Below are positions 1-64,000 of a stretch of 64,000 nt of DNA, piece by piece. Source of the stretch: SAR116 cluster bacterium AG-337-N21 (GTDB lineage: Bacteria; Pseudomonadota; Alphaproteobacteria; Puniceispirillales; Marisalimonadaceae). The translations under genes and the position numbers were made by a program. Every line of letters starts with the position of its first letter. Position 1 is the stretch's first letter. The notes under the pieces were generated by a model, which saw only the letters and a list, made by a program, of their open reading frames with translations, was not told the DNA's origin and ran no database searches. Where the stretch lies: positions 41,455-105,454 of the forward strand of contig QBZZ01000005.1 in the NCBI GenBank assembly GCA_003282145.1, written 5' to 3'.

Positions 1-490
1 CAACGACCCTAGTTGTTATATCCTTATTATTTGGATCAAATTCAGTTTCAAAATTTATTTTTTGTTGAGGATAAAGGGGTGTTAAGTTATCAAAATTAAT
101 TCGATGCCTTACTGATTCTGGTAATTCAAAATTTATAGTTTTAACTTTCAACAAAGCAAAATATCTTTCTCCATCCTTAGGAGCCCTAATTTGGCCTTCA
201 ACTGTATCTCCGGTTCTTAATCCAAACTTTCTGACTTGGCTTGGAGATATGTAAATATCATCAGGTCCTGCTAAATAGTTAGATTCTGGCGATCTTAAAA
301 AACCAAATCCGTCTGATAAAACCTCTAATACACCATCACCATAGATTCCGATATCATTCGACGCTAACTTTTTCAAACAAGCGAACATCATATCTTGTTT
401 TCTTAGAGTACTAGCATTTTCAATATCTAGACTTTCTGCATAAATTAACAAATCAGAAGGGTTTTTTGCTTTTAAATCTTTTAAGTGCAT
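1..490 (-). CDS. rho: Transcription termination factor Rho, N-terminal part (cut by window edge)
   Basis: This partial gene is absent from the ORF track because it runs off the left edge. My translation from the ATG at 490 begins [14 protein letters not shown] and continues through an RNA-binding cold-shock-like domain with [37 protein letters not shown] and a segment ending near KDITTRVV. These are hallmark Rho N-terminal sequences. About 163 codons are visible, and the ATPase domain lies outside the window. Rho is the hexameric RNA helicase that ends transcription at unstructured C-rich RNA. It follows hemJ on the same strand with a 24-bp gap, the usual alphaproteobacterial hem-rho order. 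Confidence 0.95.
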
Positions 491-514
491 TTAATTCTCA
501 TAAAGGGGAGGTTG

Positions 515-955
515 CTAAGTGCTTTGGAGATCAGGCCTTACTATAACTAGTAGGATTATCACAATCATTAATATAGTTGGTATTTCATTAATTATTCTAA
601 AAAACTTAGTACTTTTATACCTATACCCTTTTTTGAAATCTTTGTAAAGAATAGATAAATATATATGAAATAAAGAAAGAATGAAAACTAATACTAGTTT
701 CAACAAAAAGTAATTTTCGGATAAAAGATAATCATTTTCATAAATTAAGATAAAACCGAAGGCGTAAGTGGCTACTAGAGCTGGTTTCATAATATATTTT
801 AGAAGACGGTGTTCCATAAGAAGGAAAGTGGCATCTATATCACTCAAATAATCTTTATCATTGTGATACACATAAAGCCTAGGTAAATATAATAGGCCAA
901 CCATCCAAGATATAACAGCTACAAGGTGTAAAGATTTTATTATATCATAATACAA
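515..955 (-). CDS. hemJ: Protoporphyrinogen IX oxidase HemJ
   Basis: A 146-residue, strongly hydrophobic protein with about four membrane helices. The opening IIKSLHLVAVISWMVGLLYLPRLYVYH is the HemJ (UPF0093) signature with its conserved histidines, and length is normal for the family. HemJ oxidises protoporphyrinogen IX to protoporphyrin IX in the inner membrane, the penultimate haem step. The start is TTG at 955, 8 bp after hemE. The first in-frame ATG would fall inside the first helix, so TTG is preferred. It sits between hemE and rho. Ferrochelatase hemH, often found between hemE and hemJ in relatives, is not here. Confidence 0.9.
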   Translation of the reverse strand: MYYDIIKSLHLVAVISWMVGLLYLPRLYVYHNDKDYLSDIDATFLLMEHRLLKYIMKPALVATYAFGFILIYENDYLLSENYFLLKLVLVFILSLFHIYLSILYKDFKKGYRYKSTKFFRIINEIPTILMIVIILLVIVRPDLQST

Positions 956-963
956 TTAATTTT

Positions 964-1995
964 TCATTTATAGTTTCTAACAATGTCAATAACTTTTCTG
1001 ACATTTTTAATTTTACAATCTGGAGTTAATCCGTGACCAACGCTAAAAATGAATTTATTATCTTTCATAATATTCAAAATAGAAAGAACAATATTTTCTA
1101 AATGACTACTATTAAATGGAATTAGTGAAGCCGGATCAAGATTTCCCTGGATGGCGATTGAAGAATTCAGATTTTTGATTGCCCAATTTAAATTAACAGT
1201 CCAGTCCAGGGCTATACAATTAACATTGCTTTCATATGAATAATCTATTAGAGAAGAACCCGCTTTAAAAGGCAGGCCAATTATTGGTTTTGTAACATTT
1301 TTTGATTTTAACATACTAATAATATTTGCTGTTGGGTCAATGGCACATTTTCTGAAAAATTCACTAGGTATCATATGAGACCAAGAATCAAATAACATTA
1401 ATACATCTGCTCCTGCATTTGCTTGCATTTCAAGTTTCTCAGCAACATAAATAGATAATGTATCTATTAATTCCATGAACCATTTATTTGAATCCCAGAG
1501 AGCTTTTCTTGTATTAATAAAATCTTTACTACTTTGACCTTCAATCATATAACAAGCTAGTGTCCACGGAGCGCCAGCAAAACCAATTAAACTTGTAGAT
1601 TGTGGTAGTTCTTTTCTTAAAATTGATATTGATGTCTTTAAAGGCTCAAGTTTTTGTGAAATATTGATGTTTTTCAAGACTTTTGTTTCATTAGGAACCA
1701 TTGGTTTTAAAGTTGGCCCAAATCCTCCAATAAAGTTTAGTTCTCTATTCATTGCCCACGGTATCATCAGTATATCCGAAAAAACAATGGCAGCGTTTAA
1801 ATCATAATATTTTAAAGGCAGCTTTGTGCTTTCAATAATTAATTTTGTATTCAAGCAAAAATTTATAAAGTTATCTGATTTTTTTCTTATTTCAAAATAT
1901 TTTGGAATATGTCTGCCTGCTTGTCTCAAAAACCAAATTGGTATTCCAAGATATTCATTTCTAAAAAACTTACTCAAATCATCATTCATGATCAT
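964..1995 (-). CDS. hemE: Uroporphyrinogen III decarboxylase
   Basis: 343 residues, normal for HemE, which removes four acetate carboxyls from uroporphyrinogen III to give coproporphyrinogen III in the cytoplasm. The N-terminal motif IWFLRQAGRHIPKY carries the substrate-binding arginines. FSDILMIP supplies the catalytic aspartate, YMIEGQSSKDF the conserved tyrosine, and FSVGHGLTPD the C-terminal histidine. Two ATGs compete (1995 and 1989) and differ by two residues. It is transcribed away from coaE across a 280-bp gap that I read as the replication origin, and it probably shares a transcript with hemJ and rho. Confidence 0.95.
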   Translation of the reverse strand: MIMNDDLSKFFRNEYLGIPIWFLRQAGRHIPKYFEIRKKSDNFINFCLNTKLIIESTKLPLKYYDLNAAIVFSDILMIPWAMNRELNFIGGFGPTLKPMVPNETKVLKNINISQKLEPLKTSISILRKELPQSTSLIGFAGAPWTLACYMIEGQSSKDFINTRKALWDSNKWFMELIDTLSIYVAEKLEMQANAGADVLMLFDSWSHMIPSEFFRKCAIDPTANIISMLKSKNVTKPIIGLPFKAGSSLIDYSYESNVNCIALDWTVNLNWAIKNLNSSIAIQGNLDPASLIPFNSSHLENIVLSILNIMKDNKFIFSVGHGLTPDCKIKNVRKVIDIVRNYK

Positions 1996-2024
1996 TTTCT
2001 TTATTTTAAATAATAATTTAAATT

Positions 2025-2039
2025 TAGTAGTAGTAGTAG
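2025..2039 (+). repeat. (TAG)5 trinucleotide array, candidate DnaA-trio element
   Basis: Five perfect tandem TAG units. Read on the minus strand, the order is DnaA-like box TTATCAACA, a 12-nt spacer, (CTA)5, then a nearly pure A+T stretch toward hemE. That matches the described DnaA-trio layout (consensus 3'-[G/A]A[T/A]-5' on the bound strand, starting a short distance from a DnaA box and leading into the unwinding region). A plain microsatellite is the alternative. Confidence 0.55.
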
Positions 2040-2051
2040 TGTTTAATACTT

Positions 2052-2060
2052 TGTTGATAA
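2052..2060 (-). promoter_or_regulatory. DnaA-box-like site next to the TAG array
   Basis: The minus strand reads TTATCAACA, one mismatch from the TTATNCACA consensus. It points toward the TAG array 12 nt away. A partly matching inverted copy, TTGTCAACAA, follows at 2077-2086. Confidence 0.45.
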
Positions 2061-2128
2061 TTTTTTGTTCAAGTAATTGTCAACAAGTTTTTAATATATA
2101 ACTATTTTATATATAATGATATTTAGCT

Positions 2129-2137
2129 TTATTCACA
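2129..2137 (+). promoter_or_regulatory. DnaA box, consensus match
   Basis: TTATTCACA fits TTATNCACA at every position. It lies inside the hemE-coaE gap, just after the A+T-rich block at 2088-2125. A nine-base motif can arise by chance in A+T-rich DNA, so its weight comes from its position. Confidence 0.5.
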
Positions 2138-2275
2138 ATTTATAATTTTGTTTATTTGTTTTATTCAGATGTTGTTAAAGTAAGAATAAATGCATAGTCT
2201 ACTATTATAAAATAATTTACTATTAGATTAGGCTTTTTTTGTTAACAGCTTATTTACAGGTGTAATAGATCATTA

Positions 2276-2890
2276 ATGATAATCATAGGTATTACAGGTT
2301 CTATAGGGATGGGTAAATCGACTATTGCCAACATGTTAAAGCAATTTAAGATACCTGTTTTTGATTCAGACAAAGAGGTTAGAGACATATTAGAAAATAA
2401 TAATGCAGTAAAAAAACAGATATTTAATTTATGGCCTGATGTAATTTTAACTGAAACAAACAAAAAAGAAATAGATAAAAATTTATTAAGTAGAAAAATA
2501 TTTGGTAACATAAAACATAGAAAGACTTTGGAGAGTATTATTCACCCAAAAGTTAAAGAAAGAAGGAATATTTTTATTAAGAATGTAGAGAAATCACCTA
2601 TAGTCGCACTTGATGTTCCTTTGTTATATGAGACAGGTACTGATAGAGTTTGTGATGATGTATTTTTAGTCTACACAAATGAAGAAACTCAGAAAAAGAG
2701 AGTTTTAGCAAGATCTAGCATGACTCAAAAAAAACTAGATCTTATTAAAAAGGCTCAATGGAATGATCAGAAGAAAAGAGATAAAGGTCCATACTTAGTG
2801 ACTACCTCTTATGGAAAATTTGTCAGTTTTGCTATAATAACTAGTTATTTAATAGCTATAATCTTTAAAAAGAAGATTTTAAAGTTATGA
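2276..2890 (+). CDS. coaE: Dephospho-CoA kinase
   Basis: 204 residues, the usual CoaE size. It phosphorylates the 3'-hydroxyl of dephospho-CoA, the last step of coenzyme A synthesis. The P-loop GSIGMGKST lies at residues 8-16. VFDSDKEVRDIL gives the conserved substrate-binding aspartate region, VALDVPLLYE the lid and binding motif, and RVLARSSMTQKKL the C-terminal helix. It is the first gene on the plus-strand side of the candidate origin and overlaps dnaQ by 4 bp (ATGA), so the two are probably co-translated. The neighbours often seen before coaE in relatives (a DUF299 protein, maf, aroE) are not here. Confidence 0.93.
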   Translation: MIIIGITGSIGMGKSTIANMLKQFKIPVFDSDKEVRDILENNNAVKKQIFNLWPDVILTETNKKEIDKNLLSRKIFGNIKHRKTLESIIHPKVKERRNIFIKNVEKSPIVALDVPLLYETGTDRVCDDVFLVYTNEETQKKRVLARSSMTQKKLDLIKKAQWNDQKKRDKGPYLVTTSYGKFVSFAIITSYLIAIIFKKKILKL

Positions 2891-3597
2891 GGGAAGTTGT
2901 ACTTGATACAGAAACAACAGGACTAGATGTTAATAATGGGGACAGAATAGTTGAAATTGGTATAGTAGAGTTGGAAAATCATGTACAAACAGGTACTTGT
3001 TTTCACTATTATTTAAATCCAGAAAGAGATTCAGGTTTACAGGCATCACAAATACATGGGTTGACTACAGAATTTTTAAAAGATAAGCCTAAGTTTGTTG
3101 ATATAGCGGATCAATTCATTGATTTTGTATCAGATAGTAAAATCATAATACATAATGCACCTTTTGATGTAGGATTTATTAACTCAGAATTAAGGAAATG
3201 TGAAAAAAAAGAACTGAATGAAAATTCAATAGTTGATTCATTATTATTAGCCAAAAAACATTTCCTTGGTCAATCTGTAAGTTTAGATTCTTTATGTAGA
3301 AAGTTTGACATAGATATCTCTGATCGTGACATTCATGGTGCACTTAAGGATGCGAAACTATTAGCACACGTATATCTAGAATTAATAGGTGGTAAACAGA
3401 CTAAATTAGAATTTGATGAGGAATCTACGACATCAGATTTCAATCATGAAAACTCTTATGCTAACATTAAAGATCTATATAAAAAAAGGAAAAAAAGAGC
3501 TTTTAAGAATACATTTTTGAATATTTCTGATAACGAATTACATCAAAAAAGTATCAAAGAAATACCTAATAGCATTTGGGAAAAATTAACAAGCTAG
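2887..3597 (+). CDS. dnaQ: DNA polymerase III epsilon subunit (3'-5' proofreading exonuclease)
   Basis: 236 residues of the DEDDh exonuclease family. Exo I is LDTETTGL near the N-terminus, Exo II is HNAPFDVGFIN, and Exo III is HGALKDAKLLAHVYLEL with its catalytic histidine and aspartate. A charged C-terminal tail of about 60 residues probably binds the polymerase alpha subunit. It edits replication errors within the Pol III core. Its start overlaps the coaE stop. Its TAG stop overlaps the facing secB stop within the palindrome CTAG, so the pair converges with no spacer. Confidence 0.93.
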   Translation: MREVVLDTETTGLDVNNGDRIVEIGIVELENHVQTGTCFHYYLNPERDSGLQASQIHGLTTEFLKDKPKFVDIADQFIDFVSDSKIIIHNAPFDVGFINSELRKCEKKELNENSIVDSLLLAKKHFLGQSVSLDSLCRKFDIDISDRDIHGALKDAKLLAHVYLELIGGKQTKLEFDEESTTSDFNHENSYANIKDLYKKRKKRAFKNTFLNISDNELHQKSIKEIPNSIWEKLTS

Positions 3598-4019
3598 TTT
3601 TTGATTAAATGAAAATCAACATCCTCCAAAGAAATTTTTATACTTCCTCCTTTATCAGTAATATTTTCAATTATTGACTTTACATGTGGTAAAATTAATT
3701 TTACTCCTTCTTTTGTCAAATGAGCTTTATTAGATGAATTATTTAAAATTTTAAAAAACCCAAAATAATCTAACTCTAAAACTAAAAGCTTATTTCCAGT
3801 CTTTTTAGAAGAACAATCACAAGAATATTTTATTATTATGCTGAAAAAGTTGTTTTTGAAAGGCTTATAAACAAAATTCATATTTTGGGAGATATTGCAA
3901 TTTTTATTATTTTCCAAATTGTTTTCTTGAATAGACTGAGGATTTTCGAATGACAAATCCTGTATGTAATGTTTTATTACTTCTATATCCAGCCTTTCAT
4001 TTCCGTTTACATTAGTCAT
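3594..4019 (-). CDS. secB: Protein-export chaperone SecB
   Basis: 141 residues, slightly short of the usual 150-165. The family core is clear: HYIQDLSFENPQSI near the start, LELDYFGFFKI in the middle, and LPHVKSIIENITDKGG followed by a VDFHLI ending. SecB tetramers hold unfolded precursors and hand them to SecA. The coaE-dnaQ-secB-tim44 order is standard in Alphaproteobacteria. It diverges from the Tim44-like gene across 125 A+T-rich bases that must hold both promoters. I could not single out a convincing -35/-10 pair there. Confidence 0.9.
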   Translation of the reverse strand: MTNVNGNERLDIEVIKHYIQDLSFENPQSIQENNLENNKNCNISQNMNFVYKPFKNNFFSIIIKYSCDCSSKKTGNKLLVLELDYFGFFKILNNSSNKAHLTKEGVKLILPHVKSIIENITDKGGSIKISLEDVDFHLIKN

Positions 4020-4144
4020 AAAAAGCCCTAGGTTGTTATTTTTTAATTAATATAAAGGAAATGAATAATAATAAATATAATTTTTAATTTTTTTGTATAT
4101 AATTATTATCATATTTACTAATTACAACAAATGGTGTCACAAAA

Positions 4145-4774
4145 ATGCAAAATGGGTTTCCATATTTAGATATATTAATTTTTGGTGTTATAGCAATTTT
4201 TTTAATTTTCAGATTGAAAAATATATTAGGGACAAAAACGGATTTTGAGGATAATGGGTTAAAAGAAAAAAAACAACCTAAGCAATATTCAAATATAGTT
4301 TCATTAAAAACTAATAATAACAATTCAGTTAGTGGAGAAATTGATAAAATTATTAGAGCCGACCCTAGCTTTGATATGGTTAATTTTTTAGATGGATCGA
4401 AGACATTTTTTGAAATGGTACTTAAAAGTTTTGTTAGCGGTAACCTAGATAACGTTAAGGATTTTATAAAACCATCAGTTTTAAAAAGTTTCAAGGGCGC
4501 TATAGATGACAGAAACAAGGAAAATGAAACATTGATAATAGATTTGATATCAGTTGAAAAGAACAAAATTGTATCATCAGTTATAACCAAATCTTCAATT
4601 AGAATTAATGTTGTTTTTGAAACTTTACAAATAACAGCATTAATGGATAAAAACAAAAAAATTATTGATGGTGATACAGACAAGGAAATTCTTGTTAAAG
4701 ATGAATGGATTTTTGAAAAGAAAATAAGAGATCAAAATCCTAACTGGACTTTAATTGAAACAAAAAGCTTTTGA
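4145..4774 (+). CDS. Tim44-like domain membrane protein (TimA type)
   Basis: 209 residues. An N-terminal membrane helix (about residues 6-24, ILIFGVIAIFLIF) is followed by a polar linker and a C-terminal Tim44/MBA1-like domain from about residue 75, with DGSKTFFEMVLKSFVSGNL, LKPSVLKSF-type and DEWIFEKKIRDQNPNWTL segments. Bacterial homologues are inner-membrane proteins, related to the mitochondrial import motor subunit, with an incompletely defined role in membrane protein handling. It lies between secB and smr, as in relatives. The lytic transglycosylase gene mltA that often follows it is not here. Confidence 0.85.
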   Translation: MQNGFPYLDILIFGVIAIFLIFRLKNILGTKTDFEDNGLKEKKQPKQYSNIVSLKTNNNNSVSGEIDKIIRADPSFDMVNFLDGSKTFFEMVLKSFVSGNLDNVKDFIKPSVLKSFKGAIDDRNKENETLIIDLISVEKNKIVSSVITKSSIRINVVFETLQITALMDKNKKIIDGDTDKEILVKDEWIFEKKIRDQNPNWTLIETKSF

Positions 4775-4778
4775 AGTA

Positions 4779-5225
4779 ATGTCCCCTATTTCAAAAAGCG
4801 ATAAACAGATTTGGGAAAATTATATTGCTAATTTTAACAACTTCAGTATCAATATAAACAATAGTAAAAAAAATTTAGTAAAAAAAAAATCATTTTCAAC
4901 GAATAAGTTAAGTCCCTTCCGAAAAGAAAAAAAGAATATCCCAGACGGGATTATAGACCTTCATGGTTACAGATTACAGACTGCTAAAATAATTTTACAC
5001 AATTATATTGTAAATGCTTATGAAAATAAAATTAGAAATATTTTGATAATAACTGGCAAAGGGCACAATAATACAGGTGTTTTGAAAAAAGAGGTTCCAT
5101 TATGGCTAAATGATAAAGCATTAATAAATTTATTAATTAATTATGAAACAGCTCCTAATAAATTTGGCGGTGAGGGCGCCTTGTTGGTTAGAATTAAAAA
5201 TAAGAACAAATCTCAATTAATATAA
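4779..5225 (+). CDS. Smr-domain protein
   Basis: About 148 residues with a C-terminal Smr (MutS2-related) domain: the IIDLHGYRLQTAKIIL motif, LIITGKGHNNTGVLKKEVPLWL, and a final GGEGALLVRIKNK. Smr domains bind or nick nucleic acids. The N-terminal 60 residues are a lysine-rich linker. The ORF track starts at a TTG (4755) inside the Tim44 gene. I prefer the ATG at 4779, 4 bp after that gene's stop. The linker contains runs of eight and nine A residues yet stays in frame, a useful contrast to the broken homopolymer in pnp. Confidence 0.85.
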   Translation: MSPISKSDKQIWENYIANFNNFSININNSKKNLVKKKSFSTNKLSPFRKEKKNIPDGIIDLHGYRLQTAKIILHNYIVNAYENKIRNILIITGKGHNNTGVLKKEVPLWLNDKALINLLINYETAPNKFGGEGALLVRIKNKNKSQLI

Positions 5226-5240
5226 TTTATTGGATAATGT

Positions 5241-5858
5241 ATGAAAAAATTAAATAAAAAAAGAGTATCTATAGTTACTAGAAATACCAACGAAACAAAG
5301 ATAATCGTTAAAGTTGAATTGGATGGAAAAGGAAATAATATCATTTCTACTGGAATACCTTTTTTTGACCACATGCTTGAGCAGTTGTCTAAGCATAGTC
5401 TAATTGACATTGAATTAAGTTGTATTGGTGATTTAAAAGTTGATGCCCATCACACCATGGAGGATTGTGGATTAGCGCTGGGCAATGCGATAAGAGAAGC
5501 GCTAGGAGATAAAAGAGGTATAAAACGTTACAGCTTTAATTATTTACCGATGGACGAATGTCTTACTAGATGTTGCTTAGACATATCAGGTCGTCCTTGG
5601 CTCATTTGGAATGTTTTTTTACCAAATATATCCATCAAAAATATTGAAACAGAAATATTTAGGGAGTTTTTTCAATCACTTTCCCAAGCTGCTGGGTTCA
5701 CAATTCATATTGAAAATCTATATGGTAAAAACACTCATCACATTATTGAATCTTGCTTCAAAGCTTTAGCAATAAGTATGAGAAATGCTATGAATATTGA
5801 TGTAAGAAATTCGACTAATATACCTTCTACTAAAGGCACATTAATAGGAAATAGTTAA
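5241..5858 (+). CDS. hisB: Imidazoleglycerol-phosphate dehydratase
   Basis: 205 residues, the monofunctional size without the phosphatase domain found in enterics. The enzyme dehydrates imidazoleglycerol phosphate to imidazole-acetol phosphate, histidine step 6. The two manganese-binding motifs are present: DAHHTMEDCGLALG and its pseudo-repeat GKNTHHIIESCFKALA. GIPFFDHMLEQLSKHS is the family's N-terminal signature. It is the first gene of a his cluster with a 1-bp gap to hisH, so the genes very likely form one operon. Confidence 0.95.
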   Translation: MKKLNKKRVSIVTRNTNETKIIVKVELDGKGNNIISTGIPFFDHMLEQLSKHSLIDIELSCIGDLKVDAHHTMEDCGLALGNAIREALGDKRGIKRYSFNYLPMDECLTRCCLDISGRPWLIWNVFLPNISIKNIETEIFREFFQSLSQAAGFTIHIENLYGKNTHHIIESCFKALAISMRNAMNIDVRNSTNIPSTKGTLIGNS

Positions 5859-5859
5859 T

Positions 5860-6519
5860 ATGAATTTAACAATAATAGATTATGGCTCTGGAAATCTTAG
5901 GTCTGTTGAAAACGCTTTTAGTAATGCAATTACTGACAATAACTTAAAATGTAATATTAGAGTTACAAGTGACATACATATTATAGCTAATGCGGATTTG
6001 TTGGTTTTGCCTGGCGTCGGCTCATTTCCTGATTGTAGAAAAGGATTACAGAGTATAGAAGGTCTAATTGATGTCTTATCTGAACAAGTTCTTTTTAAAA
6101 AGAAAAAATTTCTTGGTATTTGTGTTGGAATGCAGTTGATGTTTGATTTTAGTTTAGAAAAAATAAGAACTTCAGGTTTCGGCTGGTTGAGTGGTAACTT
6201 TAATAAAATAAAAACAGTAGGTTTAGATTACCTGGGAAGGAATTTTAAAGTTCCACACATGGGATGGAATAGTTTACGCTTAGAACATATTAATCATCCA
6301 ATACTTAAAAAGATAAATGAAAAAGATCAATATTATTTTGTTCACTCATATTATTTGGAAGGCAATCAAATAAATCAAGTAATAGCCAGTACCAATTATT
6401 GTCATCAAATTCCTGCAATTGTTGGAAATGAAAATTATTTAGGAGTTCAATTCCATCCTGAAAAAAGTAGTTTATCAGGTCAGAAATTAATTTCTAATTG
6501 GCTCAAATGGAGGCCTTAG
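5860..6519 (+). CDS. hisH: Imidazole glycerol phosphate synthase, glutaminase subunit
   Basis: 219 residues of class I glutamine amidotransferase. The oxyanion strand and nucleophile are FLGICVGMQLMFDFS (catalytic cysteine), and the His-Glu of the triad lies in GVQFHPEKSSLSGQ near the C-terminus. The N-terminal IIDYGSGNLRSVENAF is typical of HisH. It releases ammonia from glutamine for HisF. It overlaps or abuts the following acetyltransferase gene, which separates it from hisA and hisF. Confidence 0.95.
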   Translation: MNLTIIDYGSGNLRSVENAFSNAITDNNLKCNIRVTSDIHIIANADLLVLPGVGSFPDCRKGLQSIEGLIDVLSEQVLFKKKKFLGICVGMQLMFDFSLEKIRTSGFGWLSGNFNKIKTVGLDYLGRNFKVPHMGWNSLRLEHINHPILKKINEKDQYYFVHSYYLEGNQINQVIASTNYCHQIPAIVGNENYLGVQFHPEKSSLSGQKLISNWLKWRP

Positions 6520-6533
6520 GTGAAAGAAAAGCA

Positions 6534-7067
6534 ATGGAAAAAGCTACAAACAGATATAATGTAAAAGCTGAAATTTGTAAAAATTTAGATAAAGTTGATT
6601 TACAAGAACTTTGCGACGCAACAGAAGAAGCTATTATTGCCGGAGGTGGATTTGGTTGGATATCACCACCATCAATTAAGACACTCCAAAATTATTGGAA
6701 AGGAGTTTTGTTGATACCTGAGAGAATTCTTATTGTAGGAAAGCTTGATAATGTTATAGCTGGTTCAGTTCAATTAATAAAACCAGCTAAAAATAATGAG
6801 GCACAGTCGCATTCGTGTACTTTAAGTACCTTTTTCTTTGCGTCTTGGGCAAGAGGTTTTGGTCTAGCTAAAGCTGTGTTTCAAAAAGCTGAATTAAAAG
6901 CAAAACAAGACGGATTTAAAGTTATGAATCTTGAAGTTAGGGAAACGCAGTCTAGGGCTATACAATTATATGAACAAGCAGGCTTTACAAAGTCTGGGGT
7001 TAATCCAAAATCAGTTTTTATAGATGGTAAATATATAGCTGGTTATTATTATTATAAAGAATTATGA
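6534..7067 (+). CDS. GNAT-family N-acetyltransferase inside the his cluster
   Basis: About 177 residues. The GNAT core shows in SCTLSTFFFASWARGFGLAKAVFQKAE (the acetyl-CoA pyrophosphate loop) and LEVRETQSRAIQLYEQAGFTKSG (motif B with the conserved NxxA-like helix). The substrate is unknown. The ORF track begins at TTG 6498 inside hisH. ATGs at 6507 and 6534 are better, and 6534 has an AGGTGA ribosome site upstream. The stop is 1 bp before hisA, so it is co-transcribed with the pathway. Acetylation of a histidine intermediate or of a protein is only a guess. Confidence 0.8.
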   Translation: MEKATNRYNVKAEICKNLDKVDLQELCDATEEAIIAGGGFGWISPPSIKTLQNYWKGVLLIPERILIVGKLDNVIAGSVQLIKPAKNNEAQSHSCTLSTFFFASWARGFGLAKAVFQKAELKAKQDGFKVMNLEVRETQSRAIQLYEQAGFTKSGVNPKSVFIDGKYIAGYYYYKEL

Positions 7068-7068
7068 A

Positions 7069-7824
7069 ATGAAAAAAGATCAATTTATTTTATATCCAGC
7101 TATAGACATTAAAGATGGAAAGTGTGTGAGGCTTTTGTTTGGAGATATGAAAAAAGAAACAGTTTATAATAATAACCCAATAGATCAAGCCATGTGGTTT
7201 ATAGATCAAGGTGCAAAATGGTTACATATTGTAGATCTTGATGGAGCAATTGAGGGAAAGAGTGTTAATAAAACTATAATACAAAAACTTTCTAAGACCT
7301 TTCAAAATAGAGTAAACATCCAATTGGGTGGTGGAATTAGAAATCTTGAGAATATTGATTTCTGGTTACAAAACTCAGTTGAAAGATTGATATTAGGAAC
7401 CTTAGCTTTAGAAAATCCAGATTTTGTTAAAGAATTAGAAAATGAATATTATAAAAAAATTGTAATTGGTGCAGATGTTAGAGACGGTATGATTGCTTCA
7501 CATGGTTGGAAAAAGCAATCTAATATCAGTGCCTATGATTTAATTAAAAAATTCAATCCTTCCATAATTAGCTCTGTTATATATACGGACATATCAAGGG
7601 ATGGAAGCTTGAAGGGCATTAGCCTTAAGGAGACTTTAAAATTTGCTAAATCTATTTCACATCCAGTTATAGCTTCTGGCGGTGTTTCATCATTAAATGA
7701 TATTGTGAGACTAAGTGATGAATTTTCAAATGGTATCGAAGGTGTTATAATTGGAAGGGCATTATACGATAAAAAGTTTACTTTTCTAGAGGCTATAAAT
7801 GAAATTAATAAGGCAAAAATTTAA
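7069..7824 (+). CDS. hisA: ProFAR isomerase HisA
   Basis: 251 residues, a (beta/alpha)8 barrel that isomerises phosphoribosylformimino-AICAR phosphate (histidine step 4). The acidic catalytic residue is in LYPAIDIKDGKCVRL, the first phosphate loop is QLGGGIRNLENI, the second aspartate is in IYTDISRDG, and the second phosphate loop is VIASGGVSSLNDI. Length is normal. The stop and the next start share one base (TAATG), giving tight translational coupling to hisF. Confidence 0.95.
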   Translation: MKKDQFILYPAIDIKDGKCVRLLFGDMKKETVYNNNPIDQAMWFIDQGAKWLHIVDLDGAIEGKSVNKTIIQKLSKTFQNRVNIQLGGGIRNLENIDFWLQNSVERLILGTLALENPDFVKELENEYYKKIVIGADVRDGMIASHGWKKQSNISAYDLIKKFNPSIISSVIYTDISRDGSLKGISLKETLKFAKSISHPVIASGGVSSLNDIVRLSDEFSNGIEGVIIGRALYDKKFTFLEAINEINKAKI

Positions 7825-8597
7825 TGTTATCAACAAGAGTTATTGCGTGCCTTGATGTTCACAATGGAAGAACAGTCAAAGGTATTAATTTTGTAAACTT
7901 AAAAGATGCAGGTGATCCAGTAGAACAGGCCAATTTTTATAGTAAAACAGGTGCTGATGAAATTTGCTTTTTGGATATCTCCGCCACTTATGAAAATAGA
8001 AAAACAATGTTTGATGTAATTTCTAAAACAGCTGAGACATGTTTTGTTCCTCTTACTGTAGGTGGAGGAGTTAATAACTTGAATGATTTTCGTGAATTGT
8101 TAAAATGTGGAGCAGACAAAGTTTCAGTGAACTCCTCAGCTGTATCTAATCCAAAAATAATTATGGATTCATCAGATAAATTTGGAAACCAATGTGTTGT
8201 ATTGGCAATTGACGCTATTGAGAATAAAACTATGCCTAGCGGATATGAAGTTACAACACATGGAGGAAGAAAAAAAACAAATATAGATGTTTTGAATTGG
8301 GCAGTAAAAGGAGTTAAAAATGGTGCAGGTGAAATTTTGTTAACATCAATGACTACCGATGGAATGAAAACTGGCTATAATCTTCATCTTACAAAGCTAG
8401 TATCCGAAAATGTTCCTGTCCCTGTGATAGCTTCAGGTGGAGCAGGCAACCCTAAAGATATGGTAGATGTGGTGCTAAAATCTGGTGCTTCAGCAGTTTT
8501 AGCCGCATCAATTTTTCATTTTGGGATTCATTCAATATTATCAGTAAAAAAAGAAATGTTAAAAAATGGAATTCTTGTAAGAGATTGTGGAAATTAA
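7824..8597 (+). CDS. hisF: Imidazole glycerol phosphate synthase, cyclase subunit
   Basis: 257 residues, the usual HisF barrel. Catalytic aspartates are in VIACLDVHNGRTVKG and VVLAIDAIENK, and the phosphate loops are TVGGGVNNLNDF and VIASGGAGNPKDMV. With HisH it makes imidazole glycerol phosphate and AICAR, linking histidine to purine synthesis. It starts one base inside the hisA stop and ends one base before the hisE ATG. Confidence 0.95.
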   Translation: MLSTRVIACLDVHNGRTVKGINFVNLKDAGDPVEQANFYSKTGADEICFLDISATYENRKTMFDVISKTAETCFVPLTVGGGVNNLNDFRELLKCGADKVSVNSSAVSNPKIIMDSSDKFGNQCVVLAIDAIENKTMPSGYEVTTHGGRKKTNIDVLNWAVKGVKNGAGEILLTSMTTDGMKTGYNLHLTKLVSENVPVPVIASGGAGNPKDMVDVVLKSGASAVLAASIFHFGIHSILSVKKEMLKNGILVRDCGN

Positions 8598-8598
8598 A

Positions 8599-8913
8599 AT
8601 GAATGATCAATTTATTATAGAAATGTTTGATAGCTTAAAGAAAAGAAAAAATATAAGTAAAAATAAGTCTTATACGGCACACTTAATAAAAAATCCTGAA
8701 TTATTAGGAAAAAAAATAGGTGAGGAAGCCGCTGAACTAATAATAGATTTTATAAAAAAAAACAAAGATGGACTTATTAAGGAATCAGCTGACCTTATTT
8801 ATCACTTACTTGTTATTTGGGTTTCAGCTGGAATAGACCCTAGAGAAGTGTGGGAGGAATTATCTAATAGACAGTTAAAATCTGGGTTTGAAGAAAAAAA
8901 CAGCAGGAGTTAA
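8599..8913 (+). CDS. hisE: Phosphoribosyl-ATP pyrophosphatase
   Basis: 104 residues of the all-helical MazG-like HisE family, which splits pyrophosphate from phosphoribosyl-ATP (histidine step 2). The metal-binding helices show as KKIGEEAAELIIDFI and KESADLIYHLLVIW. The track starts at a GTG (8587) inside hisF. The ATG at 8599 directly after the hisF stop gives the family-typical length. It closes the visible histidine cluster. hisG, hisD, hisC, hisI and hisZ must lie elsewhere. Confidence 0.92.
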   Translation: MNDQFIIEMFDSLKKRKNISKNKSYTAHLIKNPELLGKKIGEEAAELIIDFIKKNKDGLIKESADLIYHLLVIWVSAGIDPREVWEELSNRQLKSGFEEKNSRS

Positions 8914-8916
8914 ATA

Positions 8917-9279
8917 ATGAATAAAAATTACGATAAACACAATATTTTTGCAAAAATATTAAGGTCTGAGATTCCATGTCACAAAATACTAGAAAATGAT
9001 CACGCTCTTGCTTTTTCCGATATTAATCCCCAATCACCTATTCACATTTTAATTATCCCTAAAAAAGCTTACTTAAATTTTCATGATTTTATGGACAATG
9101 CTTCAACCAAAGAAATGGAATTTCTTTGGAAATTAGTAAATGATGTAATAAAGTTGAATAAAATTTCCAAAAAAGGATTTAGGATTATTTCGAATTCTGG
9201 AGATGATGGTAATCAAGATGTACCTCATTTTCATGTGCATGTGTTGGGTGGAAAGAATTTGGGTAGAATGATGAACTAA
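8917..9279 (+). CDS. HIT-family protein (HinT-like nucleotide hydrolase)
   Basis: 120 residues. The histidine triad is HFHVHVLGG near the C-terminus, and IFAKILRSEIPCHKILEND plus ALAFSDINPQSPIHILIIP form the HinT N-terminal half. Relatives hydrolyse adenosine phosphoramidates; the physiological substrate here is unknown. It follows hisE by 3 bp, a frequent alphaproteobacterial arrangement. Its TAA stop overlaps the facing gshB stop, and a 6-bp inverted repeat spans the junction. Confidence 0.9.
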   Translation: MNKNYDKHNIFAKILRSEIPCHKILENDHALAFSDINPQSPIHILIIPKKAYLNFHDFMDNASTKEMEFLWKLVNDVIKLNKISKKGFRIISNSGDDGNQDVPHFHVHVLGGKNLGRMMN

Positions 9280-9289
9280 AAACTTAGTT
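9274..9289. terminator. Short inverted repeat at convergent HIT/gshB ends
   Basis: AACTAA-AAAC-TTAGTT forms a perfect 6-bp stem with a 4-base loop over the two stop codons, followed by TTATTTTC on the plus side. It has no G+C-rich stem, so it would be a weak, possibly bidirectional, terminator. Confidence 0.3.
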
Positions 9290-10229
9290 TATTTTCTATA
9301 AAATCCCAAAAAATTTCTTCGATTGCAACTGAGTCATAAGATCTTATTTCTCTTATACCTGTTGGCGAAGTAACATTAATTTCAGTTATATAATCACCAA
9401 TAATATCTATTCCTACAAAATACAAATCTTTATCTTTTAAAGATTGTGAAATCTCATCACAAATAAATTTGTCTCTCTTTGTTAAAGTTGTTTTTTCTGG
9501 TTTTCCACCAACATGCATATTTGATCTACTTTCTCCTTTTCTAGGAATTCTATTAATAGCTCCCACAACTTCACCATTAACTAAAATAATTCGTTTATCA
9601 CCATTTCTAACATCACTTAAATATTGTTGTATCATTAGAGGTTCATTATTTTGGGTGAAAAACATTTCTAAAATTGAATTAAAGTTTTCATCTTTTGGTA
9701 AAACATGAAAAACACCTTGTCCACCATTACCATATAGTGGTTTAATTATTATATCCTTGTATTCGTCTCTAAAACTTTTAATGATTTTTGGATTTCTGCT
9801 TATTAAAGTTTTCGGCATTAAATGTGAGAAATTTGTAACAAATATTTTCTCTGGTGCATTCCTAACTTCATATGGATTATTAACAACTAATACAGAACTT
9901 GAAAGCTTTTCTAAAATGTGTGTGGCAGTAATATAAGACATGTTGAAAGGTGGATCTTGCCTCATTAATACTACATCATAATGATTCAAAGATGACGTTA
10001 TTTTATCATAATATCTATAATTATGAGTTTCATCCTGTAATGATAACTCTATTTTACAAATATTGGCAAAAACTTGCCCAGATTTTAAAAAAAGATCATC
10101 TGGTAAAAAAAAACTTATTTCATGTTTTCTAGCCTGAGCCTCAAGAGCTAAAGCAAAAGTAGTGTCACCTTTAAGATCAAGCTTTTCAAATGGATCCATT
10201 AGAAAAGCAATTTTTAAATTTCTTTTCAT
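9276..10229 (-). CDS. gshB: Glutathione synthetase
   Basis: 317 residues, normal for GshB. This ATP-grasp enzyme joins gamma-glutamylcysteine to glycine. The N-terminal KIAFLMDPFEKLDLKGDTT is the family signature. VLMRQDPPFNMSYITATHIL and the ATP-grasp segments IIKPLYGNGGQGVF and VGIDIIGDYITEINVTSPTG supply nucleotide and magnesium binding. It overlaps the upstream BON lipoprotein gene by 4 bp, so the two are co-transcribed, and it converges on the HIT gene. Confidence 0.95.
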   Translation of the reverse strand: MKRNLKIAFLMDPFEKLDLKGDTTFALALEAQARKHEISFFLPDDLFLKSGQVFANICKIELSLQDETHNYRYYDKITSSLNHYDVVLMRQDPPFNMSYITATHILEKLSSSVLVVNNPYEVRNAPEKIFVTNFSHLMPKTLISRNPKIIKSFRDEYKDIIIKPLYGNGGQGVFHVLPKDENFNSILEMFFTQNNEPLMIQQYLSDVRNGDKRIILVNGEVVGAINRIPRKGESRSNMHVGGKPEKTTLTKRDKFICDEISQSLKDKDLYFVGIDIIGDYITEINVTSPTGIREIRSYDSVAIEEIFWDFIENKLSF

Positions 10230-10798
10230 CTTTTATCATCAAATAAAATTATATAATTATATACTTCCTTTACAAATCGCGAACTTGATGCATGGTCTTT
10301 TACAAGAAGCATCTCTTCTTTATTGCTTGCAACTCCACTGATATAAGCTTTATCATTCACAACATCTATTGAAAAATTTATACTGTTAATATCTTTATCT
10401 GACATTATTCGAGCTCTTATTTCTCCCATAGAGGCTATGTCTCTTGCTACATTTTTTATGGAAGAAGTGTCTGTTATCTGAAGTTCATTGTTTACCTCAT
10501 TAACACCTCGGATAGCCCAAGATATTTTAGTTAATTCAACTTTTTCACTTGGGTTTTTTACTTTTCCTGTTAACAAAACCGAACCATTATTAACAAATAT
10601 TTTGGTGTTTTTTATTAAATCTTTATCTAATTTAAATATTAAATTTGATATTTTTGTTTTAATAATATTGTCATTTAATGTGGTACCTATTCCCTTTTCT
10701 TTTGAGGCGGCCCCTAAAGACACCATGCCAATTGTTGCTAATGGTGTACATGAATTCAATAAAAGAGTAATAATTGAAATAAACAATAAATTTTTCAT
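10226..10798 (-). CDS. BON-domain lipoprotein (OsmY/DolP-like)
   Basis: 190 residues. A signal peptide ends in the lipobox LLLNSC, making cysteine about 17 the lipidated residue. Two BON repeats follow: roughly residues 45-108 (NIIKTKISNLI through GSVLLTGKVKNPSEKVE) and 112-185 (IRARIMSDKDINSINFSIDVVNDKAYISGV). Such proteins sit at the outer membrane and are linked to envelope integrity. The rsmI-BON-gshB neighbourhood is common in Alphaproteobacteria, where yraN often also lies here but is absent. Confidence 0.85.
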   Translation of the reverse strand: MKNLLFISIITLLLNSCTPLATIGMVSLGAASKEKGIGTTLNDNIIKTKISNLIFKLDKDLIKNTKIFVNNGSVLLTGKVKNPSEKVELTKISWAIRGVNEVNNELQITDTSSIKNVARDIASMGEIRARIMSDKDINSINFSIDVVNDKAYISGVASNKEEMLLVKDHASSSRFVKEVYNYIILFDDKR

Positions 10799-10856
10799 TT
10801 TTTATACCTTTGCCTAATTGACTAAATTTAGATAAATATAAATTAATTTCATGTTC

Positions 10857-11771
10857 TTATTTTTCGGCCACAAATTTTTTAATTTTTATAGCTTCATCGT
10901 AGATTAATTTTTTTGAAAAATTAGTCTCATCAATAGTTAAATTCACAGTATCACGAAGAGAAAATTTTTGAAGCTTCTTTTTAATGTTAACCCTTAAAGT
11001 TTCAATGCTAATATTTTTACTTTTAGTATGACCACTAATTATAATTACAATTTCTCCTTTTAAAGGTTTATTTCCTAATTGTCTCTCAAAAATCAAACTT
11101 TCCATATTTTCTAAATCACTAGTAATAATTTCTTCATAAGTTTTAGTAAGCTCCCTTGTTATAGAAATTTTTCTGTTTCCATAGATCTTAAGCATTATCT
11201 TAAGAGTATCAATTAACCTTAAACAAGTATCAAACCATATACCTGTCATCGGATATGATTTAGTTAGGGTAAACTGTTTTATTTTAGCATTTCTTTTTGC
11301 TGAAACAAAACCTCCAAAATAAAATTGATTTGTAGGAAGTCCAGACAATATTAATCCGTTTATTACAGACGAAGGACCAGGTGCGTGTGTTACTTTGACT
11401 TTATTCATATAGCACTCTTGAACAAGTTTATAACCGGGGTCAGAAATTAATGGCGTTCCAGCATCGCTAACTAATCCTATATTTTTTTTTAAAAGAAGCT
11501 GTTTTAAGATATAGGGTCTTTTTTGGGGAGCATTATTATCATTATAAGAAATCATATTTTTATGACTTAAGTTGAGATAAGATAATAGTTTTTTAGTTTT
11601 TCTAGTATCTTCACATAATAAGATATCTACAAAATTAAAAAGTTGAATAGCTCTGAGGCTAACATCACTCAAATTTCCAATTGGGGTAGCTATAATATAT
11701 AAACACCCTTTAACATCTTCAATTTCGCTGTCATTTGGATGTTTTAGTTGTTCTTTACTTAACTTTTTCAA
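10857..11771 (-). CDS. rsmI: 16S rRNA (cytidine1402-2'-O)-methyltransferase
   Basis: 304 residues of the tetrapyrrole-methylase fold. GCLYIIATPIGNLSDVSLRAI is the family opening, with EDTRKTKKLLSYL, LVSDAGTPLISDPGYKLV and APGPSSVINGLILSGLPT as later motifs. RsmI methylates the ribose of C1402 in the decoding centre using SAM. The start appears to be TTG at 11771, preceded by AGGGTA on the minus strand. It diverges from an LppC-like lipoprotein gene with only 43 bases between them, a conserved alphaproteobacterial pairing. Confidence 0.92.
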   Translation of the reverse strand: MKKLSKEQLKHPNDSEIEDVKGCLYIIATPIGNLSDVSLRAIQLFNFVDILLCEDTRKTKKLLSYLNLSHKNMISYNDNNAPQKRPYILKQLLLKKNIGLVSDAGTPLISDPGYKLVQECYMNKVKVTHAPGPSSVINGLILSGLPTNQFYFGGFVSAKRNAKIKQFTLTKSYPMTGIWFDTCLRLIDTLKIMLKIYGNRKISITRELTKTYEEIITSDLENMESLIFERQLGNKPLKGEIVIIISGHTKSKNISIETLRVNIKKKLQKFSLRDTVNLTIDETNFSKKLIYDEAIKIKKFVAEK

Positions 11772-11814
11772 TAGATTACCCTAATTATGATAACGAAATA
11801 TTAAGTGTGTATTA

Positions 11815-13281
11815 ATGTTTATTTTTAATTCAAAATATAATCCTATTATATATTTTTGTATATTATTAATGATTAGTGGATGCCAAAATACAGAGAAATT
11901 AATATTAGAAAATAAAATTTCAACGGTAATTCCCAAAAAGGACCAATCAGTTTTAGACAACAAAAAATTTTCCATAAAGAAAGTATCTAAAAGCAAAATT
12001 GATTTAAATAAAAAAGAAAATAAAATAAAACAAAAAGATAATAATGTTATTTTTGAATTTAAGAATGAAAGAATGCTTCAAGGAAGAGAAAAGCCTAAAT
12101 TTACAGAAAAAAGAAAAAGAAAAAAAGCCTTATCTGCAGTTTTTAAAATGTTAGAACAAAACTTAAGTACAAGTAATAATAATTTGAATTTGAATAATAA
12201 TGGCGAAATTTCATTAGATAATAGATATTTTGATAAAAAAAAAGATGTCAACCTTTACAGGAATATCCTAGCTTTTCTTCCTCTAACGGGTCCTTATTCA
12301 AATTATGGTGTTAAAACCAGAAAAGCTTTGGATCTTAGTATTTTAAATTCTGCTAATAATAAAATCAAAATTATTTATTTTGATACGGGCAAAAACATTG
12401 ATAAAATAACTATAAGTAAACTTTTGTATAACATAAAACCTAGTCTTATTATAGGGCCATTTAGGAGAGAGGTTTTGTTAGATATTAAGCTTATAGCTAA
12501 ATCTAAATTTATACCAATACTAACATTTTCAAATGATATATCATTAAGAGAAAATAACATTTGGTCCTTGGGATTTTCGCCGGAAGAACAAGTGGAAAGT
12601 GTTATTTCGTGTGCTCTTAGTTATGGATATAAAAATTTTGGATTAGTTGCTCCTGATAATTTATATGGTAGAATTTTAACAAATGCATCCATAGATCTAA
12701 TTAGTACTAATAAAAATAACAAATATGACAAAATTTTACTTAACAATAATCAAATAAACAATAAATCAAAATTATTTTCAATCTTAAAAAGTTTCTTAAA
12801 ATTTAATGAAAATCAAACTTTACACACTAGGTTTGACTCAATTCTTATTGGTGGCAGTAAAGAATTTATATTAGAAATTGCTCCACTGTTGGCATTCTTC
12901 AATGTGGATTCAAAGTATGTAAAAATTCTAGGTACTGAAAAATTTAATACTAAAGAAATAAAAAACGAACCTTCACTAGAAAAGGCTTGGTTTCCTGCTA
13001 TTATAAGCAAAAACGAAAAAAATTTTAGATTGTATTGGCAAAAAATTTGGGGAGATGACGTTAATTATTTTTCAAATTCAGGCTTTGACTCGGGTAGTAT
13101 TGGTATAAATTATGTTAATAAACAAAAAGATGGTTCAAGTTTTTTTAATAACATTTCAGGCCCAATTACAGGTCTAACTTTGAAATCTGGTGGCTATGTA
13201 AAAAAACCTATAAATGTCATGCAAATAGAAAGTTTAGGAAAATTAACTAATATTAAAAAATGTAGTAACTTTAAGAATTAA
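11815..13281 (+). CDS. Penicillin-binding-protein activator-like lipoprotein (LppC/LpoA C-terminal domain family)
   Basis: 488 residues. The lipobox LMISGC gives a lipidated cysteine near residue 23. A lysine- and asparagine-rich linker of about 115 residues precedes a periplasmic-binding-protein type I fold that starts at AFLPLTGPYSNYGVKTRKAL. In gammaproteobacteria LpoA activates PBP1A from the outer membrane; the alphaproteobacterial homologues share the fold, but that function is inferred. The last bases overlap the end of convergent hemW by 11 bp. Confidence 0.82.
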   Translation: MFIFNSKYNPIIYFCILLMISGCQNTEKLILENKISTVIPKKDQSVLDNKKFSIKKVSKSKIDLNKKENKIKQKDNNVIFEFKNERMLQGREKPKFTEKRKRKKALSAVFKMLEQNLSTSNNNLNLNNNGEISLDNRYFDKKKDVNLYRNILAFLPLTGPYSNYGVKTRKALDLSILNSANNKIKIIYFDTGKNIDKITISKLLYNIKPSLIIGPFRREVLLDIKLIAKSKFIPILTFSNDISLRENNIWSLGFSPEEQVESVISCALSYGYKNFGLVAPDNLYGRILTNASIDLISTNKNNKYDKILLNNNQINNKSKLFSILKSFLKFNENQTLHTRFDSILIGGSKEFILEIAPLLAFFNVDSKYVKILGTEKFNTKEIKNEPSLEKAWFPAIISKNEKNFRLYWQKIWGDDVNYFSNSGFDSGSIGINYVNKQKDGSSFFNNISGPITGLTLKSGGYVKKPINVMQIESLGKLTNIKKCSNFKN

Positions 13282-14443
13282 TTAAAAAATCAATTATACT
13301 ATCTAATTTAATCATATAATTTTCTTCTACTTTTAACATACCATTTTTAACTTTTAGTATTTTTTTATTTTGTAATTCTCTAAAAGCATTACTTTCCATT
13401 ATAGATTTATCAAACAACTTGAAACTTTCTATTCCTTCATTTAATCTAAGCCCCATTGTTAACGTATCTATATCCGAAGTTTTATCACTAAAAAAATTAA
13501 TATTCTCAAATTCTGATCTATTAATATTTTTAGATAACCAAGTTTTTGGATTCTTATAATTTTGATATTCGACACGTTTAATATTTTGCTTTGAAGACCA
13601 TAATCTTCCATATGCTCCTGGACCTACACCTATCCAGTTTTCTGATTTCCAATAGTTTTTATTGTGTTTGCAATCAAAGCCTTTTTTTGCATAATTTGAA
13701 ACTTCATATTTTAAAAAATTGTGACCTTTCAATATCTCATTAGATTTTTTATAAAAATCAGCTGCGTAATCATTATTAATAACATTTAACAAACCTTTTT
13801 TATAGTCTGTATAAAATCTCGTACCCTCTTCAATAGTAAGTTGATAGAGTGACAAATGTTGTAAATCATTATGTTTAAGAAAAATTTCTAATTCATTTGT
13901 CCAACGCAAAAGTTTTTGACCATAAAAGGCGTATATTAAATCTACAGATACATTATTAAATGTTTTTAAAGCATGTTCTACAGCCAATTGTGCATCTAAA
14001 CTATTGTGGCGTCGTCCTAGAAATTTTAAATTTTCATCATTTAATGACTGAACTCCAATAGATATCCTATTAATCCCTAATTTTTGTAAATCGTTGAATT
14101 TTTCTTTTTCGTAGGAGCTTGGATTAGCTTCAAGTGAAATTTCTAAATTTTCTTTAAATCCAAATAAATTTGAAGCAGTTCCTAAAATACTATCTATTAT
14201 TTCTAAAGGCATTAGTGAAGGTGTTCCCCCTCCAAAAAAAATAGTATTTAGATTTTTAAAACTCACATTGTGATTTAAAAGTTGTTCCTTCATATCTAGT
14301 AATTGATTTGTATAAGATTTAATCCATTGTTTAGGATCATAGATTTCGTTTACATGAGAATTAAAATCACAATAAGGACATTTTGACTCACAATAAGGCC
14401 AGTGAATATATAGGCTCAGTAGTTTATTTTCATTCGTAATCAA
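13271..14443 (-). CDS. hemW: Radical SAM haem chaperone HemW
   Basis: 390 residues. The Fe-S motif is WPYCESKCPYCDF (CxxxCxxC). It lacks the fourth cysteine after the cluster that marks HemN, so a haem chaperone is likelier than a coproporphyrinogen dehydrogenase. FFGGGTPSLMP and ISLEANPSS are further radical SAM motifs, and GVGPGAYGRL and the C-terminal winged-helix region fit HemW. The start is TTG at 14443, overlapping the rdgB stop by 4 bp. rdgB and hemW are adjacent in most relatives. Confidence 0.9.
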   Translation of the reverse strand: MITNENKLLSLYIHWPYCESKCPYCDFNSHVNEIYDPKQWIKSYTNQLLDMKEQLLNHNVSFKNLNTIFFGGGTPSLMPLEIIDSILGTASNLFGFKENLEISLEANPSSYEKEKFNDLQKLGINRISIGVQSLNDENLKFLGRRHNSLDAQLAVEHALKTFNNVSVDLIYAFYGQKLLRWTNELEIFLKHNDLQHLSLYQLTIEEGTRFYTDYKKGLLNVINNDYAADFYKKSNEILKGHNFLKYEVSNYAKKGFDCKHNKNYWKSENWIGVGPGAYGRLWSSKQNIKRVEYQNYKNPKTWLSKNINRSEFENINFFSDKTSDIDTLTMGLRLNEGIESFKLFDKSIMESNAFRELQNKKILKVKNGMLKVEENYMIKLDSIIDFLINS

Positions 14444-15057
14444 CGCTTTAAATTAGGAAAACATAAATTTATTAATTTATTAAAAGCAATAGATCTATGA
14501 CTTATTTTATGTTTAAAGTCTGGATCCATTTCAGCAAAAGACATGTTATACCCCAACGGTCTAAAAATAGGATCATAACCGAATCCTCTATCTCCTTTAG
14601 GAGGCCATGAAAATTTTCCGTGTACTTTTCCAGAAACTGTAACATTGAATTTATCAGGCCAAGAAATTGATAAAGAACAAACGAAATAACAATCATAGCT
14701 AGGTTTTTTTACATCTTTAATGGCAGTATTAATTTTAGACATTGCTGAATAAAAGTCCTTGTTTAAACCAGCCCATCTTGCAGAGTAAATACCAGGTTCA
14801 TTATTAAGATCAGAAAAACATATTCCGCTATCATCTGATATGCTTGGCAATCCTGTTTTTTGAGTTACTAAAGAAGATTTAATTAGGGCATTTTGTTCAA
14901 ATGTTGCACCATTTTCTTCTGGTTCCTCAATATTAAAATCATAAGCAGATAGGATTTCTATATTCAATGGTTTTAATAAATCTTTAATTTCAATGATTTT
15001 ACCTTTATTATGACTAGCAATAACTAATTTTTTATCTTTAAAAATTCGTTTATTCAT
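14440..15057 (-). CDS. rdgB: dITP/XTP pyrophosphatase
   Basis: 205 residues, the normal Ham1/RdgB size. It hydrolyses dITP and XTP to monophosphates to keep deaminated purines out of DNA and RNA. Signature motifs are LVIASHNKGKIIEI, PSISDDSGICFSDL, GIYSARWAG, RGFGYDPIFRP and ISHRSIAF. It sits between rph and hemW with a 5-bp gap and a 4-bp overlap, so rph-rdgB-hemW read as one transcript. Confidence 0.95.
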   Translation of the reverse strand: MNKRIFKDKKLVIASHNKGKIIEIKDLLKPLNIEILSAYDFNIEEPEENGATFEQNALIKSSLVTQKTGLPSISDDSGICFSDLNNEPGIYSARWAGLNKDFYSAMSKINTAIKDVKKPSYDCYFVCSLSISWPDKFNVTVSGKVHGKFSWPPKGDRGFGYDPIFRPLGYNMSFAEMDPDFKHKISHRSIAFNKLINLCFPNLKR

Positions 15058-15062
15058 TAAAA

Positions 15063-15788
15063 TTATTCCAAATTAAGAGCACGTCTTTGAATTTTAAAAA
15101 TATACTTTGTGCCATGTTCAGCCAATTCTAATAAATTAAGGAATTGTTCTTTATTGAAAGGTTTTTCTTCAGCAGTAGTTTGAATTTCAACAATACCATT
15201 ATTCTCAGTCATAACAAAATTTCCGTCTGTTTCAGCAGATGAGTCCTCTCTATAATCAAGATCAATTATCTCTTTATTTTTCCAAATACCACATGAAATT
15301 GCACTTACTTGATCTAAAATAGGATTTTCTGAAATTTTTCCAGTTTTAAGTAAAAAATTAACTGCATTATAAAGCGCAACCCAAGCTCCAGTAATAGACG
15401 CTGTTCTAGTTCCTCCATCTGCTTGAATTACGTCACAATCTATTTTAATTTGATTTTCGCCTAATTTTTTCAAATCTACAATTGATCTAAGTGATCTTCC
15501 GATTAGTCTTTGTATTTCTTGCGTACGACCAGATGGCTTTCCTTTAACAACCTCTCTATCCATCCTTGAATGCGTAGATCTTGGTAGCATACCATATTCG
15601 GCTGTAATCCAACCTTTACCTGAGTTTTTTAACCATGGGGGTAATTTAGTATCGACCGAAGCCGTACAAAAAACGTGAGTATTACCAAATTTAGCCATGC
15701 ACGAACCCTCAGCATAAGGAGAGACTTGAGATACTAATGATATTTCTCTCATTTCGTTATATTGTCTGTTTGAAGGTCTATTTAACAT
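15063..15788 (-). CDS. rph: Ribonuclease PH
   Basis: About 241 residues. It trims tRNA 3' ends with phosphate. Landmarks are [16 protein letters not shown] at the start, [30 protein letters not shown] (phosphate-binding arginines), [23 protein letters not shown] and [15 protein letters not shown]. The ORF track begins 18 codons earlier at 15842. The family normally starts a few residues before the RPS motif, so I choose the ATG at 15788. It diverges from grpE with no hrcA between them. Confidence 0.93.
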
Positions 15789-15879
15789 AAATATTCCCTG
15801 TTTATTAAGTTTATTGTAATTTAGAAATAACTTAAAACACACTAAAGTTGTATTTACAATTATTATAAAATTTTTACCT

Positions 15880-15906
15880 CTTGCAAATTTTATATAAACT
15901 CATTAT
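15880..15906 (+). promoter_or_regulatory. Putative RpoH (sigma-32) heat-shock promoter for grpE
   Basis: CTTG at 15880-15883 is followed after 17 bases by CATTAT at 15901-15906, close to the alphaproteobacterial sigma-32 pattern CTTG-N17/18-CYTATNT. The grpE start is 36 bases downstream. The match is visual and not scored. Confidence 0.5.
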
Positions 15907-15941
15907 TTGCATCATCACAACAATTATCTCTGGAGTGAAAA

Positions 15942-16589
15942 TTGTCTGAAAAAAAAGATAAATCTAAAATAGATAATGAAGCTAATAATGAAGATGAAAA
16001 GGTAGTTGAAGCTGAAATGATTTCAGATGAAGACTCTGATGATGTCAATGTTAAAACATTAAATGAATCCGATGATGGTAATGATAATACAGACCTTGAA
16101 AATCAAATAAAAGATTTGAAAGATCAGTTAATGAGAACATTGGCAGACAGTGAAAACCTAAGAAAGCGTACTATCAAAGAAGTTGAGCATGCAAAAAAAT
16201 ATAGTCATATTACTTTTGTGAGAGATTTAGTTTCTTCTGTTGACAATTTGCAAAGAGCTTTAGAATCTGTACCTGACGATAAGTCTCAATTACCGGAACC
16301 TGTAAAGAATTTAATCATAGGTTTAGATATTGTTGAGAAAGAAATAGTTACTACTTTTGAAAAGCATAATTTAAAACAAATTTGTCCACTTGGTGAAAAG
16401 TTTGATTATAACTTTCACCAGGCTATGTTCGAGGTACCTACAAAAGATAGTGAACCTGGTACTGTTGTTGAAGTCTCTCAAAAAGGGTATTTACTACATG
16501 ACAGACTAGTTAGACCTGCAATGGTAGGTATTTCAAAAAAAATTGAAGACATAGAAGTTAAAGATAAAAAAACTGATGAAATCGAATAA
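15942..16589 (+). CDS. grpE: Nucleotide exchange factor GrpE
   Basis: 215 residues. An acidic, disordered N-terminus of about 45 residues precedes a long coiled coil (DLENQIKDLKDQLMRTLADSENLRKR). The C-terminal beta-wing has NFHQAMFEVPTKDSEPGTV and GYLLHDRLVRPAMVGISK. GrpE speeds ADP release from DnaK. The start is TTG (15942), with TCTGGAG just upstream and no competing in-frame ATG before the coiled coil. An RpoH-like promoter precedes it, and hrcA, usual between rph and grpE, is absent. Confidence 0.93.
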   Translation: MSEKKDKSKIDNEANNEDEKVVEAEMISDEDSDDVNVKTLNESDDGNDNTDLENQIKDLKDQLMRTLADSENLRKRTIKEVEHAKKYSHITFVRDLVSSVDNLQRALESVPDDKSQLPEPVKNLIIGLDIVEKEIVTTFEKHNLKQICPLGEKFDYNFHQAMFEVPTKDSEPGTVVEVSQKGYLLHDRLVRPAMVGISKKIEDIEVKDKKTDEIE

Positions 16590-16611
16590 TGATAATTTAA
16601 TTTTTCATAAT

Positions 16612-16640
16612 CTTGTAAATACAACAACTTAACCCATATA
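16612..16640 (+). promoter_or_regulatory. Putative RpoH (sigma-32) heat-shock promoter for dnaK
   Basis: CTTG at 16612-16615, an 18-base spacer, then CCATATA at 16634-16640. This fits the CTTG-N17/18-CYTATNT pattern better than the grpE site. The dnaK ATG follows 37 bases later behind the ribosome site AGGGAG. No CIRCE inverted repeat is seen. Confidence 0.55.
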
Positions 16641-16676
16641 AAGTTTGTTGATAATTCAAATTTAGGGAGTTTTTAA

Positions 16677-18596
16677 ATGGCTAAAGTTATCGGTATTGAT
16701 TTGGGTACTACCAATTCATGTGTATCTGTTATGGATGGAAAATCACCAAAAATCATTGAAAATAGTGAGGGTGCAAGAACAACCCCTTCTATGGTTGGTA
16801 TTACAGATGACGAAAGATTAGTTGGCCAGCCAGCTAAAAGACAAGCTGTTACTAATCCTGAAAACACCCTCTTTGCAATTAAAAGATTAATTGGAAGGAG
16901 GCATGATGATAAATATTCAAAGAAATTTTCTGAATTAGTTCCTTATAAAATCATTTCTGCAAAAAACGGAGATGCCTGGGTCCAGGCTAATGGTCAAGAT
17001 TATGCACCTTCAGAAGTTTCTAGCTTTATCTTAAGAAAACTTAAAGAAGATGCAGAAGCATTTTTGGGTGAAACAGTTGATAAGGCAGTTATTACTGTCC
17101 CAGCTTACTTCAATGACGCTCAAAGACAAGCTACTAAGGACGCTGGAAAAATAGCAGGTTTAGAAGTTTTAAGGATTATTAATGAGCCAACAGCTGCGGC
17201 ATTAGCGTATGGTCTTGATAAGAAAGAAAGTGGAACCATAGCTGTATACGATCTTGGTGGAGGTACATTTGATGTTTCCATTCTCGAAGTAGGAGACGGA
17301 GTTTTTGAGGTTAAATCCACCAATGGAGACACATTCTTAGGTGGTGAGGATTTTGACCAACGTATTATAGATTATATTGCTGAACAATTTAAAAAAGACA
17401 ACGGCATTGATTTAAGATCAGACAAATTAGCTCTTCAAAGAATGAAAGAGGCTGCAGAAAAAGCTAAAATAGAACTTTCAAGTGCAGCTCAAACCGATGT
17501 TAATTTGCCTTTTGTTACTGCAGACGCAAGTGGTCCTAAACATTTAAATGTCAAATTAACGAGATCTCAATATGAAAGTCTTGTTGATGATTTGATTACA
17601 AAAAGTATTGATCCTTGTAAAGCGGCCCTTAAAGATGCTGGTGTAAGTGCCAGTGATATTGATGAAGTAATCTTGGTAGGCGGTATGACCAGAATGCCAA
17701 AAATTATTGAAGCTGTTACTTCTTTTTTTAAAACAGAGCCACACAGAGGTGTTAACCCTGATGAGGTTGTAGCTTCTGGTGCAGCAATTCAGGGTGGCGT
17801 TTTAATGGGAGATGTTAAGGACGTCCTTTTACTTGACGTTACACCTTTATCACTAGGTATTGAAACATTAGGTGGGGTATTCACTAGATTAATTGATCGA
17901 AACACAACTATACCTTCAAAAAAATCCCAAATATTTTCAACTGCTGAAGATAATCAATCTGCTGTTACGATTCGTGTATCTCAAGGTGAAAGGGAAATGG
18001 CATCAGACAATAAATCGCTAGGAGAATTTAATCTTGAAGGTATTGCATCAGCACCTAGGGGTGTTCCTCAAATAGAAGTGACTTTTGACATTGATGCGAA
18101 TGGAATAGTCAATGTTAGTGCTCAAGATAAAGCTACTGGTAAAGCTCATAACATAACTATCCAAGCTTCTGGTGGTCTTGATGATAACGAGATTGAAAGA
18201 ATGGTTAAAGAAGCTGAGGACAACGCCGAAGCAGATAAAGAAAAAAGAGAATCTATTGATGTTCGAAATCAAGCTGAATCAATGATACATGGTGCTGAAA
18301 AGTCTCTAACTGATTTAGGTGATAAAGCTGATCCTAGTGCTAAAAGTGAAGTTGAAAATGCAATTGGAGAGGTTAAAACATCGCTCGAAGGCGAAGATAT
18401 TTCAACTATAAAAGATAAAACGTCGGCTTTATCTGCAGTAATGATGAAGATGGGAGAAGCAGCTTATAAGGCAAATCAAGAAAATAATCAAGAAAACTCC
18501 GAAGAAACTGATACGTCAAATGAGAACAAAGAAGATGTTGTGGATGCTGACTTTGAAGAGGTAAAGGATAACGAAGAAAAGAAAGACGCTTCATAA
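16677..18596 (+). CDS. dnaK: Chaperone DnaK (Hsp70)
   Basis: 639 residues, full length. The ATPase domain opens with [18 protein letters not shown] and carries [30 protein letters not shown] and [11 protein letters not shown]. The linker [16 protein letters not shown] leads into the substrate-binding beta-sandwich and a helical lid, and the tail ends in an acidic [13 protein letters not shown] stretch. It is the ATP-driven partner of DnaJ and GrpE. The gene order grpE-dnaK-dnaJ is intact. Codon use looks less A/T-extreme than its neighbours, as expected for high expression. Confidence 0.98.
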
Positions 18597-18623
18597 ACAT
18601 TCAGATATACTTAAGGTATAAAA

Positions 18624-19724
18624 ATGGCACGTGATTATTACGATATACTAGGCTTATCTAAATCAGCATCTGACAGTGAAATTAAGTCTTCGTATCGTAA
18701 ACTAGCTATGAAATATCATCCTGATAGAAATCCTGGTGATAAAAAAGCCGAAGAAAAGTTCAAAGAAATTTCTGAATCTTACGAAATACTTAAAGATCCA
18801 CAAAAAAAAGCAGCTTATGATCAGTATGGTCATGCTGCTTTTTCTCAAGGTTCTAGTGGAGGAGCTTCTGGAGGGTTTTCAGGATTTGGGAGTGGTGGAT
18901 TTTCTGATATATTTGAAGATATGTTTGGTATGGGAGGTGGTTCTGAAAGAAGATCAGCATCCACAGGATCAGACTTAAGATATGACTTGTCGGTTTCACT
19001 AGAACAAGCTTACTCTGGTGATCAAGTTGAAATTTCTTTGACAGTACCAACAAAGTGTGAATCTTGTAATGGCTCAGGAGCTAGTAAAGGATCTCAACCA
19101 AAACAATGTAGCCAATGTGGTGGTTATGGAAAAGTAAGAGCCCAACAAGGTTTCTTTACAATTGAAAGAACGTGTGCTGCGTGTTCTGGTGCGGGCGAAA
19201 TTATTGGAGACCCTTGTAGGGTTTGTAAAGGTCAGGGACGAGTTAATAAAAATAAGAAACTTTCTGTAAATGTGCCTGCAGGTGTAGATAATGGGACCCG
19301 CATTCGCCTTTCAGGTGAGGGAGAAGCTGGTGCAAGAGGCTCATCACCCGGAGATTTATATATTTTCATTGATATTAAAGACCACTCTATATTTCAAAGA
19401 GATGGCAAGGATACATTTATTGAGGTTCCTGTTTCATTTATCGACGCTGTTTTAGGAAACTCAATACAAGTTCCTTGTATCGATGGTTCAAAAGCCAAAA
19501 TGAATTTAAGTTCTGGAACACAAAGTGGTACTCGTTTACGAATGAAAGGTAAAGGTATGCCTGGACTGCGAGGTGGAGCTAGAGGTGATCAGTATGTTCA
19601 AATAAATGTGGAAACGCCAGTTGGTATTTCAAGAAAACAAGAAGATTTATTTAAACAGATCAAAGATTTAGGTGTTGACAAAATCAGCCCCAAGACCAGT
19701 AGATTTAAAAAACTAATACAATAA
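18624..19724 (+). CDS. dnaJ: Co-chaperone DnaJ (Hsp40, type I)
   Basis: 366 residues. The J-domain (residues 1-70) contains YHPDRNPGDKKAEEKF with the essential HPD. A glycine-rich G/F region follows (about 75-110). The zinc-finger domain has four CxxCxGxG-type repeats (CESCNGSG, CSQCGGYG, CAACSGAG, CRVCKGQG), and beta-sandwich client-binding domains complete the chain. DnaJ delivers unfolded proteins to DnaK and stimulates its ATPase. It lies 27 bp after dnaK and is probably read from the same heat-shock transcript. Confidence 0.97.
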   Translation: MARDYYDILGLSKSASDSEIKSSYRKLAMKYHPDRNPGDKKAEEKFKEISESYEILKDPQKKAAYDQYGHAAFSQGSSGGASGGFSGFGSGGFSDIFEDMFGMGGGSERRSASTGSDLRYDLSVSLEQAYSGDQVEISLTVPTKCESCNGSGASKGSQPKQCSQCGGYGKVRAQQGFFTIERTCAACSGAGEIIGDPCRVCKGQGRVNKNKKLSVNVPAGVDNGTRIRLSGEGEAGARGSSPGDLYIFIDIKDHSIFQRDGKDTFIEVPVSFIDAVLGNSIQVPCIDGSKAKMNLSSGTQSGTRLRMKGKGMPGLRGGARGDQYVQINVETPVGISRKQEDLFKQIKDLGVDKISPKTSRFKKLIQ

Positions 19725-19774
19725 TTGTTATTATTGTATAACATAAATTATGTAATCGTAAAAAAGAGCTAAAT

Positions 19775-20587
19775 ATGAAAAAAATTTCTGTTTCTATTCC
19801 AGGTGGAAATGGTCGCATGGGTAAAACGTTACTTGGTTTAATTATAGAAAATGAAAAATTTAATTTATCTAGTTCCACTTGTTTACCGAATGAAGATGAG
19901 GTTGGCATTGATATTGGAATATTAGTTGGTAAGGCCAAGATTTCTAAAGAATTAAATACTGATACTTCTTCTTTATTTAAAAATTCAGATGTACTCATTG
20001 ACTTTACCGTTCCAGAGGCAACCATGTTTCACGCAAGAAAATGTTATGAAAACAATTTGCCTATAGTAATAGGAACTACTGGATTGAATAAAATTCAAGA
20101 ACAAGAATTACTTAACTTATCTAAAAAAATTCCTATAGTCTATTCTGCAAATTTCTCTATAGGGGTGACACTTTTATCTAGTTTAGTTTCAAATTCAACA
20201 CAAATGTTAGGCGCTGAATGGGATATTGAAATACTAGAGATTCACCATAAACATAAAATAGACGCTCCATCGGGTACAGCATTGTTACTTGGAAAATCAG
20301 CTGCAGAAGCACGAGGTCAAGATTTATCAAGTGTAAAGTCAGTCTCAAGAGACGGTATAGTTGGAAAAAGAAAAGAATCCGAAATAGGTTTTGCAGTTTT
20401 AAGAGGAGGGGATGTTGTAGGAGAGCATTCAGTAATTTTTTCCAGTTCTGGAGAACGAATAGAATTAGTTCATAAGGCTAATGACAGGTCAATTTTTGCT
20501 TCAGGAGCTTTGAGAGCGTCTCATTGGGTTGCAACAGCAGACCCTGGTTTATATAGTTTATCAGATGTTCTAACAAACGGTGGTTAG
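19775..20587 (+). CDS. dapB: 4-hydroxy-tetrahydrodipicolinate reductase
   Basis: 270 residues, normal for DapB. It reduces the product of DapA on the way to diaminopimelate and lysine. The nucleotide-binding loop is PGGNGRMGKTL, the second pyridine motif is IVIGTTGLNKIQ, and the catalytic and substrate-binding signature is EIHHKHKIDAPSGTALLLG. RDGIVGKRKESEIGFAVLRGGDVVGEH is the conserved C-terminal core. It follows dnaJ by 50 bp, a linkage common in Alphaproteobacteria. Confidence 0.95.
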   Translation: MKKISVSIPGGNGRMGKTLLGLIIENEKFNLSSSTCLPNEDEVGIDIGILVGKAKISKELNTDTSSLFKNSDVLIDFTVPEATMFHARKCYENNLPIVIGTTGLNKIQEQELLNLSKKIPIVYSANFSIGVTLLSSLVSNSTQMLGAEWDIEILEIHHKHKIDAPSGTALLLGKSAAEARGQDLSSVKSVSRDGIVGKRKESEIGFAVLRGGDVVGEHSVIFSSSGERIELVHKANDRSIFASGALRASHWVATADPGLYSLSDVLTNGG

Positions 20588-20590
20588 GAA

Positions 20591-21145
20591 TCACTGATAT
20601 TGATTTATTTTGTTACTTATTTCCTTTAGACATTTTTCAGGTTTAACCTTCCCATAAAGTCTTGTAGATCGTGTTTGTATATGATTTACATAATAACCAT
20701 TCTTTCTTTTTAAAAAGAAAATATCTAAAAAACAGCTTGAAAAATAATATTGATAACTTTTTAATTTACCTTCTTCTTTGATAAAATCACTTTGTCCCAT
20801 CTTTTGGATTAATTTTTTTTCAGACCAATTTTTAATTACATCAAGTTCAAATTTTTTAGTTTTAGGAATATTTATTTTCTTACTAAGAGCAATAGTTTTA
20901 ACTCTTTGTTTTTGTTTAGGCAAGCTTATTGGTGCCATTTCAATTTCATTTGAGGGTTTACGTTTATCAATATCAATAATTTTAGTTTTTGTACTTTTTT
21001 CTTCTAAACTATTTATTTCTTTATTCTGTCGCGTATCTTTTTTTTTAGCATCAAGAAAAATGTTTTGATGTTCGAAGGTATGGCATGAGCTAAGAAATAA
21101 AATTAAGGCAAAGTTTAAAATAATTTTGTTTAGATTTGATTTCAT
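20591..21145 (-). CDS. Hypothetical lipoprotein
   Basis: 184 residues. The signal peptide ends in the lipobox LFLSSC, so cysteine about 21 should be lipidated. A basic, glutamate- and lysine-rich linker of about 90 residues follows. The conserved part is C-terminal: LIQKMGQSDFIKEEGKLKSYQYYFSSC then FLDIFFLKRKNGYYV. This resembles a domain I know from many alphaproteobacterial lipoproteins of unknown function (G.P.F...EG....WQY....C.LD.FLY). I do not assign a role. It converges on dapB, and AATCA/TGATT arms flank its stop. Confidence 0.7.
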   Translation of the reverse strand: MKSNLNKIILNFALILFLSSCHTFEHQNIFLDAKKKDTRQNKEINSLEEKSTKTKIIDIDKRKPSNEIEMAPISLPKQKQRVKTIALSKKINIPKTKKFELDVIKNWSEKKLIQKMGQSDFIKEEGKLKSYQYYFSSCFLDIFFLKRKNGYYVNHIQTRSTRLYGKVKPEKCLKEISNKINQYQ

Positions 21146-21212
21146 AAATGATATTCATAAATATTGTTAACTATTAAGTCTAATTAAAAATTAATTTTTA
21201 GGAAATATGATA

Positions 21213-22184
21213 ATGTCAAATTATCAAGTTTGTTTTATAGGGAATGCTATTGTAGATATCATTTCTAAATTTTCAGATGAAAATTTAGAAGAACTAAAAA
21301 TCCCAAAGGGATCTATGCAACTTATAGATGAAAAGTCATCTAATTTAATTTTAGATTATTTAAAAAATCCAATCATTATCTCTGGTGGTAGTGCAGCAAA
21401 TACTGCAGTAGGTTTCAGTTCATTTGGAGGAAACTGTTCTTTCATTGGACAAATAGGTAACGACGATTTTGGAATTTTATTTTCAAACGACCTTAATAAT
21501 TCAGGTGTGTTTTTTGAAAATAAAATTACTCAGACATTGGAAAAAACCTCAAAGAGTATTGTTTTAGTTACTCCTGATGCAGAAAGAAGTATGAATACAT
21601 ATTTAGGAGCAAGTGTTCAATTTAATATAGATTGTATTAACAAAGATTTAATTATTAATAGCAAAATAATTTACATAGAAGGCTATTTATTTGATCAAAC
21701 TGATGCCAAAAAAGCCATTTATTATTGTTGTAAATTAGCTAAAGTCCATAATTGTAAGGTAGCCTTAAGTTTGTCAGATTCATTTTGTGTTGATAGACAT
21801 AGAGAAGAATTTTCAGATCTAATTAGTGAATTTGTTGATATTATTTTTGCTAATGAGGCAGAGATACAAAGTTTATATCAATCGAATTTGCAAGAAAGTT
21901 TAAAAAAAATTAAAGAAAATGTAGAGGTTGGAGCAATTACTTTGGGATCTAAAGGTTCCATCGTTTTTCAAAATCAGATTGAAAATTTAGTGGCTCCCAT
22001 TACAGTAAATAATATAGTGGATACAACTGGTGCAGGTGATATATTTGCTTCGGGGTTTCTGTTTGGTTTAACTAATAAATACTCAATTGAAGATTGTGGA
22101 AAATTAGGAAGTAAAGTAGCTGCAGACATAATTAAAAATATAGGCGCAAGACCCAAAGTTCCACTCAAAACATTTCTTAATTAG
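21213..22184 (+). CDS. PfkB-family sugar/nucleoside kinase (adenosine kinase-like)
   Basis: About 323 residues of the ribokinase fold. SGGSAANTAVGFSSFGGNCSFIGQIG is the N-terminal PfkB signature, and NIVDTTGAGDIFASGFLFGL the C-terminal one with the catalytic aspartate. Alphaproteobacterial proteins with this layout are usually annotated adenosine kinase; substrate cannot be fixed from sequence. Two ATGs (21207, 21213) compete, and the second has better spacing from the AGGA site. It converges on maeB with an 8-bp overlap. Confidence 0.83.
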   Translation: MSNYQVCFIGNAIVDIISKFSDENLEELKIPKGSMQLIDEKSSNLILDYLKNPIIISGGSAANTAVGFSSFGGNCSFIGQIGNDDFGILFSNDLNNSGVFFENKITQTLEKTSKSIVLVTPDAERSMNTYLGASVQFNIDCINKDLIINSKIIYIEGYLFDQTDAKKAIYYCCKLAKVHNCKVALSLSDSFCVDRHREEFSDLISEFVDIIFANEAEIQSLYQSNLQESLKKIKENVEVGAITLGSKGSIVFQNQIENLVAPITVNNIVDTTGAGDIFASGFLFGLTNKYSIEDCGKLGSKVAADIIKNIGARPKVPLKTFLN

Positions 22185-24465
22185 AATATAATGAATTATA
22201 AGTTGCAATAGATGCAGAATTAACAATGTCTGATACAGAAGAGCCCATTTGTACAATTTGAAATGGCTTTTCTCCACCTATCATAAGAGGACCTAAAATT
22301 GAACCTCCACCGAGTTTTTGTAATAACTTAAAAGAAATATTAGCAGATAAAAGACTTGGCATAATTAAAACATTGGCGGGACCAGAAAGTCTACAAAATG
22401 GATAGTTTTCTTTAATTTGATTATAATCTAACGCTACCTCAGGTGTCATTTCTCCGTCAAACTCGAAATCAACATTCCTATTATTCAATATATTTACTGC
22501 TTCTTTTAAGTTTTTTGAGCTAGGTCTGGTTAAGCTTCCAAAATTAGAAAATGACAATAAGGCTACACGAGGAGTATAACCTAAACTTTTTACAGTATTG
22601 GCTATACCTGAGGCAATATTAGCTAATTGTTCCGCATTTGGCATGTCATGTATATTAACGTCACCAATAAAAACAGTTCGCTCTTTAGAAACCATCATAG
22701 ACATTGATAAAAAACTTTCATCATTTTTTGTTGAAATAACTTTTGTGATGTCATCAAAGCATCTTCCAAAAGGTCTTGTTACTCCAGTTATCATAGCATC
22801 TGCATCTCCAGCAGATACCATAGATGCAGCAAAAACATTTCTATCTTGGTTAATTAATCTTTGACAATCTCTTCTTAAATGTCCGTATCGATGAAGTCGT
22901 TTATATAGACTATCTGTATATTTTTGATTGTTTTTACTTAAACTGGCATTATGAATTATTAATTCATTTAGACCTTCCAAGTTAACTTGTTCCATAGTTT
23001 CTCTAACTCTATTTTCTCTTCCAATTAAGATTGGAATTCCAAAGCCTGAATTATAAAATGATAACGCTGCTCGTATAGTTTTTTCTTCTTCACCCTCAGC
23101 AAAAACTACTTTTTGTTTTTTACCTTTTATTCTTGATTTTATTGGTTCAAGTATAGAGGCTATAGGGTTAGTCCTACCTTCTAATTCTCTTCTATATGCT
23201 TCTAAATTTTTAATGGGTTTTTTTGCAACGCCAGTATCCATTGCGGCTTTTGCTACTGCAGATGAGACAGACGAAATAAGTCTTGGATCAAAAGGTGCAG
23301 GTATTATATAATCATTACCATAATGTAATTGTACTCCATGATACGCAGCATTCACCTCATCAGGAACATCCTCTCTAGCTAATTCAGCAATAGCATTTGC
23401 TGCAGCAATCTTCATTTCATCATTAATCATGGTTGCTCTTACATCAAGAGCACCTCTAAAGATATAGGGAAATCCGAGCACGTTATTTACTTGATTAGGA
23501 TAATCAGATCTTCCAGTAGCTATTATAGCATCTGACCTTACACTCCTTACTTCTTCTGGCATAATCTCTGGTGTTGGATTTGCCATAGCAAATATAATTG
23601 GTTTATCAGCCATACTTTCCACCATTTTTTTTGTAACAGAACCTGGAACAGACAATCCTAAGAAAACATCTGAATTTTTAAAAGCATCTTCTAAAGTTCT
23701 AGCTTTTGTGTCTACAGTATGTCCAGATTTCCACTGATTCATATTAGTTTGCCTACCTTTGTATATAACCCCATCTCGGTCTACTAAAATAATGTTTTTA
23801 TTTTGTGCTCCCATACCTTTTAAAAGTTCAACACAAGCTATAGAAGCTGCACCTGCTCCATTACAAACAAACTTTGTTTCTTCTATTTTTCTATTAGTTA
23901 AATGAAGTGCATTTATTATTCCAGCAGCAGTAACAATTGCTGTCCCATGTTGATCATCATGAAAAACTGGAATCTTCATATTTTCTCTTAATCTTTGTTC
24001 AATTATAAAACAGTCAGGAGCTTTTATGTCTTCTAGATTAACACCGCCAAAACTCGGCTCAAGTAAGGAGACTGCGTCAATAAATTTTTCTGTATCTTCC
24101 GTATCTATTTCTAAATCAATACCATCAACATCAGCAAATTTTTTAAACAATACAGCCTTTCCCTCCATTACAGGTTTTGATGCAGAAGCACCAATATTAC
24201 CGAGACCTAAAACGGCTGTTCCATTTGAAATAACTGCAACTATGTTTCCTTTTGAAGTATAGTCATAAATTGTTTCGGGTGTCTTTTCTATCTCAATACA
24301 TGGTGTTGCTACACCTGGTGAGTATGCTAAAGATAAATCATGGGAACTAATTAAAGGTGTTGTCGGTGTTATTTCTAATTTACCAGGGCGACCCTTTTTG
24401 TGATAATCTAAAGCCTCTTTTTCTAAATTTGATTTTATAGTTTCATCTTTTTTGTTAGTAGACAT
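22177..24465 (-). CDS. maeB: NADP-dependent malic enzyme with phosphotransacetylase-like domain
   Basis: 762 residues in two parts. Residues 1-430 are malic enzyme, with SLAYSPGVATPCIEI, NGTAVLGLGNIGASASKPVMEGK, DDQHGTAIVTAAG and FVCNGAGAASIACVELL. From about 445 the chain resembles phosphate acetyltransferase (VFAEGEEEKTIRAAL, DADAMITGVTRPF, GGSILGPLMIGGEKPFQIV), a domain thought to be regulatory. It converts malate to pyruvate and CO2, making NADPH. It is transcribed divergently from mutS across 142 bases. Confidence 0.93.
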   Translation of the reverse strand: MSTNKKDETIKSNLEKEALDYHKKGRPGKLEITPTTPLISSHDLSLAYSPGVATPCIEIEKTPETIYDYTSKGNIVAVISNGTAVLGLGNIGASASKPVMEGKAVLFKKFADVDGIDLEIDTEDTEKFIDAVSLLEPSFGGVNLEDIKAPDCFIIEQRLRENMKIPVFHDDQHGTAIVTAAGIINALHLTNRKIEETKFVCNGAGAASIACVELLKGMGAQNKNIILVDRDGVIYKGRQTNMNQWKSGHTVDTKARTLEDAFKNSDVFLGLSVPGSVTKKMVESMADKPIIFAMANPTPEIMPEEVRSVRSDAIIATGRSDYPNQVNNVLGFPYIFRGALDVRATMINDEMKIAAANAIAELAREDVPDEVNAAYHGVQLHYGNDYIIPAPFDPRLISSVSSAVAKAAMDTGVAKKPIKNLEAYRRELEGRTNPIASILEPIKSRIKGKKQKVVFAEGEEEKTIRAALSFYNSGFGIPILIGRENRVRETMEQVNLEGLNELIIHNASLSKNNQKYTDSLYKRLHRYGHLRRDCQRLINQDRNVFAASMVSAGDADAMITGVTRPFGRCFDDITKVISTKNDESFLSMSMMVSKERTVFIGDVNIHDMPNAEQLANIASGIANTVKSLGYTPRVALLSFSNFGSLTRPSSKNLKEAVNILNNRNVDFEFDGEMTPEVALDYNQIKENYPFCRLSGPANVLIMPSLLSANISFKLLQKLGGGSILGPLMIGGEKPFQIVQMGSSVSDIVNSASIATYNSLYSN

Positions 24466-24607
24466 TTTCCCCTCAAAAACTTAACATAATCCATTATTAA
24501 CTATAACTTACTTTTTTAAAAAGGTCTTAATAAATTATATTTTATCCATTAATGATCTAATTATAAATAAAGCTGATTTAAGCTCTTTCAAAAGGAAACT
24601 TTTTATT

Positions 24608-27226
24608 GTGAATAATGTAAATACTCCAATGATGGAGCAGTATTTAAATATAAAAAATCAACATAAAGACGCTTTACTTTTTTATAGAATGGGTGATTTT
24701 TATGAGTTATTCTTTGAAGATGCGGTTGTTGCTTCTCAAGCATTAGATATAGCTTTGACCAAAAGAGGCAAATCTAATGGTAAAGATATTCCTATGTGTG
24801 GTGTTCCATTTCATTCAGCGGATAATTATTTGCCCAAGTTAATCAAAAAAGGTTTTAATGTCGCTGTATGTGAGCAAACTGAAACAGCAGAAGAAGCTAA
24901 AATAAAGTTAAAAAAAGGGCCGCTAAAAAGGGAGGTAGTAAGAATAATCTCGCCTGGTACTTTGACAGAAGATAATCTTCTTGAAAAAAAAACAAATAAT
25001 TTTCTAGGTGCTTTATCGGATAATAATTGTTCAATCTCTGTAGCATGGGTAGATGTTTCAACAGGATCTTTCAAATCAAGAAACATATTAGAAGATAACA
25101 AATCCAATAGAAAACAATTATTAGCTAATTTCCTATTAAGAATGAATTTTTCAGAATTACTAATTTCTGAAGATTTTGATTTAAATTTAATTGTAGAGGA
25201 ATGGCACTCAATTCTGAAAAAACAACCATCAACTCTGTTTCATTATCCATCCTGCTTAGACCAAATACTCTCTTATTATTCCATTGTTTCATTAGAAGGT
25301 GTTGGCACTTTCAGTGAAGGAGAAATTAAGGCAGCGTCAGTATTGCTTTCATATTTGAAATTAACACAATGTGGAAAAATTCCAATTCTTTCAATGATTC
25401 AAACTGAAACACAGAATAATTTTTTAGAGATTGATTATTTTACTCAAAAGTCACTTGAAATTTTTAAAAATCTCTCGGGGGGTAGTGAAGGTAGTTTAAT
25501 TTCTTGTTTGGATGAAACAAAAACTGCATGTGGAGCAAGATTATTAAAACAGAGAGTAATCGAGCCTTTTTATAAAATCGAACAAATTCAAGATAGGTAT
25601 GATTTAACAAATTGGATCTTAGAAAATAATATAAATATATCACAATATCAAATAGATTTTGAAAAGATACCTGATATCGAAAGGTCACTTTCTAGAATAT
25701 CATTGTCAAGAGGTGGTCCAAGAGATTTGCTTTTGATGTCTAGCGGTCTTTTGACTATAAAAGGAATCTATGAAAATTTGATCTCACATAATCAAGTTAA
25801 ACCAACTCCTTCATTATTAAACTGTATAATCAACAATTTAGACATTGATTACAGTATATTTTTAAAAATTTCGAAAGCTTTAAAATCAAATGTTCCGGTT
25901 ATTGCAAAAGAAGGTAACTTTATAAAAGAAGGATACAACAAGGAGCTAGATCTCCTTAGAAATTTTAGAAATAATGAATTAGAACATATAACAAAACTTC
26001 AAAAAGAATATTCAGAATTAACTAATGTTAACTCGTTAAAAATTAAGCATAATAGAATGCTAGGATATCATATTGAAGTAAGAGCACTACATGATGAATC
26101 ATTAAGAAATGTTGATACATTTATCCATAGACAAACAACAGCCCAGACATCTAGATTTACTACAATTGAGCTAAATAATGTTGAGAATCAAATATTAAAT
26201 TCATTTGAAAAAGCTCTTAAAATTGAGGTTAATATTTTTAATGATTTTGCATCTCAGATAATAGATAAAGGTAAAGAAATCTTAAATATTGCGCTTTCAA
26301 TTTCTGAATTAGATATTTCCATTATGGTTGCTAACCAATCAGTGTGTAGACATTATACTTGCCCAAATATAGTAGAGGAAAAAAGCTTAGAAATTATTGG
26401 GGGTAGGCATCCTGTTTTAGAACAACAAATGAGTTTATCTGAAAAATCTTTTATTTTTAACGATTGTATTTTGAATAAAAAAGATCTGATTTGGTTGATA
26501 ACTGGACCTAATATGGCAGGAAAATCGACTTATCTTAGGCAAAATGCACTTATAGTTATAATGGCACAAGCAGGTTTATTTGTTCCAGCTGAAAAAGCAA
26601 AAATAGGTGTATTCGACAAAATCTTTTCCAGAGTAGGAGCATCAGATGATTTAGCAAAAGGACAATCCACTTTTATGATTGAAATGATAGAAACATCACT
26701 TATCCTCAATACTGCTACTGACAAATCATTGGTCATACTAGATGAAATTGGACGGGGCACTTCTACTTTTGATGGGTTAGCAATTGCTTGGTCAGTGTTA
26801 GAATATTTACATGAACAGATTAAACCTAGAACATTATTTGCTACTCATTATCATGAACTAACAAGTTTAAAGGAAAGCCTTGGCAACTTGTCTTGTCATA
26901 AAATGTCTATAAAAGAATGGAATGATACAATAATCTTCATGCATAAAATTTTGGATGGTGAAGCTGATAAGTCTTATGGTATTCATGTTGCAAAATTAGC
27001 GGGTATTCCTTTATCTGTTACAAAGAAAGCTACAAAATTACTATCTAATCTTAAACAAAAAGATCGGGAAAAACGGGATATGAGAACAGATTATCCAGCT
27101 GTTTCTGAATCTAACGAACATGAGGATTTTTTTAAGGAATTTGATAGTATTAATGTTGACGAGATCACTCCACGTCAATCACTAGATATATTCTATAAAC
27201 TTAAATTATTGAGAAATGCAAATTAA
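24608..27226 (+). CDS. mutS: DNA mismatch repair protein MutS
   Basis: 872 residues, full length. The mismatch-binding domain I holds GDFYELFFEDA (the Phe-x-Glu wedge). Lever and clamp domains fill the middle. The ABC-type ATPase has Walker A GPNMAGKSTYLRQ, the KGQSTFMIEM signature, Walker B LVILDEIGRGTSTFDG and the ATHYHEL switch. The start is GTG (24608). MutS recognises replication mispairs. mutL is not in the window. The order maeB | mutS-glnD-murJ-trpS is conserved across Alphaproteobacteria. Confidence 0.96.
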   Translation: MNNVNTPMMEQYLNIKNQHKDALLFYRMGDFYELFFEDAVVASQALDIALTKRGKSNGKDIPMCGVPFHSADNYLPKLIKKGFNVAVCEQTETAEEAKIKLKKGPLKREVVRIISPGTLTEDNLLEKKTNNFLGALSDNNCSISVAWVDVSTGSFKSRNILEDNKSNRKQLLANFLLRMNFSELLISEDFDLNLIVEEWHSILKKQPSTLFHYPSCLDQILSYYSIVSLEGVGTFSEGEIKAASVLLSYLKLTQCGKIPILSMIQTETQNNFLEIDYFTQKSLEIFKNLSGGSEGSLISCLDETKTACGARLLKQRVIEPFYKIEQIQDRYDLTNWILENNINISQYQIDFEKIPDIERSLSRISLSRGGPRDLLLMSSGLLTIKGIYENLISHNQVKPTPSLLNCIINNLDIDYSIFLKISKALKSNVPVIAKEGNFIKEGYNKELDLLRNFRNNELEHITKLQKEYSELTNVNSLKIKHNRMLGYHIEVRALHDESLRNVDTFIHRQTTAQTSRFTTIELNNVENQILNSFEKALKIEVNIFNDFASQIIDKGKEILNIALSISELDISIMVANQSVCRHYTCPNIVEEKSLEIIGGRHPVLEQQMSLSEKSFIFNDCILNKKDLIWLITGPNMAGKSTYLRQNALIVIMAQAGLFVPAEKAKIGVFDKIFSRVGASDDLAKGQSTFMIEMIETSLILNTATDKSLVILDEIGRGTSTFDGLAIAWSVLEYLHEQIKPRTLFATHYHELTSLKESLGNLSCHKMSIKEWNDTIIFMHKILDGEADKSYGIHVAKLAGIPLSVTKKATKLLSNLKQKDREKRDMRTDYPAVSESNEHEDFFKEFDSINVDEITPRQSLDIFYKLKLLRNAN

Positions 27227-27231
27227 ATAAA

Positions 27232-30087
27232 ATGAATTTTAAAAGTAAATTTACGTTATTTGGTAAACATAAAGATCATAAATCAGTCGATACCGATATA
27301 TCACCTAAAGATGCAATTAATCAAAATGCAATATGGTTTCAAAGTATGGAACCAATAAACTACGTAAAAAATCAAACAAAAGAGTTATATGAGATTAATG
27401 ACACAAATATTGATGAGGTTGACACAAAAATTTTTAGGGATCAGTTATTTAAAATTTTAAAAATTCAAATGGATAATAATAAAAAGCTGATTAAAAATAA
27501 ATTTTTAGCAACATCCGATGGCTCCCTTAATGTGGGTTTAAATGTAATTTTAATTGATAGCTTACTAAAAGTTATATTTAAAAACTCATATTTTCATAAT
27601 CTAGGTAATAAGCATTATCAATTTACTTTAATAGCTGTAGGAGGATATGGAAGAGGAGAATTATCCCCTCACTCAGATTTAGACATATTATTTCTCTTAC
27701 CAAACAAATTAAGAAAAAATGATACAAAAAAAATTGAAAATGTGATTGAGTTAATTTTATATATATTATGGGATTTGGGATATACAGTTGGTCATTCAAC
27801 TAGAACCATAGACGATTGTATTGAAAAAAGCAGGTCAGATTTAACAATCTCCACCAGTCTTTTAGAAAAACGTTTCGTAGCAGGGAATAATGATATTTAT
27901 GACTTGCTAAATAATAAATTCAAAACATTCATTAATAATACTAAAACTTTAGATTTTGTAGAAGCAAAATTAAAAGAATCTGAAACGCGACACAAAAGGT
28001 TTGGAGAATCAAGGTATGTTGTTGAACCTAATGTTAAAGATGGTAAGGGAGGATTAAGAGATCTCCATACACTTATCTGGATATTAAAATTTGCTTATAA
28101 AGTCGATACTATTTCAAAATTAATTAATGTAGGTGCTTTAACAAAAGAAGAAGCAGTTCCATTTGCTGAAGCTCAGAGATTTTTATTATCTGTAAGATGT
28201 CACTTACATTATAGAGCAAATAGAGAAGATGATCGACTTGCAATGGACGCCCAGCTTGAAATCGCAAAAAGTATGAACTTCAAGAATACAATTACTCATA
28301 AAGATGTAGAAAGGTTCATGAAAAGATATTTTCTTGCGACAAAAACAGTAGGTAATTTAACAAGAATATTTTGTGCTGCTATAGAGACAGAATTTAATAA
28401 ACCTTTAAGGATGAGTTTCTTAAGCTTTAAAAAAAGAGAGAATATAACTCCTTTTAGATTAGAAGTAGGTCGTTTATTTTCTTATGAAAGAGAAATACTG
28501 ACAGAAAATCCTATTAATATAATAAAACTTTTTTATATTTCTCATATTAATAATATAGACATTCACCCTAAAACTTTAAGACAAATAACAAGTTTGAGAA
28601 AATTAATAAATTTAAAGGTTAGACAAAATGTAGAAGCTAACAAAATGTTCTTGAATATTTTAACAAGTGATAAGGACCCAACAAGAACTCTTAGATTAAT
28701 GAATGAGGCGAATATTTTAGGACAGTTCATACCTGAATTTCAAAAAATTGTAGGGTTAATGCAATTTGATATGTATCACTCGTATACCGTTGATGAACAT
28801 ACAATTTTTACAATTTCTAATCTTCATTCTTTAAGAAGTGGCAAATTTAATGATTTTGCACCTTTGACAAGCAGTGCAATTTTAGAAATTAAATCTTACA
28901 AATCATTATTTGTGGCGATGTTGTTACATGATATTGCCAAAGGAAAAAAGGGTGACCACTCTGAAAATGGATCATTAATTGCTTCTAAAATATGCCCTAG
29001 GTTAGGGCTAAATAAAGAAGAAACTAAAATGGTTGAGTGGTTAGTATTACATCATCTATTAATGAGTAAAACTGCGTTTAGATATGAATTAGGTGACCCA
29101 AAAGTAATTAAGAATTTTGCAAAACAAGTCAGATCTATTGATAAGTTAAAATCACTTTTAGCTCTAACAGTTGCTGATATCAGAGGGGTTGGCCCAGATG
29201 TTTGGAATGATTGGAAAGGTGCCTTAATAAAAGAACTTTATATTAAAACATATGATTTACTTAAACCCGCTCAAGAAATTTCCAAAATAACAGAACCTCT
29301 TAAATCATCTAAAGAACTCTTAATAAGATATTTAAATAACAAAGGAGTGAATGATTTAGATATTAAAACATATTGTAGTAAATTTTATGATAACTATTGG
29401 GGAACATTTAATTTACCATCAGTTATTAATCATTATGAAATATTTACTTCAATGAAAAATTATTCAAAAAAGCTAGAGGTTTACTTATCTGATGACAGTA
29501 AATTAAAAGCAACTGAGCTTTTAGTCATCACTCCAGATCATCATGGTTTATTTTCACAAATATCTGGTTTGGTTGCTTCATCTGGATATGATATTGTTAG
29601 CGCTAAAATTATTACAAGGTCAGATGGATACGCCTTAGATACTTTTTTCTTACAAAACAAGGAAAGAAAGCCAATACCTGATATTAATTTAAGAAAAAAA
29701 TTAATAGAAACTATTACAAAAGGTTTAGAAGGAAATTTTAATATAGAAAAAGCTTTAAATATAAAATGGAAAGAAATTCCGGCACGTTTTAGAGCTGTAA
29801 AGGCACCAATTAGGGTCATTATTGATAATAAAACAAGTGATCAATATACTATATTGGATATAAAATGTAAAAATGCGCCTGGAGTTCTTTATAAAATCAC
29901 AAAGATAATAACAAGTTTAGGTCTTCAAATAAATACAGCAAATGTTTCTACTTATGGTGACAGGGTTGTTGATATATTTTATTTAAAGAATGCATTTGGT
30001 TCAAAGGTGGATGATAATACAACTATTGAAAAAGTTAAGAATTCCATTTTAGAGGAATTAAAAGAAATAGATTATGTAAACCAATAA
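27232..30087 (+). CDS. glnD: [Protein-PII] uridylyltransferase / uridylyl-removing enzyme
   Basis: 951 residues. The nucleotidyltransferase domain has VGGYGRGELSPHSDLDILFL with the catalytic GR..SDxD pattern. PNVKDGKGGLRDLHTLIW is the GlnD core. The HD hydrolase domain contains LLHDIAKGKKGDHSE. Two ACT domains close the chain (TPDHHGLFSQISGLV; CKNAPGVLYKITKII) and sense glutamine. GlnD uridylylates PII when nitrogen is low and reverses this when glutamine is high. It follows mutS by 5 bp. Confidence 0.96.
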   Translation: MNFKSKFTLFGKHKDHKSVDTDISPKDAINQNAIWFQSMEPINYVKNQTKELYEINDTNIDEVDTKIFRDQLFKILKIQMDNNKKLIKNKFLATSDGSLNVGLNVILIDSLLKVIFKNSYFHNLGNKHYQFTLIAVGGYGRGELSPHSDLDILFLLPNKLRKNDTKKIENVIELILYILWDLGYTVGHSTRTIDDCIEKSRSDLTISTSLLEKRFVAGNNDIYDLLNNKFKTFINNTKTLDFVEAKLKESETRHKRFGESRYVVEPNVKDGKGGLRDLHTLIWILKFAYKVDTISKLINVGALTKEEAVPFAEAQRFLLSVRCHLHYRANREDDRLAMDAQLEIAKSMNFKNTITHKDVERFMKRYFLATKTVGNLTRIFCAAIETEFNKPLRMSFLSFKKRENITPFRLEVGRLFSYEREILTENPINIIKLFYISHINNIDIHPKTLRQITSLRKLINLKVRQNVEANKMFLNILTSDKDPTRTLRLMNEANILGQFIPEFQKIVGLMQFDMYHSYTVDEHTIFTISNLHSLRSGKFNDFAPLTSSAILEIKSYKSLFVAMLLHDIAKGKKGDHSENGSLIASKICPRLGLNKEETKMVEWLVLHHLLMSKTAFRYELGDPKVIKNFAKQVRSIDKLKSLLALTVADIRGVGPDVWNDWKGALIKELYIKTYDLLKPAQEISKITEPLKSSKELLIRYLNNKGVNDLDIKTYCSKFYDNYWGTFNLPSVINHYEIFTSMKNYSKKLEVYLSDDSKLKATELLVITPDHHGLFSQISGLVASSGYDIVSAKIITRSDGYALDTFFLQNKERKPIPDINLRKKLIETITKGLEGNFNIEKALNIKWKEIPARFRAVKAPIRVIIDNKTSDQYTILDIKCKNAPGVLYKITKIITSLGLQINTANVSTYGDRVVDIFYLKNAFGSKVDDNTTIEKVKNSILEELKEIDYVNQ

Positions 30088-30107
30088 ATAGAATAATGAG
30101 GTTTTGA

Positions 30108-31733
30108 ATGAAAGATAAAACATCTTTTTTTATAAGAGGTTTTACAGAATCTGCTACATTAACATTCCTTAGCCGTATATCTGGTTTTATAAGAGATATA
30201 TTCATTGCAGCATTCCTAGGTGCGGGTGTTTTTTCAGATATTTTTTTAATTGCATTTAAGTTACCAAATTTGTTTAGAAGAATTACAGCAGAAGGGGCCT
30301 TAACTTCAGCTTTCTTACCAATTTATTCAAAGTTAATAGAAAAAAAAGGTAAAATTTTTGCCGATAAATTTCTCAAAAAATTTATTTTTCGTGCAGCTAC
30401 TTTTTTATTTTTATTAATGATTATTCTCCAAATTATAATGCCCTTTTGCATATATTTTTTAGCTCCAGGTTTTTTAGACAATGACTTAATTTTGGATAAA
30501 ATAACTATACTAACAAGAATAACAATAGTCTTCATGCCTTTAATATCTATTGTAGCTCTTTTAGGAGTTGCTACAAATGTTTCTGGTAAGTTTTGGATTT
30601 TATCTTCCTCTCCAATTATTTTAAATGTTTGCTTAATATTAAGTTGTTTTTTTATAAGTGATAATTTGTCTATTAAATCCTTACCGCTTGCTATAGCAAC
30701 GGTTTTAGGAGGAATACTTCAATTAGCATTTACTTTAATAATGATTAAAAAGTTTGGTGTTTTACAATTCAAAAAATCGGATATTAAAAGCGAAGGTATA
30801 AAAGAACGGAATGAAATCCAAACATATTTTAAAAAAACATGGGAAAAATTTATACCTGCAGCATTTGGCGGTGGGATATTACAAATTAACCTCCTTGTAG
30901 ATACTATTCTAGCAAGCCTATTAGGTTTTGGTTCTATTTCCTATCTCTATTTCGCAGATAGAATTGCCCAGTTACCTCTAGGTATAATAGGAATTGCATT
31001 AAGCACAGCTTTGCTAACATCGTTATCTAAATCAAGTGCAATTAAAGATAAGAAACAATTTTCTAAAGAATTAATGATTTCAATAAAAATAGGATTATTT
31101 TTTTCTATACCCGCATCTTTTGTTTTTATTAATTTTTCAGATCTATTTATTAGTGTTTTATTTGAAAGAGGTGAATTTAGCTCCTTGGAAACCAATCAAA
31201 CTGCCCAGGCGTTAATTGCTTATGCTTTTGGTATTCCTGCTTTTATTATACTAAAATCTTGTCAACCTGCATTTCTAGCAGAGGGAAACACTAAAACTCC
31301 AATGAATATCGGCTTAATATTATTATTACTCAATATTCTTCTCTCATTTATATTAATGCATTATTTAAAACATTCAGGTATTGCCTTAGCTACTTCACTG
31401 GTATCCTGGATAGGATCTATTACATATTTAATATTATTAATAAAAAAGGGAAATATACCAAAATTTAAATTTAATTTGAAATATGATGAGTATAATTCCT
31501 TCTTTTTGTTGATATATTCACTAAAGATAATCTTAACATCGTTCTTAATGATATTGATTATGAAATTGATTTTTTATATTTTAAACATTAATAAGTTTGA
31601 TAATATTACCATTTTATTATTTTTAGTTTTGTTTGGTTTGTTATCGTATTTTTTGACAACTTATATTTTAAGATATATTCCTCAAGAATTACTAATTTCT
31701 AAGGTTTTTAAATTCAGGAAAGTAAAGCCATGA
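30108..31733 (+). CDS. murJ: Lipid II flippase MurJ
   Basis: 541 residues, very hydrophobic, consistent with the 14-helix MOP-family fold. [21 protein letters not shown] and [23 protein letters not shown] are classic MurJ N-terminal motifs with the basic residues of the central cavity. [24 protein letters not shown] is the conserved mid-region. It moves lipid-linked peptidoglycan precursor across the inner membrane. It lies 20 bp after glnD and overlaps trpS by 4 bp. Confidence 0.95.
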
Positions 31734-32764
31734 CAAACTTACAATCAGCCCATTTACAGAAAAGAATTTTTTCTGGGATACAACCAACAGGAAATTTACA
31801 CCTTGGTAATTATTTAGGAGCAATTAAAAATTGGGTTAATCTTCAAAATGATATTTCTTCAATTTTTTCAATCGTAGATTTACATGCAATTACAGTACCT
31901 CTGGAACCAACAAAACTTAAATCTTCTACTCATGAGGTTACTGCTGCAATTATTGCTTCAGGTATAGATATTGATAAGTCAATTCTTTTCAATCAATCCT
32001 CGGTTAAAGAACATGCTGAATTAGCCTGGATATTGAATTGTGTATGTAGAATTGGGTGGTTGAATCGTATGACTCAATTTAAAGAGAAAGCTGGCAAAAA
32101 TAGAGAAAATGCTACAGTTGGTTTATATGGATATCCAGTTTTGATGGCTGCAGATATTCTTTTATACAAATCAACTCACGTTCCTGTTGGTGATGACCAA
32201 AAACAACATATAGAATTGGCTAGAGATATTGCATCTTCTTTTAACAATATGTTTACCTCTGATGAAGAAGGCGACTTTTTTAATTTACCTGAGCCACAAA
32301 TTATAGGTGAGGCCACTCGTGTAATGAGTTTAAGAGATGGTACGAAAAAAATGAGTAAATCTGACGACTCTGACGCTTCTCGAATTAACTTAACTGACAC
32401 TGCTGAGGAAATATCAAACAAAATTAAAAAAGCCAAAACTGACCCTCATCCACTGCCAGATACAATAGAGGAGCTAAAAGATAGACCTGAAGCACATAAT
32501 TTAATGAGTATTTATTCTTCATTATCAGATCAGACATTAGAAAAAGCATTAATAGAATTTTCGGGTAAGGGCTTTTCTTATTTTAAGCCAAGATTGATAG
32601 ATTTGGCAATTGAAACTTTAAGTCCCATATCACGTGAAATGAGAAGTCTGCTAAAGCATAGAAATGAAATCGATAAAATTTTAAAAAATGGAGAACAAAA
32701 AGCTAAAGAAATAGCTGAACCAGTTTTAAAAGATGTTAAAAATTTAGTTGGGTTTGTTAATTAA
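31730..32764 (+). CDS. trpS: Tryptophanyl-tRNA synthetase
   Basis: 344 residues, class Ic synthetase. The HIGH-type signature is [17 protein letters not shown], and the KMSKS loop is [28 protein letters not shown] and [18 protein letters not shown] form the tryptophan and ATP pocket. The start overlaps the murJ stop (ATGA). The murJ-trpS-nfu order is typical of the class; the UspA gene often found after trpS is missing here. Confidence 0.97.
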
Positions 32765-32822
32765 TTAAATTTAGTTATGGAAATTTAAAAAAAAACTACT
32801 ATATCTACAAAAGGAGATAAAA

Positions 32823-33377
32823 ATGTTCATTCAGACCGAAGATACCCCTAACCCAGACACTTTAAAGTTTATGCCGGGTGATACTGTTTTAAAAACTGGC
32901 AGTGTTGATTATTCTAAAAAAGAATCTACAGTTAGCTCACCATTGGCTTCTAGGCTTTTTGAAATTGACGGTGTTAGCAGAGTATTTCTTTCTACAGATT
33001 TTATTTCTGTAACAAAAGAAACTGATTTAGAATGGAATAATTTAAAACCCTCAATACTTACAGGAATAATGGAACATTATTCAAGTGGTCTACCTGCTTT
33101 AAATAATGAAACAGAAATTAAAGTTAACGATAGTGCCGAAGATACCGAGATTGTAAAACAGATCAAAGATCTTTTAGAGACTCGTGTAAGACCAGCTGTT
33201 GCGATGGATGGAGGCGATATATCCTTTTGTTCATTCGAAGCAGGTGTTGTAACACTGCAAATGAAAGGCGCATGCGCGGGTTGTCCGTCAAGTACTGCAA
33301 CCTTAAAAATGGGTATTGAAAATATGCTTAGACATTATATTCCTGAAGTTACAGAAGTTAAGGCTGCAGAATTGTAA
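32823..33377 (+). CDS. Fe-S cluster carrier, NfuA type
   Basis: 184 residues. The N-terminal Nfu_N domain opens FIQTEDTPNPDTLKFMPG. The C-terminal NifU domain has RPAVAMDGGDISF and the cluster-binding pair in GACAGCPSSTATLK (CxxC). Such proteins receive a 4Fe-4S cluster at the dimer interface and pass it to target apoproteins. A strong ribosome site, AAAGGAGATAAAA, precedes the ATG after a 58-base gap. Confidence 0.92.
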   Translation: MFIQTEDTPNPDTLKFMPGDTVLKTGSVDYSKKESTVSSPLASRLFEIDGVSRVFLSTDFISVTKETDLEWNNLKPSILTGIMEHYSSGLPALNNETEIKVNDSAEDTEIVKQIKDLLETRVRPAVAMDGGDISFCSFEAGVVTLQMKGACAGCPSSTATLKMGIENMLRHYIPEVTEVKAAEL

Positions 33378-33393
33378 TTAAACATAAATATTT

Positions 33394-34374
33394 ATGTTAA
33401 AAAAATATAAATTAAAAACCAGTATTTTTTTTATACCATCACTTATATTATTGTTACTTAGTGGTTCCTTCGGTCTAGCGATTTTTAAAATAGATTCTCC
33501 TGTCTTCGATTTTAGATTATTTACTAGAAATTTGAATAAACCGTCAGTTGAAACTAATCAATTGGATAAATTCAACATAAATAAAAACTATTTATCATTA
33601 GATCAAATTAATAATAAAGATATTGTGTCTGAATGGTCCAAGAAAATTATGTACTATGTAGAAAATAATCTTCCTATACCAAGGATGTATTTCTCTTATA
33701 TCCCAAAAAACATTAATGAATTTGAAACACAAACAAAAAAAAATGTATTTATAAGTATTCTATTGCCTATAGCACTTAGGGGAAATGAGTTAGTTTTAGA
33801 AGAGAGAAAGTTAATGAAGCATGCTTTTTTATCAAATAATATTCACATAATCGAAAATTTAGCAAAAAAGTATAATGTGAAAAATTTTGAAGAAATGAAT
33901 TTTGGTAATCTTACAACAAAAAATATAGTCAAAGTTAAAAACGAATTATTGATGAAAATTAATAAAATACCTTTAGCTATGATATTATCACAATCTATAA
34001 TTGAAAGTGGATGGGGAGCTTCAAGATTTGCTCAAGAAGGAAATGCTCTTTTTGGAGAATGGACTTGGAAAAAAAATGTTGGAATTAAACCAAGAGGAAA
34101 CTTATATGCAAACTTTGCAGTTAAAAAATTTAAAAATTTATTAGAATCTTTGAATTCGTACATTTTAAACTTAAATCGTCATCCAGCCTACTCCGAAATG
34201 AGAAAATTTAGAGCTATGAAATATAAAACTGGAAAAAAAATAACAGGTTATGATACGGCTAATTTTCTAAACAAATATGCTGAAATAGGATTTGAATATG
34301 TTACTAAAATTGAGAATATGATTAAAAGCAATAAGTTGTACAGATTTCGTAATGCTAAATTAGAAAGTCATTAG
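33394..34374 (+). CDS. Bax-like glucosaminidase-domain membrane protein
   Basis: 326 residues. One hydrophobic N-terminal segment (residues 9-29) acts as signal or anchor. The C-terminal half is a glucosaminidase (GH73-like) domain: IPLAMILSQSIIESGWGASRFAQEGNALFGEWTW, with the catalytic glutamate likely in SIIESGWG, and later YANFAVKKFKNLLESLNSYILNL. E. coli Bax is the nearest named relative. It probably acts on peptidoglycan in the periplasm. It converges on a polysaccharide deacetylase gene, and their stop codons form a palindrome. Confidence 0.8.
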   Translation: MLKKYKLKTSIFFIPSLILLLLSGSFGLAIFKIDSPVFDFRLFTRNLNKPSVETNQLDKFNINKNYLSLDQINNKDIVSEWSKKIMYYVENNLPIPRMYFSYIPKNINEFETQTKKNVFISILLPIALRGNELVLEERKLMKHAFLSNNIHIIENLAKKYNVKNFEEMNFGNLTTKNIVKVKNELLMKINKIPLAMILSQSIIESGWGASRFAQEGNALFGEWTWKKNVGIKPRGNLYANFAVKKFKNLLESLNSYILNLNRHPAYSEMRKFRAMKYKTGKKITGYDTANFLNKYAEIGFEYVTKIENMIKSNKLYRFRNAKLESH

Positions 34375-34386
34375 AGTTAAACTCTA
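34372..34386. terminator. Palindrome over facing stop codons (weak bidirectional terminator?)
   Basis: TAGAGTT-A-AACTCTA is a perfect 7-bp inverted repeat whose outer triplets are the TAG stops of the two convergent genes. As RNA it would fold as a 5-bp stem with a TTAAA loop. It lacks a long U run, so termination strength is doubtful. Confidence 0.3.
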
Positions 34387-35409
34387 TTTAATTATAAATT
34401 GTCTTCCTAGCCATCGCCATCTATTATTTTTCCCAGCCATAGTACAATTAATTCTACCTCTACCCTTTAAAAATGGGCCACTTAATCTAACTTCAATTCT
34501 ATTTTTTCCAAGTCTTTTTGTTTCTGTTTTTAATCCATTATTCGCAAAACATTTTACTGCGTTTTTTGGCTCTATAAGGTTTGATAAAGTAAAACCATAT
34601 GATGGAGGATTTTTTGAAAGTACTGGATCTTTAGGTGAAAGATCAGAAATGGGCATTGGCAAGGCGTTTATTGCCAACAAAAACCTATCCATGCCACCAT
34701 ATTTTTCATTCATAGCAAATCTAGGCAATTCAAACATGCCTAAGCTTTTATGTGCAACTCCTGAATGTTGACCAAAAGCTGCAATAAAACCTTGTAATTT
34801 AACTTGTTCTAAAACTTCTTGGTTATATTCGCCATAAGGATATGCAAAAATTTCAGGCCTACTCCCAATCTCATCAATAAATCGTTTATTAGAAATTGTA
34901 AGTTCATTAATAATTTTTTCTTTGTTGATTTTATGCATATGAGGATGGGACTTGGTTTGGCTTCCAATAGTTACACCATTATCTCTTAAGATTCGGATCT
35001 CTTCCCAACTCATATAACCAGGCGTTTTATTATCGATCACATCTGTGGAAACAAACAAAGTAAAAGGAAATTTATGTTTTTTAAAGATAGGCCATGCATA
35101 TTTATAAACTGATGAGTAAGCATCATCAATAGTTATGACAATAGATTTATCTTTTATAAGTTTATCATTATTTATACCTTGAAGAGCTTGTTCAATATTA
35201 ATTACGTTATATTTAGGTTTTAACAATTCTTTGACATGCTCAAGAAATTGTTCTTTTTTAATATTAGTTGAAGGATATCTACTATCACCAAATCTATGAT
35301 ACATTATTACAGAGGCGTAATTTACATTCTTAATTTCTTCTGTTTCATTTTCCTGTGAATATGACATATTAGGAAACATAAAAAACAAAAGTGCTAATAT
35401 ATAATACAT
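34384..35409 (-). CDS. Exported polysaccharide deacetylase-family protein
   Basis: 341 residues. The ORF track starts at TTG 35451. I prefer ATG 35409, which has GAGGATAGG directly upstream and leaves a clean signal peptide (MYYILALLFFMFPNMSYSQ). The NodB-type domain has VIMYHRFGD, the metal aspartates in VITIDDAYSSV, and GSQTKSHPHMH for the metal histidines, then IFAYPYGEYNQ. A C-terminal domain of about 100 residues follows. It may deacetylate peptidoglycan or an exopolysaccharide; the substrate is unknown. Confidence 0.83.
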   Translation of the reverse strand: MYYILALLFFMFPNMSYSQENETEEIKNVNYASVIMYHRFGDSRYPSTNIKKEQFLEHVKELLKPKYNVINIEQALQGINNDKLIKDKSIVITIDDAYSSVYKYAWPIFKKHKFPFTLFVSTDVIDNKTPGYMSWEEIRILRDNGVTIGSQTKSHPHMHKINKEKIINELTISNKRFIDEIGSRPEIFAYPYGEYNQEVLEQVKLQGFIAAFGQHSGVAHKSLGMFELPRFAMNEKYGGMDRFLLAINALPMPISDLSPKDPVLSKNPPSYGFTLSNLIEPKNAVKCFANNGLKTETKRLGKNRIEVRLSGPFLKGRGRINCTMAGKNNRWRWLGRQFIIK

Positions 35410-35512
35410 CCTATCCTCAAATATTTTATATTTAAATTTTAAACTGTTCAATTTAATATATTGTAATTTTGAATTATACTACTTTTTTTTGAATATTTAT
35501 AAAAACAAGACA

Positions 35513-36229
35513 ATGATTTTTTCTATTGAAACTAGTACATCTAATTTATCGCTTACCTTGTTAAATAATAGTAAAGTATTCAACAAATTATCAATAAAAA
35601 TAAAAAATGAATTATCAGAAATAATTATTCCAACAATTAAAAAATTCATGACAGATAATTCAATAACATTCCAAAGTGTGTCATTGTTAGTAGTAGGTTG
35701 TGGTCCTGGTAGTTTTACAAGTATACGGGCATTAATTTCGGCAGCAAAGGGAATATATTTATCTAACAAGCATATGAAAATTTTAGGAATTAATTCTCTA
35801 GCTGGTTTAGCAATGTCTGCATTAAATGAAGCAAAAAATATAAATGTTGAATATATTCTTGCTTCAATTGATACCAAAAGAAACGATCAATTTCTGCAGT
35901 TGTTTAAGATTAATAATTGTAACAATAGTTTGCTACCTTTTTCTGTCGTCAATAACATAGAACCAATTAAAATAGAAAATTTTACACTTTATTTAAAAGA
36001 AAACAAATTGGTAGTTGGAAACTTTTTGTATGTAGGTTTCATTTCAAGTTTATTAAAAAATAAATCACCAAACATAAATTTTTATAAAAAATCAAACCAA
36101 ACCCCAGATTCAATTTGGGTTGGAAAACTAGGTTTATATATTACAAAAAATAATGTTAATTATAAAAGTTCAAAAATAGCTTTTGATGAGTTTAAACCTA
36201 TTTATGTTAGATCTCCTGAGATAAACTAG
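35513..36229 (+). CDS. tsaB: tRNA threonylcarbamoyladenosine synthesis protein TsaB
   Basis: 238 residues. The ASKHA-fold N-terminus FSIETSTSNLSLTLL and the GCGPGSFTSIRALISAAKGIY motif are diagnostic. It scaffolds TsaD for the t6A37 modification of ANN-decoding tRNAs. The track starts at TTG 35489, but ATG 35513 puts the first beta strand at the N-terminus as in relatives. The stop lies 2 bp before rimI, the usual tsaB-rimI pairing. Confidence 0.9.
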   Translation: MIFSIETSTSNLSLTLLNNSKVFNKLSIKIKNELSEIIIPTIKKFMTDNSITFQSVSLLVVGCGPGSFTSIRALISAAKGIYLSNKHMKILGINSLAGLAMSALNEAKNINVEYILASIDTKRNDQFLQLFKINNCNNSLLPFSVVNNIEPIKIENFTLYLKENKLVVGNFLYVGFISSLLKNKSPNINFYKKSNQTPDSIWVGKLGLYITKNNVNYKSSKIAFDEFKPIYVRSPEIN

Positions 36230-36231
36230 AA

Positions 36232-36663
36232 ATGGTTCATATTAGTCTATGTAAAAAAAGTGATTATAAAACTTTGATTCAAATTGAAAAAAGTATCTTT
36301 AAAGACCCTATATCAATAAATGAATTAAAAAGCTTTGAAATATGCGAATCCCATGTAATTTGGAAAATTGAAAAAATCAAAATTATAGGCTTTGTTTATT
36401 TTTTTCATGTGAAGGATGAAATAGAAATAATTAAGATTTGTATAATAAAATCCCATCAAAGAAAAAATTATGGATCAATACTGATCAATGAAATTAAAAA
36501 ACTTAATATAAAAAAAATATTTCTGGAAGTATCAATTGAAAATGTAAATGCAATTAACTTTTATCTTAAGAATGGATTTCAAAAAATTGGCGTTAGAAAA
36601 GGATATTATGCAAAAGATAAACGCTCTCGAATAGATGCATTGAGGTTTTGCGCTAAGCTATAA
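36232..36663 (+). CDS. rimI: GNAT acetyltransferase, RimI-like
   Basis: 143 residues, the usual RimI size. The acetyl-CoA loop is KSHQRKNYGSILINEI, and motif B is LEVSIENVNAINFYLKNGFQKIGVRKGYY. RimI N-acetylates ribosomal protein S18 in E. coli, though relatives acetylate other N-termini. Placement directly after tsaB supports the name. The charged core is unusually rich in lysine and isoleucine, in keeping with the low G+C. Confidence 0.82.
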   Translation: MVHISLCKKSDYKTLIQIEKSIFKDPISINELKSFEICESHVIWKIEKIKIIGFVYFFHVKDEIEIIKICIIKSHQRKNYGSILINEIKKLNIKKIFLEVSIENVNAINFYLKNGFQKIGVRKGYYAKDKRSRIDALRFCAKL

Positions 36664-36717
36664 TAAAATGAAATATTTAAAACTTACATTAGGAAATATC
36701 AATATTTTATAGGTGCT

Positions 36718-37620
36718 ATGGTGTTACTTAATAAAGTACGTGAAAATTTAGAGTTTAAGCAGTCAAGAGGTGAAAATTTAAATTTTCTTCTTAAAAACAA
36801 AATTTTTCAAATAAAACCATTATTAAAAAGTAAAGTATTTCCAAAAATTGAATTTGGAGACTTTATAATAAAATCAGCGGATACCAAATCAGAGCTAAAG
36901 AAAGCCCAAGCTCTGAGATACTCTGTTTTCTATAAAGAAAAAAAAGCTAGGCCAACATTTCAAAAAAAGATGATGAGATTAGATTATGATAAAATTGATA
37001 AATTTGCTGATCACTTAATTGTAATAGATAAGAAGAGAAAAGGAATTAAAAACAAAATTGTAGGTACGTATAGATTGATACGTGGTGACGTAGCTTCACA
37101 TTTTGGAGGGTTTTATACATCATCAGAGTTTGACCTTACTAATATACTTAATTCATACAATCATCCACAAATATTAGAATTAGGAAGATCTTGTGTTCAT
37201 AAAGATTACAGAAATGGAACTACAATGAATTTTCTTTGGAAGGCGATTGGTGAATATATTAAGTTATATGACATAAATATATTATTTGGATGTGCAAGTT
37301 TTCCGGGAACAGACGTTCAAAAATTTTCAAAGGAATTTTCTTATTTAAGAAGTAATTTTTCCCTACCAGACGAGATGTCAGTTAAAAGTTTAGACAATAA
37401 CAGTTATCCAGTTCTTAATAAAAATCATGCTAAAGAGAGTGATATAAGAACTTTTGCAAAATTACCTCCACTTGTAAAAGGATATCTCAGAGTTGGTGGG
37501 AGAATAAGTGACAGTTTTTTTGTCGATTATGATTTTAACACAATTGACCTTTGTGTGGTTGTCAAAACAGAGAACATAGACGAAAAATACAAGAATAAGT
37601 TCTTAAATTATAGAGATTGA
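36718..37620 (+). CDS. olsB: Ornithine-ACP N-acyltransferase, OlsB-like
   Basis: 300 residues of the acyl-ACP-dependent GNAT-like OlsB family. Signature stretches are ALRYSVFYKEKKARPTF, KIVGTYRLIRGDVASHFGGFYTSSEFDL, ILELGRSCVHKDYRNGTTMNFLW and ILFGCASFPGTD. OlsB attaches a 3-hydroxyacyl chain to the alpha-amino group of ornithine to give lyso-ornithine lipid. It is followed at once by an acyltransferase fitting OlsA. Together they would make phosphorus-free ornithine lipids, useful when phosphate is scarce. Close homologues annotated as hemolysin may acylate other amines. Confidence 0.82.
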   Translation: MVLLNKVRENLEFKQSRGENLNFLLKNKIFQIKPLLKSKVFPKIEFGDFIIKSADTKSELKKAQALRYSVFYKEKKARPTFQKKMMRLDYDKIDKFADHLIVIDKKRKGIKNKIVGTYRLIRGDVASHFGGFYTSSEFDLTNILNSYNHPQILELGRSCVHKDYRNGTTMNFLWKAIGEYIKLYDINILFGCASFPGTDVQKFSKEFSYLRSNFSLPDEMSVKSLDNNSYPVLNKNHAKESDIRTFAKLPPLVKGYLRVGGRISDSFFVDYDFNTIDLCVVVKTENIDEKYKNKFLNYRD

Positions 37621-37622
37621 TT

Positions 37623-38447
37623 ATGACAGTTAAGCAAAATACATATTTTAGTCCAATAGATAATCTATCATTTTTAGACAGTTTCATTTTTATTCTAAAG
37701 TTAATCGTTTTTGTATTATTTTCTGTTTCTCTTATAATTGTGGCGCTCCTTTTGGGAAAAATAATTCCCCTTTTCGGGAAATGGTTACCGGTTATTTTTC
37801 ATAAACTACTTATATGGCTTTTATCAGTCCGTATTGAATTAGAAGGTGAAATAAATATCTCAAATGATTGTAATCTTTACATCAGTAATCATCTATCATA
37901 TTTAGACATACCTATATTAGGCTCTATATACCCAGTAAGATTTGTTGCAAAATCTGAAGTCGAGAATTGGCCATTATTTGGATTTTTAGCTAAATTAGGT
38001 AGAACAATATTTATAAGTAGAAATAGGTCTGACAGCCTTTATCAAAAAAATAATATTCTTAAATCATTATCCTCTAATGAGAAAATATTTATTTTTCCTG
38101 AGGGAACAACATCTGATGGGAACAGAGTATTAGACTTCAAATCAAGCTCTTTTTCTTCTGTAGAAGGTCAAAATTTTATCATTCAGCCAATAGTTATAGT
38201 TTATTCAGATTTAAATGGAATACCAATTAATAGATGGTTAAGACCTATAATAGCATGGTATGGTAATATGGATCTTAAACCTCACCTGTCATCATTAGCA
38301 CATTTAAGATCTATAAAAGCAAGATTAATATATTTAGACAAAGTGAATGCAAAAAATTTTTCTAGCAGGAAAGATCTTAGTAAATATTTAGAAAATCAAA
38401 TAAAAAAAGTTTACGCTAGCGCTTTATCAAAAAAACTTACAAAATAA
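37623..38447 (+). CDS. 1-acyl-glycerol-3-phosphate / lyso-ornithine lipid O-acyltransferase (PlsC/OlsA)
   Basis: 274 residues. An N-terminal membrane helix (about 25-50) precedes the PlsC domain: block I is ISNHLSYLDIPILG (H-x4-D), and block III is FIFPEGTTSDGNRVLDFKSS. Coupling to olsB (2-bp gap to ATG 37623; the track's TTG at 37617 overlaps) favours OlsA. A PlsC homologue before miaB is common in Alphaproteobacteria, so it may also make phosphatidic acid. Confidence 0.82.
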   Translation: MTVKQNTYFSPIDNLSFLDSFIFILKLIVFVLFSVSLIIVALLLGKIIPLFGKWLPVIFHKLLIWLLSVRIELEGEINISNDCNLYISNHLSYLDIPILGSIYPVRFVAKSEVENWPLFGFLAKLGRTIFISRNRSDSLYQKNNILKSLSSNEKIFIFPEGTTSDGNRVLDFKSSSFSSVEGQNFIIQPIVIVYSDLNGIPINRWLRPIIAWYGNMDLKPHLSSLAHLRSIKARLIYLDKVNAKNFSSRKDLSKYLENQIKKVYASALSKKLTK

Positions 38448-38489
38448 TGTTATTGTCAGTAAATGGCATTTAATATATATGCATATTTA

Positions 38490-39842
38490 ATGAAAAAACT
38501 TTTTATCAAAACTCACGGATGTCAGATGAATTTTTATGACTCTGAGAAAATGTCAGATTTGCTTAAACCACACGGTTATCAATTAGATAACAATGAAGAT
38601 AATGCGGATCTAATAGTTTTAAACACATGTCACATACGTGAAAAAGCAGTTGAAAAAACCTACTCTGAACTAGGTCGTATTAGAGATAAAATTAAATTAA
38701 GAAAAGAAAAAACTGGTAAAAAATCTATAGTCGCCGTTGCTGGTTGTGTTGCTCAAGCACAGGGCAAAGAAATTATGAAACGTTCACCATGGGTTGACAT
38801 AGTAGTTGGCCCTCAATCTTATCAAAATCTCCCTGAATTAATATCCAAGGTTGATCCTGTAAAAAATAACAAATATATAGATATTGAATTTCCTACAATT
38901 CCCAAATTTGATCATTTAGATTGTCATATCTCTGATAGGAGCCCCTCGGCCTTTTTAACTATTCAAGAAGGTTGTGATAAGTTTTGTACCTTCTGTGTTG
39001 TGCCTTATACCAGAGGAGCAGAATATTCCAGACCTTTAACTTCAATAATAGACGAAGCAAAAAAATTAGTTGATTCTGGTGTTAAAGAGATCACCCTTCT
39101 TGGACAAAATGTTAATGCTTGGAATGCTGTTGACAAAGATAAAAATATTTGGGGTCTAGGAAGATTGATTGAAGAGTTAGCAAAAATCAAAGAACTCCAA
39201 TTTATAAGGTATACAACTTCCCATCCGCTTGATATGGATATAGAACTTATTAAAGCCCATAGAGATATTGATAAATTAATGCCATACTTGCATTTGCCAG
39301 TTCAATCTGGTTCTGACAAAGTGCTAAAAATGATGAACAGAAAACATACTTCAGCTGAATATATAAAGGTTATTGAAAAGATCAGAGATTATAACCCTGA
39401 AATTGCAATATCTGGAGATTTTATAATCGGTTTTCCTGGAGAAACAGATAAAGATCATCAAGCCACACTGAGTTTAATAAAAGAAATTAATTACGCACAA
39501 GCATACTCTTTTAAGTATTCTTCAAGACCTGGAACACCTGCTGTTGTTTTTTTTAATCATGTAGAAGAGAGTATAAAAAGTTCAAGGCTAAAAGAAGTAC
39601 AAGATTTACTTAGGTTACAGCAAATGGAATTTAATAAGAAATCTATAAATTCAACTCAAAACGTTTTAGTTTTAAAAAATGGGAAAAAAAATAGACAATA
39701 TTTAGGAAGATCTCCATTTAATCAATCTATTTATTTTTACTCTAATGATAATAATCTTATTGGATCTACAATTGATATAAATGTTACAGAAGCATTTCAA
39801 AATAGTTTAACAGGCATTATCAAGCCTAATAAAAAAATTTGA
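38490..39842 (+). CDS. miaB: tRNA-2-methylthio-N6-dimethylallyladenosine synthase
   Basis: 450 residues. The N-terminal UPF0004 domain has IKTHGCQMNFYDSEKM, VLNTCHIREKA and AVAGCVAQA, whose three cysteines bind the auxiliary cluster. The radical SAM motif is EGCDKFCTFCVVPYTRG (CxxxCxxC), and a TRAM domain ends the chain. MiaB adds the methylthio group at tRNA A37. I prefer ATG 38490 to the track's 38463, which adds nine residues with no family match. It begins the miaB-phoH-ybeY-corC-lnt run. Confidence 0.95.
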   Translation: MKKLFIKTHGCQMNFYDSEKMSDLLKPHGYQLDNNEDNADLIVLNTCHIREKAVEKTYSELGRIRDKIKLRKEKTGKKSIVAVAGCVAQAQGKEIMKRSPWVDIVVGPQSYQNLPELISKVDPVKNNKYIDIEFPTIPKFDHLDCHISDRSPSAFLTIQEGCDKFCTFCVVPYTRGAEYSRPLTSIIDEAKKLVDSGVKEITLLGQNVNAWNAVDKDKNIWGLGRLIEELAKIKELQFIRYTTSHPLDMDIELIKAHRDIDKLMPYLHLPVQSGSDKVLKMMNRKHTSAEYIKVIEKIRDYNPEIAISGDFIIGFPGETDKDHQATLSLIKEINYAQAYSFKYSSRPGTPAVVFFNHVEESIKSSRLKEVQDLLRLQQMEFNKKSINSTQNVLVLKNGKKNRQYLGRSPFNQSIYFYSNDNNLIGSTIDINVTEAFQNSLTGIIKPNKKI

Positions 39843-39855
39843 AAGCCTATTAATT

Positions 39856-40851
39856 TTGAATTTTAAAATAAAAAATGAAGAAATTAAAATTGAATTTCCA
39901 AATAATTCCTTAATAGCTTTATTAGTAGGAAATCATAGTATTAATATAATTAAACTAGAGAGATTGATTGATGTAAATATAAATTTATTTGGCAATCAAT
40001 TTCATATTTCTGGAAAAATTGAAAATATCAATTTAGCAAAATCACTCTTAACAAATGTTTATAATAAATTATCTAATGAGAAAATTGAAAATATAAAATT
40101 TGATTTTTCAGATTTTGAGACTGAATTGAGAATGTTAAGTGGTAAAAACAAGCTAAATCTTGCTCCAAAACCTAAGATAGATAAGATTATTGAGTTTAAG
40201 TTTGAAACCTGGAAAAAAACTATTGTTCCTAAAAGTATAGGTCAAAAAGAGTATTTTGAAGCATTGAATAACTATGAATTAGTTTTTGGCTTAGGCCCAG
40301 CAGGTACTGGAAAGTCCTATCTAGCAGTAGCAAAGGGCATTGATATGCTAAAAAAGGGCCTTGTTGATAAAATTATTTTGACAAGACCTGCTGTTGAAGC
40401 TGGTGAAAGATTAGGTTTTTTGCCGGGAGATATGAAAGAAAAAATAGATCCATATTTAAGACCTATTTATGACGCATTACATGAGATGATGCCTGCTGAT
40501 AGAGTCGAAAAAAAAATTCAATCGGGAGAAATAGAGATTGCTCCTTTAGCATTTATGAGAGGAAGAACTTTTAACAATGCTTATGTCATAGTAGATGAAG
40601 CTCAAAACACAACTTCAGTTCAAATGAAAATGGTACTTACTCGAATAGGGCAAGGTTCTAGAATGGTAATTAACGGTGATTTAAGTCAAGTAGATCTTCC
40701 TAAAGGACAGCTTTCAGGATTAAAGGAATCCGAAAAAATACTTAGTAAAATTAAAGAAATTAAGATAATCTCTCTTAAATCAAATGATGTTATTAGGCAT
40801 CCAATAGTTGCTAAAATTATTAAAGCTTATGATTATTTTAATAAAGTTTGA
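39856..40851 (+). CDS. PhoH-like ATPase (YbeZ type)
   Basis: 331 residues. An N-terminal KH-like segment of about 100 residues precedes the PhoH domain, with Walker A GLGPAGTGKSYLAVAKG, then ILTRPAVEAGERLGFLPGD, Walker B NAYVIVDEAQNTT and GDLSQVDLP. YbeZ works with YbeY, encoded next door, in rRNA handling. The start is TTG 39856; no ATG lies near the expected N-terminus. It is 13 bp after miaB. Confidence 0.92.
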   Translation: MNFKIKNEEIKIEFPNNSLIALLVGNHSINIIKLERLIDVNINLFGNQFHISGKIENINLAKSLLTNVYNKLSNEKIENIKFDFSDFETELRMLSGKNKLNLAPKPKIDKIIEFKFETWKKTIVPKSIGQKEYFEALNNYELVFGLGPAGTGKSYLAVAKGIDMLKKGLVDKIILTRPAVEAGERLGFLPGDMKEKIDPYLRPIYDALHEMMPADRVEKKIQSGEIEIAPLAFMRGRTFNNAYVIVDEAQNTTSVQMKMVLTRIGQGSRMVINGDLSQVDLPKGQLSGLKESEKILSKIKEIKIISLKSNDVIRHPIVAKIIKAYDYFNKV

Positions 40852-40866
40852 GACTATTTTAATACT

Positions 40867-41385
40867 ATGATTAAGCGAAAAGAAAAAGACAGTCATAAAA
40901 TATGGAAAAACGATATCTTAAGCGTAGAAGCTATAATAGATGAATCATTATGGAATAGACGATTAATTAATGATTTTCAAAAAAACTTAAATCAAATCTT
41001 AATTGGAATTTATCAAAAATCTGATTTGGTAAATACTAATAAAAAAAATTACGTTTCTGTATTATTTTCTGGTGACAAAAAAATAATTGAGCTTAATAAA
41101 CGGTTCAGAAAGATTAATTTGCCTACAAATGTTTTATCATTTCCATCTTTTATACAAAAAAACAATGAGATTTTTTTAGGTGACATAATTTTTTCAGCTG
41201 AAACTATTTTTAGAGAGGCTAAAAGAGACAAAAAGAGTTTTAAAAGTCATTTAATCCATCTTTTTATCCATGGAGTTTTGCATTTAATTGGCTATGATCA
41301 TCAAACCGAAAATAATGCAAAAATTATGGAAAGTTTAGAAATAAAAATCTTAGAGACTTTGAATATAAATAATCCATACGAATAA
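40867..41385 (+). CDS. ybeY: Endoribonuclease YbeY
   Basis: 172 residues. The zinc site is in HLFIHGVLHLIGYDHQTENNAKIMESLE (HGxLHLxGYDH), and FRKINLPTNVLSFPS is the other family motif. It takes part in 16S rRNA 3' end maturation and ribosome quality control. It lies between phoH and corC, as in most Proteobacteria. Confidence 0.95.
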   Translation: MIKRKEKDSHKIWKNDILSVEAIIDESLWNRRLINDFQKNLNQILIGIYQKSDLVNTNKKNYVSVLFSGDKKIIELNKRFRKINLPTNVLSFPSFIQKNNEIFLGDIIFSAETIFREAKRDKKSFKSHLIHLFIHGVLHLIGYDHQTENNAKIMESLEIKILETLNINNPYE

Positions 41386-41424
41386 GTAAAAATAAAATTA
41401 TTAAAACTAAGAAATTATAAATTA

Positions 41425-42294
41425 ATGAAACTTAAATTTTCAAACTTTTTTAAAAAGAATAAATCAAACAATTCAGACAAAATTTTAGATAAAGAATTAG
41501 AACAATTTGTTGCAAAAAGAATTAATGCTGATGACTCAAATGGTAATAATTTAAGTCATGAAAATGAATTGCTAAAAAATCTTGCTGGGCTAAGAGGAAT
41601 AACCGCGTCTGATGTTATGGTTCCAAGAATTGATATTGTTTCAGTTGCAATGTCAGATGATTTTAATGAAATAGTCAAGCAATTAATAAAAACAAATCAT
41701 AGTAGAGTGCCTGTGAGAAATGAAAGCTTAGATGATATAGTTGGTATTCTTCACATTAAAGACGTTTTAGCTAATTTATTTTTGAAAGAAAAACAAGATA
41801 TAAAAAATCTTGTTAAAAAACCTATATTTGTTTCTCCTTCAATAAGTTTGTTAGACCTACTTTATGAAATGAGAGTTAAAAGACGTCATTTAGCACTAGT
41901 GGTCGATGAATATGGAGGTATTGACGGCTTAGTAACTATTGAAGATTTAGTAGAAGAATTAGTTGGAGAAATAGAAGATGAACATGATTTATCTTCAGAA
42001 TATCGCCAAGATAAATTGAAAGACGGTTCTATAATTGTCGATGCCAGAATCACAATTGATCAGCTTGACGATCTTTTCTCATCAATAAGAAAGGAAGATC
42101 TAAATGATGAAATTGAAACACTTGGAGGTTTCATAATTAGCATAGCTGGTAGAGTTCCAGTCAAGGGTCAAGTAATAAAATATTCTCCGTCAGGTTTTAA
42201 ATTTGAAATATTAGAGGCAGATCCTCGTAAAGTTATATTAGTTAAGATACGAGGCTTAAACAAAATATTCTCATTTGAAAAACAAAATTTATAA
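41425..42294 (+). CDS. CorC/TlyC-family CBS-domain protein
   Basis: 289 residues without the N-terminal membrane domain, as in E. coli CorC. Two CBS motifs cover about residues 60-190 ([70 protein letters not shown]). The C-terminal CorC_HlyC domain follows ([19 protein letters not shown]). Proposed roles in magnesium and cobalt efflux come from relatives. It precedes lnt by 8 bp, a highly conserved pair. Confidence 0.9.
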
Positions 42295-42302
42295 ATATTT
42301 CA

Positions 42303-43841
42303 ATGAACAAATACTATAAATCTAAATTTTTATGTAATATTTTAATTTTTTGTTCAGCTTCAATTGCAACTTTTTCAATCCCCCCTTTCTCCTTTTTCTT
42401 TCTTATCTTTGTCTTGGGTTTTGGGATTTATCTAATTACTTTAAGCTCTTCATTAAAGCAAACTTTTATTGCAGGGTGGTTTTTGGGGTTTGGTTGGTTT
42501 GCATTCGGTCTATATTGGATTGGTTCAGCCTTTATGGTAGCCGATACTTATCACAAAGTGCTGATGCCTTTAGCTGTTGTTATTTTACCGAGTGTATTAG
42601 CAATTTTTTGGGGAATTGCATGTGTTTTTGCTAAATTACTAACAAAAAAAAATCAATCTTCTTTATTTTTAATAATAGTTTTTTTAACCTTATTTGAATA
42701 TTTAAGAGCAAAGTTGTTTACAGGTTTTCCATGGTTAATGCCTTCAATAATCTTGTCATCAAATGATTATTTAATTCAAATATTTGCATTAGTAGGAAGC
42801 TTTACGGCTAATTTATTTGTCTTTAGTTTTTCAATTTTACCTTTTGTTTTAATTTTTAATTTTAGACGTAAATACATTATTTTTAGTTTGTTATCGATCC
42901 CTATTACAATATTACTTTTTTCAAGCTTTGTTCGTCTCTACAATAAAGATGTTGAGATTTTAGATGATAACTTAATTACACTTGTGCAACCCAACATAGA
43001 ACAAAAAGATAAATGGAATCTTGAAAAACGAAACTTTAATTTAAATAAACTAACACAACTGTCTCTTCAAAATGTTAATGAAAACATAGGCGTTAATAGA
43101 ATAATTATTTGGCCTGAAACAAGTTTTGAAGGTACAATACCAAACGAAATGGAATTGTTATCTGTTGTTAGCAAACGAATATTAACAGATCAAAAAGCAA
43201 TTTTAGTAGTTGGGTTATTAAGAGTTGAGAAAAACAAATTGTTCAACTCGCTTGTCTTTTTAAACTCAAAAGGAAATATAATACATCAATATGATAAAAT
43301 ACACTTAGTTCCTTTTGGTGAGTACATACCACTTAGAAATAAATTTACCACAATTGCAAATTTTTTAAGTTTGAAAGACTTCTCCAGTGGAAATATAAAA
43401 CCAAATTTTACTCTAAAAGGACTTGGAAACATATTAAATCTTATATGCTATGAAATCTTATTTACTGAAGAGGTTATTTCCAGATTATCTAAAAACACAA
43501 ATTTATTAATTAATATTACCAATGACGCTTGGTTTGGAAAAACAATAGGGCCTTACCAACATTTAGCACTAGCTAAAATTAAGGCTGTTGAATTAGGAAT
43601 TCCATTAGCTAGAGTTGCAAATACAGGTATATCAGCCTTAATTTCACCTTATGGAGAAGAAATTACTAAAATACCTCTTTACGAGAGTGGTGTTAGAACC
43701 GCTAAATTATCATTGCCTTTAAAAAACACTATTTACAGAAAGTACGGTGAGATTATTTTTATTGTTTCAATTTCATTTTTAATATTTATAAATAAGTTGT
43801 ATAATTATAAATTTAGAAGAGATTTAAACTATGAGAAATAA
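42303..43841 (+). CDS. lnt: Apolipoprotein N-acyltransferase
   Basis: 512 residues. About seven N-terminal membrane helices are followed by a periplasmic nitrilase-fold domain. The catalytic triad residues are visible as the glutamate in [12 protein letters not shown], the lysine in [16 protein letters not shown] and the cysteine in LICYEILF. Lnt adds the third acyl chain to lipoproteins, which fits the several lipobox proteins in this window. Its end overlaps the metK start by 11 bp. Confidence 0.94.
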
Positions 43842-45015
43842 TTATCTATTTACATCAGAGTCAGTATCTGAGGGTCACCCAGATAAGATTTGTGACAGAA
43901 TTTCTGATACTGTTGTTGATTTAATGTTAAAAAAATACCCTGAAGCAAGAGTTGCTTGTGAGACAATGGTTTCTACCAACAGGACAATTGTTGCTGGAGA
44001 ATATAGATTGCCAGATGGTATTTATATAGAAAATCAAGAAATTGAAGATCATGTTAGAAAAGCGGTTAGAGATATTGGATATGAACAAGATGGATACCAC
44101 TGGGAAAAAATGCATTTTGAATGTCATCTACATGCGCAATCTTCAGATATTGCTGTTGGAGTAGATCAATCAGGTAATAAGGATGAGGGTGCTGGTGACC
44201 AGGGATTGATGTTTGGATATGCATGTAATGAAACAGACGCTCTGATGCCCGCTCCTATATTTTATTCTCATAAAATATTGAAAGAAATGTCTAAAATTAG
44301 ACATATGGATAAAAATAGTATTTTACTTCCTGATAGTAAATCTCAAATAACTTTAGAATATAAAGACGGTATTCCTATGAAGACTAGTTCCATAGTTGTT
44401 TCTACTCAGCATGTTAAAGACTGTTCCCAACAAGATATTAAAAATATTATAAGGGATGTTGTGAAAAAAGTATTACCAGAAGGTTGGATGTGTCCAGAAG
44501 AAGAGTTTTATGTTAATCCAACGGGTATTTTTGAAATTGGTGGGCCAGACGGTGACGCAGGTTTAACTGGAAGAAAAATTATTGTAGATACCTATGGTGG
44601 TGCTTCACCTCATGGAGGAGGAGCTTTCTCAGGTAAAGACCCAACAAAAGTTGATAGATCAGCGGCGTATTTAACAAGATATTTAGCTAAAAACGTTGTT
44701 GCCTCTGGCTTGGCGTCAAGATGTACTATACAGATTGCATATGCAATAGGAGTATCTAAACCTCTTTCATTATATGTTAACACTGACGGTACTGGAGATA
44801 TTGACGATAACAGGATTGAAAAAATTTTAACTAACTTGATTGACATGTCTCCAAGAGGTGTAAGAGAACATTTGAAACTAAATAAACCTATATATGTACC
44901 TACATCTGCTTATGGACATTTTGGCAGGGATCCAAATGAAAGTGTTGAAGGTTCATTTACTTGGGAAAAAACTGATCTTGTTGACCTTATTCTTGATGAA
45001 CTAAACAAAAATTGA
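43831..45015 (+). CDS. metK: S-adenosylmethionine synthetase
   Basis: 394 residues, normal length. It joins methionine and ATP to give SAM. Motifs are [63 protein letters not shown] and [20 protein letters not shown]. It supplies the methyl donor for its downstream partner trmB and for rsmI, miaB and ubiE in this window. It starts inside the lnt end, so no room remains for a SAM riboswitch. Confidence 0.97.
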
Positions 45016-45689
45016 GTTTGCACCTATCCAAAGAGTTTCCAAGGTTTTATGGAAGAAGAATAGGGCGAAAACTATCTAAATCAGGTATTTTGGCTCTGAA
45101 AGCAGGGTCGAAATATATTTTACAATATGATAGATTTTCTGAAGATTTATTGAATTTTAACAAAAAAATAGTTCTTGAAATTGGTTTTGGTGACGGCAAA
45201 AATTTAATAAATTCAGCAAAACAAAACCCTGAAATTCTTTACTTAGGTGCTGATCCGTTTTTAAACACAACTGTAAAATGTATAAAACAAATATTAGAAA
45301 ATAATATAAATAACATTAAAATTTGGCCAGATGACATTAGAAAGATTTTAGATCTTTTTCCATCAAAAAGTATTTCAGAAGTAAAGTTATTGTTTCCAGA
45401 TCCCTGGCCTAAATTAAAACATCAAAAACGAAGATTAATACAGATTAATTTCATCAATAGTATTTATAAAATTTTAAAAACAAATGGAACAATTACGGTT
45501 GCAACAGACCACAAAATTTTAAAAAGTTGGATTTTAGAAAAGTTCCAAGCAAAAAAAAAATTTGAATGGCAAATAGAGATCTCAAAAGATTGGCAGAACA
45601 GACCTAAAGATTGTTTTCTAACAAAGTATGAAGAAAAAGCACTTAATGAAAAAAGAATAACAAGTTGGTTTGTCTTTAAAAAAAAATAA
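45012..45689 (+). CDS. trmB: tRNA (guanine-N7-)-methyltransferase
   Basis: 225 residues. The N-terminus [15 protein letters not shown] is typical. SAM-binding motif I is [13 protein letters not shown], and [19 protein letters not shown] is the family signature with the catalytic aspartate. TrmB makes m7G46 in tRNA variable loops. The start is TTG 45012, overlapping the metK stop; no ATG is available. A hairpin-plus-T-run terminator follows about 70 bases after its stop. Confidence 0.93.
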
Positions 45690-45759
45690 AATATCTATGA
45701 ATTTTTACAATCATAGTCAAAGTTATTGATTTATTTTGAAATTAAAATTATAAGATTGT

Positions 45760-45786
45760 GTGAGTTTTTTGGCTCACTTTTTTTTT
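45760..45786 (+). terminator. Rho-independent terminator between trmB and rimP
   Basis: GTGAG (45760-45764), an 8-base loop TTTTTTGG, CTCAC (45773-45777), then nine T residues (45778-45786). This is the clearest intrinsic terminator in the window and suggests the miaB-trmB run ends here. rimP must then start from a promoter in this gap or by readthrough. Confidence 0.65.
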
Positions 45787-45806
45787 AATTTCAGGAATTA
45801 GATTAA

Positions 45807-46289
45807 TTGCTTGATGAACATATTAGAGATTTATTATATTTAAGATTAAAAAAACTTGGTTATCACATTATACGTGTTAAAACTACCAAAGTAGGTCCAA
45901 AAAAAACGTTGCAGATAATGGCTGAGCGTACTAAGGATAGAAAAATGAACCTTGAAGACTGTACTTTTCTTAGTAAAGAAATATCATCATTTTTAGAAAT
46001 TGATGATCCAATTAGTTCATCATATATATTAGAAGTATCGTCAGGCGGTCTATCTAGGCCATTGACAGTAATTGAAGATTACAAATTGTTTGCACAGAAT
46101 AAAGCCAAAATTGTTTTAAAAGAAAAATTTAATGGTAAGAAAACATACAAAGGGTTTTTACAGGGAATTGACGAAAACGGATACATTTTGTTAGAGACTG
46201 AAGACTACGAAATGAAAGTTGACTTTTTAGAAATTGAAAAGGCAAACATTGATCCTGATTGGTCTATAAAAAATAATCAAATTCTATAA
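45807..46289 (+). CDS. rimP: Ribosome maturation factor RimP
   Basis: 160 residues, slightly short of many relatives. The N-terminal domain has TLQIMAERTKDRKMNLEDCTFLSKEISSFLE and SYILEVSSGGLSRPLT, and an SH3-like C-terminal domain follows. RimP assists 30S assembly. The start seems to be TTG 45807 behind CAGGAATTA; a second TTG lies at 45811 out of frame. It leads the rimP-nusA-infB-rbfA-truB-rpsO-pnp translation cluster. Confidence 0.92.
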   Translation: MLDEHIRDLLYLRLKKLGYHIIRVKTTKVGPKKTLQIMAERTKDRKMNLEDCTFLSKEISSFLEIDDPISSSYILEVSSGGLSRPLTVIEDYKLFAQNKAKIVLKEKFNGKKTYKGFLQGIDENGYILLETEDYEMKVDFLEIEKANIDPDWSIKNNQIL

Positions 46290-46312
46290 TTTTACTGATA
46301 TAAGGAAATACA

Positions 46313-47833
46313 ATGGAAGTAAAATCCATACCTAGATTAGAACTAATACAAGTTGCTGAGGCTGTTTCAAGAGAGAAATCAATTGACAAGGAGGAAGTTA
46401 TTCTTGCCATGGAAGAAGCTATACAAAAAGCAGCACGGTCAAAATATGGTCTTGAAAGAGATATTCGAGCAAATATAGACAGAAAAAATGGATCAATTGA
46501 TATTTCTCAGTTTACTGAAATAGTTGAAATTATTGAAAACGAATTGACTCAAATGACACTTCAGGAATCTGAAAGAAAAAATCTTAATCTCACTATAGGA
46601 GAGTTTTATAAGCAACCTCTTCCACCTATTGATTTTGGACGAATTGCTGCTCAAACAGCTAAACAAGTTATATCTCAAAAAGTTAGAGAAGCTGAGCGTC
46701 AAAGACAATATCATGAATACAAAGATCGTGTTGGTGAGATTGTTGTTGGTACAATTAAGAGAGTTGAAAATCACTCAATTACAATTGATCTTGGAAGAGC
46801 TGAGGCAATAATTAAAAAAGATCAAATGATACCTAGAGAGCAACTCAAACCTGGAGAAAGATTAAGATGTTTTATAATCCAAGTAACTCAAGAAATAAAA
46901 GGTCCACAAATTTTCTTATCAAGAGCATGTAACGAGTTTTTATCAGCTCTTTTTACCCAAGAAGTACCTGAAATTTATGATGGAATTATTGAAGTCAAAG
47001 GTGTTGCGAGGGAACCTGGAAGCAGAGCTAAAATTTCAGCATTCTCAAATGATCCTAGTATTGATCCTGTTGGTGCGTGTGTTGGAATGAGGGGATCCAG
47101 GGTCCAAGCAGTCGTAAACGAACTTCAAGGTGAAAAAATTGAAATTATTCCATGGTCAGACGACCCTGTATCATTTGTTATTAATGCTTTAGCACCTGCT
47201 GTGCCTTCAAAAGTTGTTATGGATGAAGATGCAGGTAGAATGGAAGTAGTTGTCCCTGATGATCAGCTATCTTTAGCAATAGGTAGAAGAGGTCAAAATG
47301 TAAGATTAGCCTCTCAATTAACTAATTGGTTTGTTGACATATTAACTGAAGCAGAAGAAACAGAAAAAAGACAAGAAGAATTTAGTGAAAGAAGTAAAAT
47401 TTTTATTGAAGCTTTGGATATTGATGATGTCATAGCCCATTTAATGGTAAGTGAAGGTTTTGTATCAGTATCTGATATAGCAGATGCGTCAATAGAAGAA
47501 TTAGTTGCTATCGAAGGTTTTGATGATGAAATTGCTGCTGAATTAAGCGAAAGAGCTAAGAACTTTGTTACAATTGAAAATGAACGTATTGAAAGTTCAC
47601 TTAGAAAACATAAAATAAAAGATGATTTATATAATTTTGAAGATCTTAGTAAGTTAAGCCTTCTAAAACTAGTGGAAAATAATATAAAAACTTTGGACGA
47701 TCTTGCTGAGTTAGATAGTGAGGAATTATTTAATATATTAGGTGCAAGTGTTTTTCTAAATGAGGATGATGCAGGCTCTGTGATTATGAAGGCAAGACAG
47801 CATTGGTTCTCTGAAGAAAATATAGAAAACTAA
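46313..47833 (+). CDS. nusA: Transcription termination/antitermination protein NusA
   Basis: 506 residues. The N-terminal RNA polymerase-binding domain (1-130) is followed by S1 (about 135-200, GEIVVGTIKRVENHSITIDLG), then KH1 and KH2 (VGACVGMRGSRVQAVVNEL; LSLAIGRRGQNVRLASQL). Two C-terminal helix-hairpin-helix repeats (about 365-500) close the chain. NusA modulates pausing and termination, in part with Rho. The ylxR gene that normally separates nusA from infB is absent; only 24 bases lie between them. Confidence 0.96.
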   Translation: MEVKSIPRLELIQVAEAVSREKSIDKEEVILAMEEAIQKAARSKYGLERDIRANIDRKNGSIDISQFTEIVEIIENELTQMTLQESERKNLNLTIGEFYKQPLPPIDFGRIAAQTAKQVISQKVREAERQRQYHEYKDRVGEIVVGTIKRVENHSITIDLGRAEAIIKKDQMIPREQLKPGERLRCFIIQVTQEIKGPQIFLSRACNEFLSALFTQEVPEIYDGIIEVKGVAREPGSRAKISAFSNDPSIDPVGACVGMRGSRVQAVVNELQGEKIEIIPWSDDPVSFVINALAPAVPSKVVMDEDAGRMEVVVPDDQLSLAIGRRGQNVRLASQLTNWFVDILTEAEETEKRQEEFSERSKIFIEALDIDDVIAHLMVSEGFVSVSDIADASIEELVAIEGFDDEIAAELSERAKNFVTIENERIESSLRKHKIKDDLYNFEDLSKLSLLKLVENNIKTLDDLAELDSEELFNILGASVFLNEDDAGSVIMKARQHWFSEENIEN

Positions 47834-47857
47834 GTTATAATTTAAGGAATTGCAGTC

Positions 47858-50434
47858 ATGGAAGAAAATACAAAGGGTGAAAGAAAAAAGTTAAGTCTTT
47901 CCTCAGGTGGAAAATTAACATTAAAAAATTCTGTTTCGTCATCTAAGTCTTCCAATAGCATTACCACAAATTCTAGAACTGGAAGAGGTACGGTACAGGT
48001 TGAAGTTAAAAGAACAAAAAGACCATCAAATAGGCTTAACATCAATGATAAAATTATTGAAAGAAATAATCCTGAAAACATTTCTGGACTAAGTGCTAAA
48101 GAAATCCAATCAAGAAGTAAAATGTTACGGGAGGGTCTAGCAAAGACAGCAGCTGAAGCTGAAATAATCGCTGCCGAAAAGGTTGAAAAGGCGAAATTAG
48201 AGGAAGCACGTATAGCCGCTAATGCATTAGAAGCTTTGGAAGCTGCATCGTCCTTAGCGCCAAAGGATAAGATGCTTGCTAGAAGAAAATCAGAAACTGA
48301 AGAGATACTTGAAATAAAAAAAATTGAAGAAGAACAAAGACAAGTTCAGATTGACGCAAAAAAGTCTGAAGAAGCTGCTCTTCTAGCTGAAAGGGACAGG
48401 CAAAAATTAGCTGATACTGAATTACTGCCAAATAATAAATTATGGACAGGAAACAAAGTTCAAGATAAGGAAATATTCAGGGAAAATGTAAAAAAAACAT
48501 CATTTAACAGAGGATTTCAAGAAAAAAGACAAGGTAAAATGACGATTGCTCGAGCTTTAGATTCAGATAATGTAAGAGTTAGATCTTTAGCGTCAATCAA
48601 AAGAAGACGTGAAAAGGTAAGGATGCAAGCAGATCAAACACCTGCTGTAAAACAGTTTAGAGAAGTTACAATACCTGACACAATCACTGTCTCAGAATTA
48701 GCTAACAGAATGACTGAAAAAACAGCTGATGTTGTAAGAGAGTTAATGAAAAATGGTATTATGGCAACAGCCACTGAAGTTATAGATTCAGAAACAGCAG
48801 AGCTTATTACAACAGAATTTGGTCATAAACCAAAAAGAATTTCAGAATCTGATGTAGAATTAGATCTAATAATTGAAGAAAGTAATCCCAAAAATCTTTC
48901 TTTGAGACCACCTATTGTAACAATAATGGGACATGTGGATCACGGTAAAACTTCTTTATTGGACGCTTTAAGAGAAAGCAAGGTTGCAGATGGTGAAGCT
49001 GGAGGAATAACCCAACACATAGGCGCTTACCAAATTACCACAAAATCTAGGACTCAAATTTCATTTATAGATACTCCTGGTCATGAAGCATTTACTGAAA
49101 TGAGAGCAAGGGGAGCTAATGTTACAGACATCGTTATTTTAGTTGTTGCAGCCGATGACGGTATTAAACCTCAAACTATTGAAGCAATTAAACATGCTAA
49201 AGCTGCTTTTTGTCCTATCATAGTTGCTGTGAATAAATGTGATAAGCCTGAGGCAAACCCACAAAAAGTAAGGACTGAATTACTCCAACATGAACTTATA
49301 CCTGAACAAATGGGTGGAGATATTCAATGTATTGATGTTTCTGCAAAAAATAAAACAGGACTTGATAATCTGCTTGAAGCGATTGAATTACAATCAGACT
49401 TAATGGAGCTAAAGAGTGACGCTACAATAAATGCTAATGGTGTTGTGATTGAATCTAAGGTTGAGCGAGGAAAAGGTTCTGTAATAACCTTGCTAATTAA
49501 ATCTGGTACTTTAAAAGTCGGAGACATTATAGTTGTTGGAAGTGAATCAGGTAAAGTGAGAGCCTTACTCAATGATGTGGGAAAAAGAATAACCAACGCA
49601 GGCCCTTCTATGCCAGTTGAAGTTTTAGGTTTGTCAGGTACTCCTGGTGCCGGTGATTTAGCCCATGTGGTAGAATCAGAATCAAGAGCTAGAGAAATAG
49701 CTGAATATAGATCCAGAAAATCTAAACAAAAAGAGGCGACTTTATCAGCAAGAGGTTCTGTTGAACAAATGTTAGCTAATATACAAGCTGGTGAATCAAC
49801 TGAACTACCAGTTATTATAAAAACTGACGTTCATGGATCCCTTGAAGCTATAAAAGTTGCTTTGGATAAATTAGGTAACTCACTGGTTAAAATAAGAGTT
49901 TTATCTGGAGCAGTAGGAGCTATTAGTGAATCTGATATAACGCTAGCTTCTGCTTCTTCAGCACTTGTGTTTGCCTTTAATGTAAGAGCTATTCCACAAG
50001 CAAGGGAACTGTCCAGAAGAGATAATATAGAGATAAGATATCATTCTATCATTTACGAATTGATTGAAGATGCGAAATTAGCTCTTACAGGTATGCTTGA
50101 CCCTGATTTGCAAGAAACATTTATTGGTTATGCTGAAATTAGAAAGATATTCTCTGTATCTAAAATTGGCAAAATTGCTGGTTGTTTTGTTAATGAAGGA
50201 ATTGTAAAGAAAGGGTGTAGTTTTAGACTATTAAGGGATAACACGGTGGTTCATCAAGGTATGCTCAAAACGTTAAGAAGATTCAAAGACGAAGTTAAAG
50301 AAGTTCGCGAAGGAACAGAATGTGGAATGGGCTTCGAAAATTATAATGATATTCAAGAAGGTGACGTAATGGAATGTTTTGAAGTTAAAGAGGTAGCTCG
50401 AAGTTTGGAGTCAGTCGGTAAAAAAGTTGGATAG
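47858..50434 (+). CDS. infB: Translation initiation factor IF-2
   Basis: 858 residues. A long charged N-terminal region with helical, alanine- and glutamate-rich segments reaches about residue 270. The IF2 N-terminal and G domains follow: IMGHVDHGKTSLLDAL (G1), FIDTPGHEAF (G3), VAVNKCDKP (G4). Two beta-barrels and the C2 fMet-tRNA-binding domain with DEVKEVREGTECGMGFEN complete it. It delivers initiator tRNA to the 30S subunit. It lies 8 bp before rbfA. Confidence 0.97.
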   Translation: MEENTKGERKKLSLSSGGKLTLKNSVSSSKSSNSITTNSRTGRGTVQVEVKRTKRPSNRLNINDKIIERNNPENISGLSAKEIQSRSKMLREGLAKTAAEAEIIAAEKVEKAKLEEARIAANALEALEAASSLAPKDKMLARRKSETEEILEIKKIEEEQRQVQIDAKKSEEAALLAERDRQKLADTELLPNNKLWTGNKVQDKEIFRENVKKTSFNRGFQEKRQGKMTIARALDSDNVRVRSLASIKRRREKVRMQADQTPAVKQFREVTIPDTITVSELANRMTEKTADVVRELMKNGIMATATEVIDSETAELITTEFGHKPKRISESDVELDLIIEESNPKNLSLRPPIVTIMGHVDHGKTSLLDALRESKVADGEAGGITQHIGAYQITTKSRTQISFIDTPGHEAFTEMRARGANVTDIVILVVAADDGIKPQTIEAIKHAKAAFCPIIVAVNKCDKPEANPQKVRTELLQHELIPEQMGGDIQCIDVSAKNKTGLDNLLEAIELQSDLMELKSDATINANGVVIESKVERGKGSVITLLIKSGTLKVGDIIVVGSESGKVRALLNDVGKRITNAGPSMPVEVLGLSGTPGAGDLAHVVESESRAREIAEYRSRKSKQKEATLSARGSVEQMLANIQAGESTELPVIIKTDVHGSLEAIKVALDKLGNSLVKIRVLSGAVGAISESDITLASASSALVFAFNVRAIPQARELSRRDNIEIRYHSIIYELIEDAKLALTGMLDPDLQETFIGYAEIRKIFSVSKIGKIAGCFVNEGIVKKGCSFRLLRDNTVVHQGMLKTLRRFKDEVKEVREGTECGMGFENYNDIQEGDVMECFEVKEVARSLESVGKKVG

Positions 50435-50442
50435 TTGTTATA

Positions 50443-50841
50443 ATGGTTAATAATTTTGACTATAATATAAATACTAAATCTAAAAACAATTCTACTAAAT
50501 CACAAAGACAACTTAGAGTAGGGGAAGAGCTTAGACATTTAATATCAAACGTATTACTTCGTGAATCTTTTTATGATCAGATTATTGAGAATAATACTAT
50601 TACTATTACAGAAGTTAGTGTAAGTCCTGATTTGAAAAATGCTAAAGTTTATATAATGCCTTTGGGTGGTGAAAATAAGCTTGAAGTATTAGATAGTCTA
50701 AATAAATCAAATGGACGCATAAAAAAATTAATTTCAAGTAATATTAATTTAAGGCAAATTCCGAAACTACAATTTAAAATAGATGAAACTTTTGAATATG
50801 CTAGAAATATAGAAAATATTTTGCAAAAGATCAAAAAATAA
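50443..50841 (+). CDS. rbfA: Ribosome-binding factor A
   Basis: 132 residues. The KH-like fold shows in RQLRVGEELRHLISNVLL, ITITEVSVSPDLKNAKVYIMPLG and LRQIPKLQFKIDETFEYARNIE. RbfA helps mature the 16S rRNA 5' end and supports cold adaptation. Its stop is followed by 29 bases and then the truB reading frame, which has no standard start codon. Confidence 0.93.
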   Translation: MVNNFDYNINTKSKNNSTKSQRQLRVGEELRHLISNVLLRESFYDQIIENNTITITEVSVSPDLKNAKVYIMPLGGENKLEVLDSLNKSNGRIKKLISSNINLRQIPKLQFKIDETFEYARNIENILQKIKK

Positions 50842-50870
50842 AAATTCTATTTTAATAAATAAGGTAGGTA

Positions 50871-51800
50871 ATTATTAATAATATTAGTGGTTGGATAGTA
50901 GTTGACAAGCAACTCGGAGTTACATCTCGTCAAGTTGTTACCCAAATTTCAAAAATATTAAATATTAAAAAAGTTGGACATGCTGGCACCCTTGATCCTA
51001 TGGCAACGGGTGTGTTGCCTATAGCAGTAGGAGAAGCAACAAAATGCATATCATTTATTCAGGATAAAATTAAAAAATATTCTTTTACTGTTAAATGGGG
51101 TGAAACAACAAATACAGACGATTTAGAGGGAACAGTTTTAGAAAAATCAAATGTAAGACCTACTAAAAAGCAAGTGTTTGATATATTAAATTCATTTACG
51201 GGTAAAGTGTTTCAAGAGCCTCCTTCTTTTTCAGCAATTAAAATTGAGGGTAAACGTTCTTATAAACTAGCTAGAAACAACATAATTGTTAAACATCAAC
51301 CCAGAGAAGTAGAGATACATAAGTTAAGTTTAAAAAAAATTGAAAGTTTAGATTTTGCTGAATTTGAAGTTTTATGTGGTAAAGGAACATATGTAAGGTC
51401 ATTAGCTAAAGATATTGCTGAAAAACTGAATACAAAAGGACATGTTACAGCTCTTAGAAGACATTCTGTAGGGAATTTCAGTGAAAAAGATACGATTTTT
51501 ATAGATTTTTTTAAAGAAATAATACATAGTCCAACGATTTTAAAAAAAATGTTACCAATTGAAGCTGTGCTAGACGACATCCCGGCATTAGCTCTGAACG
51601 AAATAGAGGCGAGGAAGTTAAAGCTAGGACAACAAATTCAATTTAATTCTTTAGAATTTAAAAATAAATTTATTAATAACCATCCAAATTTTCAAGAATT
51701 TGAAAAAGTCTGTGCTATTAGAAACAATAGTCTTATAGCTCTTGTTAAAATTGAGACTGACTTAGTTAAACCAAAACGCATAATTAATACATATAACTAG
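50871..51800 (+). CDS. truB: tRNA pseudouridine-55 synthase TruB, apparently with a non-canonical ATT start
   Basis: The ORF track begins at ATG 51000, which would cut off the catalytic core. The same frame stays open upstream and encodes ISGWIVVDKQLGVTSRQVV and KKVGHAGTLDPMATG, whose aspartate is the TruB catalytic residue, so the gene truly starts earlier. The frame opens after TAG at 50865 with GTA ATT ATT AAT AAT ATT AGT GGT. It holds no ATG, GTG or TTG before 51000. ATT at 50871 or 50874 behind AAGGTAGG is the best start and gives about 309 residues, normal for TruB. It modifies U55 in tRNA. A sequence error at the start is the alternative. Confidence 0.85.
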   Translation: MINNISGWIVVDKQLGVTSRQVVTQISKILNIKKVGHAGTLDPMATGVLPIAVGEATKCISFIQDKIKKYSFTVKWGETTNTDDLEGTVLEKSNVRPTKKQVFDILNSFTGKVFQEPPSFSAIKIEGKRSYKLARNNIIVKHQPREVEIHKLSLKKIESLDFAEFEVLCGKGTYVRSLAKDIAEKLNTKGHVTALRRHSVGNFSEKDTIFIDFFKEIIHSPTILKKMLPIEAVLDDIPALALNEIEARKLKLGQQIQFNSLEFKNKFINNHPNFQEFEKVCAIRNNSLIALVKIETDLVKPKRIINTYN

Positions 51801-51812
51801 AAGGGGAATACG

Positions 51813-52082
51813 GTGTCGATAGAAAAGAACAAAACAATCGAATTAATTAAAGACTATGGAAATAGCAAAACAGACTCTGGTTCAGCTGATGTTCAAGTTG
51901 CTATTTTGACTGAAAGAATTAAAAATCTAACCGAACATCTCAAGTTTCATAAAAAGGATTTTGGATCACGTCGTGGATTATTAAGTATGGTTGGCCAAAG
52001 AAGAAATTTATTAAAATATATCAAAAATAAAAACGAAGATCGTTATTTAGACCTTATTAAAAAATTAGGTTTAAGAAGATAA
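51813..52082 (+). CDS. rpsO: 30S ribosomal protein S15
   Basis: 89 residues, the exact family length. Motifs are [46 protein letters not shown], spread along a four-helix protein that binds 16S rRNA and nucleates the platform. The start is GTG 51813 behind AGAAGGGGA. It lies 12 bp after truB and 76 bp before pnp. The rpsO-pnp pair is conserved across Proteobacteria. Confidence 0.97.
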
Positions 52083-52158
52083 TGTTATAAAATACACTGT
52101 TGCATTTTTAAGAATGTATAAATTGAAAGAGTTTAAGAAGTAGGTAGAGGTTATTGTT

Positions 52159-54271
52159 ATGTTTGAAGTTTATAGAAAAGAAATCAAATGGGGTGGTAAA
52201 TTATTAACGTTTGAAACTGGAAAGATTGCTCGCCAAGCAGATGGTGCAGTTATGGTTACTTATGGTGGCACTACTGTCTTATGTACTGCAGTTGGTGCTT
52301 TAACTGCGAAACCTGGAATAGATTTTTTCCCTCTTACCGTTAATTATCAAGAAAAAACATTTGCTGCTGGTAGAATACCGGGTGGTTTTTTTTAAAAGAG
52401 AAGGAAGACCTTCAGAAAAAGAGACATTAGTCTCAAGATTAATAGACAGACCGATTAGACCGTTATTTCATAAAAATTATAAAAATGAGACGCAAGTTAT
52501 TGCGACAGTTCTTGCTCACGATATGGAAAATGATCCAGATGTAGTCGCTATCTTGGGTGCTTCTGCAGCTCTAACAATCTCAGGATTACCATTTATGGGA
52601 CCGATTGGTGCTTGTCGCGTTGGTTGGGATGGAAATAATTATATTTTGAACCCAACGATAGCACAAATGAAAGATACAACTTTAGACTTGGTTGTTGCCG
52701 GTACAAGTGATGGTGTCTTAATGGTTGAATCAGAAGCATCTGAGTTATCTGAAGAAATAATGTTAGGAGCAGTAGATTTTGGTCATGGAGAAATAGAACA
52801 TGTAATAAAAGCTATAATAGACTTAGCTGAGGTTGCTGCCAAAGAACCAAGGCCTTTACCAGACGAGCCGAAAGAAAAAGATGAATATTTAAAAAAGATC
52901 ACGCCATTCAGAAAAAAGTTTGAGAAGGCCTACAAGGAAATTGATAAATCAAGTAGATCTACTATCTTATCTCATATTAGAAATGAAATAATTTTAGAAT
53001 TTGGTGAGTTGGCTAATTCTACACTTTTATCATCTCTAACAAAAGATATAGAGGCTGATATTGTTAGAAGTAGTATCTTAAAAACCAAAAGAAGAATTGA
53101 TGGTAGAGATACCAAAACAGTTCGATCAATTGTAGCTGAGGTTGGAACTTTACCTAGAGCACATGGCTCAGCACTATTCACTAGAGGGGAAACACAAGCT
53201 TTAGTCGTAGCTACCTTAGGAACTGGTCAAGATGAACAAATAATTGATGCTTTGGAGGGTGAATATAGGTCAAAGTTTATGTTACACTATAATTTTCCTC
53301 CATATTCGGTTGGTGAAGCTGGTAGGGTAGGATCTCCGGGTAGAAGAGAAGTAGGGCACGGAAAGTTAGCATGGCGCGCTGTTAACCCTTTATTACCGTC
53401 AGGTGACGATTTTCCTTATACGGTAAGAATTGTTTCTGAAGTGACTGAATCAAATGGTTCATCCTCAATGGCTACCGTATGCGGTACCTCACTTGCTTTA
53501 ATGGATGCTGGTGTTCCAATAAAAAAACCTGTCGCAGGAATTGCTATGGGGTTGATTAAAGAAAAGAAAGAATTTTCAGTTTTATCAGATATTTTAGGTG
53601 ATGAAGATCATTTAGGTGATATGGATTTTAAAGTTGCTGGAACTGAAGATGGTATTACAAGTCTTCAAATGGATATTAAAATCACATCTATCACTAAAGA
53701 AATAATGGAAATTGCCTTACAGCAAGCCAAAGAAGGTAGAATTCACATATTAAACGAAATGGCTAAAGCTATAGGATCTCCCAGAGAAGTTTTAGCTGAA
53801 TCTGCTCCAAAAATTACCACTATGAAAGTGAAATTAGAAAAAATTCGTGATATTATTGGACCTGGTGGTAAAATAATAAGAGAAATATGCGAAACTACAG
53901 GTGCTAAAGTAGATATTGAGGATGATGGCACAATTAAGATTGCCGCTTCAGACGCAGAATCTTCCCAAGCTGCGCAAAGTAGAATCAACGATATAGTTGC
54001 TGAAGCAGAATTAGGAGTTATATATACTGGAAAAGTTGTTAAAACAGTTGACTTTGGAGCTTTTGTAAATTTTCTTGGAACAAGAGATGGATTAGTTCAC
54101 ATCTCTGAATTGCAAAATGCGCGAACTGAGAAAACCACTGATATTTGTAAAGAGGGCGATGATGTTAAAGTAAAGGTCATAGGTTTTGATGATAGGGGTA
54201 AAGTCAAATTATCTATGAAACGAGTTGACCAAGATACTGGTGAAGATATAGAAAATAAAAAAGAAGATTAG
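52159..54271 (+). CDS. pnp: Polynucleotide phosphorylase, reading frame broken by one extra T
   Basis: The track splits this gene into 52159-52395 (78 aa) and 52361-54271. The first ends IPGGFF then TAA; the second carries [27 protein letters not shown]. Relatives read through [11 protein letters not shown] without a break. The junction is a run of eight T (52386-52393), and removing one T restores a frame of 703 residues, normal for PNPase. Two RNase PH-like domains, a KH domain ([26 protein letters not shown]) and an S1 domain ([19 protein letters not shown]) are intact. The enzyme degrades RNA with phosphate. Options are sequencing error, slippage rescue or a true mutation. Confidence 0.9.
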
Positions 54272-54293
54272 TTAAAATATTTTAGGAGTTTTA

Positions 54294-55085
54294 ATGAACA
54301 GTATAGTTCCAAAAAATGAGTGGATCAAATCTTGGTCTGATAATGGCGTAGGTTGGGTTCAATTAAACCATGAAAACAAACTGAATCCACTATCAGCAAG
54401 TTTTATATTAGCAATAAAAGAAGCAGCTGAAAAATTTGATAATGATTTATCTATAGGCTGCATAGTCTTGATTGGCTCAGAAAAAGCATTTGCTGCAGGT
54501 GCTGATTTAAAAGAAATGGTCAAGCATAATTATGCATCAGTTTCAGAAACAAGATACATAGAAAATGGATGGCTTGACATACCTAAAATCCAAACTCCAA
54601 TAATAGCAGGCGTTAAAGGATATGCTTTAGGTGGTGGTTGTGAATTGGCTATGATGTGTGATATCATAATTGCCTCTGATAACGCAAAGTTTGGACAGCC
54701 CGAAATTAATATTGGCGCTATACCTGGTGCAGGAGGAACACAAAGATTGACAAGATCTATTGGCAAATCAAAAGCTATGTTAGCAATTTTGACTGGAGAC
54801 ATGATGTCTGCTGATGAAGCAGAAAAATCAGGATTAGTAGCCAGAGTAATTAGTAGTGAAAAATTTGATGTTTCTTTAAAAGAGATAGCCCAAAAAATTG
54901 CTGATCAATCCAAACCCCTAGCCAAATTAGCGAAGCAAGCCGTTAATGTTGCATATGAAACAACTCTTGAAGAGGGCATTCGTTCTGAAAGAGCTTTGTT
55001 CTATACAACTTTTGCACTTAAAGATCATGTAGAGGGGATGGAAGCTTTTTCAGAAAAAAGAAAACCTATTTGGAACAATAAATAG
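54294..55085 (+). CDS. Enoyl-CoA hydratase (crotonase family)
   Basis: 263 residues. FAAGADLKEMVKHNY and GYALGGGCELAMMCDIIIAS form the oxyanion hole with the first catalytic glutamate, and FGQPEINIGAIPGAGGTQRL has the second. Both glutamates support true hydratase activity on 2-enoyl-CoA rather than isomerase only. The substrate chain length is not evident. It follows pnp by 22 bp and converges on fabI; their TAG stops frame a palindrome. Confidence 0.88.
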   Translation: MNSIVPKNEWIKSWSDNGVGWVQLNHENKLNPLSASFILAIKEAAEKFDNDLSIGCIVLIGSEKAFAAGADLKEMVKHNYASVSETRYIENGWLDIPKIQTPIIAGVKGYALGGGCELAMMCDIIIASDNAKFGQPEINIGAIPGAGGTQRLTRSIGKSKAMLAILTGDMMSADEAEKSGLVARVISSEKFDVSLKEIAQKIADQSKPLAKLAKQAVNVAYETTLEEGIRSERALFYTTFALKDHVEGMEAFSEKRKPIWNNK

Positions 55086-55095
55086 TTTCAAACTA
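55083..55095. terminator. Palindrome over facing stop codons of crotonase gene and fabI
   Basis: TAGTTT-C-AAACTA is a perfect 6-bp inverted repeat. Its outer triplets are the TAG stops of the two convergent genes, the same arrangement as at 34372-34386. There is no T-run beyond it, so a role in termination is uncertain. Confidence 0.25.
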
Positions 55096-55896
55096 CTCTA
55101 GATCACTAGATTTAGGTATAGCTACACTATGTAATCCACCATCCACATGATGAATATTTCCTGTTACACCAGATGATAAGTCTGATATAAGATATAAAGC
55201 AGAATTACCGATCTCATTTAGCTCAGGATTAAAGTTCAATGGTGCCACACTCTCTGAGTATCTATATACATGACGAGCGCCAGAAATAGCCGCACCAGCA
55301 AGTGTTTTTACTGGACCTGCTGATAAACCATTAACCCTGATGTTATTTTTACCCAGATCCATTGCTAAATATTTAATTGAAGCTTCCAATGCTGACTTTG
55401 CTACTCCCATTACATTGTAGTTAGGAGTAGTTCTTTGAGCTCCAAGATAAGATAAAGTTAACAAACTTCCGCCTTTAGAAAACATAAGAGGAAAAGCTGA
55501 TTTAGCAGTTCTTGTAAAACTAAATGCTGATACATCAAGTGATTTTAAAAAGTTTTCTCTACTACAATTTACATATTTCCCTTTTAATTCTTCTTTATCT
55601 GAATATGCGAGGGCGTGCACAACAAAATCAATTTCATCCCAACCTTCTAAAATTTTATTAAACATATTTTCTATAGAGTTAGTCTCATTAATATCTTTGG
55701 ACACATCACATTCATAAAATTTATTTGCTTTTATAGAATCCATTAAAGGAATTAATCTTTTTTTAAATCCTTCATTTTGATAGGAAAAAGCTAATTCAGC
55801 ACCATGATCAGCTAGAGTTTTAGCAATACCCCAAGCTATCGAACGCTCATTAGCAACGCCCATTATAAGCCCTTTTTTACCTTTCATTATAGACAT
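55093..55896 (-). CDS. fabI: Enoyl-[acyl-carrier-protein] reductase (NADH)
   Basis: 267 residues of the short-chain dehydrogenase fold. GLIMGVANERSIAWGIAKTLADHGAELAFSYQ is the FabI N-terminus. The catalytic Tyr-x6-Lys pattern is in YNVMGVAKSALEASIKYLA, preceded by LTLSYLGAQRTTPNY. It carries out the last reduction of each fatty acid elongation cycle. ATGs at 55896 and 55887 are both possible starts. It is third in the fabA-fabB-fabI run, 11 bp after fabB. Confidence 0.95.
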   Translation of the reverse strand: MSIMKGKKGLIMGVANERSIAWGIAKTLADHGAELAFSYQNEGFKKRLIPLMDSIKANKFYECDVSKDINETNSIENMFNKILEGWDEIDFVVHALAYSDKEELKGKYVNCSRENFLKSLDVSAFSFTRTAKSAFPLMFSKGGSLLTLSYLGAQRTTPNYNVMGVAKSALEASIKYLAMDLGKNNIRVNGLSAGPVKTLAGAAISGARHVYRYSESVAPLNFNPELNEIGNSALYLISDLSSGVTGNIHHVDGGLHSVAIPKSSDLE

Positions 55897-55907
55897 AATA
55901 TACTTTC

Positions 55908-57137
55908 TTAATTAAATTTAGATAATGCAATACAGGCATTTGTTCCTCCAAATCCAAAGGAATTTGAAAGGGCTAAATTAATGTCTATATTTTGGATGGT
56001 TTTCCTAGGTATGTCTATAGAACCTATTTCTGGATCATCATTATTAATGTTAGCAGATCCAGAAATAAAATTATTGTTCATCATTAGCAGTGTATATATG
56101 GCCTCTTGTACACCTGTAGCTCCTAAAGAGTGACCAGTTAATGACTTAGTGCTGGTTAGTTTTGGAAGATAACCTTTATCTTTAAAAACTTCTCTTACAG
56201 CGTGAAGCTCCTGCATATCTCCAACAGGAGTACTTGTACCGTGAGCGTTTATATAATCAACTTTTTGATTAGTTTTTGCTAGAGCCTGTTGCATACATCT
56301 AATTGCACCTTCCCCACTTGGCGCAACCATATCATGACCGTCAGAATTTGCGCAATGACCAACTATTTCTCCATAAATTTTAGCACCTCTTGCTTTTGCA
56401 TGCTCAAGTTCTTCTAAAACTAGCATTCCGCCACCTCCTGCAATTACAAATCCATCTCTATCTAAATCGTAAGGTCTTGAAGCTAATTCAGGTGTTTCGT
56501 TATATTTGCTAGACATTGCACCCATTGCATCAAATAGCACAGAAAGTGTCCAGTCAAGTTCCTCGCCACCTCCGGCAAAAACTATACTTTGATTTCCGTA
56601 TTTAATTTGATCTGCTCCAATACCAATACAATGAGCTGACGTAGAACAGGCAGAAGTTATTGAAAAATTAACACCCTTAATCTTAAAAAAAGTAGCAATG
56701 CAGGCAGATACTGATGAGCTCATACATCGTGGAACCATAAAAGGACCAACTCTTTTGGGACCTTTTTCCCTAGCGATATCGAATGATTGAAGCAAGTTGA
56801 CAGTACTAGGTCCACCAGAACCAGCAATAAGACCTGTTTTTGGGTTAGATACTTCTTCAGGGGTTAATCCAGCGCTTTTAATTGCTTGCTCCATAGAAAG
56901 AACCGAATATGCAGCACCCGCACCCATAAATCTAAGTTGTTTTTTGTCAATATGATCTTCTAATTTCAGTTTTATTTCACCATGAATTTGACTTCTAAAG
57001 CCCATTTCTTTGTAAGTATGAGCTTTAACAATTCCTGATTTTTGATTTACTAGTGAATTTGTGACTTCTTTTACATTATTACCAATAGAGCTAACTATTC
57101 CCATACCAGTAATAACTACTCTTTTTCCATTACTCAT
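55908..57137 (-). CDS. fabB: 3-oxoacyl-ACP synthase I
   Basis: 409 residues. The Cys-His-His triad lies in [31 protein letters not shown] and [13 protein letters not shown]. Pairing with fabA identifies FabB, which elongates the cis-3-decenoyl intermediate in anaerobic-type unsaturated fatty acid synthesis. The track starts at TTG 57143. ATG 57137, giving [13 protein letters not shown], is a better start behind AGGATTGAAC. It lies between fabA and fabI on the same strand. Confidence 0.95.
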
Positions 57138-57164
57138 GTTCAATCCTATTTATATGTGAAACAA

Positions 57165-57671
57165 TTAATCTTGAAAAAGCCCAACCCTAATATCAGAAGC
57201 TTCAAAAACAGTCTTATTGTCACAAACCACCTTTCCATCAGCTATACCTAATATAAGTTTTCTCATTATAATTCTTTTGAAATCAAGAAAATATTCTACC
57301 TTTTTTGCAATTGGTAATATTTGTCCAGTAAACTTTACTTCTCCCACGGATATTGCCCTACCTTTTCCTTTGCCACCCATGTTTCCTAATGAAAAACCTA
57401 AAAGTTGCCATAGTGCATCCATTCCCAGGCATCCAGGCATTACAGGATCATTTTCAAAATGACACGGAAAGAACCACTTATCTGGAGTAATTTTAAATTG
57501 AGCATGAGCTGTACCTTTATCATAAGTTCCACCAGTTTCTTTAATATTCGTGATTTCATCAAACATAAGCATAGGTGGTAAGGGGAGTTTAGGAAAATCA
57601 ACACCTGCTAGTCGCCCTTTAGCGCAATCAATTAATTCATGATAATTGAATGAATTTTTAAATAAAGCCAC
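57165..57671 (-). CDS. fabA: 3-hydroxydecanoyl-ACP dehydratase/isomerase
   Basis: 168 residues, normal for FabA. The hot-dog fold active site is WFFPCHFENDPVMPGCLGMDALWQL, with the catalytic histidine and aspartate. It dehydrates and isomerises C10 chains, the branch point for unsaturated fatty acids. The start is GTG 57671. fabA, fabB and fabI together give membrane-fluidity control. The irr/fur regulator gene often found upstream in relatives is not here. Confidence 0.95.
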   Translation of the reverse strand: MALFKNSFNYHELIDCAKGRLAGVDFPKLPLPPMLMFDEITNIKETGGTYDKGTAHAQFKITPDKWFFPCHFENDPVMPGCLGMDALWQLLGFSLGNMGGKGKGRAISVGEVKFTGQILPIAKKVEYFLDFKRIIMRKLILGIADGKVVCDNKTVFEASDIRVGLFQD

Positions 57672-57743
57672 TGTAAAACACCTTTAACCCTTTATTAAAA
57701 GCTTATATCAATTCTAAAAGAGAATAAATGAAATAATAATAAA

Positions 57744-58259
57744 TTATTTACTTGTAAAGCCCCAGATATTTTCTATTTTTACCCATCCAAAAAAGTTTTT
57801 ATTTTTAGTAACTTCAATGTAACACCACTCTATTTTACATTTTTTAACGTTAGTTAACAAGTCAGGTAGCAATTTAGCTAGTTCTTTACTTGAATCTAAA
57901 GGTCTTTTTTTTAGCAAAGTATTTGAAACAATTAAACCAGTTTTGAAAGAGGACAATAATTGTGTGTGTATCCAACCAGATAAATTACTTTTAGTTTTAA
58001 CTTTTCTCCAATTATTAAACTCAGCAATAATCTTAACAGGATATCCTTTTTGATTGATTTCAAATTTTATTGGAAACTCCTTTCCAGGTCCAGTCCTTAC
58101 ATATGTTAATGATTTTTTTAAAGAAGCCATTCTTGGTACTTTTAGACCGCTTCCATTTATAGATTTTTTTGTATTTTCAGTTTCAGAAAGCGTAGGTTGA
58201 GAAAAAAAGATTAAATTAATTACAAGAAAATTTATAACAAAAAAATAGAAATTTGTAAT
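57744..58259 (-). CDS. Exported SH3-domain protein with no standard start codon
   Basis: The track gives 128 residues from ATG 58130. The frame is open up to TAA at 58283-58281 and encodes a signal peptide (ITNFYFFVINFLVINLIFFSQ) and the family motif NGSGLKVPRMASLKKSLTYVRTGPG, so translation should start upstream. No ATG, GTG or TTG exists there. ATT 58259 or the TTA at 58265 (which would give M-K-I-T-N) are candidates. Two bacterial SH3-like repeats follow (PVKIIAEFNNWRKVKTKSNLSGWIH; CYIEVTKNKNFFGWVKIENIWG). Such proteins are usually periplasmic wall-binding; function is unknown. Confidence 0.7.
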   Translation of the reverse strand: MTNFYFFVINFLVINLIFFSQPTLSETENTKKSINGSGLKVPRMASLKKSLTYVRTGPGKEFPIKFEINQKGYPVKIIAEFNNWRKVKTKSNLSGWIHTQLLSSFKTGLIVSNTLLKKRPLDSSKELAKLLPDLLTNVKKCKIEWCYIEVTKNKNFFGWVKIENIWGFTSK

Positions 58260-58289
58260 CTTTAAGAAATATAAAAAATTTTATATTAA

Positions 58290-59039
58290 TCATATAGAGC
58301 ATACCGGACATTGTTTATTTTTGGTCAGTTTTATTTTATCTAAACTTTGAACTAATCCGTCATATAGGAATAAATACCCAGCGCTTGAATCATAATTTTT
58401 TAGAGCTATTTCTTTTATTCCTTCATTAACCTGCATACTACCAATTAATCCCGTTATTGGTCCAATTATGCCGGCCTCCCTACAATTTGTAATAGGAGCA
58501 ACTTCTTCAGTTTTTGGAAAAATACATTCATAACAAGGATACTCTTTATTTATTCCACTCTTCCAAATTGCTAATTGTCCTTCCATTTGAACAGCAGAAC
58601 CCGATATTAAAGTTTTTTTATATAAATGTGATAAACGATTAATCGTATATTTTGTTTCTGAATTGTCAGAACAATCAAAAATCAAGTCAAATTTATTAAT
58701 ATCAGTGGATTTATCAAACCTTCTTTTATTTGATATTATAGTAATGTAAGGGTTAATTTTTGAGCATTCTTGTACAAGATTTTCAGCTTTGTTACGACCA
58801 ATTTTGTTGTTTTTATGAGCAATTTGTCTATTAAGATTAGTAAGGTCAATAGTATCATCGTCACAAATTTCTATATGTCCAAAACCTGCTGCGGAAGCAT
58901 ATAGCGCAACAGGACATCCTAACCCCCCAGCTCCAATTATTAAACACATTGTTTTGAGCAACTTTTCCTGACCTTCTTCATCAAAGTTTGGAATAATTAC
59001 TTGTCTTGCATATCTATTTAAGTCGTCATCATTAAGCAT
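58290..59039 (-). CDS. MoeB/ThiF-family adenylyltransferase
   Basis: 249 residues of the E1-like fold. The ATP loop is LIIGAGGLGCPVALYASAAGFG, with DDDTIDLTNLNRQIAH and KAENLVQEC as the adenylation motifs. Zinc-ligand pairs are CYECIFP and CPVCS at the C-terminus. It has no rhodanese domain. It adenylates the C-terminal glycine of a ubiquitin-like sulfur carrier (MoaD or ThiS); which one cannot be told, since no partner lies nearby. It is 7 bp after coaBC on the same strand. Confidence 0.87.
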   Translation of the reverse strand: MLNDDDLNRYARQVIIPNFDEEGQEKLLKTMCLIIGAGGLGCPVALYASAAGFGHIEICDDDTIDLTNLNRQIAHKNNKIGRNKAENLVQECSKINPYITIISNKRRFDKSTDINKFDLIFDCSDNSETKYTINRLSHLYKKTLISGSAVQMEGQLAIWKSGINKEYPCYECIFPKTEEVAPITNCREAGIIGPITGLIGSMQVNEGIKEIALKNYDSSAGYLFLYDGLVQSLDKIKLTKNKQCPVCSI

Positions 59040-59046
59040 GTGGGTC

Positions 59047-60477
59047 TCAAATATCCGCAGTATTAAAAATTTTGTTGATTTTATCTGCTAGATTAGAGGC
59101 TACCGCATTCTTGCTTTGTTCAGCCCATTCTTCACAATTATTTTTATCAATAAAAAAAACTTTATTAGAATCTTGTCCAAAAACTTTATTTTCACCAACA
59201 TCATTAGCTATTATTAGATCAATTTCTTTAGAGACTAATTTTGATTTTGCGTTTTCAATTATATTATCGGTCTCAGCAGCAAACCCAATAACAAGATTGG
59301 GTCTTAATTTACTTTTAGCTATTGATGATAGAATATCAGGATTTTTTATTGTTTTAAATAATAATTCCTCATTAGTTTTTTTAATTTTATTTTTATTATC
59401 AATTTTTTTAGTAGCAGATGCTTTTGGAACAAATTTCCAGTCAGATACTGCAGCACAACAAATTAATATATCAGTAGGTAGTTGTGATATAGTTTTCTCA
59501 AACATTTCATGAGCAGTCATAACTTGTATCACGTTTGCGCATTTTGGGAATGGAATATTTACTGGACCAGATATTAAAGTCACCTTTGCACCTCTTCTAG
59601 ATAATTCAGATGCTATTGCAAAACCTTGTTTGCCTGAAGACCTGTTACTAACAAAACGTACTGGATCAATATTTTCTATTGTTGGACCTGCTGTAATTAC
59701 TATTGATACATTTTTAAATTGGTTAGCTATATTTTTTCTAGTAATTATATTTGAAATTATTTTGTCAAAAATTACTTTAGGTGCTGGAAACCTTCCCGTT
59801 CCACTTTCTCCACAAGCCATATCTCCGACATCAGGTGCTATAAATCCAATACCTCTTTCTAAAAGCTTTTTATAATTTTCTTGTGTCGCTAAGTTGCTCC
59901 ACATAACTGGGTTCATTGATGGCGCTAATATTATTTGAGAAAATGATGCAAGTAAAATTGTGCTTGCAAGATCATCTGCTATACCATTAGCAAGTTTTGC
60001 CATTATGTTTGCTGTAGCAGGAGCAACTAAAATCAAATCTGGTCTTCTAGCAAGCATGATGTGGTTCATTTTTGATTCATCTTCAACAGAAAATAAATCA
60101 GTATAACATTTTTTTTCATTCAAGCTTGTTACTAGTAAAGGAGTAATGAATCTTTGGGCAGATTCAGTCATTACAACATCGAGGTCAATGTTTGCTTTCT
60201 TTATTAATCTAATTATTTCAAGAGATTTATATGACGCTATTCCCCCAGATATAATCAAAAGTATTTTAAAATCAAAATCATCTAAATTATGGTTTGGTAA
60301 AAAATCATCAGTGTTGATATTGTTTTGTGAACTTAGTGAAAGTATAGCATTTAGCTTATTTTTTGGGATTTTATTGAGTTTTCGCCAGTTTGAAACTGCA
60401 GAAGGCTTTATTTTTAGTTTTTTAGCTACTAATCCTGTTCCACCAAGTAGGTAAATTAGCTGTGAGATATTATTCAT
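59047..60477 (-). CDS. coaBC: CoaBC (PPC synthetase/decarboxylase) with an N-terminal helix-turn-helix domain
   Basis: About 476 residues. The CoaC flavoprotein domain (about 70-245) opens KILLIISGGIASYKSLEIIR and has VLVAPATANIMAKLANGIADD-like and APSMNPVMW motifs. The CoaB domain follows (VITAGPTIENIDPVRFVSNRSSGKQG; NPDIL; VIGFAAETDN). Together they make 4'-phosphopantetheine from 4'-phosphopantothenate. Unusually, the first 60 residues look like a Cro/YdaS-type DNA-binding domain (LLGGTGLVAKKLKIKPSAVSNWRKLNKIP). No ATG occurs between that segment and CoaC, so the fusion is in frame. The start is ATG 60477 rather than TTG 60492. Confidence 0.92.
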   Translation of the reverse strand: MNNISQLIYLLGGTGLVAKKLKIKPSAVSNWRKLNKIPKNKLNAILSLSSQNNINTDDFLPNHNLDDFDFKILLIISGGIASYKSLEIIRLIKKANIDLDVVMTESAQRFITPLLVTSLNEKKCYTDLFSVEDESKMNHIMLARRPDLILVAPATANIMAKLANGIADDLASTILLASFSQIILAPSMNPVMWSNLATQENYKKLLERGIGFIAPDVGDMACGESGTGRFPAPKVIFDKIISNIITRKNIANQFKNVSIVITAGPTIENIDPVRFVSNRSSGKQGFAIASELSRRGAKVTLISGPVNIPFPKCANVIQVMTAHEMFEKTISQLPTDILICCAAVSDWKFVPKASATKKIDNKNKIKKTNEELLFKTIKNPDILSSIAKSKLRPNLVIGFAAETDNIIENAKSKLVSKEIDLIIANDVGENKVFGQDSNKVFFIDKNNCEEWAEQSKNAVASNLADKINKIFNTADI

Positions 60478-60539
60478 AAAATTAATCGCCAAAAAGTAAA
60501 TATGTTATATTAAAAATATTGAAATTAAAATGAATATTT

Positions 60540-61988
60540 TCATTTTTTTGTTAAAATTTTATCGACTTTGTCAATAATTTCAGGTATTTTCAGTAAGGCT
60601 AATTTATTTTTATGAAACCAGTCTTCCAAAATTTTAAAAGGATCGTGAGTATCATTTATCCATTTATCAATAAGAGGAGCAGATAAATCCCACATATTAA
60701 TATCAGGATTAATTTGCCTTGTTGTACCCTCTGCCATTAACATAGTTTTTTGAAGTAAAGTAAATTGAGGTTGTACTTCAATATTAAATTCTTTAGATAA
60801 ACCTAGTATCTGCCCCAATAATTTGGCTAAAGAAACTTCACCTATAGGCTTGTTTAATATGGGTGTACAAATTGCTCTTATAGCTTGTGCTAGATGATCA
60901 TGAGAAATATCTTTTCCTAACATATTTGCCTCTGAGTGTATCTCTACAACTTTTTTATAATTTTTATTAAGAAGATATGTGAGTAATAACGCCAAAAATT
61001 GACGATCTTTATTTGACAGCCTTCCCATAATACCAAAATCAATTGGAATAAGAACACCTTTGGAATTAATTAAAATGTTACCTGGATGCATATCACCATG
61101 AAAAAAACCATCACGAAATACCTGAAGAAAAAAAACTTCAGTGCCTATCTCAGTTATTTTTTTAATATTGTGATTAGCTTTCTTTAAAGCATTTATATCA
61201 TCAATTCGAATTCCCTGTATGTACTCGAGAACAAGTATGTTTTTACTAGTAAGTTCCCAATAAATTTTAGGAATTTTGTAATTTGGATTATCTTTGAAGT
61301 TTTCTGAGAGTTCTTCTGCTGCGGATGCTTCTAATGTTAAGTCAAGTTCGTTTAGTGAAACTTCTGACAATACCTCAACATTTTTTGAAAGCTTTAGTCT
61401 TTTAATACTTGGGAAAATTATCTCAAGACATTTTGATACCCAGTAAAAAAAGATAAAATCTGTAAATAATTTTCTTTTGATATTTGGTTTAAGTATTTTG
61501 ATAGCAACGGTTTCACCACTTTTTAAAATAGCAGTATGTACTTGAGCAACGGACGCGTTTGCAATAGGTTTTTCATCAAAAGAAGCAAAAATATTATCAA
61601 TTGAGTTATAATTTTCTTTCTCAATTATCTTTTTTGCAATAGAACTAGAAAAAGGCTCCATATCATCTTGTAATTTTTTTAAATAATTGCACGTTTTTTT
61701 GTCAACCAGATCTGGTCTTGTTGATAAAGCTTGTCCGAACTTAACGTACCCTGGACCTAAATTAATTAAACAATGGAGAAGTTTTTTTCCTATTTCATCT
61801 TTATTTTCTGAATAAATGAGAACATTTAAAAATTTTAAAATTAAATTTAGTTTTTTATTAAAAAACGGTTTATCTATTAAAAGCGTTAAAGTACCTGCTC
61901 TCACCAATTTAAAAAATACAAAAAGACCTACTATACAAAAGTATGGTGTTTTCCATATTGGATACTCTAACCTTTGTTTTATTTGCAT
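60540..61988 (-). CDS. ubiB: UbiB, ubiquinone biosynthesis kinase-like protein
   Basis: 482 residues of the ABC1/COQ8 family. The KxGQ motif is YVKFGQALSTRPDLV, the alanine-rich loop is ANASVAQVH, the lysine is in VAIKILKP, and the catalytic and metal motifs are FFHGDMHPGNIL and IDFGIMGRL. The protein is needed for aerobic ubiquinone synthesis and may extract lipid intermediates from the membrane. The C-terminal pair of membrane helices of E. coli UbiB seems absent; the chain ends IPEIIDKVDKILTKK. It abuts ubiE with no gap. Confidence 0.93.
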   Translation of the reverse strand: MQIKQRLEYPIWKTPYFCIVGLFVFFKLVRAGTLTLLIDKPFFNKKLNLILKFLNVLIYSENKDEIGKKLLHCLINLGPGYVKFGQALSTRPDLVDKKTCNYLKKLQDDMEPFSSSIAKKIIEKENYNSIDNIFASFDEKPIANASVAQVHTAILKSGETVAIKILKPNIKRKLFTDFIFFYWVSKCLEIIFPSIKRLKLSKNVEVLSEVSLNELDLTLEASAAEELSENFKDNPNYKIPKIYWELTSKNILVLEYIQGIRIDDINALKKANHNIKKITEIGTEVFFLQVFRDGFFHGDMHPGNILINSKGVLIPIDFGIMGRLSNKDRQFLALLLTYLLNKNYKKVVEIHSEANMLGKDISHDHLAQAIRAICTPILNKPIGEVSLAKLLGQILGLSKEFNIEVQPQFTLLQKTMLMAEGTTRQINPDINMWDLSAPLIDKWINDTHDPFKILEDWFHKNKLALLKIPEIIDKVDKILTKK

Positions 61989-62729
61989 TTAAATTTTCCA
62001 TCCAGAATGAAGCGCAACTATACCATTTGACAGATTCCTGTATTTAACTCTTGAAAAACCAGCATCTGAAAACATTTGAGCAACCTCGGGTTGGGTAGGA
62101 AATTGTCTTATGGATTCAACCAAATAATTATATGCATCTTTATCTCCTGTAATTTTCTTGCCTATAGAGGGCATAAAAATAAATGACCACGTATCATACA
62201 ATTTTTTGATCACATCATTTTCTACATGGCTAAATTCCAAACAAATTAATCTACCCCCAGGTTTTAATATACGATATATTTCTTTTAAACATTTAATTCT
62301 ATCAGTAATATTTCTTAAGCCAAATCCAATAGTCGCTCTTTCAAAGGAACCTTCAGTTGCAGGAATGTTTTCAGCACTAGCGATAGTCCATATTATTTTT
62401 TGTGATGTGTTACTTTTGTTCTGACCTGTTTTCAACATTTCTTGATTTATATCATACACATAGGCACTCCCCCCACCTGCTTTCAAAAATCTTTTAGCTA
62501 TATCTCCAGTACCTCCTGCAATATCAGCTAATTTTTGATTACTCTGAGGTGCCAACCAATTAATTAGGTCATTTTTCCATAATCTATGTATTCCAAAACT
62601 AGTAAGGTCATTCATTAAATCGTACTTACTAGCAACTGTATCAAATACTTTATTAACTAATTTCTGCTTGTCAGATCTTTTTACAGTTTTGTATCCAAAG
62701 TCAATTTTTTGGTCATTTTTATTTAACAT
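61989..62729 (-). CDS. ubiE: Ubiquinone/menaquinone C-methyltransferase
   Basis: 246 residues. DTVASKYDLMNDLTSFGIHRLWK is the family opening, the SAM loop is LADIAGGTGDIAKRFL, and later motifs are GFGLRNITDRIKCLKEIYRILKPGG and LEFSHV. It C-methylates the benzoquinol ring. The track begins 10 codons upstream; ATG 62729 is preferred because the extra residues do not match relatives. It diverges from mutM, and ubiE-ubiB-coaBC on one strand is the usual alphaproteobacterial order. Confidence 0.95.
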   Translation of the reverse strand: MLNKNDQKIDFGYKTVKRSDKQKLVNKVFDTVASKYDLMNDLTSFGIHRLWKNDLINWLAPQSNQKLADIAGGTGDIAKRFLKAGGGSAYVYDINQEMLKTGQNKSNTSQKIIWTIASAENIPATEGSFERATIGFGLRNITDRIKCLKEIYRILKPGGRLICLEFSHVENDVIKKLYDTWSFIFMPSIGKKITGDKDAYNYLVESIRQFPTQPEVAQMFSDAGFSRVKYRNLSNGIVALHSGWKI

Positions 62730-62805
62730 TATAATTCCAACTACTATATGATAAATCAAATATACTTTTTTAATTTATTTAAAGATACACAAAAAAGGAT
62801 AAAAA

Positions 62806-63639
62806 ATGCCAGAATTACCTGAAGTAGAAACAGTATGTTCGGCTTTATCTAAAATTGTTTACAATTCTAAAATTGAAGATGTAGATGTGCTTAGAAGTGA
62901 CTTGAGATGGAAAATAAAAAAATCTTTGAAAAACGATTTAGAAAATGATTATTTCAAAAAACCTTTTAGAAGAGGAAAATATATATTAATACCTACCATT
63001 AAAGATAATATTTTTCTTATTCATCTAGGTATGAGTGGTCAAATAAAAATTAGAAACAATTTTGAAAGTATTTTAAAACATGATCATTTAAGAGTTACAA
63101 TAAAATCTGAAAATGATAAGACGTATTTTATTACCTACAATGATCCTAGAAGATTTGGATACATTGACTTGTTTCATAAAAAAGAAATTAATGAGCATTT
63201 CTTATTAAAAAAGTTAGGCGTTGAACCTTTCGAAAAAAATTTTAATATTGGCTATTTACAAAAAATATTTGATAAAAAGATAAAATGTATAAAAGATACC
63301 CTTATGGACCAAAGTGTTATTGCAGGTATAGGAAATATTTATGCCAGCGAAATTTTGTTTAAAGCAAAAGTAAATCCTTACAGGAGCGTAAAAACTTTAA
63401 ATAATGAAGAAATTAAATCAATTATTGGAGCTACAATAGAAATTTTAAAAAAATCAATTAATGTGGGTGGAACAACACTCCAAAATCACTTGCAACCCAA
63501 TGGAAAACTTGGTTACTTTTTTCAAAACCTTGAAGTTTATGGCAAAAAAAATAAAACTTGTAATAAATGCAAGTGCTTAATTTCAGTTAGTATAATAAGT
63601 AATCGTTCAACATTCTATTGCAATAATTGTCAAATTTAA
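62806..63639 (+). CDS. mutM: Formamidopyrimidine-DNA glycosylase
   Basis: 277 residues, normal for Fpg. MPELPEVETV supplies the catalytic Pro2 and Glu3, and FRRGKYIL the lysine. FLIHLGMSGQIKI and DQSVIAGIGNIYASEILF are the DNA-binding helix-two-turn-helix motifs. A zinc finger closes the chain (CNKCKC...CNNC). It removes 8-oxoguanine and cuts the backbone. A GATAAAA leader precedes the ATG. Confidence 0.96.
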   Translation: MPELPEVETVCSALSKIVYNSKIEDVDVLRSDLRWKIKKSLKNDLENDYFKKPFRRGKYILIPTIKDNIFLIHLGMSGQIKIRNNFESILKHDHLRVTIKSENDKTYFITYNDPRRFGYIDLFHKKEINEHFLLKKLGVEPFEKNFNIGYLQKIFDKKIKCIKDTLMDQSVIAGIGNIYASEILFKAKVNPYRSVKTLNNEEIKSIIGATIEILKKSINVGGTTLQNHLQPNGKLGYFFQNLEVYGKKNKTCNKCKCLISVSIISNRSTFYCNNCQI

Positions 63640-63673
63640 GATCACCAGAAACAAACAAAATTTCTTATTTAAC

Positions 63674-63700
63674 TTGACATTTAAATTAAAAAAAACTAAT
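63674..63700 (+). promoter_or_regulatory. Possible housekeeping promoter for rpsT
   Basis: A perfect TTGACA lies at 63674-63679, 53 bases upstream of the rpsT ATG. The best -10 candidate, ACTAAT at 63695-63700, has a short 15-base spacer and four of six matches. The -35 is convincing but the pair is not. Confidence 0.3.
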
Positions 63701-63731
63701 TCACTATATGTAATTTTACCGGGACAGATAG

Positions 63732-63995
63732 ATGGCTAACCATATTTCAGCTAAAAAAAGAATAAGACGTAATTCCAAAATGGAAATTGTTAATAAAGTA
63801 AGAAAAAACAGAGTTAGGTCATTCATAAAAAAAGTTGAGTTAGCCATAGAAAAAGATGATAAAAAATTAGCCGAAAAAGCTTTTATTGTCGCACAGCCAG
63901 AAATGCACAGATCTGTGACTAAAGGTGTTTTTAAAAAGAATACTATTTCGAGAAAATTATCTAGATTATCAGCAAGAATAAAAAATATAGCATAA
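63732..63995 (+). CDS. rpsT: 30S ribosomal protein S20
   Basis: 87 residues, exact family length. MANHISAKKRIRRNSKMEIVNKVRKNRVRSFIKK is the S20 N-terminus, a basic three-helix protein that binds 16S rRNA early in assembly. A candidate promoter lies upstream in a 92-base gap. In many Alphaproteobacteria dnaA follows rpsT, so dnaA may lie just past the window edge, about 62 kb from the candidate origin. Confidence 0.97.
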   Translation: MANHISAKKRIRRNSKMEIVNKVRKNRVRSFIKKVELAIEKDDKKLAEKAFIVAQPEMHRSVTKGVFKKNTISRKLSRLSARIKNIA

Positions 63996-64000
63996 GTTCG

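Follow-up and report, generated by a model that had tools for sequence, protein, structure and literature searches.

A hemE-linked chromosomal origin, very probably, in a SAR116 bacterium, with a candidate DnaA-trio-like unwinding element

The divergence of hemE and coaE in a SAR116 bacterium raises the question of whether the A+T-rich gap between these genes is where chromosome replication begins and, if so, how the initiator DnaA might open the duplex there. The window, by which we mean the whole stretch of 64,000 nucleotides analysed here, covers C5:41455-105454 of an assembly of 55 contigs that is 82% complete. Its CoaE is 92% identical to that of SAR116 cluster bacterium AG-390-L20, the nearest named genome found (order Puniceispirillales, Alphaproteobacteria). 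The original prediction placed a candidate oriC at 1996-2275, and this placement is supported by both conservation in relatives and strand composition, leading us to regard the gap as almost certainly the chromosomal origin. Its bounds are exact, running from the ATG of hemE to the ATG of coaE between divergent genes (Table 1). The description of this gap as the only sizeable non-coding one was also fair, since what looks like a 560-nt gap at 51801-52360 is coding sequence and holds rpsO and the start of pnp. The pnp gene (52159-54271) is itself split by a frameshift near 52385-52393, at a run of eight T, with one frame ending in ...AGRIPGGFF; this is probably a sequencing or assembly error. 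Scans of the window for tRNAs and Rfam families gave no matches, a scan of the gap for GANTC motifs found none, and the single-strand DNA fold of the gap was not informative (z -1.56).

Table 1. Features of the hemE/coaE locus (window coordinates)
Feature	Positions	Strand	Remarks
hemE, conserved left boundary gene	964..1995	-	Pfam URO-D, 3.3e-83
oriC (very probable): hemE/coaE intergenic region	1996..2275	.	280 nt, 18% G+C; C5:43450-43729; purine-disparity minimum inside on C5 and G011:C1
A+T-rich block between hemE and array, presumed first-melting site	1996..2024	.	Seen in the sequence, same place in relatives; role inferred
(TAG)5 DnaA-trio-like array, probable unwinding element	2025..2039	+	Unique in window, 0.01 expected; period-3 array in 25/26 congeners
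DnaA box 1	2052..2060	-	TTATCAACA on minus strand, reverse box TGTTGATAA; 12 nt from array; TTATCCACA or TTATTCACA in 16/26 congeners
DnaA box 2	2077..2085	+	TTGTCAACA here; TTATCCACA in 11/26
DnaA box 3, best conserved box position	2129..2137	+	TTATTCACA, full match
DnaA box 4	2161..2169	+	TTATTCAGA; conserved ATGT follows
DnaA box 5	2239..2247	+	TTGTTAACA here; TTATCAACA in 12/26
DnaA box 6	2250..2258	+	TTATTTACA; 11 nt from box 5 start to box 6 start
coaE, right boundary gene in genus	2276..2890	+	Pfam CoaE, 6.7e-36

The excess of DnaA boxes in this single sequence is marginal. Compared with 1000 dinucleotide shuffles, the gap holds one perfect TTWTNCACA (0.06 expected, P 0.057), four sites with at most one mismatch to it (1.4 expected, P 0.058) and three matches to TTWTNNACA (0.59 expected, P 0.019). 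The full-match box and the near matches in both orientations on which the original prediction was built are indeed present, the former at 2129-2137 and the latter on both strands, yet with a box count barely above that of shuffled sequence this evidence by itself would leave the question undecided. Searches with CoaE and HemE in 61 genomes, including the bacterium's own, yielded 26 same-genus loci in which both genes were readable, the window's among them. The divergent hemE/coaE gap is kept in every one of these, at a length of 259-289 nt, and all 26 share six aligned box positions, five of them forward and one reverse. Across the gaps, mean identity is 0.83-0.93 in the boxes and 0.60 outside the elements, and in the 26-gap alignment 72% of positions within elements are at least 80% identical, compared with 18% elsewhere. 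Conservation of the gap and boxes in sister genomes, on which the original prediction had let its claim depend, is therefore complete in this sample, and it removes the doubt left by the count in a single gap. On contig C1 of the congener G011 (727,698 bp), the highest TTWTNNACA counts along the sequence are those at the hemE/coaE gap. Box 4 and the ATGT behind it, at 2161-2174 (TTATTCAGATGTT), show 96-100% identity at four columns across the 26 genomes, which exceeds what a box alone would need.

Strand composition was examined on the contigs of this genus and on complete chromosomes from the order. The cumulative purine-excess minimum on C5 lies at 43708, inside the gap, and that on G011:C1 lies at 495436, likewise inside its gap (495420-495688). 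Plain GC skew was rejected as an origin marker on C5, as it was too noisy and had its minimum at 8,854, outside the gap; purine disparity was cleaner. The complete chromosomes G043 and G048, both of order Puniceispirillales, were sampled for GC skew in 20-kb pieces. In G043 the skew is -0.18 at 840-860 kb and +0.15 at 880-900 kb, on either side of a hemE gap at ~867 kb, and it reverses again between 2.0 and 2.2 Mb, at about half a chromosome's distance. In G048 it is mostly negative before the hemE gap and positive after it, with a local cumulative GC minimum at 1,491,844, within ~100 bp of the gap. The skew minimum that the original prediction proposed as a check could be sought in part: the bacterium's own contigs are not orderable, and both the purine minima on C5 and G011:C1 and the GC-skew sign changes in G043 and G048 fall at the hemE gap.

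The gene neighbourhood is that of a known class of origins. The order on the left, toward hemE, is parB-parA-rsmG-mnmG-mnmE-rho-hemJ-hemE, such that parAB, two perfect 16-bp parS sites (C5:37407 and C5:40663), mnmG and mnmE all lie within 8.5 kb of the gap; G011 has the same parS pair at 489383 and 492639, one with a single mismatch. The statement that all genes left of the gap are on the minus strand holds for the ~2 kb inside the window and onward to parB, ~8.3 kb from the gap, but not beyond, where genes turn to the plus strand. Origins beside hemE, which the original prediction had cited for Caulobacter and Rickettsia, are established in Caulobacter and have been predicted in the Rickettsiales, namely for Rickettsia, Wolbachia, Anaplasma and Ehrlichia (PMC1914354). 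Like the hemE-linked origins of Caulobacter crescentus and these Rickettsiales, the locus combines a divergent gap by hemE, DnaA boxes, an A+T-rich block, nearby parAB and a distant dnaA. It departs from other hemE-linked origins at its right boundary, where this genus has coaE. Elsewhere in the order, in other families, a different gene bounds the gap opposite hemE, and there is space for two genes before coaE; these are presumably maf and aroE, giving the order maf-aroE-coaE. A perfect CtrA site of the Caulobacter type (TTAA-N7-TTAA), which is not universal, was not found in the window's gap, and the 26 genus gaps together hold 12 such sites compared with ~6 expected. The strict IHF consensus, a degenerate motif, has no match in the gap.

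Two readings would deny the gap its role as origin. In many bacteria replication starts at dnaA, with dnaN and recF close by, and on that reading the hemE gap would be only a DnaA-regulated divergent promoter. As the original prediction had noted, dnaA is absent from this locus: the bacterium's own copy is clustered with dnaN and recF on contig C44 (L020, 4064 bp), and in four congeners (G011, G008, G034 and G012) dnaA lies 62.5-63 kb to the right of coaE, which would put this bacterium's dnaA a little beyond the end of C5. The clustering of dnaA, dnaN and recF is what such an origin would lead one to expect, but the 500-nt stretch upstream of dnaA in G011 contains one box-like site compared with five in the gap, and the purine minimum sits at the gap, 62 kb from dnaA. 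Moreover, dnaA of G043 is ~126 kb from the hemE gap, yet the skew flips at the gap. An origin at dnaA therefore appears very improbable. Contig C44, which judging by the congeners is expected just right of the window end, carries dnaA-dnaN followed by a truncated recF that overlaps a gyrB fragment in inverted orientation, and looks like a chimeric fold-back join. The other reading, that the gap is no more than an A+T-rich promoter region between divergent genes, with box matches arising by chance, gains something from its 18% G+C and from single-sequence P values of 0.02-0.06, but chance matches would not keep aligned positions in 26 genomes or coincide with the switch in composition, and we give this reading hardly any credence.

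If the gap is the origin, as we believe, the next question is how it may open. A perfect (TAG)5 at 2025-2039, absent from the original prediction, is followed by a 12-nt spacer and then by reverse box 1 (2052-2060). This order recalls the basal unwinding system (BUS) of Bacillus subtilis, a DnaA box with DnaA-trios, which has been predicted in 85% of surveyed origins with a box-to-trio spacer that peaks at 10-13 nt (PMC8287927). A BUS is defined by three or more NAN trinucleotides on the appropriate strand and a box with at most two mismatches within 16 nt, facing the trios; the window has (TAG)5 and, 12 nt away, TGTTGATAA. In nearly all congeners the spacer is 10-14 nt. Like the B. subtilis module (PMC8287927, PMC10721633), the locus pairs a trinucleotide array on one strand, made of canonical TAG units in the window, with a box facing it, and judging by the published trio strand and box order the two appear to share the same polarity. 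Thermotoga maritima has an eTrio of (TAG)3, and TAG repeats are bound by DnaA as single strand (PMC10316083).

The array recurs well beyond this bacterium. Runs of at least three (A/T)-(A/T/G)-G units occur on the array strand in 25 of 26 genus gaps, and runs of at least four in 24; the opposite strand has no run of four, and shuffles give 0.1. Outside the genus, runs of at least four units are present in 7/17 genomes from other families of the order (opposite strand 0, shuffled 0.4), and in a class-wide sample of mostly one genome per family in 31/68 (opposite strand 2, shuffled 2.1). In the class sample, at L204, L211, L212, L266 and similar loci, GTGGATGCCTGTGGA and a CGGGGAT-like sequence often come after the array, a pattern that suggests a longer origin core across the Alphaproteobacteria.

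Since genus arrays lie 22-45 nt upstream of the hemE start, they could conceivably belong to the hemE leader, read as CNA repeats on the hemE strand and acting, for example, as a translation enhancer instead of an unwinding element. Against this, the array offset in the class sample has a median of ~113 nt and the distance from hemE is very variable, yet the array adjoins box-like sequence. The array is also missing, by eye, where the DNA upstream of hemE is without origin features (L207, L258, L267, L272 and L281). Furthermore, an array and a box at most 16 nt apart are found in 20 genomes of the genus, 7 from other families of the order and 17 of the class sample on the array strand, compared with one genome in each on the opposite strand. 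These observations make a leader function unlikely, and the array is probably an unwinding element, the use of which by DnaA we infer.

The middle base of the repeat distinguishes these arrays from those of B. subtilis, as it may be A, T or G both in congeners and across the class. Array units in the class sample have T in 87 cases, A in 67 and G in 68, in a search that admitted A, T or G. The genus arrays are made up of TTG (39), TAG (36), ATG (27) and AAG (2) units, clustered by clade, and canonical NAN trios are not present in all congeners, with L030 and L033, for instance, carrying (TTG)4. Many independent switches of the middle base within the genus are not supported, as the majority state is clustered by clade, and A versus T needs a single change on the genus clades when mixed arrays are left out. 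Runs of TNG are ~25- to 91-fold over shuffles across genus, order and class, and runs of NAN, the published middle-adenine rule, at most ~2-fold; because the thresholds of the two patterns differ and NAN is loose in A+T-rich DNA, this contrast is one of signal strength and no proof that A is irrelevant. Single-strand motifs of Escherichia coli have been described as TTGT/TTATT (PMC10316083), and the TTG repeats of the genus arrays contain the former. The E. coli motifs are not described as a period-3 array in that paper, whereas here TAG and TTG share one place in sister species.

The DnaA residues that read the trio offer a possible explanation. In B. subtilis, DnaA captures the G of the trio through contacts from Arg202 and Glu228 and the middle A through Asn187, and substitution of T or G for that A reduces the activity of the origin (PMC10721633); the existence of trios without the middle adenine has been suspected (PMC8287927). 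Among 59 alphaproteobacterial DnaA sequences, 30 of them from order Puniceispirillales, the equivalent of Glu228 is kept in all and that of Arg202 is Lys in all, while the position of Asn187 holds Tyr in 49, His in 4, Phe in 3, Asn in 2 and Arg in 1. The bacterium's own DnaA has Tyr, Lys and Glu at the three positions. Lys for Arg202 is not confined to the class, as it also appears in sampled members of other groups within the phylum; at position 187, by contrast, these have Ala, Gln, Thr or Asn and never Tyr, so that Tyr alone looks class-specific. An array in which G is fixed and the middle is free would be consistent with a DnaA pocket that has retained contact with the guanine but lost contact with the adenine. 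We therefore tentatively propose, while leaning slightly against it, that alphaproteobacterial origins use a relaxed trio, (T/A)-N-G, with the G and the pitch of three bases retained and the middle base free because DnaA replaced the adenine-reading Asn187, mostly with Tyr. A strict link between array type and residue 187 was rejected, as Asn is present in L163 (G045) and L172 (G059), both from the order, and G045 has an array resembling that of its neighbours; any such link holds only at the level of the class.

The position of the locus, its composition switch, its conserved boxes and array and its gene neighbourhood, taken together with known DnaA biology for binding, unwinding and helicase loading, allow a model of initiation to be sketched. 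DnaA would bind the cluster of six boxes in the gap, with reverse box 1 acting as a loading platform beside (TAG)5. From box 1 a DnaA oligomer may grow along the array strand toward hemE, each protomer capturing one trinucleotide, and forward boxes 2-6 would assist assembly of the complex. The A+T-rich duplex on the hemE side would then open, allowing the helicase to load.

The locus is an ordinary example of a hemE-linked alphaproteobacterial origin, and the relaxed trio is a new hypothesis. A search of the text of open-licence papers turned up no study dedicated to trios in Alphaproteobacteria or to an origin in SAR116. The array bears on whether deviant trios lacking the middle adenine exist and on how DnaA would read them, and the occurrence of TAG, TTG and ATG arrays at one place in related species with a near-identical DnaA motif makes the proposal testable in vitro. 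If it is true, trio recognition evolved in step with the initiator, and TAG can drift to TTG or ATG between related species. For this SAR116 genus, known mostly from single-cell and metagenome assemblies, the origin would thereby be fixed, and its position would allow growth rates to be estimated from metagenome read depth and genomes to be correctly oriented.

Follow-up and report, generated by a model that had tools for sequence, protein, structure and literature searches.

The published rule for DnaA-trios is that the middle base of each triplet must be A on the loading strand and T on the box strand (PMC6727663, a review; PMC8235120), and the published search program hard-wires this middle A by requiring three consecutive 3'-NAN-5' triplets (PMC8287927). 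In the same study the spacer between box and trio peaked at 10-13 nt with a maximum of 16 nt, 3'-GAT-5' was the commonest trio, and deviant trios without the middle adenine were suspected (Pelliciari et al., 2021; PMC8287927). In the B. subtilis complex, Asn187 and Glu183 make the contacts to the middle A and Arg202 and Glu228 those to the G at the first position, and a B. subtilis origin with T in place of the middle A is impaired (PMC10721633). The extended trio of Thermotoga maritima consists of three tandem TAG repeats, which are essential for single-strand binding and unwinding, and the ssDUE motifs of E. coli are TTGT and TTATT (PMC10316083). The arrangement published for Caulobacter and Rickettsia is one in which hemE adjoins the origin (PMC1914354).

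Gene context and layout of the array

The stretch of DNA analysed (the window, 64,000 nucleotides of the SAR116-cluster genome G000) carries a triplet array within the hemE–coaE gap, about 30 nt upstream of the hemE start. The gap holds several DnaA boxes and is flanked on the left by a UPF0093 (hemJ-like) gene and hemE, and on the right by coaE and the genes for a DnaQ-type exonuclease, SecB, a Tim44-like protein and an Smr protein. The features used below are:

964-1995, minus strand: hemE, uroporphyrinogen decarboxylase (PF01208), on one side of the proposed origin
about 1996-2024: A+T-rich run adjoining the array, with few G/C (by inspection); proposed unwinding region
2025-2039, plus strand: triplet array (TAG)5, proposed DnaA-loading strand, reading 3'-GAT-5' away from the box; phase conserved in 31 species
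2040-2051: 12-nt spacer from box to array; 10-14 nt in relatives, in which the spacer bases drift
2052-2060, minus strand: DnaA box TTATCAACA, oriented toward the array and hemE, with a single mismatch to TTATCCACA; box columns with 0-3 changes on the tree
2078-2086, plus strand: DnaA-box-like TTGTCAACA, which pairs with the loading box in inverted orientation; many relatives have TGTGGATAA here
2129-2137, plus strand: DnaA box TTATTCACA, an exact match to TTATNCACA
2161-2169, plus strand: DnaA-box-like TTATTCAGA, one mismatch
2250-2258, plus strand: DnaA-box-like TTATTTACA, one mismatch
2276-2890, plus strand: coaE, dephospho-CoA kinase (PF01121), on the other side of the proposed origin

Read on the minus strand, the order is TTATCAACA (2060-2052), the spacer AAGTATTAAACA, (CTA)5 (2039-2025) and an A+T run up to hemE. 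These coordinates are exactly those of the initial annotation, and its description of the site as a DnaA-trio layout agrees with the strand, the polarity, the 12-nt spacing and the adjoining A+T run. A search of the window that tolerated one mismatch gave a single match to the array sequence TAGTAGTAGTAGTAG (mean in shuffles 0.01), and (TAG)5 is likewise unique in the 2.04-Mb genome assembly; of the 55 tandem-repeat rows listed for the window, it is the sole one with a 3-bp period. By inspection, TTATT lies at 2001-2005 (plus strand) within the A+T run, a short motif for which a chance match is possible. Most of the other DnaA-box-like sites between 2078 and 2258 are on the plus strand, toward coaE, whereas the loading box faces hemE. 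Together with the adjacent box it makes up an inverted TGTGGATAA...TTATCCACA pair in many of the relatives.

The window element was compared with the sequence description of the B. subtilis BUS. An adjacent DnaA box with at most two mismatches is represented by TTATCAACA, which has one; a spacer of 0-16 nt (commonly 10-13 nt) by 12 nt in the window and 10-14 nt in the genus; at least three consecutive 3'-NAN-5' triplets by five 3'-GAT-5' units; and a loading strand that runs 3' to 5' away from the box with A+T beyond by the plus strand here, the array being on the other strand in 0/31 genomes of the genus. On sequence, the window element can thus be called a DnaA-trio, every BUS sequence criterion having its counterpart.

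GC skew along the window's own 105-kb contig was uninformative on the position of the origin. In G011, a relative whose contig is 728 kb long, cumulative GC skew reaches its minimum at 462 kb, from which the curve is nearly flat to the hemE gap at 495 kb; this supports an origin at the hemE gap to within about 35 kb and does not pinpoint it. On that contig (C1, 462-500 kb, loci L186-L187) the near-flat stretch extends for ~35 kb to one side of the gap, with no sharp turn at hemE.

Conservation within the genus

Upstream regions of hemE from 31 species of the genus were compared, all anchored on hemE; the arrays of L047 and G024, which are interrupted or have three units, were read by eye. The 31 species share one order, namely a DnaA box facing hemE, 10-14 nt (usually 12–13 nt), about four triplets beginning with C, and A+T. 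The triplets are CTA, CAA and CAT, with CTT rare. Triplet phase and box spacing are kept in all 31 species while the neighbouring bases drift, which is the pattern that the initial annotation had proposed to look for in related genomes; absence of the repeat or free variation of its phase, named there as counting against a trio, was not encountered among these species. The nearest relative (G021) has a box and array identical to those of the window and different spacer bases. The remark that five identical units stand in a row holds for the window and does not extend to the genus, as only G000 and G021 have the perfect (TAG)5 and most relatives mix CTA, CAA and CAT.

Anchoring on the box alone was used so that the array was not chosen by its own pattern; a box was recognised in 30 species. 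In 30/30 of these species the first C, counted from 10 nt downstream of the box onward, lies at 10-16 nt, and C recurs at +3, +6 and +9 in 83, 80 and 80% of them; at the remaining offsets as far as +11 the figure is about 7%. On the hemE protein tree the C columns changed 0, 0, 1 and 1 times, the middle columns 8, 4, 8 and 4 times and the third columns 4-5 times; on the same tree the twelve bases after the array changed 6-13 times and the box 0-3 times. A run of (CWW)4 or longer is present on the hemE strand in 29/31 gaps and on the other strand in 0/31; shuffles predict 0.16. Since the C columns are partly ascertained in the counts of tree changes and CWW runs, the box-anchored periodicity is the cleaner test. 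No correlation was found between array length and number of DnaA boxes, and the origin signal and the hemE signal are therefore not separated by that comparison. Upstream of hemE in G025 (L021), (CAA)4 is kept despite a poor box at the expected distance (TTTTTAACG, four mismatches).

The middle base of the triplet and the DnaA residues

The middle base in the genus is A or T in similar measure. Three consecutive NAN triplets are lacking in any phase from 21/31 arrays, three or more consecutive middle-T triplets are present in 9/31, and the (CAA)4 arrays of G005, G014 and G025 have no A at all on the loading strand. On the tree, species whose arrays hold at least two middle-T triplets are interspersed with those that hold one or none, with at least nine changes, which indicates that the array forms interconvert. 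The published middle-A rule is thus not what these arrays conserve; the triplet truly conserved in the genus is 3'-G[A/T][T/A]-5', in which a middle A is not obligatory. For the genus orthologues, which mostly fail the NAN pattern yet keep position, phase and polarity, the claim is limited to their probably working like a trio.

DnaA proteins were aligned to the B. subtilis DnaA of PDB 8BTG, 30 from the genus and 30 from other Alphaproteobacteria. In this alignment the DnaA of the window genome has Tyr at position 187 and Lys at position 202 and keeps Glu228, Glu183, Lys222 and Ile190. The B. subtilis contact residues Asn187 and Arg202 are replaced throughout by Tyr or Phe and by Lys, respectively: position 187 is Tyr in 30/30 genus proteins and Tyr (27) or Phe (3) in the other Alphaproteobacteria, and Lys202, Lys222, Glu183 and Glu228 are identical in 60/60. 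By homology, the side chains predicted to contact G are kept in kind and the Asn that contacts A is gone, which matches a motif in which G is constant and A is not. Because a change of A to T at the middle base impairs the B. subtilis origin, (CAA)4 would need a different contact. Tyr187 is invariant inside the genus, which therefore offers no test of covariation with the middle base.

Arrays in other Alphaproteobacteria

A class-wide scan for a box, N10-14 and (CWW)4 matched 12/385 genomes, about the same as the reversed control. This strict pattern is accordingly non-diagnostic outside the genus and a comparison anchored on hemE was needed, although one match (G071) proved to be an array upstream of hemE. 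Regions upstream of hemE were taken from 73 alphaproteobacterial genomes; a class-level detector that needed a near-perfect box had missed arrays plain by eye and was replaced by a box-independent score for windows with C at every third base, with significance set at p of at most 0.05 against dinucleotide shuffles. A G-anchored array (3'-GNN-5') was significant in 42/73 regions on the expected strand, compared with 8 on the opposite strand, and several loci below the threshold show a visible, interrupted array. In the significant windows position 1 is C (for which they were selected), position 2 is A (53%), T (30%) or C (15%) and position 3 is A (79%), so that a middle A on the loading strand is found in only about 30% of triplets; the 30 nt that follow are 81% A+T. 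Written on the loading strand as 5'-TNG-3', the commonest unit is TTG, then TAG, then TGG. The (CAA)5 form recurs in distant families (G071, G175, G382, G302 and G204).

A second, mirror-image TAG-type array was seen immediately upstream of hemE, on the hemE side of the A+T run, at L267 (G204), L253 (G079), L232 (G167), L158 (G040) and L154 (G039), the arrangement in G204 being (CAA)5-ATATATATATATA-TAGTAGTAGAAG. This mirror-image array, which is absent in the genus of the window, might hold DnaA or a loader on the opposite strand.

Proposed mechanism and alternative explanations

The array is very probably a loading array of the DnaA-trio type, in a variant form, as judged from its layout and conservation. 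The reading preferred here, to which we assign a probability of roughly 0.75, is that it serves as the single-strand DnaA-loading site of the chromosomal origin, with the register taken from G and the middle base left free through Tyr/Phe187. DnaA bound to the hemE-facing box at 2052-2060 would pass protomers across the ~12-nt spacer onto the plus strand, where one protomer would take up each TAG triplet, three bases each, and this loading would stretch and open the adjoining A+T run toward hemE. In this lineage, as in Alphaproteobacteria at large, the G nearest the box in each triplet (3'-GNN-5') would be the main guide to the register of DnaA, and the middle base would be free to be A or T (in other relatives also G), because Asn187, which reads the middle A in B. 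subtilis, is replaced here by Tyr or Phe. The sequences themselves show the layout, the conserved phase and spacing, the departure from the middle-A rule and the exchange at residue 187; from these we infer both the binding and strand opening by DnaA and the causal role of Tyr187 in relaxing the motif.

The array lies ~30 nt upstream of the hemE start and was found throughout by anchoring on hemE, and it might thus be a hemE promoter or 5'-leader element, or the site of another duplex-binding regulator, conserved for its place upstream of hemE. However, no promoter-like site was detected on the hemE strand of the gap and there was one weak match on the plus strand, fewer than in shuffles; the distance to the DnaA box is fixed, the polarity is that published for trios, and the distance from array to hemE varies among genomes of the class. 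An element of this kind is considered unlikely, and the promoter reading was rejected on the lack of a promoter-like site on the hemE strand of the gap. Equally improbable is a canonical middle-A DnaA-trio in the window with decayed arrays in the CAA and CAT relatives, which would rely on another part of the origin. In its favour, the five GAT units of the window follow the published rule, and 9/31 genus arrays have at least three consecutive middle-T triplets. Decay would lose the phase, yet the C phase stays fixed in CAA and CAT species too, which argues against decay in the relatives; moreover, at least nine switches between the forms are counted along the tree and (CAA)5 is found again in distant families. 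Slippage homogenisation could account for the perfect identity of five units in G000 and G021, as in a neutral trinucleotide microsatellite, but the arrays keep to about four to five units of heterogeneous content, they are conserved in phase, strand and spacing, and the window has no other triplet array. A neutral microsatellite is therefore very improbable and was rejected, phase and box distance being held across 31 species in which the neighbouring bases drift.

We lean slightly towards extending the loading-site reading to the class, such that the single-strand origin code would differ in Alphaproteobacteria, a G-anchored 5'-TNG-3' replacing the middle-A trio and enabled by the substitution of Asn187 by Tyr or Phe. 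If so, the alphaproteobacterial 5'-TNG-3' array would be a deviant trio as suspected by Pelliciari et al. (2021), and position 187 would be the protein position that may set the middle-base rule. That rule would be lineage-specific if the three-base step and the leading G, without the A, are what is maintained throughout the class, and alphaproteobacterial origins missed or misplaced by middle-A programs could be found by searching for a box followed by C at every third base. The genus arrays would provide a natural mutational series for testing how DnaA reads single-stranded DNA. In the literature searched, which excludes the founding trio paper (Richardson 2016), the sole co-mention of DnaA-trios and Alphaproteobacteria concerns epsilonproteobacterial origins, and the priority of an alphaproteobacterial trio variant is not certain.

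Comparison with known systems

Like the hemE-linked origins of Caulobacter, Rickettsia and Wolbachia, the locus lies beside hemE with an A+T region and DnaA boxes; in the part of the source consulted, DnaA, CtrA and IHF sites are named for those origins and a triplet array is not (PMC1914354). The closest likeness is to the trio and BUS of B. subtilis oriC, with a box, a 10-13 nt spacer, triplets running 3' to 5' away from the box and an A+T run, and the window units are also 3'-GAT-5'. In contrast to the B. subtilis trio, the relatives of the window drop the middle A and keep the first-position G, with Asn187 changed to Tyr or Phe, and unlike in the B. subtilis BUS the partner box (2078-2086) is inverted. 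Tandem TAG units are shared with the extended trio of T. maritima, whose DnaA, however, has Asn at position 187 in the alignment, whose repeats lie beyond another trio and whose boxes differ. The published model for E. coli has IHF bending the DNA and box-bound DnaA folding back onto the single strand, and its ssDUE motifs, unlike the window array, are not a phased triplet array. By inspection, the loading strand of the (CAA)n relatives reads TTGTTG, within which lies the E. coli TTGT (a short motif, for which a chance match is possible); a 5'-TNG-3' code, if confirmed, would be a possible bridge from the TAG trio of B. subtilis to the TTGT motif of E. coli.
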